The notes under the pieces are model-generated. The model did not search any database. It worked only from the letters and a program-made list of their open reading frames with translations, and was not told the DNA's origin. A stretch of DNA of 64,000 nt from Cliona cf. orientalis (taxonomy: Eukaryota; Porifera; Demospongiae; Clionaida; Clionaidae): contig OZ005698.1 in NCBI GenBank assembly GCA_963930775.1, forward strand, positions 2,052,501 through 2,116,500. The letters run 5' to 3'. How positions within the stretch are numbered: the first letter of the stretch is position 1; each line of letters begins with the position of its first letter. The position numbers were made by a program, and so were the translations under genes. Below are positions 1 through 64,000 of this stretch, piece after piece.

Positions 1-38
1 AGAGGGGCATACAACTTCAAGGAGCGTTGGGTTCTTAC

Positions 39-108
39 CTTCTTCCTAGCATCACGATGCCGCCAGTGGTTGAGGAGAGGACACAGTAGTCACCATGAGC
101 CCACACAC
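39..108 (-). pseudogene. AACS exon 11 shard (leftmost copy)
   Basis: A 70-bp copy of acetoacetyl-CoA synthetase exon 11, with acceptor and donor dinucleotides intact. It encodes VWAHGDYC...[12 protein letters not shown], like exon 11 of the complete gene at 21843-21912. The neighbouring exons 12-14 of this copy would lie left of the window. To the right the next AACS piece is an exon 10 copy at 2424, with SRCR gene 1 between them, which is the same order as in the complete gene. It is probably a fragment, but the left side cannot be seen. Confidence 0.8.
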
Positions 109-573
109 CTGCAGTCAGGAGAAATAATGTTGACACAACTTGCACCTCTCAGTGAAATATTTGTCAATAGCAAGCAACATTACCGACCAAAATGATTGAT
201 TGTTATATCCCAAAGTAATTAATATATGTGTCTATGTATTGGGTAGTGTGCTTTATAGCATGGCTGTACATGTAGCTACATGTATATGCATCCATGTATA
301 CACATATAAAAGTAGAATTGTTATTCTACGTAGGGATAAAATCTCACTCTTATTATTATTTTCAATTTATGATAGCTCCATTTTCACTGTATATACTGGA
401 CTGGTAAACTTTCATAGTTTTTGTTGGATAAGCACTAAGTGTAGCTAAGTGTGACATTATGCTCTTTACTATGTCACTGTGTGCAGCTGTGTTACATAAT
501 ATTTTTGCAACTTATAGTAATGTAAGCATTAACAACATGCAGACAGGATGCCAGGTCCAACTATAGGATGTGC

Positions 574-581
574 TATATATA
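574..581 (+). promoter_or_regulatory. TATA-like box of SRCR gene 1
   Basis: TATATATA lies 82 bp before the ATG at 656. The motif and its surroundings (GGATGTGCTATATATACAAGG) recur at the same distance before SRCR gene 4 (12774). A TATACATA version lies 73 bp before SRCR gene 6 (23812). Conservation among copies whose other flanks differ supports a core promoter; no transcript start can be seen. Confidence 0.5.
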
Positions 582-655
582 CAAGGTGTTTAGGGCACGT
601 AAGCTGCATTCTATTGCTGCATGCACTAGTTGAGAAGTTGAGTTAGTTCGTCATA

Positions 656-1777
656 ATGGTTGCAAAATACACAGGGCTCCAGCACAATTATTGTATCATA
701 GGCTTCTCAAAGATGCTGCTTTTGGTGATCATGTGGAGTCACTTGGTTGGAGCACAGAGCAATGGAGATGTAAGAATCATACAGAACCCCAATAATACCT
801 TCATCAGGTACTGGGGAAGACTCGAGGTGTATCTTGATGGTGAGTGGGGCACATTCTGTGTAAAAAATGTTGACGGATATCCGGGCTTAGGATTCGATTC
901 CTATTCTGCTGATGCTGCATGCCGACAGTTAGGATATCAAGATTCTTTGAGTAATGAAGTTTCAAAAGCAAGTGACTATATTGATGACATCCCTTTGGCA
1001 AGTAACTCCACTCCAATTCACACTGACCACAGTGTGTGTGGTAAGACCACTGATGGTGGATTCTCACATGTTTTGCACTGTTTCTACCTTGATACTGATC
1101 ATGATATGGATTCTACATGTACGCATGATGATGATGTCATAATTGAATGTTCAATATTTGACTTGAATGAATACGATACTGAGTTGTTTCTTAATTCGGA
1201 AGCCTTAAACTCCACTTATCCATCATCTGGTATCCTCGAAATATTTTCTAGCTATAGCAGCCAGAGTGGTGCTGCATTTTTGGGATGGAGTAACATATGT
1301 GGTACTAAATTTGACCAGAATGCTGCCAATACTGCTTGTATTCAATTGGGCTACACTGGTGCTCTCTCATATTACACCACATCTGCTAATCGTAGCAAAG
1401 ACAGAGTGTATACTGACATTTGGCTTGATGGTGTTACTTGTGGAGAAAACGCTTACAGTTGTCTGGATAGCTGCTTCTGCTACCCACAGACACTAACTGC
1501 TGTTCCATGCAACCTTGATAATGTTATTGCCTTGACTTGTACTTTTGACCTAGCTAAACGGGATGCAGTTTACCCTGGAAGAAGAGATATATGCGAGGAA
1601 GTTTGGAAAACCTACTGCACTCCAGATACACTTATCAAAGAAATCTCATTGAAAAAGTTCATCATTGTTAGCGCAGTGCTGTCAACCATAATAGTGCTCC
1701 TCTGTCTGGTGGTTGTGGGGCTAATGGTGATGATGTGGAAACGTCGAGGAAGAACTCAATATCAGACTATTATCTAA
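656..1777 (+). CDS. Two-domain SRCR single-pass membrane protein, copy 1
   Basis: An intronless ORF of 373 codons. Residues about 20-34 are a hydrophobic signal peptide; an alternative start at M20 would give a more typical one. SRCR domain 1 spans about 39-166 (GRLEVYLDGEWGTFC, then AACRQLGY; Cys 68, 89, 128, 142, 155, 165). SRCR domain 2 spans about 178-296 and holds eight cysteines. Four N-glycosylation sequons are visible (N47, N117, N185, N245). A transmembrane helix lies at about 335-360, followed by a 13-residue basic tail ending TQYQTII. That tail carries a YxxI sorting motif and fits the TxYxxI switch-motif pattern. SRCR proteins are extracellular ligand or adhesion receptors; the ligand here is unknown. 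The stop codon overlaps an AATAAA signal. The gene sits between AACS exon 11 and exon 10 shards, on the opposite strand. Confidence 0.87.
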   Translation: MVAKYTGLQHNYCIIGFSKMLLLVIMWSHLVGAQSNGDVRIIQNPNNTFIRYWGRLEVYLDGEWGTFCVKNVDGYPGLGFDSYSADAACRQLGYQDSLSNEVSKASDYIDDIPLASNSTPIHTDHSVCGKTTDGGFSHVLHCFYLDTDHDMDSTCTHDDDVIIECSIFDLNEYDTELFLNSEALNSTYPSSGILEIFSSYSSQSGAAFLGWSNICGTKFDQNAANTACIQLGYTGALSYYTTSANRSKDRVYTDIWLDGVTCGENAYSCLDSCFCYPQTLTAVPCNLDNVIALTCTFDLAKRDAVYPGRRDICEEVWKTYCTPDTLIKEISLKKFIIVSAVLSTIIVLLCLVVVGLMVMMWKRRGRTQYQTII

Positions 1778-2423
1778 TAAAATATTTTAGCTATAGTATA
1801 TAGAGTCAACTGAATACATACAGTATAGCTAGCAAGCATGATACTATAGCATTAAATTCTGGCAAAAAATTAGTTACTGTAGTTTGTATATAGCATGCTG
1901 TTAGTAGTGTTCAATCACATTATCTCATGATTGTGACATCAAACATACTTGTACTATTAGAGAATTTTCACAGCTTTAAGGGAGAAACAAATAATGTTAT
2001 GGTTTGCACGTATTGTGGTTTTCAGGTGGCACTTAGTAGGAATAGTTTACATGATAACGTCAAAGTACAAAACCTGTCAGTCTATTAATAATGTTGCTCT
2101 AATTAGCTCTCTAGAGTTATTACTATCATTGAATCTGCTATCTGCCAACTTGCATAAAATGATCAATCCCAATAACATTATTACCAATATTCCATTAAGG
2201 CTTACCACGGAGTGGTACAGTAGCTAGAATCCCATAAGTTTCATGCAGTCACAGATTCCACCCAAATCATGATCTCCCACCACGCCTTGAACTGTGTCTG
2301 GGGACAGCACTTTCATATGTACAAGTGTTAAGACCAACCCAAAAATTGAGAAAATTACATGTACATGTATGCTTTGGTGTGCTGCATGCATGCTAATATG
2401 TACAGTGTATTGTTCTTGCTAAC

Positions 2424-4063
2424 CTTGAAACTTTGAGAAGTATGCCTTGGTGTACTTGATGCCGTCCTCGTCGTTCCAGAAATGAGTTGGCATATACTGG
2501 GAAAGGGCTTCGTACACACAAGCTCACCATCCTCATCGAATACTGGCTCACCCTGAATGTACATGTACCCCGGTACATGTATGTAAAACACAAGATTACT
2601 ATTCACTGTCTATCTTTAAATAATACTTCCCCAAAATTAGAACATTATACTGTAAATTATGTATACAAATATTTCGCGTCTGAAATATTTCATGTGATAA
2701 ATTTACGTGTTAAATAATTTTCGGACAAACGATTCTGTACCGCATTATCGTTAATATTGTGCGTGACTTTATTTTTCGCACAAGGCAGGCTGTTCGAAAA
2801 TATTTTAACAATTCAAGATTTACGGTACTCAGAAAGTTCTATGTGGAATTTACACTCATGCTCAAGACAATAGTGCCATAGTGCTGCTTCTTACCTTCTT
2901 GGTTCCAGCACTCCATTTCCATGCTGAGATTTCTGGTCTGTATCTCTCCCCTGTAGACTGGCACTGTGGGGTTCTGACCAGCAAAGCAAGAGATGATGTC
3001 CGTCCCACCTGCAACAAATGAATCACAAAGGTATAGAGTAAGTGTACATGTACATATAGCTACGGAGAGAAGCTGAAAATTGTTTTGTGGATTGCAATAT
3101 TTCACCCCCTCCTGATTTCTTGCTCCTACCACCACTCCTCCTTGAAAAAGGGATCCCTGGGTAATTAAGAATCTAATAATATGTCATTTTATCTAACACT
3201 GCATAATTCTCGATCAGCACTAATTAAATATTCTCTCTCCTGCTTGACTGACGTACCGGTAATTGATCCTAGTAGGACGTTCTTCTTGATCTTAGAGTAA
3301 ACATAGTCGTAGCTCTGTGGCTTGAGGGGGGAGCCGGTCGAGAGAATGGTGTGCAGTGTCCGTAGCTGATGTGTCTCTATCGGGTAGACCTGCCGATCCT
3401 CCAGGGCAGCTAGCCACTTGGCACCCATACCAAGGATCATGATGCTATTGGAGGAGGAGGAGGGGAAAATAATATCAGTGGTTTTTGCTCTTCCCCTCCT
3501 ACTTTTCGGTAGATTCTAGTTCCTTTGATGACATCATTATTGTGAATTATTATAGTATATGTAATTATGCCAGTGATCAGTGATGACAGTGTTTTCAGTG
3601 TTTGCAGTGATGGCAGTGTTTCCAGTGATTACAGCTAGTGTTTCCTGTAACACTGGAAACACTATCATCACTATTATTATATTATTGTTGAACTCAGCTT
3701 ACCCTAACTGAGTGTACCATACACTTTGGTATTCCAGTGGTCCTGATGAGTACATAATGAACGTTACATAGGTGGCAGATCAAAGCAGGGGGGCACCAGG
3801 GGCACGTGCTCTCCCCCCTTCCAGAGCCACTGAAGCCATGCTATCAATACTATGACCGCCATTGTTGGTAAGACAGGCAAACCCTGGTCACATTATTATC
3901 CAAATAAAACAGAATATGGATAGCTTTATGGACTATAATGCAACTTGTACCTCCCCTACTCCCGACATGTCATCTTCCTCCACCTATGGGGTGATTGAAG
4001 GGGACCTATTCAAATTTCAGTCCTGACCCCTTGAACTCTCGAGTGAACTCCTTGTACAGGACA
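2424..4063 (-). pseudogene. AACS exons 10, 9, 8 and split exon 5 (left shard)
   Basis: Recognisable pieces are exon 10 (2424-2552, with a 2-bp insertion giving GCATATACTGG and an extra C at the acceptor), exon 9 (2895-3008, full length), exon 8 (3257-3444, full length and open) and exon 5 (3703-3762 plus about 3987-4063). Exon 5 is interrupted by about 220 bp of unrelated sequence. Exons 6 and 7 are missing. Order and strand match the complete gene at 20661-32727. The exon 10 frameshift and the split exon 5 rule out a working enzyme. Confidence 0.88.
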
Positions 4064-5052
4064 CTGTAAAATAATACAAGTCTCAGTGACAGTGTGTAGC
4101 TCCGAGTCCTTATACATGTACACTACAAATGTGTGCACATGCATGTATAATAATGTACACTGATGTACATGTATAAATGAGAGTATGATTGATAATATTA
4201 TTATATAGCTATGTTTATGTTCAGAATCTGTAGTAGTCTACTGTGTCAATAAAGTCCATAAGTTCTCACTGTACACCATATGTTGTCATGCGCATGCATG
4301 TCAACCATGATCGCGTTTTTGCGGTCCGTAACTCGATCAAATGTCACATGACATCTCGCACCCCATTGGCTCTATGCAAATTCCTCTAGAGCACACAAAA
4401 ACCGTGCAAGAGTTTTCAGACCCTTCCGAGTGCTGGTGATGCAATATATACATTCAGCACTGCGGAAAAATAGGGATCTGGGTTCCTAGTTTATTATTGA
4501 AAATGGTCGTCATTTCAGGGTGAGAAACTGCATTATGACATTATCATCATGATGCATGGATATTAAATATTTATGGCCAGATTCTCAGTTGTATACATGT
4601 ATATACCATACTACTATAATATAGCTACTAGCATACCGATAAGGATGATTTTATGTCATTGATACCTGTAGGCATAAGGGGAAGATTTTACGCCACGATT
4701 TCCATTCTGTATCTAACAGGCCTAGAAACATTTTACACTTAATTTCCATGACAGTACTATTAGGGTTTTATCCCCTCCCCTATGATACAGCATAATGAAT
4801 TTTTATGCCAATAACATGGTTGGCGTACAAACTCTTCCCTTTATGAAGCACTTCATAGCCACTGATACAGATAATAATATATATAATAAATTATGGTCCT
4901 CATGTAAATTGCTGGAAACAGAAAATTCCAAAACTAGCCTTTGAATAATTTTTTTTGACAAAATTTATAAATGTAGTGTTGTGCTTGCTAGCTAGTGCAT
5001 GTATAAATCAGCTGCAGCGACTCTATTATAGCCTGAGTTAAAGCATATTTTA
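4064..5052. other. Spacer: AACS intron 4 remnant plus a segment shared with 16.1-16.95 kb
   Basis: The first 130 bp resemble AACS intron 4 (28280-28400). From about 4200 to 4970 the sequence matches 16180-16950 closely but has no counterpart in the complete AACS gene. It contains a CCAAT-like ATTGG, an octamer ATGCAAAT (4375-4382) and, downstream, a short MVVISG reading frame ending at a GTGAG donor (about 4503-4520). No longer coding region is visible. Confidence 0.5.
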
Positions 5053-6126
5053 TTAGTTAACAGTCTGGTATTGAGCTCTTCCTCGACGATTCCACATCAT
5101 CACCATTAGCCCCACAACCACCAGAGAGAGGAGCACTATTACGGTTGATAACACTGCGCTAACAATGATGAAACTTGTCGTTGGAATTTCTGGGCTAGGC
5201 ATATCGGGAGCACAAAAGGTTTTCTGTTCTTCCTCACAATTATCTCTATCTCCAAGGAAGGGTGCATCCCGTTTAGCTAGGTCAAAAGTACAAGTCAAGG
5301 CGATAACATTGTCAAGGTCACATGGAACAGCAGTTAGTGTCTGTGGGTAGCAGAAGCAGCTGTCCAGGCAACTGTAAGCGTTTTCTCCACAAGTAACACC
5401 ATCAAGCCAGATGTCAGTATAAAATCTCTCTCTGCTACGATTAGCAGATGTGGTGTAATATGAGAGAGCACCAGTGTAGCCCAGTTGAATACAAGCAGTA
5501 TTGGCAGCATTCTGGTCAAATTTAGTACCACATATGTTACTCCATCCTGAAAATGCAGCACCACTCTGGCTGCTATAGCTAGAATAGATTTCGAGGATAC
5601 CAGATGATGGATAAGTGGAGTTTAAGGCTTCCGAATTAAGAAACAACTCAGTATCGTATCCATCCAAATACAAGTCAAATATTGAACACTCAATTATGAC
5701 ATCATCATCATGTGTACATGTAGAATCCATAATAATATGATCAGTATCGAAGTAGAAACAGCGCAAAACATGTGAGAATCCACCATCAGTGGTCTCACCA
5801 CACACACTGCGGCCAGTGTGAATTGGAGTTGAATTACTCGCCAAAGGGATGTCATCAATATAATCACTTGCTTTTGAAACTGTCCAGGAATCTTGATACC
5901 CCAACTGTCGGCATGCAGCATCAGCAGCATAGGAATTGAATCCAATGTCTGAATATCCGTCAACATTTTTCACACAGAATGTGCCCCACTCACCATTGAG
6001 ATACACCTCGAGTCTTCCCCAGTCTTTGATGAAGGTATTATTGGGGTTCTGTATGATTCTTACATCTCCATTGCTCTGTGCTCCAACCGACTGACTCCAC
6101 ACGATCACCAAAAGCAGTGCAAGCAT
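5053..6126 (-). CDS. Two-domain SRCR membrane protein, copy 2
   Basis: An intact 357-codon ORF with signal peptide, two SRCR domains, a transmembrane helix and the tail RRGRAQYQTVN. The upstream MVAK start seen in its paralogues is cut off here by an in-frame TAA (...ISF-stop-KMLALL), so translation must begin at MLALLLVIVWSQSVGAQS, which still makes a good signal peptide. Its stalk sequence (MPSPEIPTTS) differs from both the plus-strand copies (TPIKEISLKK) and the other minus-strand copies (TPKLKSN), so it is a third subtype. The tail keeps YQTV (YxxPhi) but lacks the preceding Thr. An AACS exon 14 copy lies 690 bp upstream. Between them, in its promoter region, are two perfect palindromes. 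A TATATATA lies at 6274-6281. Confidence 0.86.
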   Translation of the reverse strand: MLALLLVIVWSQSVGAQSNGDVRIIQNPNNTFIKDWGRLEVYLNGEWGTFCVKNVDGYSDIGFNSYAADAACRQLGYQDSWTVSKASDYIDDIPLASNSTPIHTGRSVCGETTDGGFSHVLRCFYFDTDHIIMDSTCTHDDDVIIECSIFDLYLDGYDTELFLNSEALNSTYPSSGILEIYSSYSSQSGAAFSGWSNICGTKFDQNAANTACIQLGYTGALSYYTTSANRSRERFYTDIWLDGVTCGENAYSCLDSCFCYPQTLTAVPCDLDNVIALTCTFDLAKRDAPFLGDRDNCEEEQKTFCAPDMPSPEIPTTSFIIVSAVLSTVIVLLSLVVVGLMVMMWNRRGRAQYQTVN

Positions 6127-6323
6127 CTTTTAGAAGCTTATGATACAATAATTGTACCGGAGCTCCGTGTATTTTGCAACCAATATTATAATAATATATT
6201 CTGACAGACAAACTCGACTGACTAGTGCATGCATGCAGCAGCAATAGAATGCAGTTTGTTGGCTCTAACCAGGTATATATAGCACATCCTCTAAAAGGAA
6301 GTTTTTATCAATGGGTGTGTGAT

Positions 6324-6387
6324 GCATGCATGTGGCTGCTGGGGATAGCTCTGCATGCAGAGCTATCCCCAGCAGCCACATGCATGC
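6324..6387. repeat. Perfect 64-bp palindrome
   Basis: Two 32-base arms with no spacer, centred between 6355 and 6356 (CTGCA|TGCAG). It can form a cruciform. It is separated by 3 bases from a second perfect palindrome and lies upstream of SRCR copy 2. Confidence 0.97.
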
Positions 6388-6390
6388 CAT

Positions 6391-6448
6391 AGGATGCCAT
6401 ATGCATGCATGATCACCTGCAGGTGATCATGCATGCATATGGCATCCT
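6391..6448. repeat. Perfect 58-bp palindrome
   Basis: Two 29-base arms centred between 6419 and 6420 (CACCTG|CAGGTG). The flank GACAGGATGCC is shared with the 5' regions of other SRCR copies, so the palindrome appears to have been built by fold-back copying of the native promoter flank. Confidence 0.97.
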
Positions 6449-6816
6449 GTCTGCATGTACTATGGTTTATCATGACATCACTATAGTGCTAGCACAGAAG
6501 GGTACCAGTGTGGGTAATTGTATATTAATATAGGCAAAAATTTGAAAGATCTTTTTTATTACTGGGGTGCATTTGACAATGCATTTATTGTTGCTACCTT
6601 GAGTCCACCCAATGCATGCCAATTTATATAATATTATCATAATAAATTATTTATGAGTGTCATTAAAATTAAACAAGGAAGGTAATAAAAGAGAAGTTAA
6701 AATCCAACCATAACTGAATTGTGTTAAGCACTAAAAGCTCTGTACCGTAACAATATTCATTCAATTTGATAGTTTAGCTCTAATAATTATGATGGTGTAG
6801 CAGCATTGTATCATAG
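6449..6816. other. Spacer with no gene seen
   Basis: AT-rich spacer between the palindromes and the AACS exon 14 copy. It resembles 10860-11090 and 20400-20660, the 3' flanks of the other AACS last exons. No coding potential was seen. Confidence 0.5.
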
Positions 6817-6996
6817 CTATATAGAGTTTCCATTGATGAGCTGAGCAGATTGGCCAGCAGCTGGGAGCTGTAGCTCAGGGAAGTTGTAGTAGAGGTCGAG
6901 GGAGGAGGGGTTGGCCAGTGCTCCCCTCTGGTTCACATACTCACCAGAGACGATCTTCTTCACAGCTACCTCAACCTTCTTACCACTAATGGTGTA
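6817..6996 (-). pseudogene. Isolated AACS exon 14 (last exon) copy
   Basis: 180 bp, open and ending in TAG, encoding [14 protein letters not shown] through to the C terminus with only a few substitutions against the complete gene. The upstream exon 13 is absent. To its right the sequence switches within about 100 bp to the segment that carries inverted exons 11 and 12. It is therefore an orphan exon, although nothing in it is broken. Confidence 0.85.
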
Positions 6997-7406
6997 CTAC
7001 AAGGAAAAGCAACACTAAAGTGGTGCGTAATAGGAACACAGTTAACGCAATTATTATTATTGATATAAAAGCCATTGGCTGTAATGTATGTACATAAATG
7101 TATTCTGGGGAGGACATAATGTGTACAACACATGTATTATGCATATGCATGCACTGGCATCAGAGCCCTGTTTATATAAGTTAAAGCAGTTTAAAGCCCT
7201 AGGGTAAATTAACGTAAACTGGTATATGGATTGTTGTAAAAAGGGAGTTGTCACAAATCGAAAATTTATCCCTGTCTCAGGGGACGTTCGTGTGCAATAG
7301 TATTATAATATAATTATAGTGTTTTCCAAATATGTGGTAGCTATAGAATAATCATTAGGTTGTTATTCGTTGGTTTGGGTGCAAGTTGTGTCACCTTTCT
7401 TTGTAG

Positions 7407-7645
7407 GTGTGTGGGCTCATGGTGACTACTGTATCCTCTCCTCAACCAATGGCAGCATCGTAATGCTAGAAAGAAGGTAGCTAGCTACACTCTTTGAATT
7501 TGTATGTCCCTCTGAATTTTGACACAATAATATAGCTAGTTCTTTTGTCAATGAACGGAATCCTGAAATAATCACTGCTCCCATTGTTCCTTTCTTTCGG
7601 TGATGGCACTCTGAACCCTAGTGGAGTGAGGTTTGGCAGTGCAGA
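7407..7645 (+). pseudogene. Inverted AACS exons 11 and 12
   Basis: Exon 11 (7407-7476) and the first part of exon 12 (7601-about 7645; [15 protein letters not shown]) lie on the plus strand, opposite to every other AACS piece. The exon 12 acceptor AG has become GG, and the exon is truncated and fused to unrelated sequence after GSA. A matching inverted copy is at 17294-17511. An inversion must have occurred before the block was duplicated. Confidence 0.85.
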
Positions 7646-7993
7646 TTATAGGCATATCGGCCCAACAAGCCTTCACTATAGATTTCACCTTAATATGGGA
7701 ATAAGGATGAACCATGCAAAAGCTTTAATGTGTCCACAGGTTCCACCTAAACTGCACACCGTCCCACCATGCTTTGATTTGTGCCAGAAACAGTCTCAGC
7801 TAGATGTCCTTAGGGAGCATGCTGGGGGGAGAAGGGGGGGGGGGATTATTGTTATTTTCGGGAGGATACGGTATTGACCAATCTAAAAACTATGCCTTGG
7901 TGTGTGCATGCTAATGCTGTAGCTACACATAGAAATTTCGCCAAATTTTGACACCTGCTCTCATTGGCGAAAATTTAAAGTAACATGACTAAC

Positions 7994-8123
7994 CTTGAAA
8001 CTTTGAGAAGTAGCTATGCCTTGGTGTACTTGATGCCATCTTCATTGTTACAGAAGTGAGTTGGCATACTGGGAAAGGGCTTCGTACACACAAGCCTACC
8101 ATCCTCATTGAATACTGGCTCAC
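7994..8123 (-). pseudogene. AACS exon 10 copy with 4-bp insertion
   Basis: 130 bp against 126 in the intact exon. The 4-bp insertion (TAGC, within GAAGTAGCTATGCC) shifts the frame. It lies next to the inverted exons 11/12 but on the other strand. Confidence 0.85.
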
Positions 8124-8766
8124 CTACATAATATTAAACACATCATAATATATTAAAATTATAGCTGTCCATCTGTCCGTCCATTGACACAGGCTAGAAT
8201 GCAGGCTAGAGTAACTCCCCAGTCATTCTAACCTAAGGATGAAATGACTCCCTTCAGGAGGAAATGAATCCCCCTGATAATTGGCATCAATTTTTTTGCA
8301 GTTGTCTTCACATCCCTGCAGCTGAGCAGCTTCTCTGGACAATCTAGAGGTAGCTACTGGCCTTTGCCTCTAAAGCCTGAGCCTCTCACTTTCGCTATGC
8401 ATCCCTCCCTGGAATTTTATTAGGTTTTGTAGTTTGATATGCAAAGGTCAATCAACCTTGATCTAGTACCTGTCAAACAGCACCTAGTCAGGATTTCATC
8501 CAGAAAAAAAATTTTGGGGAAGAAGTGGGCGTGAAAGTTTCACGCACCATTTCCCCCCTCCTCCCCCATTAACAATTAAGATGTATTTTTGGATGTCACT
8601 GCATGAGGTATTACAATGTCATGATTAATTTTCATCTAAATAATAATAATTATTATTACTGATCACTTACACTGCAGCGCAAAAAAATTATTAATACGTT
8701 CCCCTCTGGTCACCCACTACCTCTCTCTCTATTCTTTCCCTATCTTCTTCTTTCTCTCTTTCTTCT

Positions 8767-8798
<32 letters not shown>

Positions 8799-9086
8799 GA
8801 GGTTCCCCCCACTGGATGAAACCCTGCTAGCTATGATAACAGTCAAGAATGCAAAGTACTAGAGTCCAGAGAACCTTTAGCTATAATGGAGAAAAAGCAA
8901 ATTTTTGACGTAAAGTTAAGTGTGCATTTGTGAGTGCCCAGACTCTCTGAAACACATGGTGGCCTGTGATGGCTGTGATCACTGCATGGTGCATGTGTCA
9001 ATGTGCACCACAGAGTGAGTGGTATAACAATATTATTACTATTCAAACTGTGACTAGCTCTATTACAGCCTGAGCTAAAGTGTATT
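8124..9086. other. Spacer with a 31-base G tract
   Basis: No gene seen. It contains an uninterrupted G run at 8767-8797 after a pyrimidine-rich stretch. The sequence up to about 8760 matches 17990-18690 in the middle block, where the G run is absent. It ends at the 3' flank of SRCR copy 3. Confidence 0.6.
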
Positions 9087-10223
9087 TTATTGGTTAATAG
9101 TCTGGTATTGAGCTCTTCCTCGACGGTTCCACATCATCACCATCAGCCCCACAACCACCAGACAGAGGAGCACTATTATGATCGACAGCACTGCGCTAAC
9201 AATGATGAAATTTGATTTGAGTTTTGGGGTGGGCGTATTCGGATGAGCACAATAGGTTTTCACGCCATCTTCACATAAATCTCTACTTCCAGGTGGGACT
9301 GAATACTGTTTAGCTACGTCAAAAGTACAAGTCAAAGCAATAACATTATTAAGGTCGCATGGAACAGCAGTTAGTGTCTGTGGGTAGCAGAAGCAGGCGT
9401 CCAGGCATCTGTAAGGATTATCTCCACAAGTAACACCATCAAGCCAGATGTCAGTATACACTATCTTTGCTACGATTAGCAGATGTGGTGTAATACGAGA
9501 GAGCACCAGTGTAGCCCAGTTGAATACAAGCAGTATTGGCAGCATTCTGGTCAAATTTAGTACCGCATATGTTACTCCATCCCCAAGATATAGCACCACT
9601 CTGGTGGCTAGAAAAGATTTCGAGGACTCCAGATGATCACGGCGATAAGGGGAGTTTAAGGCTTCCGAATTAAGAAACAACTCAGTATCGTATCCTTCCA
9701 AGCGCCAGTCTGAACACCCAATTATGATATCATCATCATGCGTACAAGTAGAATATATTTCATGATTAGCAGAAAGATCAAAACAGTTCAAAATATGTGA
9801 GAATACACCATCAGTGTTCTTATCACAATCTAGCTTACGAAGGCCAATATGAATAGTTGTTGAGTTACTTGCCAAAGGGATGAGATCAATACAGTCGCTT
9901 GCTTTTGAAATCTTACTCCATGAAAATCGATATCCTAACTGGCGGCATGCGGCATCAGCAACATAGGAATTGAATCCAAGGCCTGGATATCGGCCTTCTA
10001 TACACAATGTGCCCCACTCACCGTTGAGATACATCTCAAGTCTTCCCCAGATCTCGTCTTTTATCATAATGAAGGTATCATTGGGGTTCTGTACGACTCT
10101 TACATCTCCATTGCTCTGTGCTCCAACCAAGTGACTCCACATGATCACCAAAAGCAGCATCTTTGACAAGCTTACAATACAATAACTATTGTATCGGAGC
10201 TCTATATAATATTTTGTAACCAT
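9087..10223 (-). CDS. SRCR membrane protein copy 3, SRCR2 scrambled by compensating frameshifts
   Basis: The open frame extends upstream to 10358, but the start homologous to the other copies is the ATG at 10221-10223 (MVTKYYIELRY). The signal peptide, SRCR domain 1, transmembrane helix and tail RAQYQTINQ are in frame. Between about 9640 and 9464 a net +5 insertion and a later -2 deletion put about 59 codons into the wrong frame. Instead of the SRCR2 core (WSNICGTKFDQ...) the ORF reads VVLYLGDGVTYAVLNL..., so the first two SRCR2 cysteines are lost. The frame is restored before IVYTDIWLDGVTCG. It could be a decaying gene that stays open by chance or a new chimeric ectodomain; assembly error is also possible. 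It pairs with copy 5 in subtype. A TATATATA lies near 10337. Confidence 0.7.
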   Translation of the reverse strand: MVTKYYIELRYNSYCIVSLSKMLLLVIMWSHLVGAQSNGDVRVVQNPNDTFIMIKDEIWGRLEMYLNGEWGTLCIEGRYPGLGFNSYVADAACRQLGYRFSWSKISKASDCIDLIPLASNSTTIHIGLRKLDCDKNTDGVFSHILNCFDLSANHEIYSTCTHDDDIIIGCSDWRLEGYDTELFLNSEALNSPYRRDHLESSKSFLATRVVLYLGDGVTYAVLNLTRMLPILLVFNWATLVLSRITPHLLIVAKIVYTDIWLDGVTCGDNPYRCLDACFCYPQTLTAVPCDLNNVIALTCTFDVAKQYSVPPGSRDLCEDGVKTYCAHPNTPTPKLKSNFIIVSAVLSIIIVLLCLVVVGLMVMMWNRRGRAQYQTINQ

Positions 10224-10469
10224 CACGATCGACTTGGCAATAGATAAAGTATAAAGCAGCAATAGTCTTAGAATTGATCCTACACGTGGTAGAATAACGG
10301 AATTTTTGGCCAATGGGTGTACTGGGGGTAACCTTGTATATATAAGGCATGATTGCATTCATGTGGCTGGGGACTACCCTTAGGCCTGTACATGAGGTTT
10401 GTACAGGAAATACACTACAAGGTACAAAATATATTTCAACTATACACAGGTGCAATAATAATGTATATA

Positions 10470-10805
10470 TAGGTTATAGCACGAGAGCGAGACAGTTCAG
10501 TGATTTATTGACCGAGGGCGAAGCCCGAGGTCAATAAGCCACTGAACTGTCGAGATCGAGTACTACAACCGATTTGTAGTACTGAACAAAAGAAAACTAC
10601 AAGGTGCAAACCACAGCTAGTGTACATAGCTACAAGGTGCTTTCCCTCAGCTGCTACCCACAGGACAATAACAAGTCAGTTATAGTCCTTGCAGGAGTTA
10701 TTGTCCTGTGGGTTTAGTTATAGTCCTGTGGGAAGGCAGTTGGATGGTAAGCGATTTTAGCTGTTGTCGGCATCCTTTGATTTGTATGGCTTCAGTACTA
10801 CAAGG
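10470..10805. repeat. Hairpin-rich insertion upstream of SRCR copy 3
   Basis: Relative to the copy 5 upstream region (20360-20395), copy 3 carries about 330 extra bases. They hold a strong hairpin at about 10488-10548 (GACAGTTCAGTG ... CACTGAACTGTC around GGGCGAAGCCC) and a second inverted repeat at about 10658-10712 (CCCACAGGACAATAAC / GTTATTGTCCTGTGGG). No coding region was seen. It is probably a nested small mobile element. Confidence 0.55.
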
Positions 10806-11093
10806 TATATTATATGTATAGTGACATGTTAGCTATATAACAGCCTTTTTTAGCCAATATACCTTTAGATACTATGCCTTAATTAATGTGGTATGGCTTT
10901 TGTGAGGTTAGGTATGCTAATACTGTTACAATAATTATTATTGAATAAGGGAGGTAAAAATTAGTAACAATTAAAAGTAGTTAAAATTGAACCCTATATT
11001 AATTGAATCGAGTTAAGCGCTAAAAGGTCTGTAGATAGCTACACATACGATTGACAGCTAGGTAATAGCTACAACATTGTGGATAATGTACAG

Positions 11094-11914
11094 CTATGTA
11101 GAGTGTCCATTGATGAGCTGAGCAAATTGGCCAGCAGCTGGGAGCTGTAGCTCAGGGATGTTGTAGTAGAGGTCGAGGGAGGAGGGATTGGCCAGTGCCC
11201 CCCTCTGGTTCACACTGCGGCCTCACCAGAGATGATCTTCTTCACAGCTACCTCAACCTTCTTACCACTGATAGTGTACTACATGTATAAGGAAACAAGT
11301 AATGGAAAATTCATTTTTGGCCATAGACCACAAAATAAGCCAGGGTACTGCAGGTTATCAACATACATACATCTATGAGAAGTTTCATTTCATGCTTATT
11401 ATAGAATAACTCTTTGAGCCCCATTTTAACGAGCAGCAAGGCATCCTAGCCTACAAAGGGGAGCAACGCAAGGTGGGCCACGTATGTGTACATCACTATA
11501 CACATTCCCACTAACCAGCGTATTGTATAGTAATCAGGCAATATAGTAGAGCCTGTCTATACAACAGTCATCCATGACATTATGCCAGTCAGTTAGCTAA
11601 TTCATGCAAGATAGGAGGTGACTAGCTACCATACAACCATTATGCTACTCAGGTGAAGAGTGTGGATGGTACCATACTCACAGGAATGTCAGTAGTCTGC
11701 AGGACAACTGCTGGGACGTGTCTTGCTGACAGCTGTGATCTAATGAGTGTCTTGACTCGCTTCACTATGTCTTCAGAGAAGGGGTGGCCATTGGCCATTT
11801 TGAGAAAGAGGATAACCCTCTCATCACCTCCCTCAAGCTTCTGACCAATGCACAGACTATCTGATACTTCAGCAATGTTCTCCACTATAATATGGAAACA
11901 GCGTATAGTAATAG

Positions 11915-11963
<49 letters not shown>

Positions 11964-12256
11964 GAAAGGGAGATAAAGAGAGAGAAAGAGAGAGGGGAAG
12001 ATGGAGAGCTATTTTTCACCTATGTTATAGATCTCTGCACTGCCAAACCTCACTCCACTAGGGTTCAGAGTGCCATCACTGAAAAAAGGAACAATGGAAC
12101 AGTGATTATTTCAGGATTTCGCTCAAAAGAGCTGGTGTCAAAATTCAGAGGGACATCCAAATTCAAGGAGTGTTGGATTCTTACCTTCTTCCTAGCATCA
12201 CGATGCCGCCAGTGGTTGAGGAGAGGACACAGTATAGTCACCATGAGCTCACACAC
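11094..12256 (-). pseudogene. AACS exons 14-11, middle shard
   Basis: Exon 14 (11094-11278, with a 5-bp insertion that shifts the frame), exon 13 (11682-11884, full length and open), exon 12 (12020-12078, full length) and exon 11 (12185-12256). Exon 11 has a 2-bp insertion and a Trp codon changed to TGA. The spacing copies that of the complete gene, including the GA microsatellite at 11921-11998 between exons 13 and 12. The nonsense codon and two frameshifts make it a pseudogene. SRCR copy 4 follows on the right, as SRCR copy 6 does in the complete gene. Confidence 0.9.
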
Positions 12257-12773
12257 CTGCAGTCAGGGGAAATAAAGTTGACACAACTTGCACCTGTCAG
12301 TGAAATATTTGTCAATAGCAAGCAACATTACCGACCACAATGATTGATTGTTATTTACCACGTAATTAATATATTCACTATCTGCATGTACATGTATATG
12401 CATCCATGTACACATATAGAAGTAGAATTGTTAACAAAAACTATTGTAAATGTACCGTCCACATACAAGCATACATGTGCTACATGTATATGCAAGAATA
12501 AAAGCCATGGAAAATACTTTAATACATTACACACAGATACCTTCTGAGCTAGGTAGGGCTCACTCAAATTATTATTTTCAATTCATGACAGCTCCATTTT
12601 CACTGTACTGGATTGGTAAACTTTCATAGTTTTGATTGGAAAAGCGCTAAGTGTAGTGTGCCATTAAGCTATTTACTATGTCACTGTGGTGTTACATAAT
12701 ATTTTTGCAACTTGTAGTGATGTAAGCATAAACCACATGCAGACAGGATGCCAGATCCAATTATAGGATGTGC

Positions 12774-12782
12774 TATATATAT
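12774..12782 (+). promoter_or_regulatory. TATA-like box of SRCR gene 4
   Basis: A TATATATAT run 82 bp before the ATG at 12856, at the same distance and in the same context as in SRCR gene 1. Confidence 0.5.
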
Positions 12783-12855
12783 AAGGTGTTTAGGGCACAT
12801 AAGCTGCATTCTATTGCTGCATGCACTAGTTGATAAGTTGAGTTAGTTCATCATA

Positions 12856-13965
12856 ATGGTTGCAAAATACACAGAGCTCCAGTATAATAATTATTGTATC
12901 ATAGGCTTGTCAAAGATACTGCTTTTGGTGATAGTGTGGAGTCAGTTGGTTGGAGCACAGAGCAATGGAGATGTAAGAGTCGTACAGAACCCCAACGATA
13001 CAGACTACAGCTGGGGAAGACTCGAGGTGTATCTCAACAGTGAATGGGGCACATTCTGTGTAAAAAATGATGACCGATATCCGGGCCTTGGATTCAATTC
13101 CTATTCTGCTGATGCTGCATGCCGACAGTTGGGGTATCAAATGAGTGATGCAGTTTCAAAAGCAAGTGACCATATTGATGACATCCCTTTGGCAAGTAAC
13201 TCAACTCCAATTCACACTGGCCACAGTATGTGTGGTAAGAACACTAATGGTGGGTTCTCACATGTTTTGCGCTGTTTCTATCTTGATACTGATCATGATA
13301 TGGATTCTACATGTACGCATGATGATGATGTCATAATTCTGTGTTCATTGTTTCACTTGGATGGATACGATACTGAGTTGATTCTTAATTCGGAAGCCTT
13401 AAACTCCACTTATCCATCATCTGGTATCCTTGAAATCTTTTCTAGCTACAAGAGTGGTGCTGCATCTTGGGGATGGAGTTACATATGCAGTACTAAATTT
13501 GACCAGAATGCTGCCAATACTGCTTGTATTCAACTGGGCTACACTGGTGCTCTCTCGTATTACACCACATCTGCTAATCGTAGCAAAGACAGAGTGTATA
13601 CCGACATCTGGCTTGATGGTGTTACTTGTGGAGATAATGTCCACAGTTGTCTGGATAGCTGCTTCTGCTACCCACTGACACTAACTGCTGTTCCGTGCAA
13701 CCTTGACTATGTTATCGCCTTGACTTGTACTTTCGACCTAGCTGAACGGGATGCAGTTTACCCTGGACTGAGGGATATGTGCGAGGAAACGAGCAAAACC
13801 TACTGTGCTCCAGATACACCCATCAAAGAAATCTCATTGAAAAAGTTCATTATTATTAGCTCAGTGCTGTCGACCGTAATAGTGCTCCTCTGTCTGGTAG
13901 TTGTGGGGCTGATGGTGATGATGTGGAAACGTCGAGGAAGAACTCAATATCAGACTATTATCTAA
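12856..13965 (+). CDS. Two-domain SRCR membrane protein, copy 4
   Basis: An intact 369-codon single-exon ORF. It begins MVAKYTELQYNNYCIIGLSK before the hydrophobic LLLVIVWSQLVGAQS. SRCR1 contains GRLEVYLNSEWGTFC and AACRQLGY; SRCR2 contains GWSYICSTKFDQNAANTAC. The stalk TPIKEISLKK, transmembrane helix and RRGRTQYQTII tail are almost the same as in copy 1. The tail keeps the TxYxxI pattern. It lies between AACS exon 11 (12185) and exon 10 (14740) shards, so it is the positional equivalent of copies 1 and 6. Four codons missing before SGAASWGW (relative to copy 1) are shared with copy 6, suggesting that 4 and 6 are the closer pair there, whereas the tail groups 4 with 1. Confidence 0.87.
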   Translation: MVAKYTELQYNNYCIIGLSKILLLVIVWSQLVGAQSNGDVRVVQNPNDTDYSWGRLEVYLNSEWGTFCVKNDDRYPGLGFNSYSADAACRQLGYQMSDAVSKASDHIDDIPLASNSTPIHTGHSMCGKNTNGGFSHVLRCFYLDTDHDMDSTCTHDDDVIILCSLFHLDGYDTELILNSEALNSTYPSSGILEIFSSYKSGAASWGWSYICSTKFDQNAANTACIQLGYTGALSYYTTSANRSKDRVYTDIWLDGVTCGDNVHSCLDSCFCYPLTLTAVPCNLDYVIALTCTFDLAERDAVYPGLRDMCEETSKTYCAPDTPIKEISLKKFIIISSVLSTVIVLLCLVVVGLMVMMWKRRGRTQYQTII

Positions 13966-14739
13966 TAAAATAAAGTTTAGCTCTAGCTATAGTAGAGTCA
14001 ACTGAATACATGCAGTATAGCTAGCAAGCATGATACTATTATTAATAGCATTAAATTCTGGCAAAAATTAGTATCATCTGGTTACCCTACTTCCATCATA
14101 ATAATGCTTAATAGGTGGAGCTACATGCTTTGCTGATTCACATGCACTGCTTCTAATTTAAAATAAAGAAGATGCAGTTAATGTATCAAGTTTTGTGCTG
14201 CAGGTCTGTAGTCACCATTGAATTACAGTTACTAAAACAATAACGTACATGTACATGTACTCCAGATACACGCTTGTATCAACTAGCAAGACTAGACTAA
14301 GTGTGTCAGTGCTCCCTAGCGTACATACATGTATATGTGACATTGTACATGCACATGTAAGGCAGGTCAGCTCAATAAGCCTCAGTAGTATAAAACTTGC
14401 TTTTTTTATGGGAGCAAGGGAATCAGAGATCAGGCTAGCCAGAGTGGTGGTTGTGGTTTTAGCTAATTAAAATAAAACGAAATGTCGGACTCATGGAGTG
14501 GCAAAGTACTGCTCTACTACTTTTAGAGCTAGAATCCCATAAGCTTCCATGCAGTCACAGATTCCACCCAAATCATGATCTCCCACCACGCCTCAAATTG
14601 TGTTTGGGGACAGCACTTTCACATGACATTGTACAAGTGTTAAGACCAACCCAAAAACTGAGAAAAGTACTTGTACATGTATGCCTTGGTGTGTGTATGC
14701 ATACTAATACGTACAGTGCAGCGTATTATTCTTGCTAAC
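13966..14739. other. Spacer equivalent to part of AACS intron 10
   Basis: No gene seen. It matches 24998-25766 and parts of 1778-2423, and is rich in ACATGT/TACATG repeats. The stretch at about 14550-14640 is well conserved among the three copies but has no AACS-like reading frame, and the exon phases do not need it. Confidence 0.55.
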
Positions 14740-16041
14740 CTTGAAACTTTGAAAAGTATGCCTTGGTGTACTTGATGCCGTCCTCATCGTTCCAGAAGTG
14801 AGTTGGCATACTGGGAAAGGGTTTCGTACACACAAGCTCACCATCCTCATCGAATACTGGCTCACCTGAATGTACATGTACATGTATGTAAATCATAAAA
14901 ATACCATTCACGGTCTATCTTTAAATAATACTCTCCCCCAAATTAGAATTCTACGCGGAAATTGACACTCATGCTCAAGACAATAGTGCCACAGTGCTGC
15001 TTCTTACCATCTTGGTTCCAGCACTCCATTGCCATGCCGAGGTTTCTGGTCTGTATCTCTCCCCTGTAGACTGGCACTGTGGGGTTCTGACCAGCAAAGC
15101 AAGAGATGATGTCCGTCCCACCTGCAACTAATGAATCACAAAGGTATAGAGTAAGTGTACATGTACATGTAGCTACGGAGGGAAGCTGAAAATTGTTTTG
15201 TAGATTGTAATATTTCACCCCCTCCTGATTTGTTGCTCCTACCACCACTCCTCCTTGAAAAAGGGATCCCTGGGTAATTAAGAATCTGTCGGATAGACCT
15301 GCCGATCCTCCAGGGCAGCTAGCCACTTGGCACCCGTACCAAGGATCGTGATGCTATTGGAGGAGGAGGAGGGGAAAATAATATCAGTGGTTTTTGCTCT
15401 TTCCCTTCTACTTTTCGGTAGATTCTATATGTATACCAGTTCCTTTGATGACATCATTATTGTGAATTATTATAGTATATGTAGTTATGCCAGTGATCAG
15501 TGATGACAGTGTTTTCAGTGTTTCCATTAATGGCAGTGTTTCCAGTTGTTTGTAGTGCTTTCAGTGTTTCCAGGGATGACAGTGTTTGCAGTGATGGCAG
15601 TGTTTCCAGTGATTACAGCTAGTGTTTCCTGTAATATTATTGTTGAACTCAGCTTATCCCCACTGAGTACCATACACTTTGGTATTCCAGTGGTCCCGAT
15701 GAATACATAATGAACGTTACATAGGTGGCAGATCAAAGCAGGGGGCACCAGAGGCACGTGCCCTCCCCCCTTTCAGAGCCATTGAAGCCATACAAAAATA
15801 TGCTATGACCGCCATTGTTGTTTGATTCTAGTAAAACAGGCAAACCCTGGTCATATCATTCTCCTTAACAGAATGGATTAAGGGTAGCTTGCTTCATGGA
15901 CTATAATGCAACTTGTACATCCCCCACTCCCGACATGTCATCTTCCTCCGCCTATGATGAACATGGAGTGATTGAAGGGGACCTATTCAAATTTCAGTCC
16001 TGACTCCTTGAACTCTCGAGTGAACTCCTTGTGACAGGACA
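14740..16041 (-). pseudogene. AACS exons 10, 9, 8 (partial) and 5 (split), middle shard
   Basis: Exon 10 (14740-14865) and exon 9 (15008-15121) are full length. Exon 8 keeps only its first third (about 15286-15353); the rest and the following intron are deleted. Exon 5 (about 15657-16041) has lost its donor (GT to AT) and is split by the same insertion as the left shard. Exons 6 and 7 are absent, as in the left shard. The shared exon 5 insertion shows that these two shards descend from one already damaged copy. Confidence 0.88.
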
Positions 16042-17293
16042 CTGTAAAATAATACAAGTCTCAGTGACAGTGTGTAGTTCCGAGTCTTTATACATGTACA
16101 CTACAAATGTGTGCACATGCATGTATAATAATGTACACTGATGTACATGTATAAATGAGAGTATGATTGATAATTATTATGTTTAGTTTCTGTAGTAGTC
16201 TACTATGTCGATAAAGTCCATAAGTTCTCACTGTACACCGTATGTTGCCATATCAGCACATGTGCATGCATGTCAACCACGATCGCGTTTTTGCAGGCCG
16301 TAACTTGATCAAATGTCACATGACATCTCACACCCCATTGGCTCTATGCAAATTCCTCTAGAGCACACAAAAACCGTGCAAGAGTTTCCAGACCCTTCCG
16401 AGTGCTGGTGATGCAATATATACATCCAATGCTGCGGAAAAAGGAGGGGTCTGGGTTCCTAATTGATTGTTGGAAATGGTCGTCATTTCAGGGTGAGAAA
16501 CTGCGTTATGACATTATCATCATGATGCATGGATATTAAATACTTATGGCCAGATTCTCAGTTGTATACATGTATATACCATACTACTATATAATAGCTA
16601 CTAGCATACCGGTAAAGGAGGATTATATGTCATCGATGCCTGTAGGCATAAGGGGAAGATTTTACGCCACGATTTCCATTCTGTATCTAACAGGCCTAGG
16701 AACATTTTACACTTAATTTCCATGACAGTACTATTAGGATTTTACCCCCTCCCCTAGATGATACAGCATAATGGGAACATTAATTTTTACGCCAATAACA
16801 TGGTTGGCGTACAAACTCTTCCCTTTATAAAGCACTTCATAGCCACGGATACAGATAACAATATTATAATAATAGCTATTATTATTATTATGGTCCTCAT
16901 GCAAATTGCTGGAACCAGATAATTCCAAAATTAGCCTCTGAACAATTCTTTTGACAAAATTATAATGTATGTACATAAATGTATTCTGGGAAGGATATAA
17001 TGTGTACAATACATGTATTATGCATGCACTGGCATCAGAGCCCTGTTTACATAATACAAGTTAAAGCAGTTTAAATCCCTATAGGGTAAATTAACGTAAA
17101 CTGGTCTATGGATTGTTGTAAAAAGGGAGTTGTCACAAACTGAAAATTTATCCCTGTCTCAGGGGATGTTCGTGTACAATAGTATTATAATATAATAATA
17201 TTATTATAGTGTTTTCCAAATATGTGGTATAGAAATAATCATTAAGTTGTAATTCGTTGGTTTGGGTGCAAGTTGTGTCACCTTTCTTTGTAG
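16042..17293. other. Spacer with a block junction near 16950
   Basis: 16080-16950 matches 4080-4975. At about 16950 the match jumps to 7080 of the left block, so the SRCR copy 2 plus exon 14 segment found at 5053-7000 has no equivalent here. No gene seen. Confidence 0.6.
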
Positions 17294-17511
17294 GTGTGTG
17301 GGCTCATGGTGACTACCGTGCCCTCTCCTCAACCAATAGTGGCATCGTAATGCTAGAAAGAAGGTACACTCTTTGAATTTGTATGTCCCTCTGAATTTTG
17401 ACACCATAGTAATTCTTTTGAGCGAAATTCTGAAATAATCGCTGCTCCATTGTTCCTTTCTTTCAGTGATGGCACTCTGAACCCTAGTGGAGTGAGGTTT
17501 GGCAGTGCAGA
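17294..17511 (+). pseudogene. Inverted AACS exons 11 and 12 (middle block)
   Basis: Exon 11 (17294-17363) and the start of exon 12 (17467-about 17511) lie on the plus strand. It is the same arrangement as 7407-7645 but here the exon 12 acceptor AG is still intact. After GSADYRH the sequence is unrelated, identical in kind to the left copy. Confidence 0.85.
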
Positions 17512-17871
17512 TTATAGGCATATCGGCCCAACAAGCCTTCACTATAGATTTCACCTTAATATGGGAATAAGGATGAACCATGCAAAAGCTTTAATGTGTC
17601 CACAGGTTCCACCTAAACTGCACACCGTCCCACCATGCTTTGATTTGTGCCAGAAACAGTCTCAGATGTCAATGTTTTCCTTAGGGAGCATGCTGGGGGG
17701 AGAAGGGGGGGGGGATTATTGTTATTTTCGGGAGGATACGGTATTGGCCAATCCAAAAACTATGCCTTCAGTTGGTGTGTGCATGCTAATACTGTACACA
17801 TAGAAATTTTCGCCAAATTTTGATACCTCCTTTCATTGGCGAAAATTTAAAGTAATATGACTAAGTTAAAC

Positions 17872-17989
17872 CTTGAAACTTTGAGAAGTATGCCTTGGTG
17901 TACTTGATGCCGTCTTCGTCGTTCCAGAAGTGAGTTGGCATACTGGGAAAGGGACACAAGCTCACCATCCCCATCGAATACTGGCTAAC
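17872..17989 (-). pseudogene. AACS exon 10 copy with deletion and stop
   Basis: 118 bp against 126. An 8-bp deletion (the CTTCGTAC before ACACAAG) shifts the frame, and the first codons read G-stop because GAG became TAG. Confidence 0.83.
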
Positions 17990-18945
17990 CTAAATGTAGC
18001 TACATGTACATTATTATAATAATGTAAAGCACATCAATTATAGTTGTCCGTCTGTCCGTCCGTTGTCACAGGCTAGAATGACTCCCAGGCTAGAGTGACT
18101 CCCCATGCAGTCATTCTAACCTACAGATGAAATGACTCCCCCAGATAATTGGTATTAGTTTTTTGCAGTTGTCTTCACATCCCTGCAGCTGAGCAACTTC
18201 TTTGGACAATCTAGAGGCCCCTGTGCATGCAATAATGATGTACATGATACAAAAAGAAGCCCCAGACTCCCCTAAATAAGTTGCCACTGGCCTCTAAAGC
18301 CTGAGCCCCTCACTTTCTCTGAGCATCCCTCTCTGGAAATGTTTTGTGGTTTGATATATATGCAAAGGTCAATGAACATTGATTCTCAAGGCCTGTCAAA
18401 CAGCACCTAACTAGTCAGGATTTCATCTAGAAAAAATTTTTGGGGGAGATGTGGGTGTGACAGTTTCACCCATTGTGTCCCCCCTAGCCCCTCCTCCCCC
18501 ATTAACCATTAGGATGACATTGTGTTTTTGGATGTCACTGAGGTATTACATAATAATTTCATCTGAACAATAATTATTACAGATCACTTGCACCGCAGCG
18601 CAAAAAAATAATTAATACGCTCCACTACCTCTCTCTCTATCCTTTCCCTTTCTTAATAATTCTTCATTCTCTCTTTCTTCTGGGGGACTTATTGAGTACA
18701 TAATATTATAATATTATGTCCGCTACTTCGTGGATTCCTAACTGATGCCAAATACAACAATCGGCATGTGCAGCAGGGAGCGAGCGAAACCAGCCCACCC
18801 CCCTCCCCACCTTGTAATAATAATAATTAGCTATTAGCTAGCAATTAAGATTTAATGTATATAGTGTTGTGCTTGCTAGCAGCTAGTGCATGTATGAATC
18901 AGCCTCAGTGACTCAATTACAGCCTGAGCTAAAGTGTATTAATTT
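17990..18945. other. Spacer, no gene seen
   Basis: Matches 8124-9086 of the left block for most of its length, then gives way to about 250 bases not shared (about 18690-18840) before the SRCR copy 5 3' flank. Confidence 0.5.
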
Positions 18946-20113
18946 TTATTGGTTAATAGTCTGATATTGAGCTTTTCCTCGACGATTCCACATCATCACC
19001 ATTAGCCCCACAACCACCAGACAGAGGAGCACTATTATGGTCGACAGCACCGCGCTAACAATGATGAAATTTGATTTGAGTTTCGGGCTGGGCGTATTCG
19101 GATGAGCACAATAGGTTTTCACGCCATCTTCACATAAATCTCTACTTCCAGGTGGGACTGAATACTGTTTAGCTAGGTCAAAAGTACAAGTCAAAACAAT
19201 AACATTATTAAGGTCGCATGGAACAGCAGTTAGTGTCTGTGGGTAGCAGAAGCAGCCATCCAGGCATCTATAAGCGTTATCTCCACCAGTAACACCATCA
19301 AGCCAGATATCAGTATACACTCTCGGACTGTCTTTGCTACGATTAGCAGATGTTGTGTAATACGAGAGAGCACCAGTGTAGCCCAGTTAAATACAAGCAG
19401 TATTGGCAGCATTCTGGTCAAATTTAGCACCGCACATGTTACTCCATCCCTAAGATATAGCACCACTCTGGCTGCTAGAATAGATTTCAAGGACACTAGA
19501 TGATCGATAAGGGGAGTTTAAGGCTTCTGAATTCAGAAACAACTCAGTATCGTATCCTTCCCAGGGCCAGTCCAAGTCAAAAGCACACACAATTATGACA
19601 TCATCATCATGTGTACAGTGACTAGACTCTGTATCATGATCAGCAGAAAGAATTCTTAGATCGAAACAGCGCAAAATGTGGGAGAATACACCATCAGTGG
19701 TCTTATCACAATCATCCATAAGAAAGCCAATGTGAATAGGAGTTGAGTTAGCTACTTGCCAAAGGGATGAGATCAATACCGTCGCTTGCTTTTGAAACCT
19801 TACTCCATATAAATCAATATCCTAACTGGTGGCATGCGGCATCAGCAACATAGGAATTGAATCCAAGGCCTGGATATCGGCTTTTGCACACTCACCATTG
19901 AGATACACCTCAAGTCTTCCCCAGATATCATCTTTGATGAAGGTGTACGTATCGTTGGGGTTCTGTACAACTCTTACATCTCCATTGCTCTGTGCTCCAA
20001 CCAAGCGACTCCACATGATCACCAAAAGCAGCATCTTTGACAAGCTTACAATACAATAATAATTATTATAGTTATATTATATTATATCGGAGCTCTGTAT
20101 ATTTTACAACCAT
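18946..20113 (-). pseudogene. SRCR membrane protein copy 5 (pseudogene)
   Basis: SRCR homology extends over the whole span but in at least three frames. The start region (MVVKYTELRYNII-stop) terminates after 13 codons. An internal frame resumes with MLLLVIMWSRLVGAQS and GRLEVYLNGE, then loses the conserved WGTFC through a deletion. SRCR1 continues in a second frame (19450-19776). SRCR2, the transmembrane helix and the tail KAQYQTINQ are in a third (18946-19320). Its C-terminal region (SVPPGSRDLCEDGVKTYC, TPSPKLKSN) is closest to copy 3, and both occupy the same place left of an AACS exon 14. Confidence 0.88.
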
Positions 20114-20660
20114 CATGATTGATTTGGCAATAATAACAGTTATTAATAGTATACGTGCATGCAGCAATAGTCTTAGAATTGATCCTACAGTGGTAGAATA
20201 ATAATATGACGGAATTTTTGGCCAATGGGTGTACTGGGGATGACCTAGAATTAAGGCATAATTGCATTCATGTGGCTGGGGACTACCCTTAGGCCTGTAC
20301 ATGAGGTTTGTACAGGAAATACACAAGGTACAAATATTTTCAAGTGTACACAGGTGCAATAATAATGTATGGTATGTATATATAGTGACATGTTAGCTAA
20401 CAGCCTTTTTTTTAGCCAATATTATAAAATTATCTTTAGATACTATGCCTTAATTAATGTGGTATGGCTTTTGTGAGGTTATGCTAATACTGTTACAATA
20501 ATTATTATTGAATAAGGGAGGTAAAAATTAGTAACAATTAAAAGTAGTTAAAATTGAACCCTATATTAATTGAATCGAGTTAAGCGCTAAAAGGTCTGTA
20601 GATAGCTACACATATGATTGACAGCTAGGTAATAGCTACAACATTGTGGATAATGTACAG

Positions 20661-32727
<12,067 letters not shown>

Positions 32728-33192
32728 CTTCTTCAACTTTTCTTCGTTTCCTTTCTACTGAATTCACTAATCCTGCTACTCTCAAAACTGGGCCAGAACC
32801 TCGTTCGATTCCCGCCTTTTATAGCCTCCTTGTCGCCTGATCAAATCTGCTGACACCGCAAACAACGTTAAAGCGATCTCTTCTCTGATTGGACACTACT
32901 AATCATGTGATTCACACGTGCTCCGGAGCTGGAAATGTGCGTAACACAGATCAGATTCTCAGATCATTTGGAATTGGAATTTGACCGAGAGCCGATGGCT
33001 GCTGTAAGCAGGTAATGGTCGCTGAAGAAGTAGGCTCGGTCCTACGTATTATAATAATTATAATAATATTATCTGACCCCAAATTGCACAATAATTATTC
33101 ATGATTGGTAAAGGGTCTAGGGTCACTACGACATAATGAATATCCGCATGCCCATGCGCGCCTGAGGTGAGTGGGCGTGTCAAGGGGCTGGG
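32728..33192. promoter_or_regulatory. Bidirectional promoter interval, AACS / GLYAT-like
   Basis: 465 bp between two divergent start codons. It holds a CCAAT-type ATTGG on the plus strand (32889-32893), TATA-free GC-richer stretches next to AACS and a TAATAATTATAATAATATTA block near 33050-33070. A shared promoter is inferred from geometry only. Confidence 0.5.
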
Positions 33193-36083
33193 ATGTTCAC
33201 ACTGAAGTCTAGCATCATGGGAAAGGTTACTCTTCTGCAGGCCCCTATGTTGGATGAACTCAAAGGAATTCTGCAGAAAGATACTCCAAAATCCTTACAT
33301 GTAAGTGGTATAAAGCTATTGTAGTACGTACAAGCATAGATAATTAATTATTCTCCCCCCCCCCCCCCCCCCCCCCCCCCCCATCCCTAGCTATAGTCTA
33401 TGACACAAGGAATGAGCTCGCTTTGGCTCTCTCACTCCTCCAATGAATTTCAATGAAACTTATAATTTAGTTGCTTTTAGCTTGGGTCAAATATATATAG
33501 CTTCCGATCATCTCTGCTAGCACATGCCAGCTGTGCTGGGCTCCAATCCCTACATTGGGCTTAGCACAACCTGAATCAATAGCTATGTAATCTGATTTGG
33601 TTTTCTAGATGTTGGCCCTTGTTCACAATATGATCGCTGGCAAGCTGAAAGGTGCAGAGATATATACTAATGGATGGCCAGAATTTTCTGCTGTTGTGTG
33701 CCGTAGTGATGATGTGCTATTCCACCAGGTAAACGAATAATAAACTCTATATACCAGGGTCGACTATCATGATGAAGCATGCATAGATTGTCTCTATAGT
33801 TATTGATCATGATTCATGACATGATTGCATGTGTATAATTGATCAGAAGTAGCCTTGAATATACCATCAGCATCAATAAGTGTATGCATGATGGTGGAGA
33901 AAAGCTAGTGTAGGGATGTGTATATATACACATCCCTACACTCTAGCTAGATTTTCATGTAGGTAGTGAATGTGCCTATCCCTATAAATCTAGTTGTGTC
34001 CTTTTTGTCCCTGCCATCCCTACTTCATCCTTCAATTTCATTATTAAATTTTTTTTAACTTCCTCTATAAATTCTATTAATTTTGTAGTTTCTCTATTGC
34101 TATACTTCTGAACCTGAAGATCTCGTCAATTTGCTCCATGAAGCTAGACTAATTTCAGCTGAACAGAAATGGAATATTTTAGGTGATAGTCATGCATAAT
34201 AATAAATAATAATAATTACACTGTAGTGTCCTGGGCAAGCGCCCACTCCCGGTTAAGCGCCCATGTATTGTATTTCAAGGGGTCTGATTGTCAATGTTGC
34301 AATATCATATGGATTTATATCCTGGGTAAGTGCCCATGCAGGCCAAAATTGTGAGTTATGATTAAGCGCCCATATGCATGGGTGCTTACCTGGGGCACTA
34401 CGGTATTATTATTGCCACCCTCATTATCAGTGTACCTCACCTTGAACATTGCAGCTGAAGATGATGTTGTTGATACATTATTGAGAAGCCTCAGTTATCG
34501 AGGCGATGTCACATCGCATAATTATGTTTGTGCATACTACCTTCCTCCATCCGTTCAGCTCAAAGGACCCTTGTAAGTTTTACTTTCCTAAAAATCGGCA
34601 TGTAGTAATCATGCAATGTCCTATACTACATGTATGCTGAATATTAAGGGGGCTCTTTTCTGGTCCCTACACCTATTCTATCCCATTGTGGCAGCCCATT
34701 AATTTTTGTCCTTCATGCATCCGTTGAGATTTTGCTGACTCATTTGCTCTGCCAATTGTGTACATGTTATACAGATACCGTATATATAGCGGGAAATTTT
34801 CGAGGGAGAGACCTGCAATACGGCCAATGAGTTACAACTCAGACACCATAGGTCGGATTTTAATTGCAAGTATCTTTTAATTGCAAATTGCGAGTTTTAT
34901 AGATTCGCAAACATAAACATGGATGTATACTACAGTACGGTACAGGGTCATCTATTGCAATTTTTGGATTCGCAATTTGGCCAGACTTGACTACAACGCA
35001 ATTATTGAACTATGCAATTAAAACCCGTCCTATGGTATAGTAGCAAATAGTATAATTGATTGGCATGGAATATTTAGCATCGTACAAGCAGCTTAAATAG
35101 CCTAAGATTCCACAAAAGAAGCTTCTAGAAGCCCTAGTGTATAAATGAGATAGTCAGCTTAAACAAATGATATACATGTACATGTATATGTGAGAATAAT
35201 TACTGTAGTGAATCATGATACAGCAACCCATACAGACTATACACAGAGACAGACAACCCATGATCTAAGTGTTAGTGTGTGCTGGGCATGAGGAACTTCA
35301 ACATACTGTCCATGTGCATTACAGACCCTTCACGAATTTTGGGATTTTACAGCCACCCACGAAAGTTTTCTCCATGAAATTTTAGGCATGCCACACTCAT
35401 TTATGCGATCAGTTTAGCATTCCGTGAAAGTTTCAAATCTCACTCGAAAGTTTCCTGCTATAGTATACTATTATAATAAAATAATAATATTATTATGGTA
35501 CATCAAATGGTGCAAAACCATGGTCTCAAAGATAGGTGTCTATTTAGACACTGACCTCCTAGGAGGTGTATATATTATATACAGCGATTTGATTGGTCAA
35601 AAAGTACAATCTGTGCATGGCCATGGTACAATACCAAGACTACTTTGAATTCATGATTATATGTGTTGCAGGACATACCCAGATGATATTGTTCTTAGAC
35701 AATTGGAAGAGCATCATTCAGATATTGTTGCTTCAGCCTGGCCCTACTGCTCAGACAACCTACCTGCTAAGATCTCATTCTTCAAGTTACTGATTGAAAA
35801 TTACCACAGCGTGGGGCTATTTTCTCAAGATAAGCCAGATGAACCTATAGGCTGGTGCGTGCAGTATCCTTATGGCCATCCTGGCCATCTTTTTGTAGTA
35901 GAAGAGTATCGAAGAAGAGGGTTTGCCTCCCTGCTCCTGGAGTACATGTGCAGATGCATTCGAGCTGATGGGTTGACACCGCAGATCACCACTGAAGTTC
36001 AAAATGAATGTGGCAATAAACTGATGAAAAGATTTAGTTTTGTGGAACACGCAAACTTCAGATATGTTAGGCATTTATGTTAA
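33193..36083 (+). CDS. Glycine N-acyltransferase-like protein, five exons
   Basis: Exons 33193-33300, 33609-33728, 34089-34182, 34455-34572 and 35672-36083, all GT-AG with consistent phase, give 283 residues (275 if translation starts at the ATG at 33217). The GLYAT family is about 290 residues and transfers acyl groups from acyl-CoA to glycine or related amines, mostly in mitochondria. The N-terminal part contains MLDELKGILQ and GAEIYTNGWPEFSAVVCR. The C-terminal GNAT fold has PIGWCVQYPYGHPGHLFV followed by the acyl-CoA-binding motif YRRRGFASLLL (RxxGxA at 227-232) and TTEVQNECGNKLMKRFSF. Human substrates vary among GLYAT, GLYATL1, 2 and 3, so specificity is not assigned. Intron 4 is loaded with TIR elements. 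Confidence 0.88.
33355..33382. repeat. 28-base C tract
   Basis: Uninterrupted C run in GLYAT-like intron 1, about 55 bases after the donor. It is a G-quadruplex candidate on the minus strand. Confidence 0.9.
33907..33942. repeat. Perfect 36-bp palindrome in GLYAT-like intron 2
   Basis: Arms of 18 bases without spacer (AGTGTAGGGATGTGTATA and its complement), centred between 33924 and 33925. Confidence 0.93.
34219..34408. mobile_element. MITE with CTGTAGTGTCCTGGG ends
   Basis: Inverted ends (CTGTAGTGTCCTGGGCAAGCGCCCA and, on the other side, TGGGTGCTTACCTGGGGCACTACGG) in GLYAT-like intron 3. Related partial ends occur near 30295, 42926 and 62522 (GTAAGCGCCCATGGGTGCTT). Confidence 0.6.
34783..35465. 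mobile_element. CCGTATAGCGGG-type MITE interrupted by another element
   Basis: The left end (TACCGTATATATAGCGGGAAA) at about 34783 and right end (AGTTTCCTGCTATAG) at about 35465 belong to the family intact at 42338-42551. They are separated by extra DNA including a second MITE at about 34846-35035 with ends CCATAGGTCGGATTTTAATTGC / GCAATTAAAACCCGTCCTATGG. Confidence 0.55.
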
Positions 36084-37711
36084 ACATACTATCATAGAGT
36101 TGGTAGACACAATAAGTAGGGATGGTCCGGATAAAACAAAAACGTTAACTTTACATATTCATGATCTACACAGGAATATCTATCTATCTATCAAGCCCTG
36201 AAACATCCATGGAAACAATCAGGTATGCCTGAACTAGCTACCTAACTAGCTAGCTAGGTATTTTTAAAAAATATAAAGTGCATTTTGTCAATCCGCTTTA
36301 CGTCACACACATACGCAAGGGATAAAGCAATCAATAACTGTTTGTCTGTCTGTTGTTGTCGTCGTCGGCATGAAAATCACCAGATCTGGCATTCTAGGCA
36401 TCTGTGCGTGCTGTAAGCACAACCAATTGGTACAGAGCTTAGGCGTATATACTCTACAGAGCTCTAGTATAGTATAGCTATATTCTCTCTAACTTATATG
36501 TATTACTAATGCCAAAGGGAAATGAGCCGATTTCTTCTATCAGTAATTGGTTGACTATTCAGTTGGTGACGTTATTAACTGGCCAGCTTAAAGTTTTGCC
36601 CCCTCCTTCTGTATTGTCAAGTCAACGGCTAAGTTACTAGTACAAAAGGACCACATGATACAAATCAATTTTTGTTAAACAAGCTAAGTATCGTGATGAT
36701 CATGATATGCTCAGCTACTACAAGTTTCTAGTGCAACTGATTATGATGAAGACCCATGGAAGGACTGAAACCTAGTAGCTACCGTAGTACGTAAGAGTAG
36801 CTAGCCAGTTCTTTCATAGTCATCTCAAATACAATTATGTTAGCAAGATTAATTAGTACATGGGAATTAATGGTAAAGGAGGATTCAAACAAATTGATGT
36901 TGGGCAATTTACAAGTGCAATGGGGTTAATGAAAATGTCTGTAGCTATGGTACAAATCTATATGAAATTAGCTATGTATAGGTGCCAAAAATGCAACTGC
37001 AGATAGCTAGCTAATTGGACAGCCACCTCAACAGAAGACCCATTGCAAGTCACCTTGAAGGGTAAGCCTTATGCTTGAAGTCCTACTTGTGGGCTTTGTG
37101 AATGTTCCCATAACTTCTTTTACTCAGCGTTTCATTAAGGGATTGCTTAACAAAGCAACCAGACCTAAAATTAATGCTGATACCCAATAACTGATAGTTA
37201 AGGAGTTCTTTGAGACCAAGCATGCAACTGCAGACATGTGAGCCTTATCAGTGCAGCGCAGAACTAGCTAGGTGGGCCAGCCACCTCAACAAAGGCACCA
37301 TGCATAATAATGACATTGTACAAGTGTCGTGTTTCTTCTGGTGTTGGCATTGCAGTTAGTGATTCCATTATCGCAGCAGACTCTTTGCAATTGAGGACCA
37401 ATCACCTTTCACCAAGTTACAGTAAAAGATTTGGGGGTGACTGAGCATTATAATTTTACTCTTCAATTATGCTGAGAATAATCAAGAGTTCCTAGTAGCT
37501 ATAATAAAATTAATATAGCACAATAGAGATCGAGATGACTTGAATAGCAGTTGGTCTACATTTCTCATACCATCTTCGTTAAGGTTCCACGCTGTCTTCA
37601 ATCAGTGCACTACAAAGATGTGAACTATGAAGACCTACAAATCAGCCTTCTCTAGAGAATGCTATTGATAAATAAGTGAAATAAATTATACAGTGTAGGT
37701 GATAGCTACTA
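36084..37711. other. Intergenic spacer; block A begins near 36980
   Basis: No gene seen. From about 36980 the sequence (GCCAAAAATGCAACTGCAGATA) matches 53966 onward, marking the left edge of the tandem EGF-UPB1 duplication. 37200-37690 matches 55040-55520. Confidence 0.6.
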
Positions 37712-37936
37712 CCGTATAGCCGGAAATATTGGCGGGAATTAAATTTGGCGGTTGAGCCCAAAATCGCCATTGCAAGAATATTGGCGGATTTAAATTTGGC
37801 GGTTCGGTACGGGATCGCCATACGTATATATGCGCGTAGGAAATTTTGGCGGATTTTAATTTGGCGGTTGTAATCTAGACCGCCAAACCGCCAAATTTAA
37901 TTAATTCCCCGCCAAATTTTCCGGCTATATATACGG
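37712..37936. mobile_element. TA-flanked MITE, CCGTATAGCCGG ends
   Basis: 225 bp, TA on both sides, ends CCGTATAGCCGGAAA / TTTCCGGCTATATATACGG. Internal copies of TTGGCGG and AATTTAAATTTGGCGGT are arranged palindromically. It is absent at the corresponding place of block B (about 55540). Confidence 0.8.
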
Positions 37937-38205
37937 TATAACATAGTAAATTTAATGCAATGAATTTAGGAATGTACGAGGTGCATGCCATAGTAATTGG
38001 CCATATGGCTAGCTAGCCATGGCAGGCGAATGTGGCTTCACTGAGTCTGTTATAAAAGAGTACGCCAGCAGCAGCTACTCGACTCTACTCGACAGATAGA
38101 GCACTCGGCTGATTCCATTATTGGTAGAATCTAGATCTGTCACTATCATCATACTGAATCGATATTACTGGTGCACTCATTAGTAACATAGCAACGTATA
38201 CTGTC

Positions 38206-40791
38206 ATGAATCAAGCAAGTGCAATCGCAATTTTTGCAGTCATTTTGCTCACAGCAAGTACAGGTCAGTCTATAGTATTATTACTGATGCATGTTCCATG
38301 TACTGTGTTAAAATTTCATTGCTTCTCATGTACATGTGCACTGTCAATTCAAGATGTGCAAGGTCAGCAGGATAGTCACAAGCAACCTTGTCCAGCGGAA
38401 TACAAGTACTAGCTACTGCTTAAATGGAGGAGAGTGCTTTTCCGTTACTATTGCTGGACACACCACCAGGGGATGCCAGTAAGCAGACTGAGAATGTAGC
38501 ATGTTTGATTGATGTAAAAGCTATTGACAACTAAGAATAATCATAGCCTCGTCTGCACCTAGTCACCCCGATTGAAAAAGATTGGGGTGACTGGGGGTGA
38601 GGCTATGAAAATTATATTGTGTACATGCACATGCTCGTACTACAAGTGTCACATGTATATATACCTATATACCCCCTTGTCCTTGTTGTAGGTGTGCTAT
38701 TGGATACACTGGGACTCGATGTCAATTCAGGTCGATTGATTTGGATATTCTATACAGAAATGGACCAGAAAAAGGTATAGCTAAAACAATCGTGCGCATA
38801 GCTAATAGGGACCATTAACTACTATCTAGCTGCCACTCTGTGAATCGTACTAACTCGTTGACGTTAATTCATTATTGCCCATCATGTTCTCACTATTGAT
38901 GCATGTATAATTATTATTATTGTTATTACATGCATACTCCATGTCGCATTATCTTTCACTGCATATTAATTTCAAGATGTGCCAAGTCAGCAGAATAGTC
39001 ACAAGCAACCTTGTCCAGCGGGATACAAGTACTACTGCTTAAATGGAGGAGAGTGCTTTTCCATTACTATTGCTGGACATACCACCAGGGCATGCCAGTA
39101 AGTATAATAATATTATTGCTACAGAGAGCTTGGAAGTGTAATTACGTGCGTACTCATTATTGCTATTATGTAGGTGTGCTATTGGATACACTGGGACTCG
39201 ATGTCAATTCAGGTCGATTGATTTGGATATTCTATACGGAAATGGACCAGAAAAAGGTATAGCTAAAATTTCTGCAACAGTTATGCACATAATATATAGC
39301 TAATAGGGACCATTAATTACTATCTAGCTGCCACTCTGTGAATCGTGATAATTTAATATTACTAGCTCATTGACATTAAATAAATTCATTATTGCCAATC
39401 ATGTTCTCACTATAATTCAATTGATGCTATCAACACAGACAAGTGAGAATGTGTGTGCCCATCCTTGTTAAGCTAAGAACTATCATGTATAGTATATATT
39501 GCATGCATACTCTTGCATGCATACTCCACGTCGCATTAAATTAAAAACTTTCATTGTATCTCACTTCAAGATGTGCAAGGTCAGCAGCATAGTCACAAGC
39601 AGCCTTGTTCAGCGGAATACAAGTACTACTGCTTAAATGGAGGAGAGTGCTTTTCCATTACTATTGCTGGACATACCACCAGGGCATGCCAGTAAGTATA
39701 ATAATGTTGCTATAGAGAGCTTGGAAGTGTAATTATGTATGTGCTCATTATTGCTATTATGTAGGTGTGCTATTGGATACACTGGGATTCGATGTCAATT
39801 CAGGTCGATTGATTTGGATATTCTATACGGAAATGGACCAGAAAAAGGTAGCTAAATTTTTTGCAATGACATGCCAAGATTGCTTGATTATAGCATAGCT
39901 AGCGCTAATCTGGATTACTATCCATGTAGCTGCCACACTATGATACTAATTACAAGCTCATGGTATTCGGCTAGGCAATTCATAAACAGCTGTTCAGCGT
40001 GCGTGTATATACAATGCATTTGTATCGTGCCATTTAATTACCAACCATTAAAAATTTTAAAAATTAATGATATTGAATTTCAGTGGATATTGCCCAACAT
40101 GGTGACCACACGTTACCCTGCCAACCTGGGAATGAATACCACTGCCTCAACGGAGGAACCTGCTTTGTGGTCAATCTAGGAGGTGGACATATTTCCACCG
40201 GGCATGCCAGTGAGTTGCAGCTGGGACATTAATATATTCAACTATTATAGGCGCAGCGGTTGACAATGTGTGCCATACAAACTTGCTATTTATAATACCT
40301 GCAATAGACTCTTATGACAGCCGTTTTCATAGCTGCACGAATAAATTCAGGGACTAGCTATAGTCTACTATGGCATGAAAACTACACCTGCATTACAACT
40401 GTGGCTAGTATTAGCTGATCCTTGCATGCCTATTTTAATTTGCCTTCACAAATAATAATTTTAATAATAGCTATACTGTATAGTAACTTTCAGTAGTAGC
40501 TGCTGATCAGGTGTTAAAAAGGATCCCGGAGCAACTTGTAATGCTGCTCGTTTGAGCCAGCCCTATAACTACCTACATATCTAGTCATTAATTTTATCCT
40601 TGTATACTAATTTCAATAAGATTCTCCATACAGTTGTACCAGTGAATTTACCGGCAGAAGATATGAATATCAAAACATTCCCTTGACCTTCTAGATGATC
40701 TTGACTCGGAACCATATCACGGTAATTTCAGCTAATAGTAAAATTTAATATTCTATGATTAAGCTTTCATTTCAGCAGGTCGCTGAACAAG
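38206..40791 (+). pseudogene. EGF-like secreted peptide gene, block A (damaged)
   Basis: A signal-peptide exon (38206-38263, MNQASAIAIFAVILLTAST) is followed by four two-exon EGF modules: 38354-38478 + 38692-38774, 38977-39097 + 39174-39256, 39571-39691 + 39765-39847, and 40084-40209 + about 40634-40695; then a short terminal exon ending VAEQV-stop at about 40791. Modules 2 and 3 are open with good splice sites (CPAGYKYYCLNGG, ACQCAIGYTGTRCQF). Module 1 has a 4-bp insertion producing TAG. Module 4 has a 1-bp loss before its fourth cysteine and TGT to TAT at its sixth. Every module starts and ends in phase 1, so skipping module 1 would keep frame through modules 2 and 3, with only the C terminus altered. 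A transcript that does this cannot be excluded, but decay is more likely. Confidence 0.65.
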
Positions 40792-41357
40792 TCTGATTTG
40801 GCTACACGGCACAGAGAAATATCATGACCCACCTTTCATTAAAATCATGAACACTTAATAATAGTAGTTTTCAACACTTTTTGCTAGCTAGACTCTAGTA
40901 GTTCAAATTTGCCTCTTCACTGACCAGGATCGCAATAGGCTTTGATATGTGTAACCCGAGTCAGAATAGATTTTAGATTCAGGAATTTAATTTTATCATA
41001 ATTCATTTTGATAATGCTATGATCAAACTTTGGCATGATCTGGAACTTCAGAATTGAAACAGTTCAATAGTTAACTTCGGGTTGTAAAAATTTGTGAGTT
41101 ATTTAGTTATTGGTAATGTTGAATAATGAAATAATCACCGTATCCCTAGTAGCTTCATCTTCATTGTATAAATTATGGTAAAGGGTCACTATAGTAGCAT
41201 ACTTAAGTTATGCAATGTTACGTAATCGTATTATCGAACTGTGCTGAGCCCCACCCATGTTTAGTGCGCATGGGCGATCAATCATGTGACCGGGGAAAGA
41301 GCACCCGCCTCCAGCTCCCGCCTCTACACAAGACCATTAATGTAGCTAGCTAGCAAA
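40792..41357. other. Spacer before UPB1 copy A
   Basis: No gene seen. Matches 59730-60514 apart from insertions there. The last 150 bp contain the likely UPB1 promoter (GAGCCCCACCCATGTTTAGTGCGCATG), conserved in both blocks. Confidence 0.5.
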
Positions 41358-41877
41358 ATGGCAACTGAAGTAGAGAGCTTGGAGAAGTTGCTTGAGTCTG
41401 CAGGGCAGCGAGCTTTGACAGAACATGAACTCTCTGAGGCTAAAAGGATTCTCTACGGAAATCCAGCTCAGTAAGTAAATGTCCCTAAATTGTAAATTTA
41501 TATACTAGACGACCCTTACCAATATTGGATAGTAGGTGGGCAAATTGGAGCTCTAGCCTTGGAGCAAAAATAGCATCTCATCCTAGGAGCAGTTAATCAT
41601 ATGCATTTTTAATCTTGAGTGTACATGTACCTGGGTGTTATACATGCATGTAGCCCCTCTTTTGACTGTGGAATATTAAGTTACCCCTTTAATCAATACT
41701 ACATATAATATGTACGTAATACATAATATTAATTATAAACCTTGCATAAGCTACATACATGTAGATCTATATGTCAATGCAGCCTTTATAATATGCCTAA
41801 ATATCCACAATATATTCCTTCAGGATTGCATGCATGCTTTCATGAACGTGTTCATAGATGTACTGAAGTACATGTGT

Positions 41878-42061
41878 AGGACGGGTTTATAGTTTAATAA
41901 TTGTGTTCTAGTCAAATTGCGAATCCAATAATTGCGATGGACGACCCCGTACCGTACTATAATAATATACGTGCACGTTTATGTTTGCGAATCTATTAAT
42001 TGCGAAACGTACAAAAACTCCCAATTCGCAATTAATAGGTACTCACATTTAAAACTTGAAC
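41878..42061. mobile_element. Degenerate AATTGCG-type MITE in UPB1 A intron 1
   Basis: AGGACGGGTTTATAGTTTAATAATTG at the left and AATTAATAGGTACTC at the right place it in the same family as 45889-46093 and 63363-63569, but its terminal CCGTAGG ends are eroded. Confidence 0.5.
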
Positions 42062-42337
42062 TATGATAATCCATGTCCCTTCTCCTTAATTCGCCCTTTG
42101 CCCTCCCCCTTGATGAGTGAAACCCTGCTCATTATCTTCTGCAGATCACTGGAAGTTCCTGCGAGTGCCTAGAAGCTAGCCGATGAGAAGAACTTTGAGA
42201 TCAAGATGTGTCGTATTGGAGCGGCCAGTGAGCAGATTCATCCTCCGCGCCTGGTCCGAGTAGCTGTGGTACAGAATACAATCGTCAGACCAACCACAGA
42301 CCCCGTCAAGGAACAGGTAAGGTAGTCTTGTTTAATA

Positions 42338-42551
42338 CCGTATAGCGGGAAACTTTCGAGGGAGAAAACTTTCACGAATTTCGCGATTTTTCCGCCATCC
42401 GCAAAAGTTTTCTCCACGAAATTCTAGGCATGCCACACCCATTATGCGACCAGTTTTAGCATTCCGCGAAACTTTTCTCCTTTCTCCACGAAATGCTCCT
42501 TTCCTACCAATCTGCGAAAGTTTTCTCCCTCAAAAATTTCCTGCTATACGG
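42338..42551. mobile_element. TA-flanked MITE, CCGTATAGCGGG ends
   Basis: 214 bp between TA dinucleotides; ends CCGTATAGCGGGAAACTTTC / TTTCCTGCTATACGG. The interior repeats GAAAGTTTTCTCC in both orientations. Missing from the same intron of copy B, so it arrived after the block duplication or was lost there. Confidence 0.85.
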
Positions 42552-42565
42552 TATAGAAGGCCTGA

Positions 42566-42910
42566 CAGTGGCGTCTCTAGACAATTGTTTAACTGGGTGC
42601 AAGTTATTGAATGTAACCGCACAGGTGGATGTATAAAGCTAGCGGAAGTGTACTAGCCCGAGTATAATGTAGTACTATTAATATACTATTCCATGTAGAC
42701 AGTCTGTGTACATGTATGTAGTGATACAATATTATATGACATGTTACATCACTGGCTGTGACAGTATAGTGAAACATGCATACTGTGACAGGCTACTGTA
42801 CAGGTAAACAATAATACAATATAATATTATTATGCATGCATAGGATGGGTGCACAGGTGCATGGATTGGGTGCAAATGAACCCACATGCACCCCCTTGAC
42901 GACACCACTG
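42566..42910. mobile_element. hAT-like non-autonomous element
   Basis: 345 bp with ends CAGTGGCGTCTCTAGAC / GACGACACCACTG and a perfect 8-bp target duplication AGGCCTGA (42558-42565 and 42911-42918). The empty site (GGGCCTGACATACTG) is preserved in UPB1 copy B near 62512. Confidence 0.9.
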
Positions 42911-44846
42911 AGGCCTGATATACTGTAGTATCACGGGTAAGCGCCCATGGGTGCTTAAACCATTATCTATGCTTAAATATTTATACATGTGTAACTCGCA
43001 ATATTGCCCATACCCGGTTTGAATAGAAGCTGCTACATTGAGCCCTTAACACTGCTGTGTAATACAAAGAGGTGTTACGATAATATTTTACTGATTATGT
43101 GATTGTAGATTGAAGCTTTGCACCAGCGTGTGATCACTGAAATGACAGAGGCAGCTTACCAGTGTGGGACTAATGTCATATGCTACCAGGAGGCCTGGAG
43201 TGAGTTAATGGAGTAATTCAATGTACCTTAGGAGTGGGGACTCACTTTAGTGCACATGTCAGGGGCGTAGCCAGGATTATAGGTAAGGGGGTGCTGGAGT
43301 ACGCGCACAAAGTGCGTGCGCAAAATTTTAATATTATTTAAAATTTTAAGCCACACCCACTTATTAACCGTCAAGGTCGAAGTTCAAATTGTCAAAGAAT
43401 ATGCGTTCTGAATGTAGCTAGCATGCTAGCTCAAGGTTTTCAGCCAGATCTTGGGATAAGATAAGTTTCTAACTGTCTTCTAAGCTGTTTTTTTGTAGTA
43501 TAATATGATAGTTTTGGAGTTACTAAAGAAAATGTATTGGGCTATTCCAGTTAATAAGGATACACCCCTATGGAGGAGCAGTTTGGGTATTTATACCCTC
43601 AACACTTAATTAACTGATTATACCCCTATGATACAATGATTAAACTAAGAATTCAGATCACCAAAATTTAAATTTCGCTAAAATATCTACTGAGAGTCAA
43701 TTCACCAAACTAACTCAATGGATCTCTGATACAATGATTAGAACTTGAATACTATCCCATATCACTTAATATTATTAGTTAATTAATTAATTAACTCATG
43801 ATACACTTGCATAATACCAATTATGTGTCATAATAATATTATTATTACCTATACTATAATTAGTTGGCCTAAGAGATAACTCAGAGACCTACTAGCTTCT
43901 AAGTTATCCCTCATCAGGCAGTGTTGCCATGGCATAGCTACCGTATAGCGGGAAGTTTTTGAGGGAGAAAACTTTCACGGATCAGTAGGAAAGGAGCATT
44001 TCGCGGAGAAAACTTTCACAGAATGTTAAAACTGGTCGCATAATGGGTGCAGCATGCCTAAAATTTCATGGAGAAAACTTTCGCGGATGGCTGAAAAATC
44101 GCAAAATTTGTGAAAGTTTTCTCCCTCGAAAGTTTCCCACTACACAATATAACATCATAGTACAAGTTGGTTACACACACCGATTGGTTCAGTCTCTATG
44201 CTTCTTAAGGTTGAGTCGGTAAGTTATCCACATGCAACCTACATGTATACTAACATCACTCTCCACTAAAGTATTCATAATAATATTATTATAATTATTC
44301 AAATGAGTGTAGACTACCATAGTAACAATAGATGATTTCCAACTTCAGCGCTAGTGGAGATCATCCAGCATGGAATACTGCTATTTTCATCCACTGACTA
44401 TTTTACAGTACCTTAGGTGCAGTTTGAGCTTAAGTGCTCTAAGGTACCCACAGCATGGCTTAATTATTATTAGCCATTGTCATCTCTAGCTGGTCAGCTA
44501 GCTGTGCCCTTTTATCAATGCACCCCCCTCCCCAAATTTTGATTATGCCCACCAACTATGATTAAGGATTGAGGTATATAGACAATCGTTTTGGTACAGT
44601 ACCTTGGATTACCGTTATAAGGGAAACAGGCAATCATTAACTTTGATGTTCCTAACGTTGCAGGTCAGTAATTTTTAATGATGTATTCAACTTCATTTTT
44701 CTTTTGCATATCAAACTTCTTGAAATCTTCCTTCAGTGATTATCTGGCTCTAGCTGAACAAAGTAATCCCCCAATTACCAAACCATGATTAGTGTGATGG
44801 GGTGGTTCAGTGATGTATTCAAGTAGCAGCAAATTAAAGGGCCAGG

Positions 44847-45499
44847 CAGTGGGATAGCTATACCAGAGCCTACCAGGGCACAGGCCCAGGCCAAACTGGT
44901 CTGTGCCATGGTAAAATAGCCAATTTACGGATCAAGTATATACCTCAAAGCAAAAACAAGTGGATCACGTTAGCCTATAATGAGGGTTATAATACTTTAG
45001 TATCACATAATTCTCCCATGACAGTTTTCAACATAATCCAATTAATCATAGTAATTAACACAGTGTTCACTCCACCACACGTAATTATGTCAAGCATGCA
45101 TGCCAGTCTGGCATATTTGCACATACTTCTTGTCCAATCTTGAAAACTATCATGGGACTAGTACAATTAAGTAGTAAGTGCAAGTAATATTATGCCAGTT
45201 TAAACTCACATGTTTGATATACATGTAGTTATGTATAGTGGATCCGATCGAGTGAATAGTTCATTAATCACTATGATTAACTGAGTTATTTTGAGAACCA
45301 TCATGGGAGAAGGTAGTGCATGTGCATGCAACTTAGGCAACCCACTTGTTTTGGCTGTGAGGTATATAGCTGTTGCAAATGTAATAAAATTTTTTCATTG
45401 GGTTGGGAGAGATCGAGGTCGATAAGAGTCTCAAATTCTCAAGTCATCACTGGGTCCACCAAGTGCCTGGGTAACTTTACAAGTCTAGATACGCCACTG
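44847..45499. mobile_element. hAT-like element inside array unit 1
   Basis: 653 bp, ends CAGTGGGATAGCTATACC / GTCTAGATACGCCACTG, flanked by GGGCCAGG and GTGCCAGG (7 of 8 match). The equivalents in later units were copied with the array. A related copy in opposite orientation is at 57094-57772. Confidence 0.8.
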
Positions 45500-45888
45500 G
45501 TGCCAGGTGGCACACTATTAGGGCATAAAAATTGCCTATTACGTCAAGGTGACATGCAAATTTGTACACAAAAGTATAGGGGTGCATTTAAATAGTGTAA
45601 ATGGTGCACTTCAGGCCAAGGTGGTACATGTATCACGGGCATGTTAATTAGATCGGCTACGGTAACCCCTCGACCCAATTAATTATTACAGAATGACCGT
45701 ACCCCAAGTACACAAATTACTTCAGTATGGATGACCCTCTAAACTCAATTAATTCTTGGTATATTATGACCCCTTAGTATAATAATTGAATTTTGAGAAA
45801 TCAACCCCTCAATACCAACTTCCTCCATAGGGGTGTATCCTTATTAACTGGAATAGCCCAATTCACCAAACTTATTGCTTTCCAGCTA

Positions 45889-46093
45889 CCGTAGGACGAG
45901 TTTTAATTGCGTAGTTAATAATTGTGTTCTAGTCAAGTCAGGCCAAATTGCGAATCCAATAATTGCGTGGACGACCCCGTACCGTACTGTAGTATACGTG
46001 CACGTTTATGTTTGCGAATCTATTAATTGCGAAACGTAGAAAAACTCGCAATTCGCAATTAATAGATACTCGCAATTAAAACTCGACCTACGG
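45889..46093. mobile_element. TA-flanked CCGTAGG MITE at an array junction
   Basis: 205 bp with ends CCGTAGGACGAGTTTTAATT / AATTAAAACTCGACCTACGG and TA on both sides. The interior carries AATTGCGAATCC-type repeats. Copies recur at about 48260-48465 and 50628-50833. Confidence 0.85.
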
Positions 46094-49000
46094 TATACGG
46101 TAACTCAATGGATCTCTGATACAATGATTAGAACTTGAATACTACCCCATATCACTTAATATTATTAGTTAATTAATTAATTAATTAACTCATGATACAC
46201 TTGCATAATACCAATTATGTGTCATAATAATATTATTATTACCTATACTATAATTAGTTGGCCTAAGAGATAACTCAGAGACCTACTAGCTTCTAAGTTA
46301 TCCCTCATCAGGCAGTGTTGCCATGGCATAGCTACCGTATAGCGGGAAGTTTTTGAGGGAGAAAACTTTCACGGATCAGTAGGAAAGGAGCATTTCGCGG
46401 AGAAAACTTTCACAGAATGTTAAAACTGGTCACATAATGGGTGCAGCATGCCTAAAATTTCGTGGAGAAAACTTTCGCGGATGGCTGAAAAGTCGCGAAA
46501 TTTGTGAAAGTTTTCTCCCTCGAAAGTCTCCCACTACACGATATAACATCATAGTACAAGTTGGTTACACACACCGATTGGTTCAGTCTCTATGCTTCTT
46601 AAGGTTGAGTCGATAAATTATCCACATGCAACCTACATGTATACTAACATCATGAACTCTCCACTACAGTATTCATAATATATTCAAATGAGTGTAGACT
46701 ACCATAGTAACAATAGATGATTTCCAACTTCAGCGCTAGTGGAGATCATCCAGCATGGAATATTGCTATTTTCATCCACTGACTATTTTACAGTACCTTA
46801 GGTGCAGTTTGAGCTTAAGTGCTCTAAGGTACTCACAGCATGGCATATAATTATTATTAGCCATTGTCATCTCTAGCTGGTCAGCTAGCTGTGCCCTTTT
46901 ATCAATGCACCCCCCTCCCCAAATTTTGATTATGCCCACCAACTATGATTAAGAATTGAGGTAGACAATCGTTTTGGTACAGTACCTTGGATTACCGTTA
47001 TAAGGGAAACAGGCAATCATTAACTTTGATGTTCCTAACGTTGCAGGTCAGTAATTTTTAATGATGTATTCAACTTCATTTTTCTTTTGCACATCAAACT
47101 TCTTGAAATCTTCCTTCAGTGATTATCTGGCTCTAGCTGAACAAAGTAATCCCCCAATTACCAAACCATGATTAGTGTGATGGGGTGGTTCAGTGATGTA
47201 TTCAAGTAGCAGCAAATTAAAGGGCCAGGCAGTGGGATAGCTATACCAGAGCCTACCAGGGCACAGGCCCAGGCCAAACTGGTCTGTGCCATGGTAAAAT
47301 AGCCAATTTACGGATCAAGTATATACCTCAAAGCAAAAACAAGTGGATCACGTTAGCCTATAATGAGGGTTATAATACTTTAGTATCACATAATTCTCCC
47401 ATGACAGTTTTCAACATAATCCAGTTAATCATAGTAATTAACACAGTGTTCACTCCACCACACGTAATTATGTCAAGCATGCATGCCAGTCTGGCATATT
47501 TGCACATACTTCTTGTCCAATCTTGAAAACTATCATGGGATTAGTACAATTAAGTAGTAAGTGCAAGTAATATTATGCCAGTTTAAACTCACATGTTTGA
47601 TATACATGTAGTTATGTATAGTGGATCCGATCGAGTGAATAGTTCATTAATCACTATGATTAACTGAGTTATTTTGAGAACCATCATGGGAGAAGGTAGT
47701 GCATGTGCATGCAACTTAGGCAACCCACTTGTTTTGGCTGTGAGGTATATAGCTGTTGCAAATGTAATAAAATTTTTTCATTGGGTTGGGAGAGATCGAG
47801 GTCGATAAGAGTCTCAAATTCTCAAGTCATCACTGGGTCCACCAAGTGCCTGGGTAACTTTACAAGTCTAGATACGCCACTGGTGCCAGGTGGCACACTA
47901 TTAGGGCATAAAAATTGCCTATTACGTCAAGGTGACATGCAAATTTGTACACAAAAGTATAGGGGTGCATTTAAATAGTGTAAATGGTGCACTTCAGGCC
48001 AAGGTGGTACATGTATCACGGGCATGTTAATTAGATCGGCTACGGTAACCCCTCGACCCAATTAATTATTACAGAATGACCGTACCCCAAGTACACAGTA
48101 TGGATGACCCTCTAAACTCAATTAATTCTTGGTATATTATGACCCCTTAGTATAATAATTGAATTTTGAGAAATCAACCCCTCAATACCAACTTCCTCCA
48201 TAGGGGTGTATCCTTAACAGGAATAGCCCAATTCACCAAACTTATTGCTTTCCAGCTACCGTAGGACAAGTTTTTAATTGCGTAGTTTAATAATTGTGTT
48301 CTAGTCAAGTCAGGCCAAATTGCGAATCCAATAATTGCGTGGACGACCCCGTACCTTACTGTAGTATACGTGCACGTTTATGTTTGCGAATCTATTAATT
48401 GCAAAACGTAGAAAAACTCGCAATTCGCAATTAATAGATACTCGCAATTAAAACTCGACCTACGGTATACGGTAACTCAATGGATCTCTGATACAATGAT
48501 TAGAACTTGAATACTACCCCATATCACTTAATATTATTAGTTAATTAATTAACTCATGATACACTTGCATAATACCAATTATGTGTCATAATAATAATAT
48601 TATTACCTATACTATAATTAGTTGGCCTAAGAGATAACTCAGAGACCTACTAGCTTCTAAGTTATCCCTCATCAGGCAGTGTTGCCATGGCATAGCTACC
48701 GTATAGCGGGAAATTTTTGAGGGAGAAAACTTTCGCAGATCAGTATATAGGAAAGGAGCATTTCGCGGAGAAAACTTTCACAGAATGTTAAAACTGGTCA
48801 CATAATGGGTGCAGCATGCCTAAAATTTCGTGGAGAAAACTTTCGCGGATGGCTGAAAAGTCGCGAAATTTGTGAAAGTTTTCTCCCTCGAAAGTCTCCC
48901 ACTACACGATATAACATCATAGTACAAGTTGGTTACACACACCGATTGGTTCAGTCTCTATGCTTCTTAAGGTTGAGTCGATAAATTATCCACATGCAAC

Positions 49001-52000
49001 CTACATGTATACTAACATCATGAACTCTCCACTACAGTATTCATAATATATTCAAATGAGTGTAGACTACCATAGTAACAATAGATGATTTCCAACTTCA
49101 GCGCTAGTGGAGATCATCCAGCATGGAATATTGCTATTTTCATCCACTGACTATTTTACAGTACCTTAGGTGCAGTTTGAGCTTAAGTGCTCTAAGGTAC
49201 TCACAGCATGGCATATAATTATTATTAGCCATTGTCATCTCTAGCTGGTCAGCTAGCTGTGCCCTTTTATCAATGCACCCCCCTCCCCAAATTTTGATTA
49301 TGCCCACCAACTATGATTAAGAATTGAGGTAGACAATCGTTTTGGTACAGTACCTTGGATTACCGTTATAAGGGAAACAGGCAATCATTAACTTTGATGT
49401 TCCTAACGTTGCAGGTCAGTAATTTTTAATGATGTATTCAACTTCATTTTTCTTTTGCACATCAAACTTCTTGAAATCTTCCTTCAGTGATTATCTGGCT
49501 CTAGCTGAACAAAGTAATCCCCCAATTACCAAACCATGATTAGTGTGATGGGGTGGTTCAGTGATGTATTCAAGTAGCAGCAAATTAAAGGGCCAGGCAG
49601 TGGGATAGCTATACCAGAGCCTACCAGGGCACAGGCCCAGGCCAAACTGGTCTGTGCCATGGTAAAATAGCCAATTTACGGATCAAGTATATACCTCAAA
49701 GCAAAAACAAGTGGATCACGTTAGCCTATAATGAGGGTTATAATACTTTAGTATCACATAATTCTCCCATGACAGTTTTCAACATAATCCAGTTAATCAT
49801 AGTAATTAACACAGTGTTCACTCCACCACACGTAATTATGTCAAGCATGCATGCCAGTCTGGCATATTTGCACATACTTCTTGTCCAATCTTGAAAACTA
49901 TCATGGGATTAGTACAATTAAGTAGTAAGTGCAAGTAATATTATGCCAGTTTAAACTCACATGTTTGATATACATGTAGTTATGTATAGTGGATCCGATC
50001 GAGTGAATAGTTCATTAATCACTATGATTAACTGAGTTATTTTGAGAACCATCATGGGAGAAGGTAGTGCATGTGCATGCAACTTAGGCAACCCACTTGT
50101 TTTGGCTGTGAGGTATATAGCTGTTGCAAATGTAATAAAATTTTTTCATTGGGTTGGGAGAGATCGAGGTCGATAAGAGTCTCAAATTCTCAAGTCATCA
50201 CTGGGTCCACCAAGTGCCTGGGTAACTTTACAAGTCTAGATACGCCACTGGTGCCAGGTGGCACACTATTAGGGCATAAAAATTGCCTATTACGTCAAGG
50301 TGACATGCAAATTTGTACACAAAAGTATAGGGGTGCATTTAAATAGTGTAAATGGTGCACTTCAGGCCAAGGTGGTACATGTATCACGGGCATGTTAATT
50401 AGATCGGCTACGGTAACCCCTCGACCCAATTAATTATTACAGAATGACCGTACCCCAAGTACACAGTATGGATGACCCTCTAAACTCAATTAATTCTTGG
50501 TATATTATGACCCCTTAGTATAATAATTGAATTTTGAGAAATCAACCCCTCAATACCAACTTCCTCCATAGGGGTGTATCCTTAACAGGAATAGCCCAAT
50601 TCACCAAACTTATTGCTTTCCAGCTACCGTAGGACAAGTTTTTAATTGCGTAGTTTAATAATTGTGTTCTAGTCAAGTCAGGCCAAATTGCGAATCCAAT
50701 AATTGCGTGGACGACCCCGTACCTTACTGTAGTATACGTGCACGTTTATGTTTGCGAATCTATTAATTGCAAAACGTAGAAAAACTCGCAATTCGCAATT
50801 AATAGATACTCGCAATTAAAACTCGACCTACGGTATACGGTAACTCAATGGATCTCTGATACAATGATTAGAACTTGAATACTACCCCATATCACTTAAT
50901 ATTATTAGTTAATTAATTAACTCATGATACACTTGCATAATACCAATTATGTGTCATAATAATAATATTATTACCTATACTATAATTAGTTGGCCTAAGA
51001 GATAACTCAGAGACCTACTAGCTTCTAAGTTATCCCTCATCAGGCAGTGTTGCCATGGCATAGCTACCGTATAGCGGGAAATTTTTGAGGGAGAAAACTT
51101 TCGCAGATCAGTATATAGGAAAGGAGCATTTCGCGGAGAAAACTTTCACAGAATGTTAAAACTGGTCACATAATGGGTGCAGCATGCCTAAAATTTCGTG
51201 GAGAAAACTTTCGCGGATGGCTGAAAAATCGCGAAATTTGTGAAAGTTTTCTCCCTCGAAAGTCTCCCACTACACGATATAACATCATAGTACAAGTTGG
51301 TTACACACACCGATTGGTTCAGTCTCTATGCTTCTTAAGGTTGAGTCGATAAATTATCCACATGCAACCTACATGTATACTAATATCATGAACTCTCCAC
51401 TACAGTATTCATAATGAGTGTAGACTACCATAGTAACAATAGATGATTTCCAACTTCAGCGCTAGTGGAGATCATCCAGCATGGAATATTGCTATTTTCA
51501 TCCACTGACTATTTTACAGTACCTTAGGTGCAGTTTGAGCTTAAGTGCTCTAAGGTACTCACAGCATGGCTTATAATTATTATTAGCCATTGTCATCTCT
51601 AGCTGGTCAGCTAGCTGTGCCCTTTTATCAATGCACCCCCCTCCCCAAATTTTGATTATGCCCACCAACTATGATTAAGGATTGAGGTAGACAATCGTTT
51701 TGGTACAGTACCTTGGATTACCGTTATAAGGGAAACAGGCAATCATTAACTTTGATGTTCCTAACGTTGCAGGTCAGTAATTTTTAATGATGTATTCAAC
51801 TTCATTTTTCTTTTGCACATCAAACTTCTTGAAATCTTCCTTCAGTGATTATCTGGCTCTAGCTGAACAAAGTAATCCCCCAATTACCAAACCATGATTA
51901 GTGTGATGGGGTGGTTCAGTGATGTATTCAAGTAGCAGCAAATTAAAGGGCCAGGCAGCAGCATAGCTATACCAGAGCCTACCAGGGCACAGGCCCAGGC

Positions 52001-53302
52001 CAAACTGGTCTGTGCCATGGTAAAATAGCCAATTTACGGATCAAGTATATACCTCAAAGCAAAAACAAGTGGATCACGTTAGCCTATAATGAGGGTTATA
52101 ATACTTTAGTATCACATAATTCTCCCATGACAGTTTTCAACATAATCCAGTTAATCATAGTAATTAACACAGTGTTCACTCCACCACACGTAATTATGTC
52201 AAGCATGCATGCCAGTCTGGCATATTTGCACATACTTCTTGTCCAATCTTGAAAACTATCATGGGACTAGTACAATTAAGTAGTAAGTGCAAGTAATATT
52301 ATGCCAGTTTAAACTCACATGTTTGATATACATGTAGTTATGTATAGTGGATCCGATCGAGTGAATAGTTCATTAATCACTATGATTAACTGAGGAGAAC
52401 CATCATGGAGAAGGTAGTGGCATGTGCATGCAACTTAGGCAACCCACTTGTTTTGGCTGTGAGGTATATAGCTGTTGCAAATGTAATAAGATTTTTTTCA
52501 TTGGGTTGGGAGAGATCGAGGTCGATAGGAGTCTCAAATTCTCAAGTCATCACTGGGTCCACCAAGTGCCTGGGTAACTTTACAAGTCTAGATATATACG
52601 CCACTGGTGCCAGGTGGCACACTATTAGGGCATAAAAATTGCCTATATATTACGACAAGGTGACATGCAAATTTGTACACAAAAGTATAGGGGTGCATTT
52701 AAATAGCGTAAATGGTGCACTTCAGACCAAGGTGGTGCATCTATCACGGGCATGTTAATTAGATTGGCTACGGTAACCCCTCAACCCAATTAATTATTAC
52801 AGAATGACCGTACCCCAAGTACACAAATTACTTCAGTATGGATGACCCTCTAAACTCAATTAATTCTTGGTATATTATGACCCCTTAGTATAATAATTGA
52901 ATTTTGAGAAATCAACCCCTCAATACTTAATCAACTTCCTCCATAGGGGCGTATCCTTATTAACTGGAATAGCCCATTGTTAGTGTAGTGGGAAACTTAC
53001 ATAAGGTGTTAATGATTTGGTGAAGTTTTCAATGGTCATTAAAGCTTAAAATCTCCAATAATTATTAAATAATAATTATACTATGCTCACCAAAATATTT
53101 GCCTGCTATACTGTTGTACTGGCAAATTGTGGAAGCCTATATATTGAATGCATGAGGGGGGAGGGACTGTAGAGGTGCTGCTTTTTATGCTTTTTTCCAT
53201 TCAACAGCTTGTCCATTCTTCTTCTGCACTCGTGAGAAGCTACCCTGGACAGAATTTGCTGAGTCAGCAGAAGATGGTATCACCACAACTCTCGTCAAAG
53301 AG

Positions 53303-53965
53303 GTATATATACATGTACAGTGTACAGCCCTTAAATACCAGGAGCTTAAATTTTTTTTATTACAATGTATGAGGAACTCAGCTACTGGTACACTATTGTG
53401 TACATAGAATCAGTAAGGTACAGCTATTGTTAGGGACCTTTAAGCGTTTTTGAAAATTTTGTGATAAACCTGCAATATGATGAGACAGGAGCGCATAATT
53501 GAAAAAAAGGGAACTTCAAGGGGGAGGGAGCGTGAAACGACCACCCATTTGATTAAAATCCCCATTTTTACCCACGCTAGTCGTGTTACTAAATTTAGCA
53601 CATTTATTTTAAGATGAAGGCAGAGAAGGCAGAGAAGCTTGGAGTTTTGACTTTTAGCTGACAACCTGATGATAAGGCTTTGGGAGCCTTCCCGTGGATC
53701 TGAGATCGTGTCGAAGCTTACCGAAGGTCCAAAGAACAGACTTGAAGCTTTTTGTGGAGTCTTGAGATCATCTGTAAGTTGTTCTAGCCACGCCGGTTCA
53801 GCCGTTCGCATCGATCGGCCAGAAATGATGCTTGATGGTCAATTCTAGTAGCTTTGATGACTCTAAGCTCTCTTTCAAGGGAGCCAAGGGTCGAGGCTAT
53901 GCTAGAAGAATGATCAAGCATCGTTTCTGGCCGATCGACGCGAATGGCTGAGCCGTATTGGTACC
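53303..53965. other. Junction between duplicated blocks A and B
   Basis: 53303-53490 matches the sequence after UPB1 B exon 4 (63803-63990). 53490-53960 is unique and ends with an inverted repeat (53793-53835 / 53910-53955; CGATCGGCCAGAAATGATGC). Block B homology starts at about 53966. No gene seen. Confidence 0.6.
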
Positions 53966-54009
53966 AAAAAAATGCAACTATAGATAACTAGCTAATTGGA
54001 CAGCCACCT

Positions 54010-55513
54010 AATTTGTTTCACTTATCATGCAATAGCATTCGCTATAGAGGGTTCACTTGTAGGTCTTAATAGTTCACATCTTTGTAGTGCACTGATTGAA
54101 GACAGTGTGGAACATTAACAAAGGTGGTATGAGAAATATAGACCAACTGCTATTCATCTATTGTGCTGCATTTATTGTAGCCACTATGAATACTTATAAT
54201 TGATTCTTAGCATAATTGAAGAGTAAAAAATGCTCATGACCAGTCATTCCCTAATCTTTTACTGTAACTTGGTAAAATCGATCTCAAGGTGATTGGTCCT
54301 CAATTGCAAACAGTCTGCTGCGATAATGAAATCACTAACTGCAGAATCAATGCTAACACCAGGAGAAACAACACTTGTATATGTGCATGGTACCTTATAT
54401 ACACAGGAAAATTTTTCAGTTCACTACCATTGTAATATCATCCAAATTTGATGTAAATTGACCAAAAATACAGTACTTTTACAATGCTAAATTCTAACAA
54501 AATTGTACCAATACAATGATTGTAATTTGGCACAAGAGCTCTGAACATTGTAAAATTGTTGTAGTTTAAAACACATGGATTGTAGAGTCAATGTACAATC
54601 ATTGTAAAATACGTGCAAGTTAGGATGTAATCAGTGCTAATTGCCTATAGATTTCCCCAACTTTGTATTTTTATTGTATTTCAGAAATACATAGGTTGCA
54701 AAAAATTTCAAGGATTGCAAATTTGCTGTAAATTTCTATATTACAATGGTTGTAAACACACTTTTTTTTCCTGTGATAGGTCTTCTGTTGAGGCATCTTG
54801 AAGGGGCTTATGCTTGGAGTCCTAAGGAGGCACCTGTGGGATTTGTGAAAGCTCCCAAAACTTCTTTTACCGAGTCAGCGTTTCATTAAGGGATTGCTTA
54901 GCAAAGCAGTCAGGCCTAAATACCGATACCCAACAACTCAGGGCAGTTAAAGAGTTCTCTCAGATACTATAATGACATCACCAAAGCACAAAGCTCCACT
55001 GTCATAATAATTATATTATTATCATGAAGTGTTATCATGAAAATTCAAGAAAGTAGATGTGTGCCAAGTAGGCAACTGCAGACAATTGAGCCTTGCCATG
55101 CAGTTAAGCACAGAACTAGGCAGGCCAGCCACCTCAACAGAAGACCTATATAAGGCACCATGCACATGTACAAGGGTTGTGTTTCTCCTGGTGTTGGCAT
55201 TGATTCTGCAGTTAGTGATTCCATTATCGCAGCAGACTGTTTGCAATTGAGGACCAATCACCTTGAGATCAATTTTACCAAGTTACAGTAAAAGATTAGG
55301 GAATGACTGATCATGAGCATTTATTATTCTTCAATTATGCTGAGAATCAATTATAAGTGTTCATAGTAGCTACAATAAATGCAGCATAATATATAGATGA
55401 ATAGTAGTTGGTCTACATTTCTCATACCACCTTCGTTAATGTTCCACACTGTCTTCAATCAGTGCTACAAGTCAACCCTCTATAGAGAATGATATTGATA
55501 AGTGAAACAAATT
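54010..55513. repeat. Large foldback: about 380-bp inverted arms
   Basis: 54010-54400 is the reverse complement of about 55146-55513 (AATTTGTTTCACTTATC ... GATAAGTGAAACAAATT). In block A only the right arm (37200-37690) exists. The loop holds an element at 54402-54775 with ends CACAGGAAAA / TTTTCCTGTG and many ACAATGATTGTAA-like motifs. Confidence 0.75.
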
Positions 55514-55796
55514 ATAGCTACAATGTAGATGATAGCTACTATAACATTTAATAATGCAATAAGTTTAGGAATGTGTGAGGTGCATGCCGTAGTAATTAGC
55601 CATGGCAGGCGAATGTGGCTTCACTGATTTCAGTTATAAAAGGGTACGTCAGCAGCAGCTAGTTGACTCTATAGATAGAGCACTCGGCTGATTCCATCAT
55701 TGATAGAATCTAGACCTGTCACTATCATCATATATACTGAATCGATACTTAGTCTACTGGTGCACTCATTATTATAGTATAGCTACGTATACTGTC

Positions 55797-58700
55797 ATGA
55801 ATCCAGCAAGTGCAACTGCAATTTTTGCGATCATTTTGCTCATAGCAAGTACAGGTCAGTCTACTGACGTATGTTGCATGCACGCACCACGTACTGTGTT
55901 AAAATTTCATTTCTTCTCATGTGCAGGTGCACTGCCAATTCAAGATGTGCAAGATCAGCCGGAATATCCTGCTATTAGTCACAAGAAACCTTGTCCAGTG
56001 GGATACGAGGAGTACTGCTTAAATGGAGGAAAGTGCTTTACCGTTACTGTTGCTGGAATTACCACCGGGCCGGCATGCCAGTAAGCAGACTGATAATACA
56101 GCATGTTTGGTTGATGTAAAAGCTATATATAGAGAGCTAAGTCAAAGAAGTATATTTAATTTTATAACAATAGCCTCGTCTGTGCCCAGTCACCCCGATT
56201 GAAAAAACTTGGGGTGACTGGGGATGAGGCTATAAAAATTTTTATTGTGTACAAGCACATGCTCATACTACAAGTCTCGCATGTATACCTCAGCTCCTTG
56301 TGCTTGTTGTAGGTGTGTTCTTGGATACAGTGGGACTCGATGTCAATCCAGGTCACTTCATTTGGACCTTCTAGATTATGTATTCAGAAATGGACTGGAA
56401 AAAGGTGGCTAAATTTTTTGCAATAATCACATAATAGGGACTATTTCATACCAATCAAGATGTGCCAACATTGTTTGATCGTAGCATAGCTAGCGCTAAT
56501 CTGGATTACTATCCATGTAGCTGCCACTGGCACTATGATATTAATTACGGCGAGCTCATGATATTTGGCTAGGCAATTCATGAACAGCTGCTTGTGCATG
56601 TACATGCATGCATTTGTATCGTGCCATTCAATTACCGACCAATACAATGAATAATATTGAATTTCAGTGGACATTGCCCAACACACGTCATCCTGCCCAC
56701 CTGGGAAGGACATCAACTGCCTCCATGGAGGAACCTGCTTTGTGGTCAATCTAAGACATGGACATGTTTCCAGCCCATCATGCCGGTGAGTTGCAGCTGG
56801 GACATTCAACTATTATAGGCACAGTGGTTGACAATGTGTGCCATACAAACTTACTATAATACCTGCAATAGACTCTTATGACAGCCGTTTTCATAGCTGC
56901 ATGAATAAATTCAGGGCCTAGCTATAGTCTATTATGGCATGGAATTTGAAACTACACCTGCATTATAACTGTGGCTAGTATTAGCTGATCCTTGCATGCC
57001 TATTTTTGCCTTTACAAATAATAACTAGAGCTCTGTAGAGCACATACCCCACGCGCACATTGCGCAATCTATAGAGTTACTTTCGGTGCATGGCAGTGGC
57101 GTATCTAGACCTGTCACGTTACCCGGGCACTTGGTGGACCCAGTAGTGACTTGAGAATTTGAGACTCCTATCGACCTCGATCTCTCCCAACCCAATTAAA
57201 AAAAAATCTTATTACATTTGCAATAGCTAGCTATATACCTCACAGCCAAAACAAGTGGGTTGTTAACCCATAAATTAATTGTGGGTTGCCTAAGTTGCAT
57301 TGCATATGTGTACAAGCGCTACCTTCTCCCATGATGGTTCTCAAAATAGCTCAGTTAATTGTAGTGATTAATGCAGTATTCACTCCACTATACACATAAT
57401 TATGTCAAACATGCGAGTTTGTTAATAATAAACTGGCATAACATTACTTGCACTTACTACATAGTTGTCCCATGATAGTTTTCAAGACTGGACAAGAAGT
57501 GTGTGCAAATATGTCAGACTGGCATGCATGCTTGACATAATTATGTGTAGTGGAGTGAACACTGTGTTAATTACTATGACTGGATTATATGTTGAGAGCT
57601 ATCATGGGAGAATTAAAACGTGTAGTATACCCTCATTATAGGCTAACATGATCCACTTGTTTTTGCTTTGAGGTACTTGATCCTTAAATTGGCTATTAAT
57701 TTTACCAGGGCACAGGCAAGTTTGTCCTGGGCCTGTGCAGCCCTGGTAGGCCCTGGTGTAGCTACGCCACTGGTGCATGGCTATAATTTTGTGAACGTCA
57801 GAGAAATAATGGAAATGCTGCTTTATAATAGTTGTACTGGGGGTTCCAGTGACACTTGAACTTGAAAGCGCTCTCTGCACCCAGACCTAGCCCAGACTAG
57901 GAAGACATAAATTTTTACCTATATTTGTTGTAACAATAGTAGTATAGCTATGATTGGTTCCATAGGGCAGTCACTATACATCGCGAGCATTATTTAGAAC
58001 ATCGACGATCTTTACCAGTCATACGCTTGGCCACTTAGTTGTGCGCATGAGCAGAAAGCATAATTGGCATGCATATGCATTGTGGGCACTATCGATAGGT
58101 GTGGCTACGGTGGCCAACAAAAAGGCACTATTTATGACGCTCGTGGACCGTATTCCTCAATTTGACGCACACTGAAGCCAGTTTTTTGCCGAATTCGATT
58201 GATTTATTGTGATTACGAGTCGCTTAGACGCCTACATCTCGAGATAGCATAGCACGACAACGACAACTAGAGCTCTGTAGAGCACATACCCCTCGCGCTG
58301 CAGTGTCGACGACCTTTACCTACATAATAATGCCAGGTTATCTGGTTATGCGCATGAGCAGAAAGCACATGGTGGGTAGTGTCCATAGGCGTGGCCAACA
58401 AAATGCAGTATTTGCGATGCTTGTGGACCTTGCCAAACGATTCGAAGCATAATGAAGCCAGTTTTTCGACGATATCGACGGATATACTGTACTTACGAGT
58501 CGCTCAGATGCCTAGATCTCCAGGTCCGGCGATTTTTGTGCTAACAACAGACACAACCGATCACTTTACCCCTTGCGCATGCGCACGGGGTAACTAGAGC
58601 TCTGTAGAGCACATACCCCGCGCGCTGCAGTTTTGACGACCTTTACCAACATATTGTGCTAGGTTGTGCGCATGAGCAGAAAGCATATTATGGTGGGTAG

Positions 58701-59729
58701 TGTCCATAGGCGTGGCCAACAAAATGCAGTATTTGCGATGCTTGTGGACCTTGCCAAACGATTCGAAGCATAATGAAGCCAGTTTTTTGACGATATAGAC
58801 GGATATACTATACTTATGAGTGTTGACGACCTTTACCTACAAATTGTGCCAGGTTGTGCGCATGAGCAGAAAGCACATGGTGGGTAGTGTTGATAGGCGT
58901 GGCCAACAAAATGCAGTATTTGCGACGTTCATGGACCTTACCAAACGATTCGAAGCACAATGAAGCTGTACTTACGAGTCGCTCAGACTCCTAGATCTCC
59001 AGATCTGGCGATTTTTGTGCTAACGACAGACGACAGACAAAACCGATTACTTTACCCCTTGCGCATGTGCGCGGGGTAACAACAGACACAACCGATCACT
59101 TTACCCCTTGCGCATGCGCGCGGGGTAACAATGACGATAACAACGACGACACGACCGATTACTTTACCCCTTGCACATGCGCGCGGGGTAATAATTAATA
59201 ATTATAATAATAGCCATACTGTATAGTAACTTTCAATAGTAGCTGCTGATCATGTGTTAAAAAGGATCCCGGAGCAACTTGTAATGCTGCTCGTTTGAGC
59301 TAGCCCTATAGCTACCTACATAATATATATCTATAGTCATTAATTTTACTCTGTGTCTACAGTGCCGGTACCGGCACCGCAATTTAAGCGTTATAGTGCC
59401 GGTAAGACCATATAAAATACTGTACTCTTATGTAGCCCTAGTCCCCGCCCCCTCCTGCATATGGCAATATAGAATTTTGTAAATAAATTTGCCGGCACTC
59501 TAGACACTGCATTAATCTTATCCTTGTATACTATTTTCAATAAGATTCTCCATACAGTTGTACCAGTGAATTTACCGGCAGAAGATGTGAATATCAAAAC
59601 ATTGCCCATGACCCTCAAGAAAATCATAACCGGGTACCATATAATTATCAGGTAATTTCAGCTAATAGTAAAATTTAATGTTCTATCATGGTTAAGCTTT
59701 CATTTCAGGAGGTTGCTGAACAAGTCTGA
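55797..59729 (+). CDS. Secreted twin-EGF growth-factor-like peptide, block B (intact)
   Basis: Exons 55797-55854, 55945-56080, 56313-56404, 56668-56785, 59558-59651 and 59709-59729, all GT-AG and in phase, give 172 residues. Residues 1-19 are a signal peptide. EGF module 1 has Cys 36, 44, 50, 64, 66, 75 (spacing C-x7-C-x5-C-x13-C-x-C-x8-C). Module 2 has Cys 105, 113, 119, 134, 136, 145 (x7, x5, x14, x, x8). Module 1 reads YCLNGGKC and GYSGTRCQSRSL, matching the GYxGxRCQxRxL region of EGF-receptor ligands, including the positions of Arg41 and Leu47 of human EGF. There is no transmembrane segment; the C terminus is polar and ends VAEQV. The role is inferred as an extracellular signal. Other EGF-containing proteins (adhesion, matrix) are possible, but the short size and ligand-type spacing favour a peptide ligand. 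Confidence 0.82.
57030..59195. repeat. Repeat cluster in EGF-B intron 4
   Basis: About 3.5 tandem, variously truncated copies of a 230-330 bp unit starting ACTAGAGCTCTGTAGAGCAC and ending CTTTACCCCTTGCGCATGCG-CGGGGTAA (starts near 57027, 58266, 58591). The last 150 bases are three repeats of the tail alone. The first copy is split by the hAT-like element at 57094-57772. None is present in block A, whose equivalent intron is 40210-40633. Confidence 0.75.
57094..57772. mobile_element. hAT-like element with perfect 8-bp target duplication
   Basis: 679 bp, ends CAGTGGCGTATCTAGACC / GGTGTAGCTACGCCACTG, flanked on both sides by GTGCATGG (57086-57093 and 57773-57780). It is homologous to the 44847-45499 element in opposite orientation. 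Open frames are short and no transposase is seen. Confidence 0.9.
59354..59508. mobile_element. Small TIR element in EGF-B intron 4
   Basis: Inverted ends CTGTGTCTACAGTGCCGG / CCGGCACTCTAGACACTG. It is flanked by ATTAATTTTA and ATTAATCTTA; block A has the uninterrupted site CATTAATTTTATCC near 40588. Confidence 0.7.
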
Positions 59730-60514
59730 TTTGGCTACACGGCACAGAGAAGTATCATAACCCACCTTTCATTAGAATCACGAACACTTTAACAAGAGTA
59801 GTTTTCAACTCTTTTTGCTAGCTAGTAGTTCAAACTTGCCTCTTCACTGACCAGGATCCCGATAGGCTTTGATATGTGTAATCTGAGTTAGAATAGATTA
59901 TAGATTCAGGAATTTTAATTTTAAATTTTGATATTAAATCACATGATCGCGCGGCTATGATCAAACTTTGGCATGATCTGGAACTTCAGAATTGAAACGA
60001 TTCAATAGTTAACTTCAGGTTGTAAAAATTTATGAGTTATTTAGCTATTAAATGTTGAATACCGTATTTCTTCTAAAAATTCGGCCCTTCTAATTATTCG
60101 GCACCCTTTACCGAATGATTGAATATAGTCTCTAATTTTTCGGCAAAGGTCGTCACGTGTATATGCTATAAACGGGAATGGAATGCGCACGCAGACGGAA
60201 TGTTGAATATTAACCTCTAAAAATTCGGCGAAGCTAAAGCAATATTGTTATTTTCATGCCGAATTTTTAGAAGAAATACGGTAATGAAATACCGGTAATC
60301 ACCACATCCCCTAGTAGCTTCATTGTATATGGTAAAGGGTCACTATAGTAGCATACTTAACTTAAGTTATGCAATGTTACGTAATTATTCACAATCGCAC
60401 TGTACTGAGCCCCACCCATGTTTAGTGCGCATGCGCATATGCATGGGTGCTCAATCATGTGACCGGCCGGGGAGAGAGCACCCGCCTCCAGACTGTGCTG
60501 AGCTAGCTAGCAAA
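59730..60514. other. Spacer and UPB1 B upstream region
   Basis: No gene apart from the MITE at 60062-60281. GAGCCCCACCCATGTTTAGTGCGCATG and the CCGCCTCCAG block before the ATG are shared with copy A and probably contain the promoter. Confidence 0.5.
60062..60281. mobile_element. TA-flanked MITE, CCGTATTTCTTC ends
   Basis: 220 bp, TA on both sides, ends CCGTATTTCTTCTAAAAATT / TTTTTAGAAGAAATACGG. TTCGGC motifs are repeated inside. Absent from the block A equivalent near 41130. Confidence 0.87.
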
Positions 60515-63500
60515 ATGGCAACTGAAGTAGAGAGCTTGGAGAAGTTGCTTGAGTCTGCAGGGCAGCGGGCTTTGACAGAACATGAACTCTCTGAGGCTAA
60601 AAGGATTCTCTACGGAAATCCAGCTCAGTAAGTAAATGTCCCTAAATAATTTTGTAAATTTATATACTAGACGACCCTTACCAATATTGGATAGTAGGTG
60701 GGCAAATTGGAGCTCTAGCCTCTGGAGCAATGAATGCACAAGAGTGCAGAACCCTCACCGCTACATGCATGCATGACTCATGCACTTGTAGATCTATAGC
60801 ATGTCTCATGTGTATGCCTGCTGAACTATTGAACTGGTATTTAACTAGCTACACATCCTGCATCTGGACAGGGTTCTGGTACTAGAGTCAGTGAATGATC
60901 TAGGAGTTGGGGAAGGCACCTGGCTATGTCACTATATAAACTGAAAGCCTCCATGACATACGTGAAACTGAATTAGCTGTGCACTTAAGAGCCACTGCCT
61001 GTTTACACTGTCACTGCATTGACGACTGACCAGCAAGGCACAGTGTGGCAATCAGTCATGTAGCTGAGGTAGGTGCCATATAAACAGACTGGCAGCAGCT
61101 GTGCACACCACTACATAGTCTATCGAGCTAGACCCTTCCTTGCGCTTGTATTGTACGCGCGGGGGGAAGGGTCTAGCAAAGGTCACGTTTAATTGAATTT
61201 CAGCTGACCAATCAGATTCAACTATCCAAATTCTGGATAGCAATTTATGCGTGGGCGAACGCTCGCAATCAGTGCTTATTCACGATTTTGAGCTAGCTGT
61301 TGCTCTTTCGCTTGGATCATTTTGTATGGCACTGAAGTACTAGTACTACAGAGGCAATAGCGGGCGACCATTTTTTGAGAGCTGCCAGAGGAGAATCGAT
61401 CATTGAAACGGGAGAGAGTCCGTTCAACACTTGTTTGATCACTGTCCCAGCCAGGTCAGACAAGCGGAATGCCTTCTACTCGCTACCTCTGTATATTTCG
61501 GCGATCATTGAGAAATTCTCTGTACCAGCGAAGAGCTACCAACCTTGCCATCAGCATCATTTTTGCTGCTTTTCTCGCTCACGTTTCCGCGTTTTAATTA
61601 ATTTCATTCCAAACGTGACCTTTGCTAGACCCTTCCCCCCGCGCGTACAATACAAGCGCAAGGAAGGGTCTAGCTCGATAGACTAACCACTACACTGCTG
61701 GGTGTGACCACTCTTCCTTGATGCCTGGTATACCTCAAATGTGTACTTTCTCTCCGATGATCCTTACCACTTACTTAACACAGGACAGACGGATGGACAA
61801 ACGATTGCAGCAACCCTCCGCCTACACTTTGTGACGAGGGTTAAAAATAGCACCTCATCCTAGGAGCAGTTAATCATATGCATTTTAATCTTGAGTTTAC
61901 ATGTACCTGAGTGTTGTACATGTATGTAACCCCTCTTTTGACTGTGGAATATTAAGTTACCCTTTAATCAATACCACATACATGTACGTAATATTAATTA
62001 TATACCTTGCATAAACTACATACATGTATTACTTAGACACTGTTTAGGAGGTTTCTATGTGATTTAGAAGACCAAAGGACTCTATATAGAATCCCGAGCG
62101 AAGCGAGGGTTCTATGAGAGCCCTGAGACAGACATTGTCTAACAATATTCCTTCAGGATTGCATGCATGCTTTCATGAACGTGTTCATAGATACCGAAGT
62201 ACATGACATATAATCCGTGTCCCTTCTTCTTACTTCGCCCTTTGCCCTTCCCCTTGATGAGTGAAACCCTGCTCATTATCTCCTGCAGATCACTGGAAGT
62301 TCCTGCGAGTGCCCAGAAGCTAGCCGATGAGAAGAACTTTGAGATCAAGATGTGTCGTATTGGAGCGGCCAGTGAGCAGATCCGCCCTCCGCGCCTGGTC
62401 CGAGTAGCCGTGGTGCAGAATGCAATCGTCAGACCAACCACAGACCCCGTCAAGGAACAGGTAAGGTACATGTAGTCTTGTTTAATATACATGTACATGT
62501 ACATGCAGCTAGGGCCTGACATACTGTAGTGTCATGGGTAAGCGCCCATGGGTGCTTTTAAAACATAACTCGCAATTTTGGCTCACATGGGCACTTATCC
62601 AGGATAAATTTTTTAGAAGCTGCTATGAGCCCTTAACACTGCTGTGTAATACAAAGAGGTTTCACGATAATATTTTACTGATTATGTGATTGTAGATTGA
62701 AGCTTTGCACCAGCGTGTGATCACTGAAATGACAGAGGCAGCTTACCAGTGTGGGACCAATGTCATATGCTACCAGGAGGCCTGGAGTGAGTTGATGGAG
62801 TAATTTAATGTAGATTAGGAGTGGGGACTCACTTTAGTGCACATGTGCGAATTACTAAAGAAAATGTATCAGAGGAGTAGGAAGCAATAAAAAAGTGGGG
62901 GGGGGGGGGGGGGGGGGGCATACAAACCGACGCAGAATAGGTTGGGGCCGAAGGCCCCTGCTGCTTGCAGCTCTCCTAGGGTGGTCTAGGGGCATGCTTC
63001 CCTAGAAAATTTTGAAATTTTAGGTATTACTAGATGTTTTCTGAGGCATTTTGGGGACTAAAATTTAAATCAGTTATTCCTGTGTAATTAGGCTCATTCA
63101 GGCAGTAAGGAAATTTATTTCAACAATGCATGGTATAAAATTCACAATAAATTCCTAAGTTAGCTAATTAGTATAAGAAAGTTTAGACTCAAAAAGTGAA
63201 GGGGCTATGCCCTCCTTCCTAGAAAAGTTGGGGGGGGGGGGGGGGGGGCTCCTACCCCTCTGTGTATTATTGGTGTAGTGGAAAACTTAACGTAAGGTGT
63301 TAATGATTTGGTGAAATTTTCAATGGTCATCAAAGCTTAAAGTCTCCGATAACTATCAATTACCATAGGACGGGTTTTAATTGCGTAGTTTAATAAATGC
63401 GTTTTAGTCAAGTCAGGCCAAATTGCGAATCCAATAATTGCGATGGACGACCCCGTACCGTACTGTAGTATACGTGAACGTTTATGTTTGCGAATCTAAT

Positions 63501-63802
63501 AATTGCGAAATATAGAAAAACTCGCAATTCGCATTTAATAGATACTCGCAATTAAAACCCGACCTACGGTATCATGCTCACCAAAATATTTGCCTGCTAT
63601 ACTGTTTTACTGGGAAATTGTGGAAGCCTACTAATATTGAATGGATAAGGGGGAGAGGGGGGAGGGACTGTAGAGGTGCTGCTTTTTATGCTTTTTCCAT
63701 TCAACAGCTTGTCCATTCTTCTTCTGCACTCGTGAGAAGCTACCCTGGACGGAATTTGCTGAGTCAGCAGAAGATGGTATCACCACAACTCTCGTCAAAG
63801 AG
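60515..63802 (+). CDS. UPB1: Beta-ureidopropionase, exons 1-4 (runs off the window)
   Basis: Exons 60515-60627, 62289-62460, 62696-62786 and 63708-63802 give the first 157 codons of an enzyme of about 380-390 residues. It hydrolyses N-carbamoyl-beta-alanine to beta-alanine, the last step of pyrimidine degradation. The start [16 protein letters not shown] leads to RILYGNPAQ, then [16 protein letters not shown] at the nitrilase-fold start. ICYQEAW holds the catalytic Glu (E123), and [20 protein letters not shown] follows. Splice phases are consistent and all junctions are GT-AG (exon 1 donor CA|GTAAGT). The remaining exons, with the catalytic Lys and Cys, lie beyond the right edge. It is the intact partner of pseudogene copy A. 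Confidence 0.94.
61116..61685. mobile_element. Mutator-like element with near-perfect 75-bp TIRs
   Basis: 570 bp in UPB1 B intron 1. Inverted ends start TAGTCTATCGAGCTAGACCC and match for about 75 bases. A perfect 9-bp target duplication ACCACTACA flanks it (61107-61115 and 61686-61694). Missing from copy A intron 1. Identical ends imply a recent insertion; no transposase. Confidence 0.92.
62870..63262. mobile_element. TIR element with G-tract arms in UPB1 B intron 3
   Basis: 393 bp with ends CAGAGGAGTAGGA / TCCTACCCCTCTG and flanking TGTAT on both sides (62865-62869, 63263-63267). Runs of about 20 G lie just inside each end. The insertion point is within one base of where the tandem array entered copy A. 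Confidence 0.8.
63363..63569. mobile_element. TA-flanked CCATAGG/CCTACGG MITE
   Basis: 207 bp; ends CCATAGGACGGGTTTTAATT / AATTAAAACCCGACCTACGG, TA on each side. Same family as 45889-46093. Confidence 0.85.
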
Positions 63803-64000
63803 GTATATACATGTACAACCCTTAAATACCAGGAGCTTAATAGCTAAAATTAAAATTTTAATTACAATGTATGAGGAACTGGTACACTATTGTGTATATA
63901 GAAACAGCTTATTGTAAGGTACAGCTATTGTAAGGAGTCTTTGAGCCTTTTTGAAAATTTTGTGATAATTCTGCAATATTATGACGAGAGAATAGCCAAT

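Follow-up and report, generated by a model that had tools for sequence, protein, structure and literature searches.

The question raised by this locus is whether a short sponge gene encodes a signal of the EGF-receptor-ligand kind or carries EGF modules of the type found in Notch and matrix proteins. The gene lies in a window of 64,000 nucleotides, the whole stretch of DNA analyzed, which corresponds to C10:2052501-2116500 of the Cliona cf. orientalis assembly. The host, expected from the letters alone to be a sponge, is indeed one, C. cf. orientalis being a bioeroding demosponge. Genome searches covered 216.8 Mb in 149 contigs, and the odCliOrie1.1 assembly of this species is described as 217.17 Mb in 307 scaffolds (PMC12639293, in its excerpted text). 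The reading favored here, to which a probability of roughly 65% is assigned, is that its product is a soluble protein of ErbB-ligand type with a paracrine role in C. cf. orientalis.

The gene occupies positions 55797-59729 of the window and was resolved into the following exons.

Exon 1, 55797..55854, plus strand: ATG and hydrophobic stretch (signal peptide), GT donor, phase 1
Exon 2, 55927..56080, plus strand: linker and Cys1-Cys4 of EGF module 1, split from Cys5 by a phase 2 intron; AG acceptor and GT donor
Exon 3, 56313..56404, plus strand: Cys5-Cys6 of module 1, including GYSGTRCQSRSL
Exon 4, 56668..56785, plus strand: linker and Cys1-Cys4 of EGF module 2, split from Cys5 by a phase 2 intron
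Exon 5, 59558..59651, plus strand: Cys5-Cys6 of module 2 and C-terminal tail
Exon 6, 59709..59729, plus strand: final 6 codons, then TGA

All five introns are bounded by GT and AG, the junction phases are 1, 2, 1, 2 and 0, and the spliced product is 178 aa long and ends at a TGA stop. The six-exon splicing of the original prediction is thus confirmed at the sequence level, as a real and intact ErbB-ligand-like gene model, and the gene structure is established. The predicted protein opens with a signal peptide, called from hydrophobicity alone. After a linker of approximately 20 residues comes EGF module 1 (Cys 42-81), and a second linker leads to EGF module 2 (Cys 111-151), beyond which 27 residues form the tail. 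There are two Pfam EGF matches, with a whole-protein E of 2.5e-10. Cysteines at positions 42, 50, 56, 70, 72 and 81 give module 1 a spacing of x7/x5/x13/x1/x8, precisely as had been claimed, and those at 111, 119, 125, 140, 142 and 151 give module 2 a spacing of x7/x5/x14/x1/x8. No second membrane-span-like stretch was detected in a hydrophobicity scan of the 178-aa protein, establishing the lack of an anchor and in agreement with the short, signal-bearing, anchorless product foreseen. A hydrophobic plus-strand frame at 57816, the single one between 56405 and 60480, just meets the threshold; it sits in a part of intron 4 lacking a counterpart in copy A, the upstream duplicate described below, where no such frame is present.

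In module 1, Arg80 stands directly before Cys6 and Leu86 at Cys6+5, sites which we take to be those of EGF Arg41 and Leu47 (assuming EGF numbering with Leu47 at Cys6+5). Alignment to mouse EGF places Tyr, Leu, Gly, Tyr, Gly, Arg and Leu of module 1 at EGF positions 13, 15, 18, 37, 39, 41 and 47, respectively. Module 2 has Arg150 before Cys6 and Ile156 at Cys6+5, so that the equivalents of Arg41 and Leu47 put forward at the outset are both present in module 1, whilst in module 2 the Arg is present and the Leu is not.

The ErbB-ligand spacing consensus, presumably x7/x4-5/x10-13/x1/x8, accommodates module 1, and module 2 departs from it in loop 3 (x14). A phmmer search of the PDB with the whole 178-aa protein returned 40 rows at E <= 10, of which 28 were ErbB ligands or EGF/TGF-alpha chimeras. 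The best E was 8.9e-10, and the top 26 rows (E up to 0.051) comprised 25 of ErbB ligands and one of the ant venom EGF peptide Mg1a. With chimeras counted, the ligands recovered were EGF, Spitz, neuregulin, betacellulin, TGF-alpha, epiregulin, epigen and HB-EGF, and neuregulin 1 led the rows whose best stretch was module 2. Besides Mg1a, the top row outside the ErbB ligands was EDIL3 (E 0.096), and Notch 1 entered the list at E = 0.83. As a control, three adjacent EGF modules of a Notch-type gene on C17 of the same genome were searched in the same database and produced 86 matches at E <= 0.001; the 60 of these that were listed comprised Delta, Notch, Jagged, coagulation factors and similar proteins, with no ErbB ligand among the 60. 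The PDB is biased to studied families, but this control indicates that Notch and coagulation EGF modules are also well covered. These data establish the module type as that of ErbB ligands rather than of Notch or matrix proteins, as originally proposed, and on the kinship with Notch or fibrillin repeats raised at the same time, the best PDB matches were not Notch, Delta, coagulation or matrix EGF modules.

The residues at the receptor-binding sites were compared with those of 50 distinct EGF modules with x1/x8 ends from the same genome, a small and non-random set (24 of 50 from one locus) whose loci were gathered via weak matches to the 178-aa protein or via receptor-domain searches. Arg before Cys6 was present in 10 of the 50, Leu at +5 in one, the two together in none, and spacing of x7/x5/x10-13 in one. 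Relative to these 50 same-genome modules, the Arg/Leu pair and spacing of module 1 exceed chance. EGF modules are common in this genome (150 matches scored, many within open frames 2927 and 3322 aa long), which is what would be expected if the gene encoded all or part of an ordinary adhesion or matrix protein with EGF modules of Notch or fibrillin type. That interpretation is nevertheless very improbable given a short gene model that is complete from start codon and signal peptide to stop, the presence of introns between Cys4 and Cys5, and the precedence of ErbB ligands over Notch in the PDB matches, the opposite of the result for the C17 control.

The Cys4-Cys5 introns are of phase 2 in both modules and likewise in both open modules of copy A. 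An intron in this position is general in the ErbB-ligand family. Stein and Staros proposed as a mark of ErbB ligands this splice site together with an adjoining transmembrane segment, and the excerpted text of their paper adds that mucin and meprin modules, for which a ligand role is unproven, share the site, whereas fly Spitz and Keren lack it (PMC1618406). In the Cliona gene the splice site is present twice and the adjoining transmembrane segment is lacking, the latter counting against a ligand. Because the EGF modules have no adjoining membrane span, although soluble ligands are known, the protein is referred to here as ligand-like and not as a strict ErbB-ligand member. The occurrence of the intron in both modules, a feature not noted at the outset, nonetheless strengthens the case for a putative ErbB ligand. 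Compared with ErbB ligands such as vertebrate EGF and TGF-alpha and fly Spitz, the 178-aa protein is alike in module spacing, Arg/Leu sites and best sequence matches, and differs in that two modules are contained in a short soluble protein with no membrane span and with third loops of 13 and 14 residues.

A tandem segmental duplicate (copy A) is present upstream of the ligand gene (copy B). Its blocks at 38.0-41.6 kb share 81-86% identity with the copy B region and those at 42.1-43.3 kb approximately 95%, establishing a tandem duplication; a scan for tandem repeats of up to 500 bases found nothing. Copy A contains the following features.

38206..38263, plus strand: signal-peptide exon
38336..38774, plus strand: first module-1 exon pair, broken by a changed acceptor AG, a frameshift and a stop
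38977..39256, plus strand: open second copy of the module-1 exon pair; its phases are 1-2-1 and its EGF module is nearest Spitz
39571..39847, plus strand: third module-1 exon pair, open
40084..40209, plus strand: module-2 exon; frame shifted ahead of Cys4
40634..40796, plus strand: remnants of exons 5-6; sixth Cys codon changed to Tyr

The module-1 exon pair is thus present three times, and since the pair starts and ends in phase 1, whole modules could duplicate in copy A with the frame kept. Both open modules have Ile at Cys6+5. When an open copy A module was searched against the PDB, Spitz came first (8.9e-11) and the best 17 of 42 rows were ErbB ligands; row 18 was a Notch chain with an E of 4.1e-5, which counts against the ligand reading. 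A protein search of the genome with the 178-aa protein gave 19 matches at E <= 10, 12 of them in the two window copies and the other seven with E >= 0.22, and no further paralogue was recognized outside the two copies at this threshold. A match on C104 was ruled out as a ligand exon by repeated sequence, many stops and the lack of an EGF start.

Exons of a beta-ureidopropionase-like gene follow each copy (PDB E 2.5e-15 and 2.2e-12), and exon 2 of this gene has an in-frame stop beside copy A and none beside copy B. As copy A is damaged and its neighboring exon carries a stop, the ligand gene at 55797-59729 represents the intact copy. The damage to copy A at several places, together with the stop in its neighbor, would also be consistent with a duplicated locus in decay and without present function, as would the divergence between copies, which at exon sites (74/515) is not under that at other aligned sites (183/1814) in a single automatic alignment that may have matched exons to the dead exon pair. 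Such a decaying locus is unlikely, however, because copy B retains an unbroken frame, 12/12 cysteines and every splice site, and because all six cysteines are kept in both open modules of copy A. Comparison of copy B module 1 with these two modules gave dN values of 0.185 and 0.214 and dS values of 0.093 and 0.095, a replacement excess that is not significant (Fisher p = 0.20, whole-number counts). No purifying selection is therefore visible in the sister modules, which counts against a functional ligand, and the two comparisons between copies, each short of proof, hint at a protein under no constraint and changing fast.

As to possible receptors, Pfam Recep_L gave four matches in the genome, two on C7, one on C5 and one on C17. 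The C17 match has an internal stop and adjoins a large protein which, read by eye, we take to be of EGF and laminin-G type. The C7 gene, with two L domains, was rejected as an EGFR since its kinase is nearest that of the insulin receptor; its ectodomain matched ErbB3 (1.4e-7) and the insulin receptor (1e-6) about equally. The C5 gene (C5:10249697-10252878) has six exons with GT/AG junctions and a predicted product of 627 aa, comprising in order a signal peptide, Recep_L (E 1.2e-24), a first unit of domain IV (E 9.7e-6, beneath the curated cut-off) and a stalk rich in Ser and Thr; a membrane span follows near residue 318, and the tail of 287 residues contains the motifs YDTI and two YESV. Of sixteen domain IV matches observed in the genome, the one on C5 was examined. 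The best PDB match of the C5 protein (E 2.4e-30) was to EGFR domains III-IV, in an entry presumed to be fly EGFR. Of its 73 PDB matches at E <= 1e-10, the 60 listed were all EGFR, ErbB or nematode LET-23 chains, one of these 60 being named simply receptor protein-tyrosine kinase.

No kinase was detected in C5:10236700-10276000 using a profile of 30 kinases from this genome, a profile that recovers an exon-split kinase at another locus. The C5 gene therefore resembles ErbB/EGFR receptors in domain III, the start of domain IV and the membrane span, but its product is without domains I and II and without a kinase, and its contact residues are changed; where those receptors have an L1-CR1-L2-CR2 ectodomain, it has a single L domain with a single, partial CR unit, straight after the signal peptide. 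Searching the genome with the C5 ectodomain listed four matches, all in the C5 gene itself, so that the sole EGFR-type L domain recognized in the genome is that of a protein without a kinase. That this genome also contains a gene with an EGFR-type ectodomain counts in favor of a ligand. In the alignment, EGFR positions 382, 412 and 438, presumably EGF contacts in addition to 350 and 355, correspond to Gln, Tyr and Arg in the C5 protein. Positions 350 and 355, named as ligand contacts in the excerpted text of PMC1618406, correspond to Gly and Pro, the partner of 355 being uncertain as it lies near a gap. With these residues changed, the contacts of Arg41 and Leu47 would differ from the familiar ones, which counts against the ligand reading. 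Neither these residues nor the kinase-less C5 protein lend support to the binding of a receptor tyrosine kinase envisaged at the outset.

A canonical EGFR was not found in domain searches of the genome, in which no Furin-like match adjoins an L domain, and this likewise counts against a ligand. The top genome match to an EGFR kinase query, at C12:707500, was 41% identical, with shorter partial matches of up to 50%; it was rejected as an EGFR kinase, being of Src type by eye. Nine pieces matching the kinase query were also read by eye and are assumed to be Src-, FAK-, Eph-, ACK- and FGFR/Tie-like, with one left unclassified. The pattern KWMALE was present at six genome sites, of which three were read and two of these were MET-like by eye. 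For the site at C3:11356314, EGFR came first (one long chain), followed by MET, ErbB2 and TRK with near-equal scores, which leaves EGFR, MET and TRK all as candidate identities. None of the six sites is close to an L-domain, domain IV or Furin-like match. Their absence from the listed matches of the EGFR kinase query indicates that the kinase search misses exons, and with BUSCO values for odCliOrie1.1 of 80.8% complete and 11.9% missing (PMC12639293, in its excerpted text), absences in this genome are weakly founded. The absence of a canonical EGFR from C. cf. orientalis is thus no more than a possibility.

The ligand-like protein most likely acts as a soluble signal. It would be expressed and exported from the cell by means of its signal peptide, and its two EGF modules would present an Arg plus Leu/Ile surface of the kind with which animal ligands engage domain III of EGFR-like receptors. 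Linking two modules could in addition allow the protein to bridge two receptors without a membrane-bound precursor. The best receptor candidate on sequence grounds is the 627-aa C5 protein, which might serve as a decoy, as a co-receptor or via a cytoplasmic kinase. In a more specific scheme the soluble two-module ligand and the short C5 receptor would form an ErbB-type axis without an ErbB kinase, signaling as cytokine receptors do, by way of a cytoplasmic kinase, and representing either a derived loss or a relic of the joining of ectodomain and kinase; this scheme is improbable.

Some venom EGF peptides act as outward EGF mimics, and the Cliona protein could similarly be released outward to target the EGF receptors of other animals, whether predators or fouling species, and not those of the sponge. 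Its soluble, anchor-free and duplicated nature, the lean of sister-copy changes toward amino-acid replacement and the failure to find a canonical EGFR in searches of this genome are consistent with such a role, as is the appearance of ant venom Mg1a among the PDB matches (E 8.7e-5 with the 178-aa protein and 5.7e-5 with the copy A module). However, Mg1a is a single row which in both searches scores under the leading ordinary ligands, the replacement excess is not significant (p = 0.20), and the absence of EGFR is weakly founded at a BUSCO completeness of 80.8%, making an outward mimic quite unlikely.

A soluble ErbB-ligand-type protein acting within the sponge would not be the first of its kind, as a sponge EGF ligand and EGFR have been in print since 2016, and the novelty implied by calling this gene "a very early EGF-type signal" was overstated. 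In the excerpted text of that survey, Barberan et al. (2016; PMC4914847) gave one EGF ligand and one EGFR (Table 1) for Amphimedon queenslandica, admitted only ligands with one EGF motif and receptors bearing a kinase, and considered binding tests still to be needed for putative ctenophore and sponge ligands. The Cliona gene, with two modules, does not have the single EGF motif on which this filter is based, a point against the ligand reading, and it would have been excluded from the survey, as would the C5 gene by the kinase filter. The Amphimedon and Cliona proteins, likened here by description, are both of sponge origin, EGF-type and proposed as ErbB ligands, but the former passed the one-motif filter (PMC4914847, as excerpted) and the latter differs in its two modules. 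Planarian Smed-egf-6 and -7, from the same excerpted survey, are soluble and anchor-free like the Cliona protein, whereas tandem modules and a sponge host are found only in the latter. A kinase-bearing EGFR exists in other sponges (PMC3001462, as excerpted), and EGFR is listed as Bilateria-emergent in the excerpted text of PMC8662651, in tension with the 2016 survey.

No description of a tandem-module sponge ligand or of a kinase-less sponge EGFR was found among the titles and abstract openings listed by searches of an open-access library. What is new here is the tandem soluble design, its decaying sister copy, and a C5 protein resembling EGFR domain III with a membrane span and tyrosine tail and no kinase. 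For the question of when EGF ligands and EGFR became a working pair, the Cliona gene provides a concrete ligand candidate bearing the intron signature of the family, with the C5 gene as a concrete candidate partner. Since neither gene would pass the filters applied in 2016, similar genes in other sponges may have been missed.

Both the six-exon EGF gene (copy B) and its damaged upstream sister (copy A) are followed downstream by first exons of a beta-ureidopropionase-like gene, and exon 2 of the set adjoining copy A carries an in-frame stop. These exons and the repeats of the window are as follows.

41353-42330 and 60513-62475: first exons of a beta-ureidopropionase-like gene, two copies
43711-52976: 2.4 kb unit, approximately four copies head-to-tail, 96-98% identity between copies
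58265-58966: diverged repeats inside intron 4 of copy B, 87-90% identity between copies

The longest open frame within the one 2.4 kb unit examined was 101 aa, and an inverted part of this unit, at approximately 80% identity, was also present in intron 4 of copy B (57094-57772). Stretches of TTTACCCCTTGCGCATGCGC were seen by eye to adjoin the intron 4 repeats at 58265-58966.

Elsewhere in the Cliona cf. orientalis genome assembly the following loci were recorded.

C5:10249697-10252878 (L040:3198-6379): gene of six exons, encoding a single-pass protein that resembles EGFR domain III
C7:9708500-9718400 (L041): receptor kinase carrying two L domains
C15:6.7-7.06 Mb: tyrosine-kinase exon cluster
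C11:8.47-8.75 Mb: tyrosine-kinase exon cluster

The product of the C5 gene has a tyrosine-bearing tail and lacks a kinase. The C7 kinase is nearest to that of the insulin receptor and, after manual joining of the exons, has HKDFAVR as its catalytic loop, the usual sequence being HRDLAAR. Four tyrosine-kinase pieces were read from the clusters and classed by eye, three as Eph-like (all from C15) and one, from C11, as FGFR/Tie-like.
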